This document shows positions 1 to 39,812 of a stretch of DNA of 39,812 bases, piece by piece. The notes beneath the pieces are model-generated. The model was not told where the DNA came from. It searched no databases and saw only the letters and a program-made list of their open reading frames with translations. The stretch is from positions 1 through 39,812 of the forward strand of contig JAPPII010000069.1 in the NCBI GenBank assembly GCA_028820845.1, in the 5' to 3' direction. Within the stretch, counting starts at the first letter, position 1, and the number at the start of each line of letters is the position of its first letter. This DNA comes from Candidatus Poribacteria bacterium. GTDB lineage: Bacteria; Poribacteria; WGA-4E; WGA-3G. The translations under genes and the position numbers were made by a program.

Positions 1-3
1 AAA

Positions 4-76
4 CTCCCCCAGACGGACTCGAACCGCCGACACGATGGTTAACAGCCATCTGCTCTACCGACTGAGCTATGGGGGA
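4..76 (-). tRNA. tRNA-Asn (anticodon GTT)
   Basis: Read on the minus strand this is a 73-nt cloverleaf. The 7-bp acceptor stem pairs plus-strand 70-76 with 5-11, and the discriminator base is G at position 4. A D-loop region (AGCTCAGTCGGTAGAGC) and a T-arm (GGCGGTTCGAGTCCGTC) are clear. The anticodon GTT lies at plus-strand 41-43 and reads Asn codons. The 3' CCA is not encoded, because the bases after the discriminator read TTT, so it must be added after transcription. No other tRNA is adjacent. Confidence 0.96.
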
Positions 77-137
77 ATACTGATGTTAATTATAACCCAT
101 CTCGCCAGCAATTGCAAATTAAAATTGCACTTTTTTG

Positions 138-491
138 TTACGAACGAAACAGAGGCCATTTCCGTGGATCTAACCGCCCTTGCAAAAATCCCCAAATGAC
201 CCCGGCAGCGAGCCATACGAGGAACCCGATTGTCCCGACCGATAAAGCATGCGGGTAAAACTCGCCTGCCGTCCCCCCATAGCGTTCGTCGCGGGGCGGA
301 CCGGAGTCGTAGAAGTGATCAAAAATCTCGAAAATCCCTCTGTGAGGGAACAGCGGCGGATTACCCACGGCTATATGAAAGATAACTGCTACTGCAAACA
401 ACCATAAGTAAGCCGCGATGATTCCGCAGAGAGATCTCAAAAATAGAGTGCCGAGAAACCGAAGCCCGGCTATACATTTTTGTATGAACAT
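138..491 (-). CDS. Small membrane protein, two TM segments
   Basis: This 117-residue protein matches no family I recognise. Two hydrophobic stretches, about residues 18-42 and 82-104, are long enough to span the membrane. A loop of about 40 polar residues rich in Pro, Gly, Asp and His lies between them, and the C-terminal tail is basic. The ATG at 491 has an AAGG-type ribosome site seven bases upstream, which supports this start. It lies between the tRNA gene downstream and the pair of small acidic genes upstream, all on the minus strand, but a 74-bp gap leaves co-transcription unproven. The function is unknown. The coding call rests on the intact frame, the ribosome site and the membrane-like composition. 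Confidence 0.6.
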   Translation of the reverse strand: MFIQKCIAGLRFLGTLFLRSLCGIIAAYLWLFAVAVIFHIAVGNPPLFPHRGIFEIFDHFYDSGPPRDERYGGTAGEFYPHALSVGTIGFLVWLAAGVIWGFLQGRLDPRKWPLFRS

Positions 492-565
492 AACTTCACC
501 TTCAGGATGTTATTACTTTTATGGTATAGCCTCAGTGTTTATAGGAGAAGGGTATATGATATTAG

Positions 566-841
566 TTAGGTATAGATTTTAATTTCTTCAGGATTTATAG
601 CAACGATACGAGAAATCCGCTCAAGTTCGGCTTCGGACAGCACTTGAATGATGTCTTCCCAGACCCGGTCTTCCCGCTCTGAAGGTATGTATTTATCAAT
701 GTTAAACTTGCGGCTGATGACAAGAATTCGGATGTGTGCGTTGTCATCATCGTCAAAAACATCAACGAAATAGTCTGGATCAGGGAAAGATCCTGCTCTA
801 AGTGTATCATAAATTTTCTGCTTTAAAGTTTCACATGCCAT
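566..841 (-). CDS. Small acidic protein, copy A of a tandem pair
   Basis: This protein has 91 residues. The chosen start is the ATG at 841, because it has an AGAGGT ribosome site and its first residues (MACETLKQKI) match those of its neighbour at 855-1118. An upstream in-frame ATG at 889 would run into that neighbour. The order is a helical N-terminus, an acidic FVDVFDDDD segment, a strand ending VISRKF, then a helix and a proline-glutamate tail. The pattern 'acidic strand, VS-R/D-F, helix, tpeE' weakly recalls the BolA fold, but this is only a visual resemblance and I do not assign it. The two genes are 13 bp apart and probably share a transcript. Function is unknown. Confidence 0.6.
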   Translation of the reverse strand: MACETLKQKIYDTLRAGSFPDPDYFVDVFDDDDNAHIRILVISRKFNIDKYIPSEREDRVWEDIIQVLSEAELERISRIVAINPEEIKIYT

Positions 842-854
842 ACCTCTACCTCTA

Positions 855-1118
855 TTACCAGAATTGAACCTCTTCGGGGGTTGACCCAATCAATAAGGAG
901 ACGTGTCCCCATTCTTCGTCTGAAAGATGCTTCAGGAGTTCGTCCCAGATGATGTCGCCTCTACCTCCCATCGTGTGTCCGTTGAATTTTCTACTGACAA
1001 CGACAACATGAATGAAATCGCCAGCTCCATCGGAAACATCAACGAAATCTTTTGCATCGCTGAAGTAACCTGTTTGGAGTGTATCGTGAATTTTTTGCTT
1101 TAGTATTTCACATGCCAT
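855..1118 (-). CDS. Small acidic protein, copy B of a tandem pair
   Basis: This 87-residue paralogue of the gene at 566-841 shares the MACE.LKQKI.DTL opening, the FVDV acidic strand, the V.SRKF motif and a closing PEE. A GGAGA ribosome site eight bases before the ATG at 1118 supports the start. The similarity over the full length shows a tandem duplication that has since diverged: this copy has a GHTMGGRGD loop where copy A has an acidic, basic-flanked loop. It is the first gene of the pair in the direction of transcription. A BolA-like fold is possible but unproven, and the role is unknown. Confidence 0.6.
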   Translation of the reverse strand: MACEILKQKIHDTLQTGYFSDAKDFVDVSDGAGDFIHVVVVSRKFNGHTMGGRGDIIWDELLKHLSDEEWGHVSLLIGSTPEEVQFW

Positions 1119-1267
1119 CGCGTAAATTCTCCATCAGATATTATGGTTTATTTATCGCGTGGGTTGGGTTGAACGGAAAAACAAAACCCTCCAGTTTATA
1201 CAGAGAAGTTTACTTTTCGATGAACCGTTTGTATAGGTAGAAATAGCGAAACCCAACAATCCAAACG
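1119..1267. repeat. Intergenic spacer with inverted GGGTTGGGTT/AACCCAAC arms
   Basis: This 149-bp spacer lies between two minus-strand genes. A GTGGGTTGGGTT stretch near 1158 and a GAAACCCAAC stretch near 1249 face each other as imperfect inverted arms. Arms of this look are a common kind of interspersed repeat in this sort of genome, but no second copy is present in the window. I see no convincing promoter or terminator. Confidence 0.3.
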
Positions 1268-3046
1268 TTACGGATTTTGCCTCAAGACCTGAAGCCCACG
1301 AGGAGTTATGCGATAATAGCCCGTTCTGGTTCGAGTTATCAGTCCGTTTTTTATTAAGTGCTTTTCTGCCTGTCCAGTTTTGCTCAGGTAACTCCTGGCA
1401 TCGTCAGTCAGTAAAAAGTATTCGGTAAGGCAATTGATAATTTCCACGCGGCGATGTTCCTTCCTATCGGCGAGAAGTTCAAGTGCAGGCTGCTCCATTT
1501 CTTTACCGGTGGGCAAAGTTGTCCTTTTATAAACAGGTTGGACAGGTTGTGGGGACAGTTCTTCATTACCCGAAGCGTTGAACAAGTTACGTAATTCCGT
1601 TGCTTTATTCTCTATCCACGCTTGAAAATCTTCGGAAGAAATCGTTATTTCCCAATCGCCGTTTACTTTTTCAACATTCCATCCGGCGTCCCGCATTTCT
1701 TCTTTCCCCTCAGGTCCTTGGGCATGCCAATAGTGCCAGAAGGTTTGGGTAATATTAGCTTCTGCAACATGGTACGTGTTCAAACGCTTTGTAAAAGTGG
1801 TTCCGTAAAAAGTAACAGAGTCAGGTGTGTTAATATTTGATGGTGGATATTCATCTGGTCTGATAAGGGCATTCTTACGTTCAATCTCTTCTGCTTCCTC
1901 CACGATTTGCTCCATCCTACGCATGAGATGTTCCTGGTCATCAAGGAACCCCATCGCTTCCTTTAACATGCTTGTTCGGTATTCCACCTTTCCTGCTTTT
2001 AATACCACAAATTCCCGTGATATATCCACAATGAATCCTTTGCAAACCTCTAGCTCCTCTTCTGTTTTGCTCAACCAAATTGATGTACTTTTGAGATCCT
2101 CTTGCCATTCAATCTTCTCTTCTGCTGCTGTTTCTAAATCCTTCTTTAGTTTCGCATTTTCTTCTTCCGCTTTCTCCAATTTCTTTAGCCGTTCTTCCAG
2201 TTTAGTCTTCTCCGCTACTACCGTCCTCTGTCGTTCCGTCAAGGTTTTGATGCGTTTGTCACTCTCCAATTCGATAGCTTTTCGACGATTTTCTGTTTCT
2301 GAGAGCCGTTCTTTCAATTCAACGTTCTCTGCTTTCAGTTCGTTCAACCGAGTTTGCGCACTACCATATTGTTTTTCTATCTCAATTTTCTCTTTTTCCA
2401 CTGTGTCCAAGAGTTCTTCATATTCTGCTTTCTCTACTTCTAGCCGTTTTAACTCAGCCTTTTCCGTTTCCACCACCGCCAGTCGATCTGACATTTTCGC
2501 GAGGCGTTTCTTGAGGTCAGCATTCTCTACTTCCGTTGGATGCTCTTCAGGTTCATCAGAAAAGAGTCGATCGCGAATATCCTCAACTGCTTCTTTTGCC
2601 TCTTTATTTTTAATCTCGCCGAGTACTTCAGCGACGTAAGTTAGGTTTGCCCGAGTGTGTTCGGGGTCAACATCCTCCAACCCTGGATGTGCCCAAAAGT
2701 TTCGACCTTCTACTATTGTTTCAGTCTTACTTCGGACCTTTGAATTGGAATCAAACTGTTGACTGAAGCCACGATCACGATACCAATACTTTCCGATAAT
2801 GTTTGGGAAATTCCTGATATCTATAAGAGATTCTAAGTTTCCGTTGTACCGCTGTAAGTCTCGCTCAAATTGTTCTTCTCCCCAATCGTCCAAAGAATCG
2901 CGAATTAAGTCTTCAACCTTTGCCCCTTGAATCCTGTTCAAGCATCGGACGATGAATGGACGCATAGCATCCCGGTATATATCGTGTGCTTTACGAAGTG
3001 CCTCTCTGTTAGGATATTTTGTCATATTTATGCCATGAGCCTCCAT
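1268..3046 (-). CDS. HEPN (Swt1-type), coiled-coil, winged-helix protein
   Basis: This protein of 592 residues has three visible parts. Residues about 8-165 resemble the Swt1-family HEPN domain and carry an R-x4-H motif, R115-N-F-W-A-H120, the catalytic signature of HEPN ribonucleases. Residues about 175-400 form a long Glu/Lys/Leu-rich coiled coil. Residues about 515-592 look like the winged-helix domain found at the N-terminus of Mrr-type restriction proteins (ending ITPRGLQVL). Known HEPN proteins of this kind often act in RNA cleavage, toxin or antiphage roles, so such a role is plausible here. It stands alone with no obvious antitoxin or ATPase partner. The start is uncertain: an internal ATG at 3025 follows GGAGG by about 14 bases, and the ATG at 3046 has no good ribosome site. 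Flanking repeats fit an accessory gene. Confidence 0.7.
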   Translation of the reverse strand: MEAHGINMTKYPNREALRKAHDIYRDAMRPFIVRCLNRIQGAKVEDLIRDSLDDWGEEQFERDLQRYNGNLESLIDIRNFPNIIGKYWYRDRGFSQQFDSNSKVRSKTETIVEGRNFWAHPGLEDVDPEHTRANLTYVAEVLGEIKNKEAKEAVEDIRDRLFSDEPEEHPTEVENADLKKRLAKMSDRLAVVETEKAELKRLEVEKAEYEELLDTVEKEKIEIEKQYGSAQTRLNELKAENVELKERLSETENRRKAIELESDKRIKTLTERQRTVVAEKTKLEERLKKLEKAEEENAKLKKDLETAAEEKIEWQEDLKSTSIWLSKTEEELEVCKGFIVDISREFVVLKAGKVEYRTSMLKEAMGFLDDQEHLMRRMEQIVEEAEEIERKNALIRPDEYPPSNINTPDSVTFYGTTFTKRLNTYHVAEANITQTFWHYWHAQGPEGKEEMRDAGWNVEKVNGDWEITISSEDFQAWIENKATELRNLFNASGNEELSPQPVQPVYKRTTLPTGKEMEQPALELLADRKEHRRVEIINCLTEYFLLTDDARSYLSKTGQAEKHLIKNGLITRTRTGYYRITPRGLQVLRQNP

Positions 3047-3110
3047 CTAAATAAATTTCCAAAAGTGTATCATATTTCTCCTGCAGCGTCAACCGCAAAT
3101 TGGCTTAAAT

Positions 3111-3252
3111 CAGGGTCGTTTAGTTTTAAGTGATAAGTTTATTTATGTAAAGTTTTTTGTTTCCGAAAGCCCGAATTTATTCAGGATAGCATGCTTTTCC
3201 CGAACAAGTTCGGGCTTCCGGACCTAAATTATTGGAAAACTAAACAGCCCTG
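3111..3252. mobile_element. MITE-like element A with 17-bp TIRs and 9-bp TSD
   Basis: The 142-bp element begins CAGGGTCGTTTAGTTTT and its other end, read in reverse complement, begins CAGGGCTGTTTAGTTTT. That gives 17-bp terminal inverted repeats with two mismatches. The element is flanked by a perfect 9-bp direct repeat, GGCTTAAAT, at 3102-3110 and 3253-3261. It holds no gene, only an internal hairpin (CCCGAAC/GTTCGGG). A second related copy lies at 39177-39360. Terminal repeats plus target duplication are the marks of a non-autonomous transposon moved by a transposase encoded elsewhere; a 9-bp duplication narrows the family but I do not name it. Confidence 0.85.
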
Positions 3253-3263
3253 GGCTTAAATTT

Positions 3264-3304
3264 GGGTTATTCAGTTCTCCAAAAAGCCTAAAAATGAATA
3301 ACCC
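3264..3304. repeat. Short inverted repeat, possible deleted MITE relative
   Basis: GGGTTATTCA (3264-3273) and TGAATAACCC (3295-3304) form a perfect 10-bp inverted repeat with a 21-nt loop. The outer sequence (TGGGTTATTCAGTTCTC, ending AATAACCCTGG) resembles the ends of the MITE-like elements here, especially the right end of copy B. It could be an internally deleted copy or simply a hairpin. Confidence 0.5.
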
Positions 3305-3336
3305 TGGCCTTACTAAACTTTAGACAATTTTAAGGG

Positions 3337-3411
3337 ATACACATGTCGCCCCGCTGGGGCTTGGGTCCTGGGGAATAGCGTTTCTATACACATGTCGCCC
3401 CGCTGGGGCTT
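3337..3411. repeat. Two identical 26-bp stem-loop repeats
   Basis: The same 26 bases occur at 3337-3362 and 3386-3411, starting ATACACATGTC and containing the stem-loop GCCCC-GCT-GGGGC. Two reverse-oriented relatives with different but still paired stems lie at 26765-26790 and 26813-26839. This is a dispersed stem-loop family. No T-run follows, so a simple terminator role is unlikely. Confidence 0.75.
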
Positions 3412-3480
3412 AGCGGTTTGGAGCGCGTTCTATTCACCAAATCCCAAAATTCTGATCCAAACGACCAGTGCTGAGAAGAA

Positions 3481-3525
3481 AATCCGCGAAATCTGTGTAA
3501 TCCGCTATAATCCGTGATTCAGACA
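3481..3525 (+). repeat. Dispersed AATCCGCG-type repeat, copy 1
   Basis: The sequence begins AATCCGCGAAATCTGTG and continues as tandem TAATCCG units ending ATTCAGACA. Related copies are at 26614-26657 (reverse), 26905-26951, 26950-27010 and 29248-29284. It is a low-complexity family built on a TAATCCGCG unit. Confidence 0.75.
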
Positions 3526-3560
3526 ATCAACAAATATTTTATACACCCTTTATCCTTAAG

Positions 3561-5903
3561 TCACTCTACAGAGAACACCGCAATTTTACCCGTCTCAATC
3601 CACCGTGCCACCACACTCCGCCCCGGAACCACCACATCTTTACCTTCAAACGGCTCCGTCCCGAAATTCGCGAATATCTCAACTGTATCCCCAAACGCAG
3701 TGCGTTGAACCTGCTTATCATCGCTCAACCATTCAAAATCTGTTATCGGTTTCCCGCCAATCTGCCGATGCAACGGGGAAAAGAAAGCATAGTGCCGTTT
3801 TATCCAATCTTTATGCTTTGAAAACCGTGCTGTGTTTAGATGGTACAACGGCGGGACGTTATAGAGCAGCTCCAACAACGCCACTGTCTCTATTGCATTT
3901 TTAAATTTGAGGCTACTATAACCCCAATGATGCGTCGTCACGACCGAATCGTGGAATACGATCTGGTAGAGTGGTAACCGGAAACGTGGGTCGTAATAGA
4001 TATAGAAGTAATGCTCTTTGAGGGGTACTTGTTTAACGTGAACTGCAGGTGCTTCCGGGGGCCAATACCCGCCTGTATAGTAAGGGGAGGTTTTGTCCTT
4101 CATATCTGGATCACCCCACCCAATGACAGGAGACATCATCCCGTGGGCGAAGTGGATCGTTCCTGCAGCGTAGGCGGAACCGCCTTCTGAACCGATGACC
4201 ATATCATGGGTATCCCGGACCCACGCCATCCGCGCAAGCCGTGCGTTCATGTCATCTAATTGCGTTGCAGGATGTGATGGTGAGTAATCGTCAAAGAGTT
4301 CGCCGTAAGCATCGCAGTCAATAAACCATGAGTTAAAGTCTGTTGGCATCTGTGCGACGATGCCGTTAACGCGATCTTCCACGTAAGGTTGGGCAACGAT
4401 TGGGCTTAAGTGGTATCCTTTCTGTTTAAATCCCTTACTTTTTTTGCCATCGCTCTTGACAATCCCACCGCTCTCATACAGCGACAGGTCAAACTGTGCC
4501 GTCTCCCATGTATTCTCTTCATCGGGATGGTGGATGCTATGGTAGGAATCGTAGGGTCCCACCAGATAGCCGAGTTCTCTCGCCTTAGCAACGGCAGTGG
4601 GATGCCGAAATCCGTCCTGCCATGAGTCCACACCGAGCCAGAGCCTATCCAATCCGTTTTTCGCGAACCGTTCCAGCAGCTTCACAGATAGACCGTCCCC
4701 CCACTCATCTGGATGTCGTAGGGCATTCGGAAACGCCGCGTAGAGCAGCAGACAGTTACGTCGATAGAGTTCTGGAGTCGATAGTGTAGATGGGTTTCGT
4801 GAAAGCAATTTTTCCATTTCTGGTGTCCAAGAAATCCCTACCCAAGCCGATGGATTGTAAAAATTGGGCTTCTCCAGCTGCTGACTTATCGCACGACTCA
4901 CAACCCGTTGCGCGTAATTAGATGGGTGTACTGACTCGGCGATCTCTTGGATGGCTTTCTTCGCTTCTGTATTCAATCGTGAAAAGATACGTGCCTGAAC
5001 ATTCTCGGCTGTCCATTCATCACCACCGCGACTGAGTTCTGTGGCGAACGCTTTCCAATCCGTTACATCGGACCGACTGAGCAATTTACCGCCCCAGAGA
5101 TAGGCATGCGCGGCACCGAGTAATTTCTCCGCTTCAGGGGTCTGCTCAATCTTTTCAGCGAACGAGACAAATTCACCGTTTTGCTGGAGCCATTTTCGGT
5201 ATTGTTTGGCAGGTTCAACGGGGGATGCCTCGCCGAGCGAGATACGCACGCCGTATTTTTTTTCTTTCCAGTTTGGTGTGAAAGTGTGTGACACCTGCAT
5301 GCCTAAGGTAGATGTTGCAGTCTTATGGAACCGGATTTTGTTGTTGAACGGATTTGTTAAAATATAGGTGAGTATTCTATCGCCAAGGTCGAGTCCCCAG
5401 AAGGGCATAGAGAGACCTGCGGTTGTGTTTATCGGTCCCCTTTCAGATAGAAAGTCCTGCCACATCTCGTCATCTTTTGGTACGTAACTCCCTTCAAAAA
5501 AAGGGAGAATATAAGCGTGAATAGACTCGGTGTTTTCAATAACCGGCCACGTTAAACTTTGTGCCTCGCTTGTGTCGCCATCTTGCGTAAATTCTATCGT
5601 TAGAGAGTCTTGTTGCCACTCAAGTTCAACGCGGACACTTAGAGAACGTTCTGGTAACTTCCAACTGATAACACCATCTTTGTGAGAGAAGTCTGTCACA
5701 GTACCAAATCCCTGCTGTTTCGACGAGATCGGTATTGTTATATTTGTGCCTGCCGGATAGGCGTACACGGCAAGCGACTCGGTTAAGATTTCTACATCCC
5801 ATATCTCGTTGTTGAAGCGAACCGAAGTCAATGTGTCACTCATACTGATAGAAGCCAATAGAAATATTCCTATAGATAAGATGGAAAGTCGTAGTTTGGA
5901 CAC
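3561..5903 (-). CDS. Secreted GH129/GH101-related glycoside hydrolase
   Basis: This 780-residue protein has a signal-peptide-like N-terminus (basic start, hydrophobic core to about residue 19). A beta-sandwich-like region follows to about residue 230, then a TIM-barrel catalytic region. The FIDCDAYGE motif puts an aspartate at D529, and the GSEGG motif puts a glutamate at E573. In GH129, enzymes that release alpha-linked N-acetylgalactosamine from mucin-like glycans, an aspartate nucleophile and glutamate acid/base occupy such positions; matching these two residues to those roles is my inference. The start is GTG at 5903, nine bases after GAGGA. It is the last gene of a minus-strand operon, 12 bp after a Uma2 gene, with a sugar isomerase upstream. 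Substrate is uncertain, and other barrel glycosidases remain possible. Confidence 0.65.
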   Translation of the reverse strand: MSKLRLSILSIGIFLLASISMSDTLTSVRFNNEIWDVEILTESLAVYAYPAGTNITIPISSKQQGFGTVTDFSHKDGVISWKLPERSLSVRVELEWQQDSLTIEFTQDGDTSEAQSLTWPVIENTESIHAYILPFFEGSYVPKDDEMWQDFLSERGPINTTAGLSMPFWGLDLGDRILTYILTNPFNNKIRFHKTATSTLGMQVSHTFTPNWKEKKYGVRISLGEASPVEPAKQYRKWLQQNGEFVSFAEKIEQTPEAEKLLGAAHAYLWGGKLLSRSDVTDWKAFATELSRGGDEWTAENVQARIFSRLNTEAKKAIQEIAESVHPSNYAQRVVSRAISQQLEKPNFYNPSAWVGISWTPEMEKLLSRNPSTLSTPELYRRNCLLLYAAFPNALRHPDEWGDGLSVKLLERFAKNGLDRLWLGVDSWQDGFRHPTAVAKARELGYLVGPYDSYHSIHHPDEENTWETAQFDLSLYESGGIVKSDGKKSKGFKQKGYHLSPIVAQPYVEDRVNGIVAQMPTDFNSWFIDCDAYGELFDDYSPSHPATQLDDMNARLARMAWVRDTHDMVIGSEGGSAYAAGTIHFAHGMMSPVIGWGDPDMKDKTSPYYTGGYWPPEAPAVHVKQVPLKEHYFYIYYDPRFRLPLYQIVFHDSVVTTHHWGYSSLKFKNAIETVALLELLYNVPPLYHLNTARFSKHKDWIKRHYAFFSPLHRQIGGKPITDFEWLSDDKQVQRTAFGDTVEIFANFGTEPFEGKDVVVPGRSVVARWIETGKIAVFSVE

Positions 5904-5915
5904 TGGTGTTTATCC

Positions 5916-6488
5916 TCATTCAAAAAGTTGTGAGACTTGACACGAAAAGCCTTCGACGACATCTTCACCGGTAAGGGTATCTTCGCGTGTAAGCACTTTG
6001 ATATCTGTCTCTGAACGATACACCGTTACCGTTTTTGCCACAGGTTCAATCACCCAAACGAGCTGCGTTCCGCCACTCAGATAGGTGAGCGCCTTTTCAA
6101 AGACACGGAACAGAACATCTGTTGGGGAAACGACTTCAACAGCTAGATCCGGTGGGATTGAGAACGCCTTACGTCTGTCATCTGGCAGTCGTTCTGTCGA
6201 AACAAACGCAATATCTGGTATCAAGAACCTATCGCCAATCTTAAAACCGGTGTCCGATGTGTAGACACGTCCGAGTTGATTTTCACGAACGTGTGAGTAT
6301 AAATACCACTGGATGTTAGAGCTAATATCGCCGTGTTCGCCCGAAGTTGGTGGCATCGGTATTAATTCTCCTTTGACATATTCGTATCCTTCTAAATCGC
6401 TTTCAAGAAACTCCTCAAGCGTCATATCAGTTTCTAACGGCATGAGTGATATTGCCGCTTGTTCGTGACCGGCTTTTAGCGTATTCAT
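5916..6488 (-). CDS. Uma2-family PD-(D/E)XK nuclease-like protein, copy A
   Basis: This 190-residue protein has the Uma2/DUF820 signature: MTLEEFLESD, then YEYVKGELIPMPPTSGEHG, PDIAFVS, and DLAVEVVSP followed by a strand with VWVIEP. The PDIAF aspartate and the E in VEVVSP sit where PD-(D/E)XK catalytic residues are expected. The family is predicted to be nucleases; it is abundant in cyanobacteria and Poribacteria-like genomes, and its biological role is unclear. The ATG at 6488 is preferred over the GTG at 6494 because GGAGG lies seven bases upstream of it. It is closely similar to copy B at 7293-7865, the two enclosing the sugar isomerase gene. No partner toxin or guide is apparent. Confidence 0.85.
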   Translation of the reverse strand: MNTLKAGHEQAAISLMPLETDMTLEEFLESDLEGYEYVKGELIPMPPTSGEHGDISSNIQWYLYSHVRENQLGRVYTSDTGFKIGDRFLIPDIAFVSTERLPDDRRKAFSIPPDLAVEVVSPTDVLFRVFEKALTYLSGGTQLVWVIEPVAKTVTVYRSETDIKVLTREDTLTGEDVVEGFSCQVSQLFE

Positions 6489-6524
6489 CAGCACGCCTCC
6501 TTTCTGGATTTCTATGAGAACTGT

Positions 6525-7283
6525 TTATCTTGACATCTCTTCCCACAACGCCCGATAAAAATTCATCACGCGTAGCGGGTCGGAACTCCCTGCGATTTCA
6601 GCGAGTGTGTAACCTGAATACCCGGAATCTTTCAACGATGTAAAGAGTTCCCGCCACGGATACTCGCGCCGGTGGAGTTCCGTGATATGTACCAAACCGA
6701 TTCTGCCTTTTACAAGATTAAAGTTATTCTGAATAGAGCCATTTTCGACTTCGCCGAAATTAGAGTTCCAGCAGACATAGACGTTATCGTGGTCAGCGAC
6801 ATCAATAATCGTTCGGATGTGCCGGAGTTCAGAGGTGCCGCCCCCGTGTACTTCTAACCGAATCTGCACGCCGAGGTCAGCAGCGAATTCGCCACACTCC
6901 CGCAACGCCAATCCGATTTGTTCCAGCGTCTTTTCAATAGGCACTTCTTCGGGAAGACCGTTCGGGCGCACTTTAACGCCGGGTGCCCCAACATCTGCCG
7001 CCAGTTGAGAGTACAGCTTCGTTCCGTCTATATTCTGACGAACCACCGATTGATCCACGGCGTGATAGTCAAAAGCGGATCCCAAACCAGCAATCTCAAT
7101 CGGGGAGTCATCGAATTGTTGCTTTACGGCTGCGCGTTCACTTGCCGAGAGTTCGACTTCAACGCCGTGGGCATGTGTTGTCCGTAACTCCACACCCGCA
7201 AACCCTGTTTCTACACAATTGTCAATAATTGTGGGAATATCCCAATCTTTTGCCATATTATACGTAACTAAACCCAGTTTCAT
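6525..7283 (-). CDS. Sugar phosphate isomerase/epimerase-like TIM barrel
   Basis: This 252-residue protein starts MKLGLVTYN, continues through GFAGVELR and LRLEVHGGG, and ends with a YTLAEIAGS strand. This is the layout of the xylose isomerase-like/AP-endonuclease-2 barrel family, which isomerises or epimerises sugars using divalent metal. Likely metal ligands are the E in VELR, the E and H in LEVHG, and the H and E in VHITE and LAEIAG. These are family-based guesses. AAGGAGA eight bases before the ATG supports the start. It lies nine bases after the upstream Uma2 gene and 36 bases before the next Uma2 gene, so the four genes to the glycosidase probably form one transcript. The neighbouring glycosidase makes a sugar-catabolic role plausible. 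The exact substrate is unknown. Confidence 0.8.
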   Translation of the reverse strand: MKLGLVTYNMAKDWDIPTIIDNCVETGFAGVELRTTHAHGVEVELSASERAAVKQQFDDSPIEIAGLGSAFDYHAVDQSVVRQNIDGTKLYSQLAADVGAPGVKVRPNGLPEEVPIEKTLEQIGLALRECGEFAADLGVQIRLEVHGGGTSELRHIRTIIDVADHDNVYVCWNSNFGEVENGSIQNNFNLVKGRIGLVHITELHRREYPWRELFTSLKDSGYSGYTLAEIAGSSDPLRVMNFYRALWEEMSR

Positions 7284-7292
7284 AGCGTCTCC

Positions 7293-7865
7293 TTATCTAA
7301 AAAGTTGTGCGACCTGACACGAAAATCCTTCAACAACATCTTCGCCGGTGAGCGTATCGTTGCGTGTGAGCAACTTGATGTCGCTTTCCGAACGATATAT
7401 CGTCACCGTTTTTGACCTGGGTTCAAGAACCCAGACGAGCCTCACTCCTGCGTTTAAATAGGCGAATGCCTTTTCAATGACCCTGGATTGAGTGTCTGTC
7501 CGTGAAACGACTTCAACGGCGAGGTCTGGCGGAATGGCAAACGCAGTGCTTAAATCCTCAGGTATTCGTGCTGTTGATACAAACGCGATGTCTGGTATCA
7601 ATACCCGATCACCGATCTGGAAACCTGTGTCTGGCGCATAGACATCCCCGAGTTGATTCTCACGCACATATACACCCAAGGGTAAAATGAGATTTATACT
7701 AATTTTACCGTGTTCACCTGAAGTTGGTGGCATCGGAATTAATTCTCCTTTCACATATTCATATCCCTCCATATCGCTTTCAAGAAAATCCTGCAACGTC
7801 ATGTCCGTTTCTATAGGCGCGAGCAATATTGCAGCTTGTTCGTGTGCTTCTTTTTGTGTACCCAT
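7293..7865 (-). CDS. Uma2-family PD-(D/E)XK nuclease-like protein, copy B
   Basis: This 190-residue paralogue of the gene at 5916-6488 has the same landmarks: MTLQDFLESD, GYEYVKGELIPMPPTSGEHG, PDIAFVS, DLAVEVVS and LVWVLEP. The start is placed at the ATG at 7865, which has GGGAGAGG just upstream. An ATG at 7907 would add 14 residues without a ribosome site. The closing segment (DTLTGEDVVEGFSCQV) is nearly identical in both copies, so the duplication is fairly recent. As first gene of the operon it may be driven from the divergent region at 7866-7964, where a minus-strand TATAAT (7906-7911) is visible without a good -35. A biochemical role is not established for the family. Confidence 0.85.
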   Translation of the reverse strand: MGTQKEAHEQAAILLAPIETDMTLQDFLESDMEGYEYVKGELIPMPPTSGEHGKISINLILPLGVYVRENQLGDVYAPDTGFQIGDRVLIPDIAFVSTARIPEDLSTAFAIPPDLAVEVVSRTDTQSRVIEKAFAYLNAGVRLVWVLEPRSKTVTIYRSESDIKLLTRNDTLTGEDVVEGFSCQVAQLFR

Positions 7866-7901
7866 CAGAGCCTCTCCCTTTTTTATGCTTACTGTTTTCA
7901 A

Positions 7902-7930
7902 TTGCATTATACCGAATTTTTTGCTATAAT
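7902..7930 (+). promoter_or_regulatory. Sigma-70-like promoter for the HTH-MBL gene
   Basis: TTGCAT at 7902-7907, a 17-bp spacer and a perfect TATAAT at 7925-7930 lie 34 bp before the ATG at 7965. The site sits in the short divergent region between two units, so the HTH protein could act on its own promoter and on the opposing operon. That regulation is inference. Confidence 0.7.
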
Positions 7931-7964
7931 TTTCTGAAATGAAAAATTCAAGGAGAACACCACT

Positions 7965-8792
7965 ATGGCTTATGCACTTGAAGACGAATTTGGTGATATT
8001 ATTGGTAAAGCCCGACGCGGGCAGAACATCTCTCAGAACAAAATCGCTACCGCCGCCGGTATTACAGAGGCAGAACTGGCGCGTATGGAACAGTATACCT
8101 TAAAACCGACAGAATCGCAAGTCTTTCGTCTCGCAGAAGTACTCAATTTAGACGGTGCCAAGTTGCTCGATATTGCGACGGAGCAGTGGGAACCAGAGCC
8201 CGCGCAACAAGCGAGCGACGCAAGTCTCGAAGTTATCACGATTAGCGCGCCAGTCGGCGGGTGGCCCGTCAATGCCTATCTATTGGTATGCAAAGCCACC
8301 GATGATGCTGCAATCATTGACACCGCTGCACATCCAGACCTCGTTTTGGAACAGGTGGATGCCCATAACGTGAATCCGACGGCGATCCTTTTGACGCATG
8401 CCCACAGCGATCATACCGATGGGTTACCGCAGCTCCAAACCGCCACCGGTTGCGAAACGTACATCCATAAGGACGAACCGAAACCGCGGAGTAACACGCG
8501 ACTCCGTGAAGTCGCACACGCCGATATCCTCTCCGTTGGTGAACTTATGGTAACCGTTGTCAATACACCCGGACATACACCCGGCGGCTGTAGTTTCCTC
8601 ACGCAGAACGCAGCATTTGTCGGCGATGCGATTTTCGCCGGTTCTGTCGGGGGTCCCAACATCTCGTATCAGGCTGAAATTGACAGCGTCCGTGACAATC
8701 TACTTTCACTTCCTGACGCGGTAAGACTCTACCCAGGACACGGTCCTTCCACGACCGTCGGTGAGGAGAAATTACACAACCCGTTTTTCTAA
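7965..8792 (+). CDS. XRE-type HTH fused to metallo-beta-lactamase hydrolase
   Basis: This protein has 275 residues. Residues about 10-65 form an XRE/Cro-type helix-turn-helix (GQNISQNKIATAAGI, then PTESQVFRLAEVLNL). Residues about 78-275 form a metallo-beta-lactamase domain with H145-x-H147-x-D149-H150, H204 in PGHTPGG, D221 in GDAIFAG and H259 in PGHGP. These are the expected metal ligands of a glyoxalase-II-like hydrolase, so the enzyme part looks active. AGGAG nine bases upstream supports the ATG. Glyoxalase-II-like domains act on thioesters or related small molecules, and a fused DNA-binding domain suggests a sensor-regulator. The gene is divergent from the Uma2/isomerase operon, a classical position for a local regulator. 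Alternatively the HTH may only mediate dimerisation. Confidence 0.88.
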   Translation: MAYALEDEFGDIIGKARRGQNISQNKIATAAGITEAELARMEQYTLKPTESQVFRLAEVLNLDGAKLLDIATEQWEPEPAQQASDASLEVITISAPVGGWPVNAYLLVCKATDDAAIIDTAAHPDLVLEQVDAHNVNPTAILLTHAHSDHTDGLPQLQTATGCETYIHKDEPKPRSNTRLREVAHADILSVGELMVTVVNTPGHTPGGCSFLTQNAAFVGDAIFAGSVGGPNISYQAEIDSVRDNLLSLPDAVRLYPGHGPSTTVGEEKLHNPFF

Positions 8793-9050
8793 TTTTGTTG
8801 TTAAAAAACTTTTCATAATCCAGAGACGGTTGAAATTAACCGAAAACCCGGGGAATGCCATAGGACATTCATACCCCGGTTCATGCCCTAAGGCATGAAT
8901 ACCGTTGATTCTGATTTTTAGTGAGTATATTGTCTTAACTTTACATTACTGCAATTGTTGAAAACCTTTCATAGTCCAGAGGCGGTTAAAATTTGCCGAA
9001 AACCACCGTGAAACGAAGTGGAACGGTGACCAGATTTAATCGTTAAAAAT
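8793..9050. repeat. Intergenic region with ~50-bp direct repeat and hairpins
   Basis: An imperfect direct repeat occurs at 8796-8848 and 8954-9004; shared cores are TTTCATA-TCCAGAG-CGGTT and CCGAAAACC. Between the copies lie an imperfect CCGGGG/CCCCGG hairpin and a perfect hairpin TTCATGCC-CTAA-GGCATGAA (8880-8899). Next to copy two is a hairpin CACCGT/ACGGTG (9004-9009 and 9023-9028) with the 13-nt loop GAAACGAAGTGGA. No gene is seen. One of the hairpins may end transcription of the upstream gene. Confidence 0.7.
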
Positions 9051-10073
9051 TTGTTCTCGTATCTGATTCAACGTTTCCTTTCGATCGGTCTATCGCTTTT
9101 AGCGGTATCGCTCCTTGTCTTTTTGATGGTGCATCTCATCCCAGGCGATGCCGCTGTCGCTATTTTGGGAGAGCGTGCTACCGAAAGAGCACTCACCGAA
9201 CTCCGAGAGGAGATGGGACTGGACAAGCCGCTTTATTACCAATACGCCAAGTTCTTGTGGGATATCGCGCACCTTGATTTCGGACGCTCCTTTAAAACAA
9301 AGCAACCCGTCATTGACGAGATCAAACGTTATTTCCCAGCGACTGTTGAGTTAACCCTCGCTGCGATGGCTTTTTCGATGCTGTTCGGCATCGCTGCGGG
9401 GGTTATTGCTGCCGTCTCGCGTGGAACGTTTTGGGACTATTTTTCCATGTCGGTTTCCCTTGCTGGGATCTCTATGCCGATCTTCTGGCTGGGTTTGATG
9501 CTCATACTCCTCTTCTCCTATTTTTTCCCGATACTTCCGAGCACAGGACGCTTAGATGTCGTCTTAGATTTAGATATCCAATCCCGCACGGGTCTGTATC
9601 TCATTGATACGCTGCTTGCCGGAAACTTTACCGCCTTTCGGAATGCTATTGCCCACTTAATCCTTCCAGCCATTACGTTGGGAACTATCCCATTAGCGAT
9701 TATTGCTCGGATGACGCGTTCGAGTCTACTTGAAGTCCTGAATCAACCGTATATTACAACGGCGTATGCGAAGGGCTTGCCACGCTGGAAGGTTATCGGC
9801 AAACACGCCATGAAGAATAGCATGGTGCCTGTTTTGACGATCATTGGACTGGAATTCGGCTATCTGATGGGAGGTGCTATTTTAACCGAACATATCTTCT
9901 CGTGGCCCGGACTCGGTTCGTGGTTGCGTGCTGCCGTTGAGGCGCGCGATGTCCGGGCAGTACAAGGCGGCGTACTTTTCGTCGCAACGGTCTTTATGCT
10001 CGTCAATCTTATCGTTGATATGTTGTATGCCTATTTCGATCCGCGTCTCCGAGTGGAGGACGCTGCCAAATGA
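9051..10073 (+). CDS. Peptide/nickel-type ABC transporter permease (DppB-like)
   Basis: This 340-residue inner-membrane protein has the DppB/OppB hallmarks. It opens with a hydrophobic helix (SIGLSLLAVSLLVFLMVHLIPGD) and has a short periplasmic region with GLDKPLYYQY. Further membrane helices surround an EAA loop (AYAKGLPRWKVIGKHAMKNSMVP) that contacts the ATPase. It would import oligopeptides, dipeptides or related solutes with a periplasmic binding protein and two ATPases, none of which are in this window. The start is TTG at 9051: an in-frame stop lies at 9027 and there is no ATG between, but no clear ribosome site precedes it. It overlaps the next gene by four bases (ATGA), showing translational coupling. 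Confidence 0.9.
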   Translation: MFSYLIQRFLSIGLSLLAVSLLVFLMVHLIPGDAAVAILGERATERALTELREEMGLDKPLYYQYAKFLWDIAHLDFGRSFKTKQPVIDEIKRYFPATVELTLAAMAFSMLFGIAAGVIAAVSRGTFWDYFSMSVSLAGISMPIFWLGLMLILLFSYFFPILPSTGRLDVVLDLDIQSRTGLYLIDTLLAGNFTAFRNAIAHLILPAITLGTIPLAIIARMTRSSLLEVLNQPYITTAYAKGLPRWKVIGKHAMKNSMVPVLTIIGLEFGYLMGGAILTEHIFSWPGLGSWLRAAVEARDVRAVQGGVLFVATVFMLVNLIVDMLYAYFDPRLRVEDAAK

Positions 10074-10924
10074 ATACATCGGGGACTGTTACCAGCCAAG
10101 GACACGTTTTTCGGAAGTTGCTCCGACACCGTTCTGCGACTATTGGTGCCTCCATCATCCTATTTTTTATTTTTCTCGCTATCTTCGCGCCGCTCATTGC
10201 AACACACGATCCGAGACAGGCGAACGTCGTTGAACGTCTGAGCGGTTGGTCGGCGACGCACTACCTCGGCACCGATGGTGTGGGACGGGACATCTTCAGT
10301 AGGATTGTCTACGGCACTCAAATTTCTCTGCGGGTTGGACTTATCGCGATGACGTTTTCGATCGGGTTCGGCACGCTGTTCGGGGCAATCGCCGGTTATT
10401 ACGGCGGTAGACTTGATAACGCTGTTATGCGTGTCATGGATATGATGCTTGCGATGCCGAGTATCCTCCTCGCCATGGTGATTGTCACCATTCTCGGACA
10501 GAGCCTCACGAATGCGATTATCGCTGTTTCTATCGTCTATATTCCGCAATACGCCCGCATTTTGCGTGCAGCCGTCCTGAAGGTCAGAGAATTAGATTAT
10601 GTCGTCGCCGCGAAGGTCATTGGTGCAAGTGACAGTCGCATTCTCCTAACGACTGTGCTTCCGAACTGTATTGCGCCATTGATTGTCCAAGCCACGTTGG
10701 GTATCGGCGCAGCAATTTTAGATGCAGCGGGTCTCAGTTTTTTAGGACTCGGCGCGGAGATTGGCGAACCTGAATGGGGTGCGATGCTCAACGAGAACCG
10801 GAAGTTTATCCGCCGTGCCCCGCTCACTGTTACCGCCCCCGGTATCGCTATTTTTCTGATTGTCTTAGGTTTCAACCTCCTCGGCGATGCCCTCCGAGAC
10901 GCACTTGATCCGCAGATAGATTGA
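10070..10924 (+). CDS. Peptide/nickel-type ABC transporter permease (DppC-like)
   Basis: This 284-residue partner of the preceding permease has a cytoplasmic N-terminus, an early helix (ATIGASIILFFIFLAIFAPLI), the DppC-type segment with GTDGVGRDIFSRIVYG, and an EAA loop (VVAAKVIGASDSRILLTTVLPN). It ends with a hydrophobic helix and GDALRDALDP, typical of the family. Its ATG overlaps the stop codon of the upstream gene. Together the two form the membrane channel of an ABC importer. No substrate-binding protein or ATPase follows: the next gene is aroQ after 100 bp with its own promoter. The substrate cannot be told from the permeases. Confidence 0.92.
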   Translation: MNTSGTVTSQGHVFRKLLRHRSATIGASIILFFIFLAIFAPLIATHDPRQANVVERLSGWSATHYLGTDGVGRDIFSRIVYGTQISLRVGLIAMTFSIGFGTLFGAIAGYYGGRLDNAVMRVMDMMLAMPSILLAMVIVTILGQSLTNAIIAVSIVYIPQYARILRAAVLKVRELDYVVAAKVIGASDSRILLTTVLPNCIAPLIVQATLGIGAAILDAAGLSFLGLGAEIGEPEWGAMLNENRKFIRRAPLTVTAPGIAIFLIVLGFNLLGDALRDALDPQID

Positions 10925-10954
10925 GGATTTTAACATCGGATTCCCGAAAAACCT

Positions 10955-10983
10955 TTGCAAATTTTTCTAATCCATTATATACT
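10955..10983 (+). promoter_or_regulatory. Sigma-70-like promoter upstream of aroQ
   Basis: TTGCAA (10955-10960), a 17-bp spacer and TATACT (10978-10983) lie 44 bp before the aroQ start. Both boxes match the consensus in five of six bases or close to it. This suggests aroQ is transcribed independently of the permease pair. Confidence 0.6.
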
Positions 10984-11027
10984 TTCTGAGGCAACGGTTA
11001 TATTTCACGAGAAAAGGAAACACATGC

Positions 11028-11480
11028 ATGAACATACTCGTCCTTCACGGACCGAATCTGCATCTCTTAGGGAAACGCCAACCCGAAATCTATGGACACC
11101 AAACGTTAGCAGACATCAACGCCACGCTTGATCGGCACGCTGCAGCATCACCGCATGAGATTGTACTCAAAATCTTCCAGTCTAACCACGAAGGCGAACT
11201 CGTCTCTATCATCGGAGACCACATTGATTGGGCAGACGGCATCCTGATTAACCCCGCTGCCTATACGCATACCAGTGTCGCCATTCGAGATGCTCTTTCT
11301 ACCGTCGCACTTCCCGTTATTGAGATTCATCTCTCCAACATCTATGCCCGCGAAGCGTTTCGGCATCATTCTTATATATCGGCGGTTGCTGTCGGAGTCA
11401 TCGGCGGTTTCGGAACCCATAGTTATACCCTCGCCCTTGAGGCAATGATCCAGATTTTGCAACAAACTCAGGAGAATTAA
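11028..11480 (+). CDS. aroQ: Type II 3-dehydroquinate dehydratase
   Basis: This 150-residue enzyme converts 3-dehydroquinate to 3-dehydroshikimate in the shikimate pathway, in the cytoplasm as a dodecamer in known members. The family opening is clear: MNILVLHGPNLHLLGKRQPEIYG, with catalytic Y22 in the flexible loop. The GILINPAAYTHTSVAIRDAL segment and EIHLSNIYAREAFRHHSYIS supply the other active-site residues, including the catalytic histidine. Length matches the family. The start at 11028 lies about ten bases after AAAAGGA; an overlapping ATG at 11024 is out of frame. The gene stands on its own promoter. No other shikimate gene is nearby. Confidence 0.97.
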   Translation: MNILVLHGPNLHLLGKRQPEIYGHQTLADINATLDRHAAASPHEIVLKIFQSNHEGELVSIIGDHIDWADGILINPAAYTHTSVAIRDALSTVALPVIEIHLSNIYAREAFRHHSYISAVAVGVIGGFGTHSYTLALEAMIQILQQTQEN

Positions 11481-11490
11481 AAAACGCGAA

Positions 11491-11511
11491 GCCTGAAACG
11501 AAGTGGAAGGC
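11491..11511. repeat. Stem-loop with GAAACGAAGTGGA loop
   Basis: GCCT (11491-11494) and AGGC (11508-11511) enclose the 13-nt sequence GAAACGAAGTGGA. The same loop, with a different stem, occurs at 9004-9028. A fixed loop on changing but still paired stems suggests selection at the RNA level or a spreading repeat. It lies 10 bp after the aroQ stop codon and lacks a T-run. Confidence 0.55.
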
Positions 11512-11576
11512 GGGTGTACGGGGACGCTTCTGAAATTTTACACGTTCCTTACCGAACCGCAAGGAAAGTTAAAAAA

Positions 11577-12719
11577 ATGGCAAAAAATCCGTTTATACCG
11601 TTTAGTCGTCCTTGGATTGATGATACCGAAATAGAAGCCGTGAGTCAAGTGCTCGCTTCCAAATGGATCAGCACAGGTAACAGAACGCGCGAATTTGAAC
11701 GTGCTTTTGCCGAATATCTCGGTGTCAAGCACGCGATCGCTGTCAGTTCTTGCACTGCTGCATTACATCTGAGTCTTGTTGTCGCTGGTGTTGGTAGTGG
11801 CGATGAAGTCATCACGACCCCTTATACCTTCACCGCAACCGCCGAAGCGATCCGGTATGTCGGCGCGAAACCCGTCTTTGTAGACATTCAGCCCGATACC
11901 TTGAACATCGACGTAACCCAGATTGAACAGGCTATCACACAGCGTACGAAGGCAATAATGCCCGTCCATTTCGCCGGACTCCCCTGTGATATGGATGTCC
12001 TCCAGGACATCTGCCGAAACCATAATCTCATACTCATTGACGACGCTGCCCACGCCATTCCAACTGAATACAAAGGGCAGTACATCGGCAACATCGGCGA
12101 CCTCTCCGCTTTTAGTTTCTATGCGAATAAAAACCTCACGACAGGTGAGGGTGGTATGATTACCACCAACAACGATGAATTTGCCAAACCGCTCCGTACA
12201 ATGCGGCTCCACGGGATCGACAAAGACGCTTGGGCACGTCAATCACAGCGCGACATCTGGCGGTATGACATCGCCACCGAGGGATATAAGTACAACATGA
12301 CCGATATTCAAGCGGCGATAGGATTGTGCCAACTCATGAAGCTCAACAAGCAACATGAACGCCGCCGAGATCTCGCGCAGATATATCAAAAGGAACTGGC
12401 AAATTTCTCGCAAATCAACACACCAGTAGTACCCGATAATCCCAACGAGCATTCTTGGCACCTCTACATTATTCAACTCCCCCCCGGTGAACGCGAAGGA
12501 TTTATCGGAGCCCTACGCGAGGCGAACATTGAATGCAGTGTCCACTATATCCCGTTACATCTCTTCGAGTTTTATCAGAAGCAATACGGTTATTGCATAG
12601 GTGATTTCCCGTGCGCTGAAGCAGCATTTGAACGCGTCGTGAGTCTCCCCCTTCATCCTGGACTAACCGAAGAGGAGATTCATATCGTAATCGATGCGAT
12701 AGGGAAAATCGTGGGATAA
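11577..12719 (+). CDS. DegT/DnrJ/EryC1/StrS-type sugar aminotransferase
   Basis: This 380-residue PLP enzyme transfers an amino group to a keto-sugar nucleotide, usually for surface polysaccharide or glycan synthesis. Visible signatures are the FSRPWIDDTEIEAVSQVLASKWISTGNRTREFE opening segment, the AVSSCTAALHLSL cofactor region, DDAAHAIP, and SFYANKNLTTGEGG with the PLP lysine at K185. A NMTDIQAAIGLCQL segment and an HSWHLYIIQL segment follow. Length fits the family. The ATG at 11577 is preferred because of AAGGAAAG upstream and the family N-terminus; an in-frame ATG at 11514 would add 21 residues that look non-coding. No other sugar-nucleotide genes flank it, so its glycan target is unknown. 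Confidence 0.93.
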   Translation: MAKNPFIPFSRPWIDDTEIEAVSQVLASKWISTGNRTREFERAFAEYLGVKHAIAVSSCTAALHLSLVVAGVGSGDEVITTPYTFTATAEAIRYVGAKPVFVDIQPDTLNIDVTQIEQAITQRTKAIMPVHFAGLPCDMDVLQDICRNHNLILIDDAAHAIPTEYKGQYIGNIGDLSAFSFYANKNLTTGEGGMITTNNDEFAKPLRTMRLHGIDKDAWARQSQRDIWRYDIATEGYKYNMTDIQAAIGLCQLMKLNKQHERRRDLAQIYQKELANFSQINTPVVPDNPNEHSWHLYIIQLPPGEREGFIGALREANIECSVHYIPLHLFEFYQKQYGYCIGDFPCAEAAFERVVSLPLHPGLTEEEIHIVIDAIGKIVG

Positions 12720-12738
12720 GAGTCCAGCAAAATAGGTA

Positions 12739-12759
12739 GGCGAGGTTTGCAACCTCGCC
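12739..12759. repeat. Perfect 9-bp stem-loop after the aminotransferase
   Basis: GGCGAGGTT (12739-12747) and AACCTCGCC (12751-12759) pair perfectly over a TGC loop. It lies 20 bp after the aminotransferase stop and 50 bp before the next gene. No T-run follows, so it may be a dispersed hairpin repeat, an RNA-stabilising 3' end or a weak terminator. Confidence 0.6.
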
Positions 12760-12808
12760 GGTTCAGACGGTATTATCAGCCAAGTGCGTATATTCACTAT
12801 AACAAAAG

Positions 12809-13378
12809 ATGGAAACACCTAACCCGTCAAACGCCACGCTTTACCAAATTATCCCCGCCGAAGTGTGCTTCTCTTGTGATGTCTGTTGTCGGTTTTTGGA
12901 GGCGGACAGCCCACTCGCACCCATCTTCACAGAAGGAGAGAGGGAAAAGGTTATCGCAGCGGGTGCGGATCCCGCACTGTTCCGTCCACAAGCCGATGGG
13001 AAAAGCGCGCAGATTCAACTAAAACCCCACACAGATTTCTACATCTGCCCCTTTTTTGATCCAGAAACGAGCCACTGCACTATCTATCCAATCCGTCCGC
13101 TTGACTGCCAACTCTATCCGTTTGCGTTAATGTTCAGTAAAGACGGAGGCGCGGTTGTCCTCGGTGTGGATACCCTCTGTCCATTTGGTGAGGAACACCT
13201 TGAAACAGAAGCCTTCCAGCGTCACATCCGCGATGTCATCAATTACATTGAATCCGAGGCGGTTACAGCGCAGATCACTGCGAACTGGCACATCATCGGT
13301 GATTATCAAGAGACCGTGAAGATTGTCCACAGGCTTCGTAACAGTGATTGTCTAATCGCTATGCTTCAAACCAATTGA
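12809..13378 (+). CDS. YkgJ-type cysteine-cluster (metal-chelating) protein
   Basis: This 189-residue protein has the YkgJ-family cysteine pattern: C20-x2-C23-x2-C26-C27 near the N-terminus, then C80, C90 in SHCTIYPIRP, and C100 in DCQLYPFAL. Proteins of this family are thought to bind iron or zinc. A precise reaction is not established, though some members are linked to protein modification. It opens a tight plus-strand operon: the next gene starts three bases after its stop and thiamine diphosphokinase follows. The start at 12809 is the only ATG before the first cysteines; upstream sequence is A-rich but lacks a strong ribosome site. The C-terminal half is helical and unassigned. Confidence 0.85.
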   Translation: METPNPSNATLYQIIPAEVCFSCDVCCRFLEADSPLAPIFTEGEREKVIAAGADPALFRPQADGKSAQIQLKPHTDFYICPFFDPETSHCTIYPIRPLDCQLYPFALMFSKDGGAVVLGVDTLCPFGEEHLETEAFQRHIRDVINYIESEAVTAQITANWHIIGDYQETVKIVHRLRNSDCLIAMLQTN

Positions 13379-13381
13379 GAG

Positions 13382-14332
13382 ATGCAACTGCGACCGCTGA
13401 CCCTCAATGACAAACCGATGTTTGACTTATATGCAGAGAACGAAGTTGGGAAACCTTGCCAACACACGCGCTTGTCAAGTTATGCGTTTGCTCCGTTATA
13501 TATATGGCGCGATCACTTCACATTTTATTGGGGAGAGTTGGCAGGACATCTGTGTGTTTTCGCAAAGCAGAACGACGATTATTTTATGCCAATTTTACCG
13601 ATACCCTACGAAGTCGGGAGTTGTCGTTATTTGAAGGTGGTACGTGAGGCGTATCAGTTTATGTTGGAATCGAGTCGAAACCCACATATCGTCCGAATCG
13701 AAAATGTTCCGAAGGAGATGCTCCGTTTCTTTAAAGAAAATGGATTTTCTGCGACTTTGAAGGAGACGGAATATCTCTATGAAACAGAGACGCTTAGCCG
13801 ACTAAGCGGGAATCGCTACAAGAGCAAACGGAGTGCCTACAATGCCTTTGTTGCAAAACACCCGTCGGTAACACTCACACCGTATTGTTCTGCCGATCGA
13901 GATGCCTGTTTCGCCCGCTGTGACGCATGGCGAACCGAACGTGCGTCGCAATGTAACGATGATATTTATTGTGTAATGCTTGATAATTCGCGTGCCGCAC
14001 ACCGAACCGCTATTGCAGACGCAGACGCACTCGGACTTATTGGTAGGGTTGTTCGTATCAATGGTGAGATCAAAGCCTATACCTTCGGCTATCCACTAAA
14101 CACCGATACGTTTTGCGTCTTGTTTGAAGTCACAGATCTCCGCACAAAGGGACTGGCACAATTCATCTATCGCGAATTCTGTCGTGAATTAGTCGGGACT
14201 TACAGGTGGATTAACGCTATGGACGATTCCGGGTTGGAAAATCTAAGGCGCGTCAAACGTTCTTATCATCCGACTCGGTTGGTTCCATCCTATAACATCG
14301 TGAGTCCGCCAACCGTCTGCAGCCAAGCGTAA
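13382..14332 (+). CDS. DUF2156 / LPG-synthase-C-like acyltransferase-fold protein
   Basis: This 316-residue protein follows the tandem GNAT-like layout of DUF2156, the C-terminal domain of phosphatidylglycerol lysyltransferases (MprF). It has an N-terminal half with YAFAPLYIWRDHF and a second half with YKSKRSAYNAF, GLIGRVVRINGEIKAYTFGYPL and YRWINAMDDSGLENLRRVKRSYHPTRLV. In MprF this domain moves an aminoacyl group from tRNA to lipid, but stand-alone versions without the membrane part are of unknown target. No membrane segments are seen, so it is probably cytoplasmic. It sits three bases after the YkgJ-type gene and five before thiamine diphosphokinase, so the three are very probably co-transcribed. 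A functional link between them is not obvious. Confidence 0.85.
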   Translation: MQLRPLTLNDKPMFDLYAENEVGKPCQHTRLSSYAFAPLYIWRDHFTFYWGELAGHLCVFAKQNDDYFMPILPIPYEVGSCRYLKVVREAYQFMLESSRNPHIVRIENVPKEMLRFFKENGFSATLKETEYLYETETLSRLSGNRYKSKRSAYNAFVAKHPSVTLTPYCSADRDACFARCDAWRTERASQCNDDIYCVMLDNSRAAHRTAIADADALGLIGRVVRINGEIKAYTFGYPLNTDTFCVLFEVTDLRTKGLAQFIYREFCRELVGTYRWINAMDDSGLENLRRVKRSYHPTRLVPSYNIVSPPTVCSQA

Positions 14333-14337
14333 GAAAT

Positions 14338-15051
14338 ATGAGAGCAGCACTTATCTTTCTCAACGGCTATTACGATCTACGCTATCTCGATTTTTACCGT
14401 TCCGAGATTGCGCGCGCGATAGAGAACCGTTTTCCGCTTATCTGTGCCGACGGGGGTATTCGCATCTTTGACGAATTAAATCGACAGGCAAGCACTCCGG
14501 TGGTCCCAGATATACATATAGGGGATATGGACTCGGTTCCAGACGGTGCCACGAAAGCGAAGCGGACTGTTCAGAAGTGGGTTGGGCAGACAGACAAAGA
14601 TTGGACAGATGGGCAGCTCGCTGTGGATTACACATTGGAAAAGGACGGCTGCCGACATATTATCATCTACGGCGGTTTGCCGCGTCCGGACGAGTATGAA
14701 ACCGACCAGTTCCTTGGAAACCTAAAACTGATGCGTTTTGGGCGTTATCGGCTTTCTTCGGACGAACCTTACAGTGCCGAGATGCGGGATCCGAGACAAA
14801 CGATCCATTATGTTTTATCGACGATACAGCTGTCTCGAAAAAACAGTGGATTGCAACGGGTTTCACTCATTGCCGATGTTCCGAACGTCGTCGTAGAAAC
14901 GAGCGAGAACCTGCGTTGGGATTTAGCATCGCTCCACATCCATCCCGACTTAACAAACGCGCTTCGCAACGAATTTATAGAAGGCGCGGAATGGGCAACG
15001 CTCACGCTTGTTGACGACTCCGCACCTGTTTATGTGATTCATAATTGGTGA
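14338..15051 (+). CDS. thiN: Thiamine diphosphokinase
   Basis: This 237-residue enzyme would transfer pyrophosphate from ATP to thiamine, giving thiamine diphosphate, the cofactor of the KorAB oxidoreductase encoded further along. The family marks are in order: ADGG at residues 37-40, GDMDS at 62-66, TDKDWTDGQLA from residue 85, and a strand-turn IIIYGGLPRPDE. The acidic residues in these motifs bind metal and ATP in known structures. The C-terminal thiamine-binding half is more divergent. It is the last gene of a three-gene operon (gap five bases), and its final 13 bases overlap the convergent dehydratase gene. I found no thiamine riboswitch before the operon. Confidence 0.9.
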   Translation: MRAALIFLNGYYDLRYLDFYRSEIARAIENRFPLICADGGIRIFDELNRQASTPVVPDIHIGDMDSVPDGATKAKRTVQKWVGQTDKDWTDGQLAVDYTLEKDGCRHIIIYGGLPRPDEYETDQFLGNLKLMRFGRYRLSSDEPYSAEMRDPRQTIHYVLSTIQLSRKNSGLQRVSLIADVPNVVVETSENLRWDLASLHIHPDLTNALRNEFIEGAEWATLTLVDDSAPVYVIHNW

Positions 15052-16004
15052 ATCAGTAATGATTTAAGCGTTTCTGTATCCAGATTCGCGCCGCTCATTA
15101 CCATCACCACGTTTTTACCGGTGAGTGTATCGGTGAGTTTATGTGCTGCTGCGAGGGGTGCCGCACCGGCACCTTCTGCCAAATTATGTGTCCAGCGCAA
15201 CGCCAAACGCATACCCTCCTCCAGTTCTGACTCACTCAACAGCACAATGTCGTGAATACTTTTGTTGATGATGGAGAGTGGCAGCGGGAAGGGGGCACGC
15301 GTCGCGATGCCGTCTGCAATTGTATCGCAGGAATCGGTTTCTATACGCCGTCCGGCTTTCCACGATTGGTAGATAGCGGGTGCGTTTTCCGCTTGCACGC
15401 CGATGACTTTGACATTTGGGTTAATCGCTTTGGAGACAGTAATAGCACCACAACAACCACTTCCTCCGCCGATGGGTACAATGATTGCATCTACATTCGG
15501 GAGGTCCTCAAAGATCTCAAGCGAATAAGTACCGACCCCGTGAAAAAGTGCCGGTTCCATGCACGGATGCACGTAATAGAGTCCGCGTTCCTGTTGGAGT
15601 TTTTCGCACAATTCGAGTGCCTCGTCAAAGTCTGCACCGTGCTCAATCAATTCAGCACCGAAGGCGCGCATCGCACTGTTCTTCTCCGGATTATTTCCGT
15701 ATGGTACAACGACTGTTGATTTGACCCCAAACTGGGCTGCGGCATAAGCAATGGACTGACCGTGATTCCCGCGGGTCGCTGTAAGAACTCCTTTTTCGCG
15801 TTGTGCTTGTGGCAGGTGATGCATGAAATTTAGTCCGCCACGTACCTTAAAACTACCTGTCGGATGGTGATTTTCGTGTTTGACATACGCTTGGAATCCG
15901 AGACGCTCGGACAATTCGGGATAATGGATTAAAGGTGTCTGTTTTAAAAAACGTGCCACGACCTTCCTCGCAGCAAGGATATGTTGAAATGTAACTGCTT
16001 CCAC
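15039..16004 (-). CDS. PLP-dependent threonine/serine dehydratase
   Basis: This 321-residue fold-type II PLP enzyme probably deaminates threonine to 2-oxobutyrate or serine to pyruvate. The PLP lysine is K53 in HHPTGSFKVRGG. The TRGNHGQSIAYAA segment and the phosphate-binding IIVPIGGGSGCCG loop are present, with a closing VMSGAN. It lacks the C-terminal regulatory ACT-like domain of biosynthetic IlvA, so it resembles catabolic TdcB or serine racemase-type enzymes. The start is a GTG at 16004 with an excellent AAGGAGG five bases away. It converges on thiN with a 13-bp overlap. Upstream are degenerate ACTGACAACTG repeats. Confidence 0.93.
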   Translation of the reverse strand: MEAVTFQHILAARKVVARFLKQTPLIHYPELSERLGFQAYVKHENHHPTGSFKVRGGLNFMHHLPQAQREKGVLTATRGNHGQSIAYAAAQFGVKSTVVVPYGNNPEKNSAMRAFGAELIEHGADFDEALELCEKLQQERGLYYVHPCMEPALFHGVGTYSLEIFEDLPNVDAIIVPIGGGSGCCGAITVSKAINPNVKVIGVQAENAPAIYQSWKAGRRIETDSCDTIADGIATRAPFPLPLSIINKSIHDIVLLSESELEEGMRLALRWTHNLAEGAGAAPLAAAHKLTDTLTGKNVVMVMSGANLDTETLKSLLIHQL

Positions 16005-16013
16005 AAATCCTCC

Positions 16014-16047
16014 TTGACTGACAACTGATAACTGACAACTGTTAACT
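16014..16047 (+). repeat. Degenerate ACTGA(C/T)AACTG tandem repeat
   Basis: The stretch is made of near-identical 10-base units, ACTGACAACTG, ATAACTG, ACAACTG, ending GTTAAC. Relatives of different phase lie at 17141-17167 (GTGAACTGTGAACTG) and, in a related CTAATCAC form, at 35496-35543. The repeat lies between the dehydratase start and the next gene's promoter. Confidence 0.55.
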
Positions 16048-16048
16048 A

Positions 16049-16086
16049 TTGAAAACCTAAAAAACCTATGCTAATATGATAGCATA
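16049..16086 (+). promoter_or_regulatory. Promoter with inverted repeat across the -10 box
   Basis: TTGAAA (16049-16054), a 17-bp spacer and TAATAT (16072-16077) form a moderate sigma-70 promoter. A perfect 7-bp inverted repeat, TATGCTA (16067-16073) and TAGCATA (16080-16086), spans the -10 box, as an operator for a dimeric repressor would. The gene starts at 16133. The operator reading is inference. Confidence 0.5.
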
Positions 16087-16132
16087 CCTTGAACGGGCAT
16101 ATCAAAGTTAATCGCAGAGGAAGGAAATATCT

Positions 16133-17074
16133 ATGGCACAAGAGTGGCACTCCACACAATTAAAGATTGATGAAACCGAGGATCTTATTGAGACCTGTTA
16201 TGAAAACGGATGGACAGACGGACTTCCGGTTGTTCCACCAACGCCTGAACGCGTCGAACGCATGCTGAACGGCACAGACAGAGATCCAAACGAACTTATC
16301 GCCGCAGTTCCACCAAAATGGGGCAGAGCGACTGTCGAAAAGGTGGCTATTAACGCCGTCATGGCAGGGTGCAAACCGGCATATCTACCACTCATCCTCA
16401 CCGCTGTTGAGGCGATGACCGCTGAGCAGTTCAACCTTCACGGCGTTCAAGTCACAACTTCTCATGTTGGCCCAATGCTCATTGTCAACGGACCCGCCCG
16501 AAAACAGTTGGAAATTAACGATGGATTTAACCTCTTCGGGCAAGGATGGCGGGCGAATGCGACGATCGGACGCGCCTTACGCCTCGTCTGTACGAATATC
16601 GGTGGCGGTTTACCGGGTGAACTTGATCGGGCGGCGTTCGGACACGCTGGAAAATATACCTGCTGTATTGCTGAAAAAGAGGAAGATAGTCCTTGGGAAC
16701 CTCTGCATGTTGACCGCGGATTCCAAACAGACGATAGCACAGTTACCGTTTTTGCGGGTGCCGCGCCGCAACCGGTAAATGACCACGGCAACAATACCGC
16801 AGAAGGCATCCTTAACACGGTTGCCGAGAATATCGCTGCTCCGGGTAACACTGGCGGTGAAACGCTCCTCGTCATAGGCGTTGAACATGCCAAAACGATC
16901 TCTGAGGATGGCTTCAGTAAATCCGATATACGTCAGTACATCGCTGATAACACGAAACAATACTCGGTGGACGATTTGATGCTCATGGTTGCGGGTGGAC
17001 CGGCAGGCAGATGGACGATTGCTGTTCCCGGATGGGGGTCGCCAACCTCTCGTGCAATCACACTTGGACTATAG
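16133..17074 (+). CDS. Conserved protein with DGLPVVPPT signature, role unknown
   Basis: This 313-residue protein has no signal peptide or membrane helix. The conserved-looking opening is ENGWTDGLPVVPPTPERVERML, followed by WGRATVEKVAINAVMAGCKPAYLPLILTAVEAM and VGPMLIVNGPARKQL. The ending is a Gly-rich AGGPAGRWTIAVPGWG. I recall this opening from proteins annotated as UGSC-type (seleno)protein relatives and similar, but I am not sure of that. I see no UGSC-like motif here, and cysteines occur only in CKP, CTN and TCC contexts. GAGGAAGG about ten bases upstream supports the ATG. The preceding promoter carries an operator-like inverted repeat. A redox or reductase-accessory role is conceivable but unsupported. 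Confidence 0.75.
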   Translation: MAQEWHSTQLKIDETEDLIETCYENGWTDGLPVVPPTPERVERMLNGTDRDPNELIAAVPPKWGRATVEKVAINAVMAGCKPAYLPLILTAVEAMTAEQFNLHGVQVTTSHVGPMLIVNGPARKQLEINDGFNLFGQGWRANATIGRALRLVCTNIGGGLPGELDRAAFGHAGKYTCCIAEKEEDSPWEPLHVDRGFQTDDSTVTVFAGAAPQPVNDHGNNTAEGILNTVAENIAAPGNTGGETLLVIGVEHAKTISEDGFSKSDIRQYIADNTKQYSVDDLMLMVAGGPAGRWTIAVPGWGSPTSRAITLGL

Positions 17075-17183
17075 CAATTCGCTATTCGCGGTTTGCTGTT
17101 CGTAAAGAAATTGTTAACGCGCATCAGATCCCTCTTTGCTAACAGCTGATTGTGAACTGTGAACTGCCTACCAGAAAATGTAC

Positions 17184-17212
17184 TTGCAAGTTGGGAAAAA
17201 ATGTGGTATCCT
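17184..17212 (+). promoter_or_regulatory. Sigma-70-like promoter for the CBS-kor operon
   Basis: TTGCAA (17184-17189), a 17-bp spacer and TATCCT (17207-17212) lie 62 bp before the first CBS gene. It is the only reasonable promoter in the spacer, so the CBS genes and korAB are probably started here. Confidence 0.55.
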
Positions 17213-17274
17213 TAAATACACAAAATAGGAAACCAAAATCTGTTTTTTGACGTTATACTAAAGGAATGTGTGCG

Positions 17275-17703
17275 ATGGACGCAAGAACGCTGTCTCTACC
17301 AATTAGCACCCTCGATTACAAACAGCCCGTCACCGTGCCAGTCGGCTCTCCAGTTTCTGTTGCCATTGACACGATGCAAGAAAGGGGAACAGGGTGTGTC
17401 CTCGTCGTTGATGACGATGAACAGTTGGTTGGAATTATCACTGAGCGCGACTTAATCCGTCACGTGAGTGGGCAGCGCGCCGCACCTGTAGATTTTAAGG
17501 TTGAACGGGTTATGACACCGGATCCAGAAACACTACGCGCCAGTGACCCGATCGCCTTCGCATTAAACCTGATGCATCTCGGGCATTTCCGACACTTACC
17601 CCTCTGCGTCTGGGACGACCAAGGCGAAGCATACCCCATCGGAATAATTTCAACCCGCGATATTCTCGAACACATCGCTATATTCATAGAAAACCAAGAT
17701 TAA
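17275..17703 (+). CDS. CBS-pair protein 1
   Basis: This 142-residue protein is made almost wholly of two CBS motifs. The first covers about residues 15-70 (VPVGSPVSVAIDTMQERGTGCVLVVDDDEQLVGIITERDLIRHV), and the second runs from about 80 (MTPDPETLRASDPIAFALNLMHLGHFRHLPL) to IGIISTRDIL. CBS pairs bind adenine nucleotides or similar ligands and transmit energy status to partner proteins. The ATG at 17275 is chosen because AGGA lies nine bases upstream; the ATG at 17266 has no spacing. A second CBS gene begins 11 bases after the stop, and korA/korB follow, so a regulatory link to the oxidoreductase is likely. Confidence 0.9.
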   Translation: MDARTLSLPISTLDYKQPVTVPVGSPVSVAIDTMQERGTGCVLVVDDDEQLVGIITERDLIRHVSGQRAAPVDFKVERVMTPDPETLRASDPIAFALNLMHLGHFRHLPLCVWDDQGEAYPIGIISTRDILEHIAIFIENQD

Positions 17704-17714
17704 GGGGCGCAACC

Positions 17715-18248
17715 ATGCTGTACGATTTAGCTATTGATGAAGAATTAGAGCAGATGGACCAAGAAGAGGCATTAAGGGCATGGGACGCACGAGAAATTCA
17801 GGTGTCGCTAAAAGAGTTGATGCGACCTATTGTCACTATTGACATCAACTGCAGTGTGAACGAAGCAATTGATCTGCTGTTGTCAAATAACATCGGCGCA
17901 GCACCTGTTGTTGAAGACGGTTATCTTCGCGGGATTTTTAGTGAAAGAGATGTCCTAAACAGAATTCTCAATAAACAGGTAGGAGATCTCGATAACGTCG
18001 GCGTTACACAATTTATGATACTGGAGCCGCAGACAGCGAACCCTGAAGATTCTTTGAGCACCGCTGTTCTTTATATGGCGCGCGGCCACTATCGACACGT
18101 CCCTATTGTTGATACCGAGAACCGACCGATTGGCATGGTTTCGATTCGTGACGTAATCTCTTATCTCGTTGAGGAATTTTCCCAAGAAGTTTTAGCACTA
18201 CCTCCGCGGCCCGTTCGAGATGCCATGAAAGCCCGAGAAGGTGCGTAA
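17715..18248 (+). CDS. CBS-pair protein 2
   Basis: This 177-residue protein has an acidic, Glu/Asp-rich N-terminal helix (about residues 1-30) not found in CBS protein 1. It is followed by a CBS pair: LKELMRPIVTIDINCSVNEAIDLLLSNNIGAAPVVEDG with GIFSERDVL, and MILEPQTANPEDSLSTAVLYMARGHYRHVPIVD with IGMVSIRDVISYL. The C-terminal tail is Pro/Arg-rich. GGGGC lies upstream of the ATG; the gap to the preceding gene is only 11 bases. It probably pairs with CBS protein 1 as a hetero- or homodimer that senses adenine nucleotides. korA starts 69 bp further on, after a strong hairpin. Confidence 0.9.
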   Translation: MLYDLAIDEELEQMDQEEALRAWDAREIQVSLKELMRPIVTIDINCSVNEAIDLLLSNNIGAAPVVEDGYLRGIFSERDVLNRILNKQVGDLDNVGVTQFMILEPQTANPEDSLSTAVLYMARGHYRHVPIVDTENRPIGMVSIRDVISYLVEEFSQEVLALPPRPVRDAMKAREGA

Positions 18249-18271
18249 ATGTTTTAGAACTTTTCATATTG

Positions 18272-18300
18272 TATAGGTGCGTTTTCCAAGTGCACCTATA
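18272..18300 (+). promoter_or_regulatory. 9-bp stem-loop between CBS2 and korA
   Basis: TATAGGTGC (18272-18280) and GCACCTATA (18292-18300) form a perfect 9-bp inverted repeat with an 11-nt loop, ending 17 bp before korA. There is no T-run, so it is not a classic terminator. It could be an operator, a processing site or a ribosome-access switch in the korA leader. Confidence 0.6.
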
Positions 18301-18317
18301 AGAAAAAGGAAGCGATT

Positions 18318-20177
18318 GTGATGCGCAAGCCAGTAGAGCAAATTGAGGCGGCGACTATCCTTTTTGCTGGCGACTCGGGTGATGGGTCGCAGACCATTGG
18401 CACACAAATGACTGAGACCACTGCACTCATTGGTAACGATGTCGCCACGCTACCCGATTATCCCGCTGAAATTCGAGCGCCCGCTGGATCTTTAGCTGGT
18501 ATCTCCGGGTTCCAACTCCACTTCTCAAGCGAACAAATTCATACGCCAGGTGATCTCTGCGACGCACTTGTCGCAATGAACCCCGCCGCATTAAAAGTTC
18601 ATCTGCACAAACTCAAACCCAATGGCATTCTTATTGTTAATACGGATAACTTTGCACGTCGCTCGCTACGTCTCGCTGGATATGAAGACAGTCCTCTCGA
18701 AGATGGGACCCTCGCAAAGTACCAAGTCTTCCCAGTCGAATTAACACGGCTCACTCGAAAAGCACTCGAAACAACGGATCTCTCTACGCGAGAAATTGAT
18801 CGGTGTAAAAACTTTTTCGCGCTCGGTATGATCTTGTGGCTATATAACCGGTCCATGGAATATACAATGAAGTGGATAAAGACAAAGTTCGCCAGAAAGC
18901 CACAGTATATCGAAGCAAACATTCTTGCACTCCGTGCTGGCAATACTTACTGTGAGGCTACCGAACAATTCGCTGTCTCTTATGATGTGAAACCCGCATC
19001 CTTTGAACCTGGAACCTATCGCAACATTGAAGGAAACATGGCGACAGTGCTTGGGCTCATCGCAGCTTCGCATCAGTCCGGTCTTCCCCTCGTCTACGGC
19101 AGCTATCCGATAACACCCGCAAGCGATATCCTTCACGGTCTCGCCCAATACCGAAATTTCGGGGTCGTCACGATGCAGATGGAAGATGAGATTGCAGCTG
19201 TTGGGGTCGCAATCGGTGCCGCATTTAGTGGGTCACTCGGTGTCACGGGTAGCAGTGGTCCCGGGCTTGCTCTTAAATCGGAAGCCATTAATCTCGCTAT
19301 GATTGCGGAACTTCCGCTCGTGGTCTGCAATATCCAACGGGCGGGTCCCTCAACCGGAATGCCCACAAAAACGGAACAGTCGGATCTCTTACAAATGTTT
19401 TACGGTCGGAACGGTGAGTCTCCTATTCCTATTATAGCTCCCTCGCGTCCGCACGACTGTTTTGAAGCGGTTTATGAAGCCTGCCGCATCGCCGTGAAGT
19501 ATAGGACACCGGTGATTTTCCTCTCGGACCTCTATATTGGGATGGGTGCTGAACCTTGGCGGGTTCCCAAACTTTCTGAATTGCCAGAGATTAAAGCAGG
19601 TTTTGCGGGACGTGAACATGCCCATGGTAACGGGTTTGAACCCTATCAGCGCGACCCAGATACCTTGGCGCGTCCTTGGGCGAAACCCGGGACCCCCGGC
19701 TTAGAACACCGTATCGGCGGCTTAGAGAAATCCGATATAACCGGACATGTGAGTTATGACCCTGAAAATCATCAGCGGATGGTAGAAATCCGAGCAGAAA
19801 AGGTCGCTCGTGTTGCCGATGAAATACCGCCAACGGAGGTGTTTGGTGACCAGGAGGGGGACATTCTCCTTCTCGGATGGGGCGGCACTTACGGCGCAAT
19901 CCGAACGGCAGCGGAAAACTACCGCGCAGAAGGACTTCCGGTCGCACACGTCCATCTCCGACATCTCAACCCTTTCCCCAACGACTTGGCAGATATTCTC
20001 AATAGATTTAAAAAGATTCTCATCCCCGAACTAAACACAGGTCAACTCCTTCAACTCATTCGTGCTACCTACCTTATCGATGCAATCGGATTCAACAAAG
20101 TACAGGGACAACCCTTCCACGTATTTGAGTTGGAGACTAAAGTCGACCAACTACTTAAAGAGTTAGGACACCTTTAG
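18318..20177 (+). CDS. korA: 2-oxoacid:ferredoxin oxidoreductase, fused gamma-alpha subunit
   Basis: This 619-residue subunit belongs to the KorAB-type complex that oxidatively decarboxylates 2-oxoglutarate or a related 2-oxoacid to its CoA ester and passes electrons to ferredoxin. Residues about 10-200 are the gamma domain (LFAGDSGDGSQTIG opening). The alpha domain follows, with the VYGSYPITPASDILHGL segment near residue 260, then EDEIAAVGVAIGAAFSG and TGSSGPGLALKSEA. The GWGGTYGAI segment near the C-terminus is the domain II strand. The start is GTG 18318 or the next codon ATG 18321, both after AAAGGA. korB follows after 29 bp. Pyruvate or indolepyruvate as substrate cannot be excluded from sequence alone. 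Confidence 0.93.
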   Translation: MMRKPVEQIEAATILFAGDSGDGSQTIGTQMTETTALIGNDVATLPDYPAEIRAPAGSLAGISGFQLHFSSEQIHTPGDLCDALVAMNPAALKVHLHKLKPNGILIVNTDNFARRSLRLAGYEDSPLEDGTLAKYQVFPVELTRLTRKALETTDLSTREIDRCKNFFALGMILWLYNRSMEYTMKWIKTKFARKPQYIEANILALRAGNTYCEATEQFAVSYDVKPASFEPGTYRNIEGNMATVLGLIAASHQSGLPLVYGSYPITPASDILHGLAQYRNFGVVTMQMEDEIAAVGVAIGAAFSGSLGVTGSSGPGLALKSEAINLAMIAELPLVVCNIQRAGPSTGMPTKTEQSDLLQMFYGRNGESPIPIIAPSRPHDCFEAVYEACRIAVKYRTPVIFLSDLYIGMGAEPWRVPKLSELPEIKAGFAGREHAHGNGFEPYQRDPDTLARPWAKPGTPGLEHRIGGLEKSDITGHVSYDPENHQRMVEIRAEKVARVADEIPPTEVFGDQEGDILLLGWGGTYGAIRTAAENYRAEGLPVAHVHLRHLNPFPNDLADILNRFKKILIPELNTGQLLQLIRATYLIDAIGFNKVQGQPFHVFELETKVDQLLKELGHL

Positions 20178-20206
20178 CCTCAAATGCCAAAGGCGGTAAA
20201 CACATC

Positions 20207-21253
20207 ATGAAAAGGAAAAGAACTTCACGGATTCCGGGGGGGGCACCTACCCTCTCCAAAAAAGATTTCGAGTCCGACCAAGATGTACGCTGGTGCCCCG
20301 GTTGCGGTGATTATTCCATTCTGGCACAGACCCAACGGATTATGCCTGAACTCGGTATCCCCCGCGAGAACATCGTCTTTATCTCCGGCATCGGATGTTC
20401 AAGTCGATTCCCCTACTACATGAACACCTACGGCTTCCACACCATCCACGGCAGAGCCCCAACGATCGCCTCCGGCGTAAAGATGGCGAATCCCGACCTC
20501 TCTGTCTGGGTTATCACGGGCGATGGGGATGCGCTTTCAATCGGTGGCAACCACTTTATCCATGCGATGCGCCGTAATTTCGACATCAACGTTTTGCTCT
20601 TCAACAATCGCATCTACGGACTCACCAAAGGTCAATATTCACCCACTTCAGAGCAAGGAAAACAGACGTACTCGACCCCGCTCGGTTCTCTGGAGGCCCC
20701 CTTTAATCCGATTAGCCTCGCTTTGGCTTCAGGGGCGACCTTTGTGGCGCGCTCCCTTGACCGAGATCCGGATCATTTGCGGACGCTGATTAAGTCAGCG
20801 TTTGAACATAAAGGCACCTCCTTCATTGAAATCTATCAAAACTGCAACATCTTTAACGATGGTACTTTCTTTCCATACACAGAGAAGGACACGAAGTCTG
20901 ACAATACCGTATTCTTGGAGCACGGCGAACCCCTCGTTTTTGGCGCAGAACATAACAAAGGCATCCGACTCAACGGATTCCAACCTGAAGTCGTTGAGAC
21001 CACAAATGGGGACTACACCACCGACGACCTCATCGTCCACAACCAATACGCTGAGGATACTACCTTGGCGAACTTCCTCGCCGGGATGAGTGATACGCTT
21101 GATATGCCGCACCCTGTTGGTATTTTCCGCAGTGTCCGACACCCGTGTTATGAAGATGCGATGACCAACCAGATCAACGGTGCAAAAGATCGGGTAGGCG
21201 AAGGCGACCTTGAGGCGTTACTCAACGCTGGTGAAACGTGGACTGTGTCGTAA
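20207..21253 (+). CDS. korB: 2-oxoacid:ferredoxin oxidoreductase, beta subunit
   Basis: This 348-residue ThDP-binding partner of korA shows the RWCPGCGDYSI cysteine motif (C30, C33), GIGCSSRFPYYMNTYGFHTIHGRA, and the ThDP/Mg motif GDGDALSIGGNH from residue 105. NNRIYGLTKGQYSPTS and an IEIYQNCNIFNDG segment follow, all typical of KorB. Most clostridial-type clusters are absent, as expected for this two-subunit group. The enzyme acts in the cytoplasm with ferredoxin. thiN, which makes its cofactor, lies about 5 kb upstream. The start at 20207 follows AAGGCGG. The preceding CBS proteins may regulate the complex. The substrate is probably 2-oxoglutarate, with pyruvate possible. Confidence 0.93.
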   Translation: MKRKRTSRIPGGAPTLSKKDFESDQDVRWCPGCGDYSILAQTQRIMPELGIPRENIVFISGIGCSSRFPYYMNTYGFHTIHGRAPTIASGVKMANPDLSVWVITGDGDALSIGGNHFIHAMRRNFDINVLLFNNRIYGLTKGQYSPTSEQGKQTYSTPLGSLEAPFNPISLALASGATFVARSLDRDPDHLRTLIKSAFEHKGTSFIEIYQNCNIFNDGTFFPYTEKDTKSDNTVFLEHGEPLVFGAEHNKGIRLNGFQPEVVETTNGDYTTDDLIVHNQYAEDTTLANFLAGMSDTLDMPHPVGIFRSVRHPCYEDAMTNQINGAKDRVGEGDLEALLNAGETWTVS

Positions 21254-21255
21254 TG

Positions 21256-21298
21256 GCGGTCAGCGGTCAGGGCGCTGCGCTCTCAGCGGTCAGTAGTC
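21256..21298 (+). repeat. GCGGTCAG direct repeats with small hairpin
   Basis: GCGGTCAG occurs three times within about 40 bp just after korB, around the hairpin AGGGCGC-T-GCGCTCT. It may end the korB transcript or be a dispersed repeat. It has no T-run. Confidence 0.5.
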
Positions 21299-21339
21299 GG
21301 GATTTTGAGCAGGATAGCGGTAGAACGCCGAACCAAGGC

Positions 21340-21394
21340 AGGCGCGGTTTGAATGCACGTCGCATTTAGTCGAGTACGCCGTAAAACTGCGCCT
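21340..21394 (+). promoter_or_regulatory. Long inverted repeat before the M55 peptidase
   Basis: AGGCGCGGTTT (21340-21350) pairs with AAACTGCGCCT (21384-21394) across a 33-nt loop, with one G-U pair in the RNA. It ends 24 bp before the M55 peptidase start. It may be a leader structure or part of a dispersed hairpin repeat. Confidence 0.4.
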
Positions 21395-21418
21395 ATAAAA
21401 TTGAGGGGGCAGACACGC

Positions 21419-22192
21419 ATGAGGATTTATATTTTAACTGACCTGGAAGGCGTTGCGATGGTATCTCGCTTCAGTCAAACCCGTGAGGAAGGTCCCCTGA
21501 AACAGGCAGCCATGAAACTATTGACGCAGGAAGTCAATGCTGCTGTCGATGGCATTCTGGATGTGGATGCGGACGCAGAAATTGTCGTCTGGGATGGACA
21601 CGGGACTGGCGGAATTGATGTACTTGACTTTCATCCGCAGGCGAAACTCATTGCGCGGGGGCCAATTCGTCCGCCCTACTATCTTGACGAGGGTTACGAT
21701 GCCCTCTTTTTCGTCGGGCAACACGCTATGGCAGGTACGCCGAACGCACCCTTAAGTCATACGTATTCTTCTGTGTCAATTGAATACTACAAACTCAACG
21801 GAAAGATGATTGGGGAATTCGGATGCCGTGCAGCCTTAGCAGGCACTTTTGATCTCCCAACGGTTTTCATCTCTGGCGACGATAAAGCCGTTTCGGAAGC
21901 GAAGGAACTTGTCCCTGACATTTATGGCGTTGAAACCAAACAAGGTCTCGGACAGGAACTGGCGTTACATCTATCGCCACAACGGTCGCGCGAACTGATC
22001 CGAGAAACTGCTGCGACTGCCTGCCAAAATATTACTGATATCCCACCGTTTAAAATTGATCCACCGTATGAATTTGAAGTTCGGGTGCTTGAAGGTAAAT
22101 CAATTGATAGGTATCTGGAACGCGGTGCCGAGAAGGTTGACAATCGCACTGTCCGTTGGTATAGTGACGACCTATGTGCGTTGTCTATTTAG
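21419..22192 (+). CDS. M55-family D-aminopeptidase (DppA-like)
   Basis: This 257-residue zinc peptidase of family M55 removes D-amino acids from the N-terminus of short peptides. Motifs in order are TDLEG (residues 7-11), DGHG (59-62), QHAMAG (101-106) and SHT (113-115), matching the metal and active-site regions of DppA. The ATG at 21419 is chosen because the family begins MRIYI-like and a GGGGG stretch lies about nine bases upstream; an in-frame ATG at 21353 would add unlike residues. It is cytoplasmic, since no signal peptide is seen. In many genomes DppA sits with a dipeptide importer. Here the DppB/DppC-like permeases lie about 10 kb upstream, with other genes between. The hairpin upstream is of unknown meaning. 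Confidence 0.93.
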   Translation: MRIYILTDLEGVAMVSRFSQTREEGPLKQAAMKLLTQEVNAAVDGILDVDADAEIVVWDGHGTGGIDVLDFHPQAKLIARGPIRPPYYLDEGYDALFFVGQHAMAGTPNAPLSHTYSSVSIEYYKLNGKMIGEFGCRAALAGTFDLPTVFISGDDKAVSEAKELVPDIYGVETKQGLGQELALHLSPQRSRELIRETAATACQNITDIPPFKIDPPYEFEVRVLEGKSIDRYLERGAEKVDNRTVRWYSDDLCALSI

Positions 22193-22316
22193 CGTTTTTC
22201 TGTAGCATAAACTGTTGGCTTGTGTTCTGTTGAGCTCTAATGCATAAGAAACCACTAATGCGACATCAATTTTCAGAAATAATAGTAGTCACTTCCCGAT
22301 AAACGAAAGATCGTCA

Positions 22317-22658
22317 ATGCGTAATGTGCCTCCGCGGACAATAGATTTTTACCAGATTCCAAACGGTCACGAGCCTTTTACAAGATGGTTCTTTTCACTT
22401 CGGGATACAAACATACGACGACGCATTCAAGCACGGCTTATCGCTATTGAAACGGGGAACCTTGGAGATCGAAAACCCGTCGGTGAGGGGGTTTGGGAAC
22501 TACGACTTGACTTCGGGCCAGGCTATCGTGTCTATTATGGTGAAGTGGATAATACAGTTGTTCTGATCCTTTGTGGAGGCGATAAGTCTTCGCAGAAACG
22601 AGATATTGAACGCGCGAAAAATTATTGGAGAGAATACAAAGAGAGGTTTAGACAATGA
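22317..22658 (+). CDS. RelE/HigB-type (Gp49-like) toxin
   Basis: This 113-residue protein has the fold pattern of the Gp49/HigB branch of RelE toxins: a helical start (FTRWFFSLRDTNIRRRIQARLIAIETGN), then the strands GVWELRLDFGPGYRVYYGE and TVVLILCGGDKSSQKRDIERAKNYWREY. Such toxins cleave mRNA at the ribosome and arrest growth. R, Y and K residues likely to contact RNA are present in RVYYG and GGDKSSQKRD. The stop codon overlaps the antitoxin start (ATGA at 22655-22658). The toxin comes first in the operon, as is usual for HigBA-like systems. The ribosome site is weak. A toxin role is family-based. Confidence 0.85.
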   Translation: MRNVPPRTIDFYQIPNGHEPFTRWFFSLRDTNIRRRIQARLIAIETGNLGDRKPVGEGVWELRLDFGPGYRVYYGEVDNTVVLILCGGDKSSQKRDIERAKNYWREYKERFRQ

Positions 22659-23044
22659 AAATTTATGGAACATGGGACGCATTCATCATTGAACAACTCG
22701 CGGAAGAAGAAAGTATTGGAGATTTTCTCGATGCAGTCATAGAAGAATATCAGATCCACAGGGATCTCGCCATAGTTCAGTTGGCACTTCAGTATGTCGT
22801 TGAAGCACAAGGCGGCATTTCTGAACTTGCTAAGCAAATAGACATAGAACCAGCTCTCCTATCAGAGGTGTTAGAGGACACTAAAGCACCACGGATTGAT
22901 ACGCTCAAAACCGTACTCAGTGCTTTGGGCTGCTGTCTTCCTATTGATCCTCTGGAAACAGCAAGTACCCCTATTACAGCTGCAACCGGCGGATCAGCAG
23001 TTACCTCCATAGAGACTGTAGCCCCTAATCACAACCTCGATTAA
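22655..23044 (+). CDS. HigA-like antitoxin with HTH
   Basis: This 129-residue protein has an N-terminal part with EEESIGDFLDAVIEEYQ and a helix-turn-helix region (GGISELAKQIDIEPALLSEVLEDTKAPRIDTLKTVLSALG), typical of the antitoxin that partners Gp49-like toxins. It would bind and block the toxin and repress the shared promoter. It overlaps the toxin gene by four bases and lies 83 bp before the restriction-methylation gene. No clear operator could be marked upstream of the toxin. Confidence 0.85.
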   Translation: MKIYGTWDAFIIEQLAEEESIGDFLDAVIEEYQIHRDLAIVQLALQYVVEAQGGISELAKQIDIEPALLSEVLEDTKAPRIDTLKTVLSALGCCLPIDPLETASTPITAATGGSAVTSIETVAPNHNLD

Positions 23045-23127
23045 CATTACATTTCAACAAAGGACAGATAGATATACGCGTGAATAGCACTGCACAAGCC
23101 GTTGAACTTATCCACGAATAACTGAAA

Positions 23128-26100
23128 ATGAACAAACAAGCAATCAAATCCGCCCTATCCGCACTCCCCGCCAGCGACTTTTTAGAAAAATCAAAAAACC
23201 TCTTAGCGACCCTCGGTTACCAAAGCGAACGCACCCTCGAACTCTCGGGCACCGTCCACGACTTCCTTGAGGAATTCCCAGCACTCAACCCGAACACCAA
23301 AACCGAACAAGAATTCCAAAACAACATCGAATCCGTGAAACTCGTCTTCCAATTCACAAGCGACGAAATCGACGATGACCCACAAATGACCTTGCTGGAG
23401 TCCAATGCCTTTGACAAAGGCAACATCAGCAGCTTCCTTTTCTGTGCAGTCGAACTAAAAGACAACACCTACTCCCGTACCCAATACGCCGCGTTCACAC
23501 GAGAAATTAACAAACGTCTGATTGCACCGACTGTAATCTTATTTCGCGCCGGTAATCGTCTGACGGTTGCGTTTGCCGACCGCCGTCCAGACAAAACCAA
23601 CGAGGACCGCGATGTCCTCGGACAAGTCACTCTCATCAAAGACATCCGCCTGAACGATCCACACCGCGCACATCTCGACATCCTCTCCGAACTCTCCTTT
23701 GAGGCATGCGTCAAGTGGATAGACGACAACAAAAAACCGAAAAACTTCGACGGACTCCTATCAGCATGGCTCGCCAAACTCGACACCGAAACACTCAACA
23801 AACAGTTCTATCGAAAACTGTTCGCGTGGTATGAATGGGCAATAGAAGCAGCAACGTTCCCCACAGACGAAAACCGCGTTTTGAAACCAGAGGAACATGT
23901 CATCCGCCTCATCACACGCCTGCTCTTTATCTGGTTCATTAAGGAAAAAGGACTGGTCGCAGAGGCACTGTTCAACAAATCACGAATCCAAGACCTATTG
24001 GCAGAAGACGATTTTGACAGTGGTGATGCCTACTACCGCGCCGTGCTACAAAACCTCTTTTTCGCCACACTCAACACCGAAATAGACGAACGTAAGTTTA
24101 GCAAGGAAAACTATTCGGGTAATCGTAATTTCTCACGGTACCGCTATAAAAAGCAGATGCGCGATCCTGACAAACTTTTGGAACTTTTTGCCAACACACC
24201 TTTCATCAACGGTGGCTTATTTGACTGCTTAGATACCTTCGATGGACCCAAAGACGGAGGGTACCGTATAGACTGTTTTTCCGATGTCGATTACAAAAAA
24301 CTGAGTATCCCCAACAACCTCTTTTTTCATGAAAGCCGAGGACTTATTCCGCTACTCCAACACTACAAATTCACTGTTGAAGAAAACACACCGATAGAGC
24401 AGGAAGTCGCACTCGATCCCGAACTGCTCGGTAGAGTGTTTGAAAACCTACTCGCCGCCTACAACCCCGAAACCGGGGCAACCGTACGAAAACAGACCGG
24501 CTCCTACTACACGCCACGCCCAATTGTCGATTATATGGTAGCAGCAGCGTTAGTCGCCACGCTCTCCCCAAAATGCCACCCAACCGACGGCGACACAGAA
24601 CTGTGGGACGAGCGGTTACACTATCTCCTTGACTACGCCCAAGCCTTCGACGATGCCAACGAATGGTTTGACGACCCTGAGACAGACGCGATCGTCCGAG
24701 CAATTTCTGAACTCAAGGTCCTCGATCCTGCAGTCGGTTCTGGTGCGTTTCCGATGGGAATGCTCCACAAATTGACGCTCGCACTCCGACGACTTGATCC
24801 CGACAACACCCGATGGGAGAAGTTGCAGAAGGAGCGCGCTGTTCAACGAACCGAAGCTGCGTATGACACACAAGACGACCGAACTCGGCGTGAAGAACTC
24901 CTTGAAATTGACGAGACTTTCAAACGCTACCGAGATTCCGACTTCGGACGGAAGTTATACCTAATCCAAAACAGCATCTTCGGTGTAGACATCCAGTCTG
25001 TGGCGTGTCAAATCGCCAAACTCCGTTTCTTCATCTCGCTTGCAATTGAACAAGAGCGAGAACAAGGCACAGAAAACTTCGGTATCAAACCGTTACCGAA
25101 CCTTGAGACGCGTTTTATCGCTGCGAACACACTGATAGGACTGAAAGGGGAGCGAACCCTCACAAGCCAAAAAGCGCAGGATTTGGAACGTGAGTTGAGC
25201 AGCAATCGTGAACGGCATTTCCACGCCACGACTCGTCAGCAAAAACGGACATGCAAGCAAAAAGATACAGAACTCCGCACTGAATTGGCAACCGAGCTAA
25301 AGAGCATCGGCATGCCAGCAGACGACGCTGAAAAGATTGCCAGTTGGGATCCTTATGACCAGAACGCCACTGCTGACTGGTTTGATTCGGAATGGATGTT
25401 CGGAATTACAGACGGGTTTGATGTCGTGATTGGCAATCCGCCATATATTAATGTTGAGAACCTTCCTATTGAAACGAAGGATTACCTGTTCAATAACTAT
25501 AAAGCCTGTCAGCGGAGAACCGATATCTACATCGCTTTCCTTGAAAAATCCATTGCTATCCTTAGTGCCAACGGAATTATGGGTTTCATTCTCCCTTATG
25601 CTTTTGCCATGCAAAAATATGGCGAGAAGATGCGCCAGATCCTAATAGAAAATCACACCATTCGGGAAATCGTAGATGCAAGTAGTTATAGGATTTTCGA
25701 GAATGCTACAGTGTACAATATTGTCTTAACAGTTAGTAATCGCAAAGTCCAAGACCATACGAAAATCCGCTTACATCACAGCAATGCAGATTTTGACGAG
25801 CGTGGAGGCGAAGAATTTTTAATTGATCAATACGCCTTTGCCAAACTCAAAGATTCTCGCTTTGAAACCAACATTCGTGTATTTGACAGTCTCAAGATAA
25901 AAGAAAAGATATGGCAGCGGGCGATTCGTTTTGATCAAATCTGTCTTGTTGCCTACGGTGCAAGACTCAACCACAAATCAAAAAAGTTGGGAAAAAACCA
26001 CTATATCAGTCAATCAGCAATTTCAGGTAATAAACGATTCTGCGAGGGGAAGAGCATTGAACGTTATTCGTTTTCCCAAGAGGGTTACCTGAACTATACC

Positions 26101-26616
26101 CCAAATGAACACTACAATCCCATGTTTCCAGAACTGTTTGAGAATCAGAAACTAATGTTTATCAATGTTGTAAAAGATCGGTTGCGTTTCGCTTATGATG
26201 ATAAAGGTTTTTACAACAGTCACACAGTTGTGAACTGCGTTCGACTGGACTTACTTTCAGGTGTATCTCACATTTCAGCACGTCGAGCATTCCGAGTTGC
26301 CGATAGCAACTTTGCTAAGAAGTATGATTACAAATTTCTTTTGGGAATTCTGAATTCTAACTTCACAAACTGGTATTTCCTCAACTTCTTAAGTGAGGGT
26401 TTACACTTTTATCCGAACGATGCTAAAGAGTTGCCTATCCCAGATGTATCACCTGGGCAACAAATTCCTATTATTGAACTCGTTGACCAAATCCTTGACG
26501 CTAAGCGTGCCGACCCAGACGCAGACACTTCCGACCTTGAAAATGAGATTGATACACTGGTGTATGAATTGTATAAGTTAACGGAAGATGAGATTGCGAT
26601 TGTGGAGGGTGTCTGA
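23128..26616 (+). CDS. Eco57I-type single-chain DNA methylase/restriction protein
   Basis: This 1162-residue protein carries SAM-binding motif I, LDPAVGSGAF, at 532-541, and the catalytic N6-adenine motif NPPY at 770-773. Between 900 and 1100 lies a C-terminal region resembling the TaqI/Eco57I target-recognition domain (YGARLNHKSKKLG, LLGILNSNFTNWYF, LHFYPNDAKELPIP). The N-terminal part contains V-E109-L-K111, preceded by an FDKG segment, which could be a PD-(D/E)XK nuclease core. Type IIG proteins join nuclease, methylase and recognition in one chain. If that core is not a nuclease, this would be a methylase only. Length is normal for the group. No separate nuclease gene is adjacent. A BREX PglX-type methylase was considered, but no other BREX gene is here. 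Confidence 0.85.
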   Translation: MNKQAIKSALSALPASDFLEKSKNLLATLGYQSERTLELSGTVHDFLEEFPALNPNTKTEQEFQNNIESVKLVFQFTSDEIDDDPQMTLLESNAFDKGNISSFLFCAVELKDNTYSRTQYAAFTREINKRLIAPTVILFRAGNRLTVAFADRRPDKTNEDRDVLGQVTLIKDIRLNDPHRAHLDILSELSFEACVKWIDDNKKPKNFDGLLSAWLAKLDTETLNKQFYRKLFAWYEWAIEAATFPTDENRVLKPEEHVIRLITRLLFIWFIKEKGLVAEALFNKSRIQDLLAEDDFDSGDAYYRAVLQNLFFATLNTEIDERKFSKENYSGNRNFSRYRYKKQMRDPDKLLELFANTPFINGGLFDCLDTFDGPKDGGYRIDCFSDVDYKKLSIPNNLFFHESRGLIPLLQHYKFTVEENTPIEQEVALDPELLGRVFENLLAAYNPETGATVRKQTGSYYTPRPIVDYMVAAALVATLSPKCHPTDGDTELWDERLHYLLDYAQAFDDANEWFDDPETDAIVRAISELKVLDPAVGSGAFPMGMLHKLTLALRRLDPDNTRWEKLQKERAVQRTEAAYDTQDDRTRREELLEIDETFKRYRDSDFGRKLYLIQNSIFGVDIQSVACQIAKLRFFISLAIEQEREQGTENFGIKPLPNLETRFIAANTLIGLKGERTLTSQKAQDLERELSSNRERHFHATTRQQKRTCKQKDTELRTELATELKSIGMPADDAEKIASWDPYDQNATADWFDSEWMFGITDGFDVVIGNPPYINVENLPIETKDYLFNNYKACQRRTDIYIAFLEKSIAILSANGIMGFILPYAFAMQKYGEKMRQILIENHTIREIVDASSYRIFENATVYNIVLTVSNRKVQDHTKIRLHHSNADFDERGGEEFLIDQYAFAKLKDSRFETNIRVFDSLKIKEKIWQRAIRFDQICLVAYGARLNHKSKKLGKNHYISQSAISGNKRFCEGKSIERYSFSQEGYLNYTPNEHYNPMFPELFENQKLMFINVVKDRLRFAYDDKGFYNSHTVVNCVRLDLLSGVSHISARRAFRVADSNFAKKYDYKFLLGILNSNFTNWYFLNFLSEGLHFYPNDAKELPIPDVSPGQQIPIIELVDQILDAKRADPDADTSDLENEIDTLVYELYKLTEDEIAIVEGV

Positions 26617-27058
26617 ATCACGGATTTTCGCAGATTGCGCGGATGACGCGGATTTTAAGAGCATCGCATCGGCACAACCTGTGGACGCGTCAACATCCTA
26701 TATTAACCCAAGCTGCTGCTAACAGATTTCGCACATTTCAGAAAAGGTTTTCAGTCCCATCCACACCCCAGAGGGGTAGTATATCTATAGAAAATAACGT
26801 CCTTACGCGATCGCACTCCAGCGGAGTGCTATGTGTATAAAAAGGTGGCAACTGGCGTTATATTAGCAAATATGAGAATACAACTTGATGATACCAAAGT
26901 CAATAATCCGCGAAATCTGTGTAATCCGCATAATCCGCGATTCTGACAACAGAGATAATCCGCCATTCAGAAAAGAGACGCAATCCGCATAATCCGCGAT
27001 TCTGACAACAAACCTTGAACACACAAACCCACTTCTCTCCGAACACACGATCCGATAT
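26614..27058. repeat. Cluster of AATCCGCG repeats and stem-loops
   Basis: This mostly gene-free stretch between the restriction gene and the PIN-like gene holds a reverse AATCCGCG-type copy (26614-26657), which runs into the 3' end of the restriction gene, and two forward copies (26905-26951 and 26950-27010). It also holds two stem-loops of the TATACACAT family: ACCCC-AGA-GGGGT (26765-26777) and GCACTCC-AGC-GGAGTGC (26813-26829), both opposite in orientation to the copies near 3350. The remainder of the spacer to 27155 carries the next promoter. Confidence 0.75.
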
Positions 27059-27081
27059 CTACGGCTCCTATTGAAATGAGG

Positions 27082-27110
27082 TTGATAAACTAATTTATAA
27101 AGTGTATAAT
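27082..27110 (+). promoter_or_regulatory. Near-consensus promoter for the PIN-like gene
   Basis: TTGATA (27082-27087), exactly 17 bp, then TATAAT (27105-27110), 46 bp upstream of the ATG at 27156. Among the best promoters in the window. An A-rich leader with AAGGA precedes the ATG. Confidence 0.8.
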
Positions 27111-27155
27111 AACTCCAGAGGAAATTCTTAAAATAAAAAAGGATAGGAAAATATT

Positions 27156-28316
27156 ATGGATGATTTGATTGATGCACTAATACAGGATTTAAAAGAGGAC
27201 GCTGCAAAAAGTAAAGTCGAAATCGATAGAGCATGCGCCCAAATGATGCAAGATTTGCACGCAAAGAATCCGGAATTAATGAAAGCGAAGGTTGAAGAAA
27301 TTAAGAATACAGATATTACAATCTGTTTTGATGAGAGTTCTATCGCATCCGACAGTTGGGAAAAAATCCATAATCGCGTAGAGGATGATATACTCAAGCA
27401 GATAGCTTCTGAGATAGAGAAATCTCTTAATGAGTCCGTTCAGGACGATGACCTAAAAAAGTATCTTTGGATAGAACGTGAAAAGAAAAATAACGAATTG
27501 CAGGGAATTGCACATTGTCCCAAGCAGGAAATTGATAAGGTCCGTCAGGCCTGCGACGATCTCCGAATTCAAACTATAACAGAGATACGGGACCTATTTA
27601 GACAAACTACGATTGACAGTGCTCGTAATATTGGACAAGTTAACTTGCCCGATATTCGTATCACACTAATTTTTCCAACTTCTAACACATTAAATATTTT
27701 AAGGTACCGTACAGAGGCTGAAATAACAAAGGAAGAATATATCTATAGTTTACCGTCAGTTACCTTGGATACCGACGTACTCCTCAATATGAAAACAAGG
27801 GAAGCTGTGGATATGCAGGAATTCCGAAAAACATACCTCGTAGATTTAGCAGTTTCACAACGAATTCGTGAGGATATTAAGCTATATCCAGATGTAGAGC
27901 AGTTTATTTCGGATTACTACATTAGGATGATTCCTTCTATTATGCGCTGTAGTTTTGACAGCAAGGCTGAACGATTTCTTCTAAACCCAAAGTTCAATCA
28001 ACCTGGGAGTACTGAATTTTTAAAATCTGCGGAATCAATTATCAATAATTTTTTCAGACCGAAAGGGGAAACACCGCCAGGGTATTTGGACTGGGATCAT
28101 CTTCACGCCCACTACTTATCAAGGAGAGATATTTTTCTGACAGATGACCAAAAAATTCTGAAAATTGAGGAGCAGTTAAAAGAAGAATTGGGTATTGTTA
28201 TAATGAGCCTTGAGGATTTCTTAAATACCTTTGAAAGTAATGATGATCTAATCAGGGCTTATGGGAAAGTCAACGCTATAGATGATGTGAGTGATATTGT
28301 TTGTATCTCGGATTAA
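27156..28316 (+). CDS. Protein with C-terminal PIN-like nuclease domain
   Basis: This 386-residue protein has residues about 1-170 helical, acidic and Lys-rich, of no family I recognise. From about 200 the pattern fits a PIN domain. The opening strand is SVTLDTDVLLNM, with D205 and D207. A later acidic helix is DWDHLHAHYLSRRDIF, with D312 and D314. The closing LTDDQKIL has D330 and D331, followed by GIVIMSLEDFL. Four acidic residues of this kind bind metal in PIN ribonucleases, many of which are VapC toxins. The assignment is from motif spacing only. AAGGA precedes the start and a near-consensus promoter lies upstream. No VapB-like antitoxin is adjacent, so any inhibition may be built into the N-terminal half. 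Confidence 0.6.
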   Translation: MDDLIDALIQDLKEDAAKSKVEIDRACAQMMQDLHAKNPELMKAKVEEIKNTDITICFDESSIASDSWEKIHNRVEDDILKQIASEIEKSLNESVQDDDLKKYLWIEREKKNNELQGIAHCPKQEIDKVRQACDDLRIQTITEIRDLFRQTTIDSARNIGQVNLPDIRITLIFPTSNTLNILRYRTEAEITKEEYIYSLPSVTLDTDVLLNMKTREAVDMQEFRKTYLVDLAVSQRIREDIKLYPDVEQFISDYYIRMIPSIMRCSFDSKAERFLLNPKFNQPGSTEFLKSAESIINNFFRPKGETPPGYLDWDHLHAHYLSRRDIFLTDDQKILKIEEQLKEELGIVIMSLEDFLNTFESNDDLIRAYGKVNAIDDVSDIVCISD

Positions 28317-28369
28317 GTAGTTGAGAAACTTTGAATTTTCTGCTCATATTTGCCCGCCAGTTTCCTTGA

Positions 28370-28435
28370 AATGAAATTGACGAACTGGAGCACGGCTTAA
28401 CCGACGAAAATATTGCGATGTTAAAATTAATATAA
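28370..28435 (+). pseudogene. Possible remnant of a restriction-methylase C-terminus
   Basis: This frame reads NEIDELEHGLTDENIAMLKLI then stop. It lines up, with a three-residue gap, with the last residues of the restriction protein (NEIDTLVYELYKLTEDEIA). No open frame extends upstream. It could be a decayed fragment of a second such gene, left after recombination. Evidence is short and could be chance. Confidence 0.25.
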
Positions 28436-28453
28436 CTGACTGGATAATAGAAA

Positions 28454-28795
28454 TTGGAAATTAGGGGTTTAAGAATTCCGGACAATGCTTTCGTTGTTCG
28501 GGGCGGTAGAAACCAAGTAAACGACATTCGACGAGGGACCGACACACATCCTGCCGGAATTACTGGTGTGTCGGTAAGAAGTGCCGAAGGTGTCCCCGTT
28601 CCGGAATTAGCAAAAACTATTCCGCATACGCGAATTGGTATCACAACCGTTGCGGAGGTCCGAAAAGCAGGTGGTGATGTGGTACGAACTGCTGGCCAGA
28701 GTCCTTATCATGCAACATTGACTGGACTTACACCGGAACAAGCTAGTAAACTGCTTACACCGACAGTTTCAAATCCTGGGAGGGAAAGAAGATGA
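28454..28795 (+). CDS. Conserved small protein, first of an overlapping pair
   Basis: This 113-residue protein begins with a TTG at 28454, since an in-frame TAG lies six bases upstream and no ATG is available. It has conserved-looking blocks: IPDNAFVVRGG, GITGVSVRSAEG, ELAKTIPHTRIGITTVAEVR, AGGDVVRTAGQSPYHATLTGLTPEQASKL. I recall the same arrangement in uncharacterised cyanobacterial proteins, but know of no function. The gene overlaps the next by four bases (ATGA at 28792-28795), giving a toxin-antitoxin-like two-gene layout. The weak start and lack of a good ribosome site leave open that the N-terminus is truncated. No catalytic motif is evident. Confidence 0.6.
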   Translation: MEIRGLRIPDNAFVVRGGRNQVNDIRRGTDTHPAGITGVSVRSAEGVPVPELAKTIPHTRIGITTVAEVRKAGGDVVRTAGQSPYHATLTGLTPEQASKLLTPTVSNPGRERR

Positions 28796-29127
28796 ACAAG
28801 CCAAGAGTTTTCGCAGACTTCCACAACGCAGATGTCCAAGGCAGGTTGCGACTGACCTGCGTTGGTACGATAGAAGATCTCGAACGTCACGGAATTGTGC
28901 TGCGAGAAGGACAGGCCCTTATTATCTATAGCGAAGAACTGGAGGTTGAGGGCATCGTTCACTACTCAGAAGAAGAAAAACTATGGACAGCCGTGATTGA
29001 TTGGAATGCCATTCGAGAAGTAGAACCTATAGTTCCCCAACCCGCAATTCAGACCATCAGTCACATAATGGAGCCAAAATGGGCAAACGGTGGCTACATT
29101 ACCGAGATCAAAATGAATACTATGTAG
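28792..29127 (+). CDS. Conserved small protein, second of an overlapping pair
   Basis: This 111-residue protein is compact and acidic, without membrane segments. Blocks are RVFADFHNADVQGRLRLTC, TIEDLERHGIVLREGQALIIYSEELEVEGIV and YSEEEKLWTAVIDW. These suggest a small beta-rich domain. I know of similar uncharacterised cyanobacterial proteins in the same pair but no defined role. GGGAGGGAAAG directly before the ATG is a strong ribosome site, contrasting with the weak start of its partner, so this second gene may be made in excess, as antitoxins or immunity proteins often are. That is inference. It ends before a 235-bp spacer holding another AATCCGCG repeat. Confidence 0.65.
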   Translation: MNKPRVFADFHNADVQGRLRLTCVGTIEDLERHGIVLREGQALIIYSEELEVEGIVHYSEEEKLWTAVIDWNAIREVEPIVPQPAIQTISHIMEPKWANGGYITEIKMNTM

Positions 29128-29247
29128 GTTTGAAATAGGCGTATTACACAATTTCAGGTCGAAAAATTTAGAAATCAAGAGGTTGATTCTCACATAATTT
29201 ACTCGCGGATTAAAAGATGAACCTTGGCGATAGAATACTCCCCTCAA

Positions 29248-29284
29248 TCGGCGTCATCCGTGTAATCCGCGATTCAGACAGTTT
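29248..29284 (+). repeat. AATCCGCG-type repeat, copy 5
   Basis: The sequence is AATCGGCGTCATCCG followed by TGTAATCCGCGATTCAGACAG, matching the ends of the copies near 3500 and 26930. It lies in the 235-bp spacer (29128-29362), just upstream of the promoter of the TPR module. Nothing else is seen in this spacer. Confidence 0.7.
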
Positions 29285-29297
29285 CCGAAAATTGAAA

Positions 29298-29326
29298 TTG
29301 ACAAGCCAGCGTGAACATGGTATGAT
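29298..29326 (+). promoter_or_regulatory. Near-consensus promoter for the TPR module
   Basis: TTGACA (29298-29303), 17 bp, then TATGAT (29321-29326). It lies 36 bp before the TTG start at 29363 and probably drives both genes of the module. Confidence 0.8.
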
Positions 29327-29362
29327 TTAACATCAGAGGAAATCGGATCGTGGGGAGCAAGT

Positions 29363-29703
29363 TTGAACACACAACAAACCGAACTAAACAGGATTTTGGA
29401 AATAATCGGTAGGATAGCCGAGACAACTAAAGTGTTTTCGTTCGACCGCCCGATGGTTATCTTGACCCCAAGCAATACAAAGTAATTGATATTCCCCAAT
29501 CGCTCAAAGAAACGATATTGGAGCATCTACAAACACAGCACGGCATCTCAACCCCAACTGTTTACAACGATCTCCATGGGTTTATTAGAAACCAAAACAT
29601 TCACCAGAAGACATATATAGAAGGTTTCAAGGTTGGAACGCAGCCGAAGGAAGATGTCTTTCAAATCGCTCCATCTCAACCGATCAACAAGAAGGAGTCG
29701 TAA
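29363..29703 (+). pseudogene. Frameshifted small gene upstream of the TPR protein
   Basis: The frame from TTG 29363 (GGGGAGC upstream) reads NTQQTELNRILEIIGR and on to FDRP, then stops at 29483. From 29452 the -1 frame continues without a break as DGYLDPKQYKVIDIP, then LKETILEHLQTQHGISTPTVYNDL, to the stop at 29701. The two halves join naturally if one C is restored in the CCC run at 29449-29451. The rebuilt protein has about 113 residues and ends three bases before the TPR gene. It is of no family I recognise; the middle part could form a helical nucleic-acid- or protein-binding unit. The lesion may be real decay or a sequencing error. Confidence 0.7.
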
Positions 29704-29706
29704 AAC

Positions 29707-30492
29707 ATGCAAACACAAGCAAATCGGGCATCTTATGAAATCGATATCCAGCACTATAACAAAGCAATCAAAGAGTTACCCACTTTTGCCCAAGCCTATA
29801 ACTATCGTGGAGTCGCTTATGGCAATATAGGCGAAATTGACCGCGCCATTGAAGACTTTAACAAAGCGATAAGACTCAAAGCTAACTATGCCGAAGCTTA
29901 CAGTAATCGCGGTGGGGCATATCGTATTCAAGGTGACTATGACCGCGCTATTAAGGATTGTAATACAGCAATAAAACTTGACTCAAATTTGCCAGAAGCA
30001 TATAACAATCGAGGAATAATTTATAAACTCACAGGTAGAATAGATCGCGCTATTGAGAATTATAACACGGTTATAGAACTTGATCCAAACTTCGCTTATG
30101 CTTACTACAATCGCGGTATTGTCTACCACGAAAGAGACAACTTTGATCGTGCCATCAAAGACTATACTAAAGCGATAGAACTAAGACCGGACCTTGTCCA
30201 TCCCTATAACAACCGTGGGAATGCTTATGCCAAAAAAGACAAGTATAAACTTGCCATCAAAGACTATGATAAGGCAATACAACTTAATCCTGATTTGATA
30301 GAGGCATATTACAATCGCGGTATGTCATTTTTACACTTGCGAGAGTGGAAAAATGCGAAAAAAGACTTGAAATCTGCCGAAAACTTGCAAAAAATATCGT
30401 CGTTGAACAGTTTCGTGCAGACCACAAAAGCATTGCTGACTTTGAGCAGGAACACGGTGTTAAGCTGCCCGCAGACATTGCCGCAATGCTGA
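29707..30492 (+). CDS. TPR-repeat protein with shifted C-terminus
   Basis: This 261-residue protein is almost wholly tetratricopeptide repeats: about six 34-residue units of the form AYNNRG-x2-Y-x4-YDRAI-DYN-AI-L-P, flanked by partial ones. TPR arrays are scaffolds for protein binding. After residue 227 the frame becomes odd (SSLNSFVQTTKALLTLSRN). The -1 frame then reads NIVVEQFRADHKSIADFEQ, continuing EHGVKLPADIAAMLIAP to a stop at 30501, and such a FEQ-GI-LP-DI-AML ending is what I would expect in cyanobacterial-type TPR proteins. Restoring one A in the six-A run at 30389-30394 would join them. It forms a two-gene module with the frameshifted gene three bases upstream. Confidence 0.85.
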   Translation: MQTQANRASYEIDIQHYNKAIKELPTFAQAYNYRGVAYGNIGEIDRAIEDFNKAIRLKANYAEAYSNRGGAYRIQGDYDRAIKDCNTAIKLDSNLPEAYNNRGIIYKLTGRIDRAIENYNTVIELDPNFAYAYYNRGIVYHERDNFDRAIKDYTKAIELRPDLVHPYNNRGNAYAKKDKYKLAIKDYDKAIQLNPDLIEAYYNRGMSFLHLREWKNAKKDLKSAENLQKISSLNSFVQTTKALLTLSRNTVLSCPQTLPQC

Positions 30493-30522
30493 TCGCTCCG
30501 TAAACGCGTGCAATAAAGAACT

Positions 30523-30870
30523 ATGCAAATCAACGTCCAAACCAGAAATTTCACACGCTTTGAAATCCAAGGAAACGTCATCGGAGAAGATGCCCTCGTC
30601 CTCAAAACGATGCTTGACCAACATATCCAAGCACTTGAGAAACAAGAGGCAACGCCGTTGCTCGTTTTCGATATGGCGAACGCCAAAACGATGGACAGTG
30701 CAGGTTTAGGGGTTCTCATCACAACCAGCACCCAGATCCGTCAAATGGGCGGACGGACAGTCCTGCTTAACGTCAACAGAGGCATCAAACGCATGTTGAT
30801 CCGAACGAACCTGACCTCACTGTTCGATTTTCCGAGGAGCCTCAGTGACGCGCTGACCAGTTCACTCTAA
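30523..30870 (+). CDS. STAS-domain anti-sigma factor antagonist
   Basis: This 115-residue stand-alone STAS protein is like SpoIIAA/RsbV. The conserved site is MDSAGLGVL with S59, which a partner kinase would phosphorylate. The unphosphorylated form captures an anti-sigma kinase and frees a sigma factor. Strands RFEIQGNVIGEDAL, LLVFDMANAKTMDS and GRTVLLNVNRGIKRML fit the fold. No partner kinase or phosphatase is in the window, so its sigma factor is unknown. It starts 20 bp after the end of the restored TPR frame and ends 11 bp from the convergent DUF4159 gene. A shared transcript with the TPR module is possible. Confidence 0.9.
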   Translation: MQINVQTRNFTRFEIQGNVIGEDALVLKTMLDQHIQALEKQEATPLLVFDMANAKTMDSAGLGVLITTSTQIRQMGGRTVLLNVNRGIKRMLIRTNLTSLFDFPRSLSDALTSSL

Positions 30871-30881
30871 TGTTTTTCTGC

Positions 30882-32249
30882 CTATTCCGTGTATCCTGTC
30901 CTATCTGTATTCCCACCGTATTTCAACGCATAAATCAAGAGGTTCGACATAAACCGATAGACATCCGTAGAACGCCGGAGACGCAACATCGTACGGCTCT
31001 CAATCTCCGCCGTCTCCATAGCGCACATGTAGTCCTTACGATTGTAGACCACCGCTAACCGATCGTTGATTGTAATCCCTTTCTGATAAGGAAACTGCGT
31101 GGGTTGTGCGTTGTTCTCATTTCTCCAGAACACATCGCCGCCCGTCGGCGGTTTTAGAAAGTCATAGTAGATGTTATAGAGTTCGTGATCGTGTGGTATG
31201 ATTTCGAGTGGGTATTCAGGAAAAATCGTTTGGAGTTCATCAGCGACAATGTGTGCGAACAAGCCGTTGAAACCGCAATCGTCGAAAAAGAGCATCCCCC
31301 CTCTTTCAACGATATATTTCCGAAGCGCGGCGCGCTCTTGTGGTGTAAAACCTGTCTCTAACGGACCGTCCTTCGCAAGCCCACGTCCGACAGTAATATC
31401 TTTATCGTGTCCCGTCATTATGATAAGAGGTGCGTCCATGATTTGCGGATCCGTGATCGGCAAAGCACCACCTTCAAAATTCATATCCGCTCGGATTGAG
31501 GTGTAGTCTTCCAGCCACTTGATGAGCGCAGGGATCGCAGTGGGGTCTTGCCACCAGTCCGAGAGCGAATGTTTAAGCCGAATCAACCGGATATGCCCAC
31601 GCATCTCGCTGCCAGCACCTGCAAGAATACCCCCCAATTGCCCCTTCGGCAGCTGCACAAGTTCCATGAGATCTGTATCAAACCCGTCTCCTAAACCCGC
31701 TGTGGGTAGAGACCCATCAAGAAACTCAGAAAGTCCGCTACGGGTTGTTCCTGTAGGATTTCTCTGGATCAGCGGCGGCGCACTTTTTTCAAGCGTCGGC
31801 ACTTCCGCAACAGAGGCACCGGCGAGGTCTGCCGATGAACGGTTGGGTTGTTCAGTGCTGGGCAAGGTCGGCGACACCGCAACCTCCGCAGGATTGAGAA
31901 CATCCGGGTCAACCTTCAGTTCTGGTATCTGCCGCACAACCGTTGTCCGCTCAGGTGGCAGCTGCGTGAGGTTTGACATCTGTTTCGGCGCAGTAACTGC
32001 TGTTTTTACCTGTGGCGAGCTAACTGTCACATTTCGGCGTGTTGGACGGAGGGGTGTGTCTGTCCGTGTTGGGGTGAGTGTGACGAATGCCGCCTCAAAC
32101 GTGTCTTTGTTCAATTCCCGCTGCCCTGAGAACAGAAACGCCGCAATTGCGACAAAGAGCAAATGCAAGCCAATCGAAGCGATAGCTGCGCGACGGTTAT
32201 CTCGCAAATTTTGGCTTGCAAGCTCCACGAAAAAATGTCTCTGTCTCAT
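30882..32249 (-). CDS. Membrane-anchored DUF4159 protein
   Basis: This 455-residue protein has one N-terminal membrane helix at about residues 23-42 (AAIASIGLHLLFVAIAAFLF) in a TonB-like arrangement. A long Pro/Thr/Ser-rich linker runs to about residue 200, with a DUF4159 domain behind it (IRLKHSLSDWWQDPTAIPAL, then MTGHDKDITVGRGL, RKYIVERGGMLFFDDCG, and a closing FMSNLLIYAL). DUF4159 resembles the GATase1-like fold, and proteins with it are often found near ABC or MoxR-type complexes. The domain would lie in the periplasm. It is the last gene of a four-gene minus-strand operon, eight bases after the DUF1854 gene. Exact role unknown. Confidence 0.88.
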   Translation of the reverse strand: MRQRHFFVELASQNLRDNRRAAIASIGLHLLFVAIAAFLFSGQRELNKDTFEAAFVTLTPTRTDTPLRPTRRNVTVSSPQVKTAVTAPKQMSNLTQLPPERTTVVRQIPELKVDPDVLNPAEVAVSPTLPSTEQPNRSSADLAGASVAEVPTLEKSAPPLIQRNPTGTTRSGLSEFLDGSLPTAGLGDGFDTDLMELVQLPKGQLGGILAGAGSEMRGHIRLIRLKHSLSDWWQDPTAIPALIKWLEDYTSIRADMNFEGGALPITDPQIMDAPLIIMTGHDKDITVGRGLAKDGPLETGFTPQERAALRKYIVERGGMLFFDDCGFNGLFAHIVADELQTIFPEYPLEIIPHDHELYNIYYDFLKPPTGGDVFWRNENNAQPTQFPYQKGITINDRLAVVYNRKDYMCAMETAEIESRTMLRLRRSTDVYRFMSNLLIYALKYGGNTDRTGYTE

Positions 32250-32257
32250 GGCAATCT

Positions 32258-32827
32258 TTAGAGATGCCGCTGGATGTGTAGGTAACTCTGGGCATCTAAC
32301 TCCCGATAATCTGGAATATCGTACCGATTCCCTCGGACATCCGTCACAAAAAGCCGAGCAGGGGGTACCTGTTTAATGTTCTGATTCAACCCGCGCACCA
32401 AGAAAGTTATGCGTCCGCGCTCGGTTTCGACCTCCCATTCATGGATACCGAATTGCTCCTTCACTCGGTACACTTTCCGGATTGTCGGTGTAAAGTAGCG
32501 TTTATCCAACTCCTCTTGGAGAATCTCCAGACTCTTTGCATCGAGTGCTGATGGGTCAACGAGGATTCCGATCTCGGTATCTTCATCCGCTGCGAGAGAA
32601 ATATATTGATTCGGGTTGCTAAGCGGCATAAGCCGTCGCACGACTACGCGCAGATAGCACGCCTCTTTCCGAATTTCCAACCGCGCCGTCCCTACCTCAG
32701 AACGCGTGAACGTAAGGGTATCTGGGTCAAGATAACGGGGTGTAAAGTCATCCTGTTCAGACGGCACCGAGTTCACTGTCGGTGCCGCGGCAGGTGTTAT
32801 TTGTTTCTCTGTATTTTCGTTCTGCAT
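32258..32827 (-). CDS. DUF1854 protein, ABC exporter partner
   Basis: This 189-residue protein matches DUF1854: YLDPDTLTFTRSEVGTARLEI, VVVRRLMPLSNPNQYISL, then DEDTEIGILVDPSALDAKSLEILQEELDKRYFTP and HEWEVETERG. The ending is LFVTDVRGNRYDIPDYRELDAQSY. The ATG at 32827 with GGAGAG upstream is preferred; an in-frame start at 32941 would overlap the ABC gene. It lies two bases after the ABC exporter gene. In known genomes this domain travels with such an ABC protein, and the pair has been named after cyanophycin metabolism; no cyanophycin gene is present here. No membrane helix is seen, so it probably sits on the cytoplasmic side. Confidence 0.88.
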   Translation of the reverse strand: MQNENTEKQITPAAAPTVNSVPSEQDDFTPRYLDPDTLTFTRSEVGTARLEIRKEACYLRVVVRRLMPLSNPNQYISLAADEDTEIGILVDPSALDAKSLEILQEELDKRYFTPTIRKVYRVKEQFGIHEWEVETERGRITFLVRGLNQNIKQVPPARLFVTDVRGNRYDIPDYRELDAQSYLHIQRHL

Positions 32828-32829
32828 AC

Positions 32830-35151
32830 CTATCTCTCCACTGCTTGTGCTGCGGCGCGGACATTCGCGGCTTCGCGTTGGGTTTCTACGAGTTTGTAGT
32901 AGATACCTTTTTCCGCCATGAGTTCCTCGTGAGAGCCACACTCAACGCCTTTGCCCTTTTCAATCACGAAGAGCCGATCGGCGTTTCGGAGCGTTGAAAG
33001 CCTGTGGGCAATCGCGAAGGTCGTCCGGTTCTGCACCAACCTATCAATCGCCTGTTGAATCTTTTTCTCGGTTTCCACATCTACAGACGAGGTGGCTTCA
33101 TCGAGAATCAAAATACGCGGATTGTGTAAAATTGCCCGGGCGATGGAGATACGTTGGCGTTCCCCGCCGGACAACCGTCCCCCGCGTTCCCCGACTTCTG
33201 AATCGTAGCCGTCTGGAAACTTGACGATAAATTCGTGTGCGTTTGCGGCTTTCGCTGCCGTGATAATGTCCTCCATCGTGGCATCAGGATGTGCATAAGC
33301 GATGTTCTCAGCAATCGTCCCACTAAAGAGGTAGGGTTCCTGTAGCACGACCCCAATCTGGCGACGCAAATCTTTGAGATCAATCTCTTTAATATCTTCA
33401 CCGTCAACCTCTAAACGTCCGGAGTCGGGTGTATAGAACCGACAAATCAGATTAATAAGCGTCGATTTCCCTGCCCCCGAATGTCCGACAAGTCCTATCA
33501 TCTCACCGGGTTTCACGTGCAGGTTAATATCTCGAAGCACGGGTTTGTGTGAGTCGTAACCGAACGTCATGTTGTGGAACTTGACTTCGCCAGTGATGTT
33601 CGGCATCGCTTTAAGCGTGCCGTCGTCAAACTGCTCGGGTTGCGAATCTATGACTTCAAAGAGCCGCTCTGCCGCTGTCATCGAACGAGAAGCCCAATTA
33701 ATAAGCGGGCTGATATAGCGCAACGGTTCGTAGAACATCATCAGGTATGCATTAAAAGCCATCAACGTGCCGAGCGTCATACTCCCGGCGATAATATTGA
33801 GCCCCCCGGCGTACCAAACAATCAGAGACCCCAACTGCACTGCGAACATCAGTGGCGGGTAGTAGGTAGCCCAGATTAATTCAGCATTCGTTTCATAGTC
33901 GCGTGCGTCGATATTCGCATCGGCGAACCGATCAACTTCGCTCCGTTGTTGTCCAAACGCCCGGACAACTCGGATACCGGATACAGAGTCGTTGACGACA
34001 TCGAACAACTTTGAACGGCGGCGCCATGCACGGTGCCAAAGGCTTCGGACCTTCTTCCAGAACCAACCCGCGCCAAAGACGATTATCGGAATCGGGATTA
34101 AGATGAAGCATGCCAATTGCCAGTTCATCCAGAAAAGCATCCCCCCAATTCCGAAGAAGAGAAGCAGCTCCACTGCGAGGAAGGAGAGTCCCTCTAACAT
34201 GAAGTCTTGAAGCCGTTCACTATCCTCGGTAATGTGCGAGATCACCGTTCCTGTCTTCCGTTTATCAAAAAATCGGATTGACAGATTGTGTAAGTGCTGA
34301 TAGACGTGTGAACGGATATTCGCTGCAACGCGGAACGTCAGCCAGGCACCGAGACGTAATCGGAAAATTGTGAAAATTTCTCGGATGATCTGTATCGCTA
34401 ATAAGGCACCTACAGCGATAGTCAATGCTAACGCTGCGGGTTGAATCGCCCGAAAAACGCTTCCTAACTGTGTTGCCGACGCTTCTTGTGCAGCAGTGGT
34501 CGCGTCGTTCAGAAGTAGAATATCGTCAATCAGGATGCGAGAGAAATACGGCGGCACAAGCGAAATGAGCGTGCCGGCAATCACGAATAGCATGAACAAA
34601 GTTGCCCTACCGCGATAAGGACGTATATAGGTCAAAATCCGCAGCATCACCTTGTGTTTCTTGGTACATGCCGGGCAAGGTGAGAACTCATCTGGCAACA
34701 GCAAACCGCACGACTGACAGAATTGCTCCTCTGGCTTATAATCCCATATAGGTGCTTCGTCGCGTTTCCCTTTTCGGAACTCAATCTCGTCTCCGATAAA
34801 TCGGGCGACGAACCCAAACTTCGAGGCATAACCACTTGAGTAGCGGATGAGATCGACAGTGCCTTCCTCTGTTTCCAGTACCAAGAGACCGGCATCCACA
34901 ACGATTTCCGCACGAATTCCCAAGACATTCTCATAAGGGATGTAGTGAAGCACTTCACCTTCGCCTGTTACGGTAAAAATTGCTGCGTCCGTTAGCACGA
35001 ACCACTCTTCACCATAACTACCGGATGCGTTTACATCACTTTGGACAGCAAATCGAATCTGTTCTGAACGAATATCTAATTTTTTCAGTGTTACTTTAAT
35101 TAAATCGGGTATCGGGTCAAGCGTACCCGTTGGTGTCTCTGCAGTTGACAT
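32830..35151 (-). CDS. ABC exporter with N-terminal DUF1854-type region and Zn ribbon
   Basis: This 773-residue half-transporter combines membrane and ATPase domains. Residues about 1-140 form a beta-rich region related to the DUF1854/PH-like partner. A zinc ribbon follows at 144-165 (CQSCG and CPAC). Six membrane helices lie at about 180-500. The nucleotide-binding domain has Walker A GHSGAGKST with K562, the signature LSGGERQRI and Walker B ILILDEATSSVD. It resembles type IV exporters of lipids or small molecules such as MsbA, and probably works as a homodimer in the inner membrane. The ATG at 35151 lies 21 bp after a small zinc-ribbon gene. The substrate is unknown. This N-terminal layout matches the cyanophycin-associated exporter group as I recall it. 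Confidence 0.92.
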   Translation of the reverse strand: MSTAETPTGTLDPIPDLIKVTLKKLDIRSEQIRFAVQSDVNASGSYGEEWFVLTDAAIFTVTGEGEVLHYIPYENVLGIRAEIVVDAGLLVLETEEGTVDLIRYSSGYASKFGFVARFIGDEIEFRKGKRDEAPIWDYKPEEQFCQSCGLLLPDEFSPCPACTKKHKVMLRILTYIRPYRGRATLFMLFVIAGTLISLVPPYFSRILIDDILLLNDATTAAQEASATQLGSVFRAIQPAALALTIAVGALLAIQIIREIFTIFRLRLGAWLTFRVAANIRSHVYQHLHNLSIRFFDKRKTGTVISHITEDSERLQDFMLEGLSFLAVELLLFFGIGGMLFWMNWQLACFILIPIPIIVFGAGWFWKKVRSLWHRAWRRRSKLFDVVNDSVSGIRVVRAFGQQRSEVDRFADANIDARDYETNAELIWATYYPPLMFAVQLGSLIVWYAGGLNIIAGSMTLGTLMAFNAYLMMFYEPLRYISPLINWASRSMTAAERLFEVIDSQPEQFDDGTLKAMPNITGEVKFHNMTFGYDSHKPVLRDINLHVKPGEMIGLVGHSGAGKSTLINLICRFYTPDSGRLEVDGEDIKEIDLKDLRRQIGVVLQEPYLFSGTIAENIAYAHPDATMEDIITAAKAANAHEFIVKFPDGYDSEVGERGGRLSGGERQRISIARAILHNPRILILDEATSSVDVETEKKIQQAIDRLVQNRTTFAIAHRLSTLRNADRLFVIEKGKGVECGSHEELMAEKGIYYKLVETQREAANVRAAAQAVER

Positions 35152-35172
35152 TCCTTCTCTCCGCCTCCGTTG

Positions 35173-35394
35173 TTACTTTCCAGGCGTACGTACGTCGGGA
35201 TATTTCCAAAGGACCTTGCGCTCAATAGATTTCCAACGGCTTGAATCCACACGTTGGACAGCAAATATCTTGTGACCACACCTGCATCGTATATCGTGAA
35301 CATGTCCATTTGAGCAGGTCTGTTCCTCAACAAAGTTAAGACTTTCTGGATGCACGCGATAACCGTGCCTACATGAATAACAAACCAAGTACAT
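35173..35394 (-). CDS. Small zinc-ribbon protein
   Basis: This 73-residue protein has a C-x2-C motif (CYSC) near the N-terminus and C, H and C residues in TCSNGHVHDIRCRCGHKIF, the layout of a four-cysteine zinc ribbon. The ATG at 35394 has GGGAGA upstream; a GTG at 35397 is adjacent. It is the first gene of the operon leading to the ABC exporter, DUF1854 and DUF4159. Both it and the ABC protein carry a zinc ribbon, suggesting a shared metal or nucleic-acid contact. Confidence 0.75.
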   Translation of the reverse strand: MYLVCYSCRHGYRVHPESLNFVEEQTCSNGHVHDIRCRCGHKIFAVQRVDSSRWKSIERKVLWKYPDVRTPGK

Positions 35395-35495
35395 CACAAA
35401 TCTCCCAATCTACTGTGTTTCCGAATACTGGACACTATCCTTTATAAAAACCCGTCTCCCACAATTTAATTCAAAAAAAATACGACACAAATTCT

Positions 35496-35543
35496 CCTAA
35501 CTGCTAATCACCAACCACCAATCACTAATCGCTAACCACTAAT
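35496..35543 (-). repeat. CTAATCAC/CTAACCAC degenerate repeat at a gene end
   Basis: Tandem units of the form CTAAT(C)(A/G)C and CTAACCAC run for about 48 bp. The last units contain the stop codon and final three codons (Ile-Ser-Gly) of the enolase-superfamily gene, so the repeat has reached the gene's 3' end. Related ACTG-type units are at 16014 and 17141. Confidence 0.5.
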
Positions 35544-36650
35544 AGAATGCTTCTCCAAAACCGCATCGTTCAATTCAACACCAAGTCCTGGCTTCGTTGA
35601 CGGAATGATGTATCCGTCTTCCCACTGTATCGGCTCCTTGAGGATATCCGTATGGAAGCCGTCCCATGTATGGATACCTTCTTGAATCAGGAAATTCGGA
35701 CTACAGACATCCAACTGAATATTCGCCGCGCCGCCGATGGGACCACCATACAGATGCGGTGCTATCTGTGCGTAGTGCGCTTCTCCCATAGACGCAATCT
35801 TCTTCGCTTCGAGGATACCCCCCGTGATTGTCAAATCCATCTGCAAGATAGATGCAGCCTGCTGCTCCAGCAGGTCCACGAACTCATATTTCGTCAATAA
35901 TCGTTCTCCCGTCGCAATCGGGATGCTTGTGGATTGTGCGACGCGTGCCATCTCTTTGATATTCTCCGGAGGTAGGGGTTCCTCGAACCAGAGCGGATCA
36001 TAAGGCTCGACCCGTTTCGCAAAACGGATTGCACTGTTCGTGTTGAACTGCCCGTGCGTGCCAATCAGAATATCACACCTATCGCCAACAGCATCCCGAA
36101 TCCCACGGATAACACTTTCAGCGTAGTCCAGCGTTTCCAACCTATCGGCGGTATTCGGATCGACGGGATCGAACTTGACAGCAGTGAACCCTTTTTCGAC
36201 GTAAGAGAGGGCGAGTTCCCCGGTTTCTTCAGGAGAGGCACCGCGTCGCCATTGCAGTAGATAGGAATAGGCGCGTAGCTTCTCATGGAACATACCCCCC
36301 AACAGGTTGTAAATCGGCTGATTCAACGCCTTTCCGACAATATCCCAACACGCCATCTCAATCGCGCTCATCGCTGGGCTCGTCAATGGACCGGAGTGCC
36401 GCACACACGGTCCCTCGTAAAGCGTAGACCAGATCCGCTCAATCCGAAACGGATCTACGCCAATCAGGTAGCGTTCTCCCCAATCTTTAATCAGCTCGAT
36501 AACGACATGGTTCAATTGGGTATGATAGGTACATTCGCCTACCCCCTCAATGCCTTCATCCGTTATCAGTTTGACGAAAATCCAACGCCTTCCACCCCAA
36601 TGTGGTGGTGGTACATCAACGAGATACGTTTTCACATCAACAATCTTCAT
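35532..36650 (-). CDS. Enolase-superfamily (mandelate racemase/GalD-like) enzyme
   Basis: This 372-residue protein has an N-terminal capping domain (VGECTYHTQLNH) and a C-terminal barrel with AVKFDPVDP, WFEEPLPPEN and IATGERL. The order fits galactonate or other acid-sugar dehydratases. Metal ligands 2 and 3 are the E in FEEP and the E in TGER. At the first ligand position, where a D is normal (in E. coli GalD, VDFHG), the sequence is IGTHGQF, a threonine, with the histidine kept. The segment is intact, so this may be a family-level variant. A His-Leu-Tyr-Gly-Gly-Pro loop (HLYGGP) near the end is also present. The start is ATG at 36650 with a weak ribosome site. Confidence 0.9.
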   Translation of the reverse strand: MKIVDVKTYLVDVPPPHWGGRRWIFVKLITDEGIEGVGECTYHTQLNHVVIELIKDWGERYLIGVDPFRIERIWSTLYEGPCVRHSGPLTSPAMSAIEMACWDIVGKALNQPIYNLLGGMFHEKLRAYSYLLQWRRGASPEETGELALSYVEKGFTAVKFDPVDPNTADRLETLDYAESVIRGIRDAVGDRCDILIGTHGQFNTNSAIRFAKRVEPYDPLWFEEPLPPENIKEMARVAQSTSIPIATGERLLTKYEFVDLLEQQAASILQMDLTITGGILEAKKIASMGEAHYAQIAPHLYGGPIGGAANIQLDVCSPNFLIQEGIHTWDGFHTDILKEPIQWEDGYIIPSTKPGLGVELNDAVLEKHSISG

Positions 36651-36807
36651 TTTTTAAATTTTCCTTGCGGTTCGTTGCGAGTGCATCAGTGATTTGACAC
36701 CCTTTCCATGCTGCCATCCTTCTAACCCGCCTGTAACCGAACGCTGCGAATCTTGTCTCTTTCTGACTGCCGATAGCCAATGGTTTCCAACAGCCAATCG
36801 CAAAATA

Positions 36808-39042
36808 TTATGGATTCCACCAATAGGTTACCTTGCCAACTAAGGTGGTATCCAACAACCCTGTTGACACGCTGTCTGTCCCGTAAGTCTGATTGAAAAC
36901 AAAATAGAAATCACTACCGGGTCGATAGACATAGTTAACTAAGAAATTCGTTGTAACGAGGTTCCGATCACTGTTCCATTGGACGTAAAGTTTCGTAAAG
37001 AGGTCTGTCGAAAAGGAATAGACGATACGTCCCCCAAAGACATTCGTATTGAAAGATCCTTCTGGGAGCGTGACGCGGTTGAACTCGTATCTCGGTTCGA
37101 CGCTAAAGCGTCCAGCGAACCGAAGATCGAGACGTAGGTCAAAGCCGCGGCGAGTGCCGTTGTAGAAATCCCCGATATTGAACCCAAACCGTCCGTTGAA
37201 GACCTGACCCTCAGCGTTGAGCATGAGGCTATAGTTATTGTAACTATACCTACCGGGCGGGATGACAATTCCCTCCCGAATTTCAAAATCCTCGGTGAGA
37301 TTCTCAAAATTCCGGTAGAAACGGAGACCGCCCCAACCGTTCGTCTCCAATTCAAGCCATGTGCTCCAGATAAAGGTTCGCGTCTCTAATTCGTTGTCTG
37401 AATTGAAGATAAGATCGAGTTCCGGTCCAGCCCACAACCGACGGAACCCGAACCAATGGAGGTAAGGCGTGGCGCGCGCTTCCCCACGAAACCAACGTGA
37501 ACCTGTCCGATAGACATAGCCGACTTCGGGGTTGAAATCATCACCGATATCGGTATAGGAGGCGTTCAATCGCCCGACTTCGCTCTGCCAATTTCCACCA
37601 AAATATAACGCATTCGCGTTCCCGCTCGTCAAAGCAGTAGTATCAGGGGAGGCTTGTCCGTTGAGTGGGTCGTCCTGGGTTTCACTGGGTTCAAACGTGC
37701 GTGCCCAGAGTCCACGAAAAGTCATATTGTCGATCGGACGATAGATAAAATCGAGACCTGTCGCGCTGTTGTGCCTGTCGAAATCTTGTTTATTAATCGC
37801 GATCATACCGACACTTGAGCCAGTGAAAAGATCGCGTCTCAGGCGCAGCACCGAGTAGTTCGTCCTACCAAGGTCTACCGCGTCCGTATCTTCCGTGGCA
37901 TCCGCTGCATACTTATCTGTGAGGACATCCAGTAGCCCGACGCTGAAGCCGCCGACTTTACCGGTAACTTTTCCGCCGCCCATAATCGGGATGGCGTGTC
38001 CTTCTTCAATACCGATACGGCGACTGTAGAAAAGGAGGAGCGGTGGTGGCGCATTGAAACTCGTGCGGGGGATACCAAAATCGAAGATCCCCGCGCCCTC
38101 TAAAAAGAATTGCCGTTTTTCAGGAAAAAAGAGGCTGAATCGCGTTAAGTTCGCTTCCTCCTGATCCGCTTCGACCTGTGCGAAATCTGTGTTAACGGTG
38201 AGATCTGCGATGAGATTTGAGGTGAGACCCACCTTCATATCTGCCCCTAAATCGTAGACACCAAATATCCCTTCTTCCTCTGTCCGAGCGACCCCTGGGA
38301 GGAAATAGGGCAGAAACTCAATATTCCGACGTTGTGAAATCCCAGATAAACCTGTGAGTGTCCCCAATTGCGTTGTTCGGTAGCGGGCAAGGAAACTATA
38401 TGCCGCGGGTACGGGTGCCCATGTACCTTCTTCCTGAGTTTTCTGAATCCTGCGTCCAAGGTTTAGCCCCCACGTCAGTGCCTCTTCGTCTTTGAATCTA
38501 AGTTGACTGAAGGGGATGGCGATTTCTGTCGTCCAATTATCGCCGTTAATTTTTGCACGACTGTCCCAGACGGCATTCCAGTTCTCGTTTCGACTGTCCC
38601 CACTGTCCATTATCGCGACATCTTCCCGCGCCCCGAGCGGATTGACTCGAAAAAAGAACCCGCTGCGTCGGTCGTTATAAGTATCCAACATCACAAAGAC
38701 ATTGTCGTTGTCCCATAACATCGCGTCGCGTCGCATTTTATTCGCAACAATCTTCGCGCGTTCAGGTTCACTACAGACAAAACCGAAATAGATATGTCTG
38801 TCGTCATAAAGAATCCGGACCTCCGTCGCTTCTGTCAGCGACGCGCCCGCGTCGGGTTCATATTGAATAAATTGACGGATAGGTATCGCTTTCTGCCAAT
38901 CCGACTCTGTAAGTTCTCCATCAATCTCGACACTTTCGTAAGTACGATACGCCTCTGCCCGAAGTGCTTCTGTTTCAGCGTACACGCCAGCACTGAGGCA
39001 AAAAAGGAGTAGCATCGATAGCCATCTACATAGATAATCCAT
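36808..39042 (-). CDS. DUF5916 outer-membrane protein with CBM9-like domain
   Basis: This 744-residue protein has a signal peptide (residues 1-22, LLLFCLSAGVYA). A CBM9-like sandwich spans about 30-220 (YRTYESVEIDGELTESDWQKA and VRILYDDRHIYFGFVC segments). A long beta-strand-rich region to residue 744 includes FSLFFPEKRQFFLEGAGIFDFG and SVGMIAINKQDF. This is the DUF5916 pattern, which I expect to form a large outer-membrane barrel. The final residues include aromatic Tyr and Trp, as in barrel-ending strands. Members often lie near carbohydrate or peptide uptake genes; here the enolase-like gene is next on the same strand, and a 157-bp spacer with no clear features lies between. Function in the family is unproven. 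Confidence 0.9.
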   Translation of the reverse strand: MDYLCRWLSMLLLFCLSAGVYAETEALRAEAYRTYESVEIDGELTESDWQKAIPIRQFIQYEPDAGASLTEATEVRILYDDRHIYFGFVCSEPERAKIVANKMRRDAMLWDNDNVFVMLDTYNDRRSGFFFRVNPLGAREDVAIMDSGDSRNENWNAVWDSRAKINGDNWTTEIAIPFSQLRFKDEEALTWGLNLGRRIQKTQEEGTWAPVPAAYSFLARYRTTQLGTLTGLSGISQRRNIEFLPYFLPGVARTEEEGIFGVYDLGADMKVGLTSNLIADLTVNTDFAQVEADQEEANLTRFSLFFPEKRQFFLEGAGIFDFGIPRTSFNAPPPLLLFYSRRIGIEEGHAIPIMGGGKVTGKVGGFSVGLLDVLTDKYAADATEDTDAVDLGRTNYSVLRLRRDLFTGSSVGMIAINKQDFDRHNSATGLDFIYRPIDNMTFRGLWARTFEPSETQDDPLNGQASPDTTALTSGNANALYFGGNWQSEVGRLNASYTDIGDDFNPEVGYVYRTGSRWFRGEARATPYLHWFGFRRLWAGPELDLIFNSDNELETRTFIWSTWLELETNGWGGLRFYRNFENLTEDFEIREGIVIPPGRYSYNNYSLMLNAEGQVFNGRFGFNIGDFYNGTRRGFDLRLDLRFAGRFSVEPRYEFNRVTLPEGSFNTNVFGGRIVYSFSTDLFTKLYVQWNSDRNLVTTNFLVNYVYRPGSDFYFVFNQTYGTDSVSTGLLDTTLVGKVTYWWNP

Positions 39043-39176
39043 GGTATACTAAAATAGGCGTTTACAGCGCAAGGTTTAACTTGCGGGTCTCGCCAAAAAT
39101 AACCTCCGTGCTTATCTTAAGCTTTTTTTTATTATACCACATTTACCGAAATTCTGCATGTCTTATCTGTAAGTGC

Positions 39177-39812
<636 letters not shown>

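Follow-up and report, generated by a model that had tools for sequence, protein, structure and literature searches.

A gene that occupies one conserved chromosomal site in a genus of the sponge-symbiont Candidatus Poribacteria encodes a protein with a Swt1-type HEPN head, a long coiled coil and a tail that is swapped between homologues, and the copies at this site have not been inherited vertically. We read the protein as a stand-alone, single-gene RNase of conflict (defence) that seems to evolve fast and has an exchangeable, DNA-sensing tail, and we give this reading a probability of about 0.55. The DNA analysed, referred to here as the window, is the entire contig C69 (39,812 nucleotides) of a 5.7-Mb assembly; the gene and its surroundings are listed in Table 1. 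Among 60 related genomes surveyed, 40 match the protein, some through its Mrr_N part alone, and the named relatives that carry the gene are Candidatus Poribacteria metagenome assemblies. All genome-wide counts given below are search-based.

Table 1. Features of the HEPN-headed gene and of the site where it lies in the window
Feature	Positions	Strand	Basis
smB, smA paralogue	566..889	-	synteny
smA, small protein, right border	855..1118	-	synteny
HEPN-Mrr_N open reading frame, 592 aa	1268-3046	-	
Mrr_N winged helix, residues ~514-592	1271..1507	-	PF14338
Alpha/beta domain, residues ~408-491	1574..1825	-	AlphaFold2 pLDDT ~85-92 across 411-480
Coiled coil, residues 177-388	1883..2518	-	AlphaFold2 helices 177-348 and 355-388
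Swt1-like HEPN domain, residues ~8-168	2542..3025	-	PF18731, R-x4-H and AlphaFold2
R115-N-F-W-A-H120, predicted RNase active site	2687..2704	-	alignment of homologues
Promoter-like TTGACG-N17-TACACT	3064..3092	-	scan in which ~1 such match is expected by chance
GH129-like gene, left border, not part of the system	3561..5903	-	PF11308, E=9e-124

From its N-terminus, the protein is composed of a Swt1-type HEPN domain, a coiled coil of about 210 residues, a small alpha/beta domain and an Mrr_N winged helix. The sequence-only reading of this DNA had described a HEPN domain fused by a long coiled coil to an Mrr-type winged helix, and this description is borne out by the PF18731 and PF14338 profiles, the AlphaFold2 model and the periodicity of the rod; it had overlooked the alpha/beta domain at about residues 410-490, which is conserved. 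Translation probably begins at the ATG at 3025, behind a GGAGG, which would give a protein of 585 aa, since the homologues begin at the equivalent of this methionine (Met8).

The HEPN assignment rests on sequence profile and motif, because Foldseek could not rank the helical bundle specifically against HEPN structures. Searched in isolation, the domain reaches E=6.9e-6 against PF18731 (HEPN_Swt1), its 26.8 bits lying just under the cut-off of 27.5. It was not detected in the Pfam scan of the full-length protein, where the coiled coil may have biased the score. The profile matches 28 of the 32 homologous domains (best E=3.4e-10), and homologue L019 exceeds the cut-off even at full length. By profile and motif, the protein belongs to the Swt1-like HEPN family. 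The R-x4-H motif had already been read as intact, and the alignment confirmed it: R115 and H120 are part of nine columns invariant in all 32 homologous HEPN domains, which share a mean identity of 47%. In these homologues the two residues are spaced as R-x4-H or R-x5-H, and the superfamily motif ranges over R-x4-6-H according to excerpts of PMC3710099. This invariance argues for the RNase chemistry being kept. The model of the head is a confident bundle made only of helices (residues 12-161, pLDDT mostly above 85), so that neither the model nor the conservation of R115 and H120 refutes the earlier reading. Foldseek searches with the full model and with the HEPN domain gave no specific significant PDB match to HEPN, 2hsb being weak and low-ranked, and a profile search of the PDB returned nothing.

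The rod that follows shows a heptad-like hydrophobic periodicity of 3.5 residues, which was matched by none of 2000 shuffled sequences. Database matches to long coiled coils, bearing the names SMC, JetC, LmuB and Rad50, were discarded as compositional. The alpha/beta domain received no assignment in the Pfam scan and has no sequence relative in the PDB, where weak matches to urinary proteins look like chance. It is found in 9 of 38 genomes of the genus, as a single copy in each, and only joined to Mrr_N in this HEPN-headed family. The winged helix itself is matched by PF14338 (Mrr_N) over residues 516-590 (E=3.8e-11, above the family cut-off) and is modelled with a pLDDT of ~95; its Foldseek neighbours are MarR/DtxR winged helices, with a probability of up to 0.97 but E>0.1. 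In Mrr, it is Mrr_N that is proposed to bind DNA (PMC3874153), and by homology this tail would bind DNA as well.

The HEPN head is combined with several other tails. Besides the alpha/beta+Mrr_N cassette, it precedes DUF4268 alone, DUF4268 placed before alpha/beta+Mrr_N, an XRE-type HTH, a helicase-C-like region followed by RIN, RIN placed before the Mrr cassette, or a DUF499 ATPase. RIN is our own name for a wHTH-like module found after the helicase-C-like region: its ~95 residues (RIN..GS..W..IR..L.L.N..FH..IR...) have no Pfam name and recur in several family architectures, in L006 (residues 299-398), L007, L013 and at the C-termini of the helicase-C-like members. It looks like another exchangeable DNA-binding unit. 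The Mrr cassettes are 54-79% identical and keep many invariant residues, and among 85 genomes of the phylum no genus other than the window's yielded the full head-rod-alpha/beta-Mrr_N architecture. The DUF4268 tail matches the candidate defence family PDC-S11, and DUF4268 accompanies GmrSD Type IV restriction domains (PMC4619093). PADLOC models gave no convincing match for head or tail. The DUF499 form is present in the window's own genome as paralogue L004, a HEPN-headed DUF499 ATPase that scores as HmaC; the gene after it encodes HmaB, a DUF1156 adenine methylase, and by these domains L004 and HmaB form a Hma / Type-1 BR system.

Heads and tails have moved independently. Mapping the Mrr tail onto the HEPN tree takes 8 changes, and monophyly of the Mrr-bearing heads is rejected (AU p=1.5e-61). 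Homologues L009 and L012 carry the same tail on different heads, their DUF4268 domains being 94% identical and their HEPN domains 48%. The window protein, with its Mrr tail, forms a supported pair with L009, which has DUF4268, within a clade of five heads that also holds L013, which has RIN. At the nucleotide level, similarity is patchy: alignments often cover the first 31 codons, the tail, and a stretch that runs from about codon 111 to within the coiled coil, and often leave out codons 32-110; residues 32-70 are the least conserved stretch of the protein alignment. We infer that the coiled coil is a candidate recombination hinge joining head and tail. Mantel tests on 12 genomes at the fixed site gave a correlation between the identities of the flanking genes (r=0.58, p=0.0002); HEPN identity is uncorrelated with either flank (r=-0.03 and -0.07), so that the gene at this site has been replaced or recombined and not inherited vertically.

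Synteny over 10-17 kb places the gene at one conserved site, between the GH129-like gene and smA/smB or their downstream neighbours. The site is filled in 16 congeneric genomes, including L045 and L094, whose contigs begin at the gene so that the right border alone is visible, and it is empty in 15, with nothing from GH129 to the next gene. The 16 filled sites hold the Mrr cassette eight times (once preceded by DUF4268), DUF4268 without Mrr five times (one of these being partial at a contig end), an XRE-HTH twice and one unclassified tail. The genomes look metagenome-assembled; the same site and tails are seen in the single-contig genomes G022 and G005, which argues against an assembly artefact. 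Ahead of a homologue lying off the site, in G025 (L047:8083-9432), are the final 41 codons of GH129, the sole GH129 trace found in that genome. Either departure of the gene from the fixed site or loss of the remaining GH129 there would be consistent with this. Of the 38 genomes of the genus, 37 have the GH129-like gene, one of them reduced to a short 3' remnant; in G017 and G024 (L039:7932-9878, L087) it shows an in-frame gap of ~130 residues, query residues 272-400 being unmatched.

On the right border, smA/smB (566-1118) are tandem paralogues of ~90 aa, present in one to three copies per genome at the site. They have no Pfam match and no MNT-like or known antitoxin match; a single NCBIfam match (E=0.02) gives a weak BolA-like resemblance that serves as a lead only. 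Several empty sites have at this spot a short PF05168-like HEPN gene or its remnant. This gene of sister species (147 aa) is unrelated to the Swt1-type; it is intact in L084:3063-3503, L085 and L090, degraded by stops or deletions in L086, L088 and L091, and present alongside the Swt1-type gene in L045 and L094. Filled and empty sites of other species have a promoter-like TTGAC...TGATA element in common. No recognisable defence island surrounds the gene, whose immediate neighbours are metabolic and transport genes and Uma2 genes. The latter, of a putative restriction endonuclease fold, flank a xylose-isomerase-like TIM-barrel gene at 5916-7907 of the window and number one to four at this place depending on the species. 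The very end of the contig carries a tRNA-Asn (gtt) on the minus strand (3-77).

The gene had also been described as lying beside transposon-like repeats. Repeats are indeed present in the spacer (3047-3560), as an inverted repeat of 25 nt and two direct repeats of 26 nt separated by 49 nt; the link to a transposon was not supported. The 26-nt unit at 3337-3411, ATACACATGTCGCCCCGCTGGGGCTT, is REP-like: its 25-nt core has 31 copies in the genome at three mismatches or fewer and none in a reversed control, and the copies are often paired about 49-51 nt apart. Since the window has no transposase ORF from GH129 to smA, we rejected a transposon-borne gene and regard the repeats as dispersed REP-like elements. 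Carriage as phage or plasmid cargo was likewise rejected after searches that gave no match, of plasmids, phages and IMG/VR contigs for the HEPN head and of plasmids and phages for the alpha/beta domain.

We infer from these data RNase activity, dimerisation, DNA as the trigger and a role in defence. HEPN RNases usually work as dimers. The N-terminal Swt1-type HEPN domain would be a metal-independent RNase, probably active as a dimer, with the coiled coil pairing its two copies. Its link to the C-terminal sensor, which in the window protein would be the alpha/beta+Mrr_N cassette bound to DNA, would be a rod with about 170 residues in helix, spanning roughly 26 nm at full extension. Recognition of foreign, modified or replicating DNA would relieve inhibition of the HEPN pair, which would then cut cellular or phage RNA and stop growth. 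Recombination between alleles and between paralogues, probably with its junction in the coiled coil, would exchange the tail and thus give the same RNase a new target. The swapping of tails at a fixed site, and the homology of the head to that of a HEPN-headed Hma/BR-type ATPase, lend indirect support to the earlier proposal of a sensor-effector in a conflict system. More tentatively, and at less than even odds, the site could hold a single-locus, cassette-switching immune receptor, in which a constant HEPN head acquires different DNA- or ligand-sensing tails, such as alpha/beta+Mrr_N, DUF4268 or XRE-HTH, by recombination through the coiled coil. The homologues would then be an allelic series of RNA-cutting sensors, with a logic like that of variable specificity subunits or NLR-type receptors. 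If so, an RNase effector would be re-targeted by sensor exchange at a fixed locus, without mobile-element machinery, and about 16 natural alleles, with one head family and several tails, would be available for finding out what the individual tails sense and how the coiled-coil rod transmits a signal to the HEPN active site.

Four other explanations were weighed against a DNA-sensing defence RNase. The protein may be a DNA-bound regulator or a nucleoid-associated RNA-binding protein in which HEPN binds rather than cleaves: certain HEPN domains are non-catalytic (excerpts of PMC3710099), and the tail cassettes include XRE-like HTH domains known from regulators. We consider this unlikely, because the R and the H are invariant in 32 of 32 homologues despite a mean HEPN identity of only 47%, whereas the eukaryotic Swt1 HEPN, believed inactive, has lost the R/H motif according to the same excerpts. 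It is also rather improbable that the gene product acts in trans as an accessory of the resident Hma/BR system, forming a heterodimer with the HEPN-headed HmaC so that its winged helix recruits the complex to DNA and adds specificities. The same type of HEPN heads the DUF499/HmaC protein of the same genome, adjoining HmaB, and many of the genomes concerned also encode homologues of DUF499 size (about 1,100 aa); however, the gene at the fixed site never adjoins Hma genes, and stand-alone and DUF499-type HEPN heads are only about 40% identical.

We see little chance that the protein is the toxin in a toxin-antitoxin pair whose antitoxin or partner would be smA/smB or the small HEPN gene nearby. 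Although smA/smB lie directly downstream on the same strand, they are well conserved in genomes with an empty site and missing from certain filled ones, such as that of G022, and no MNT-like or known antitoxin match speaks for them. Persistence of smA at empty sites shows that it is not a dedicated partner of the HEPN gene, and the smA/smB version of the pair was rejected on the persistence of both genes there; at most sites, the small PF05168-like HEPN gene is either lacking or in decay. The least probable of these explanations, to which we give very little weight, is that the gene has no selected function and is a mosaic, domesticated or in decay, that arose as repeats recombined. The patchy nucleotide similarity and a stop codon in one homologue would agree with it, but dozens of copies keep long open frames and the invariant catalytic pair, and the Mrr cassettes retain the conservation described above.

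Among known systems, the closest in its head is Type-1 BR / Hma, reviewed as an RM-like defence with HEPN as the probable suicide effector (passages of PMC12839542 and PMC3710099). HmaC of the Ava_2192 type has, like the window protein, an N-terminal Swt1-like HEPN with a conserved R-x4-H, but the window protein lacks the DUF499 AAA+ ATPase and has a coiled coil and a DNA-binding cassette in its place. No DUF1156 methylase or helicase was found among the scanned neighbours of the gene, which are GH129, smA/smB, Uma2 and transporters instead. In Mrr, a Type IV restriction endonuclease, the Mrr_N winged helix is N-terminal, whereas it is C-terminal here; the window protein has no Pfam match to a catalytic PD-(D/E)xK domain, and its effector is a predicted RNase. 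CoCoNuTs likewise combine coiled coils, wHTH and HEPN-type nucleases and are predicted to act on RNA, but they are multi-gene and centred on a McrBC-type GTPase (PMC11090510), while the case described here is one gene lacking an NTPase; neither McrB-type GTPase nor McrC was found in the protein or its scanned neighbours. The likeness to GmrSD-associated DUF4268 (PMC4619093) and PDC-S11 comes through the alternative DUF4268 tail of the family, the window protein itself having neither DUF4268 nor a GmrS/GmrD domain. Unlike HEPN-MNT toxin-antitoxin pairs, the gene has no adjacent match to an MNT nucleotidyltransferase, smA/smB being Pfam-negative. Judged by its domains, the window protein is thus not a Hma/BR ATPase, an Mrr endonuclease, a CoCoNuT or a HEPN-MNT pair. 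With the PF18731 Swt1-like family it shares the profile match and the R-x4-6-H motif. Swt1-like HEPN fusions to PIN/WW, to a DUF499 ATPase and to Vsr/transglutaminase/wHTH are listed in excerpts of PMC3710099; a fusion to a coiled-coil Mrr_N, to DUF4268 or to an XRE-HTH is absent from its parts on Swt1, DUF499 and Mrr, and we found no report in the open-access literature combining HEPN with DUF4268, or with Mrr and a winged helix. The parts are known, but their head-rod-tail assembly and tail swapping are apparently undescribed; the gene would offer a stand-alone version of the HEPN head of Hma/BR ATPases, where the role of this head is only proposed.
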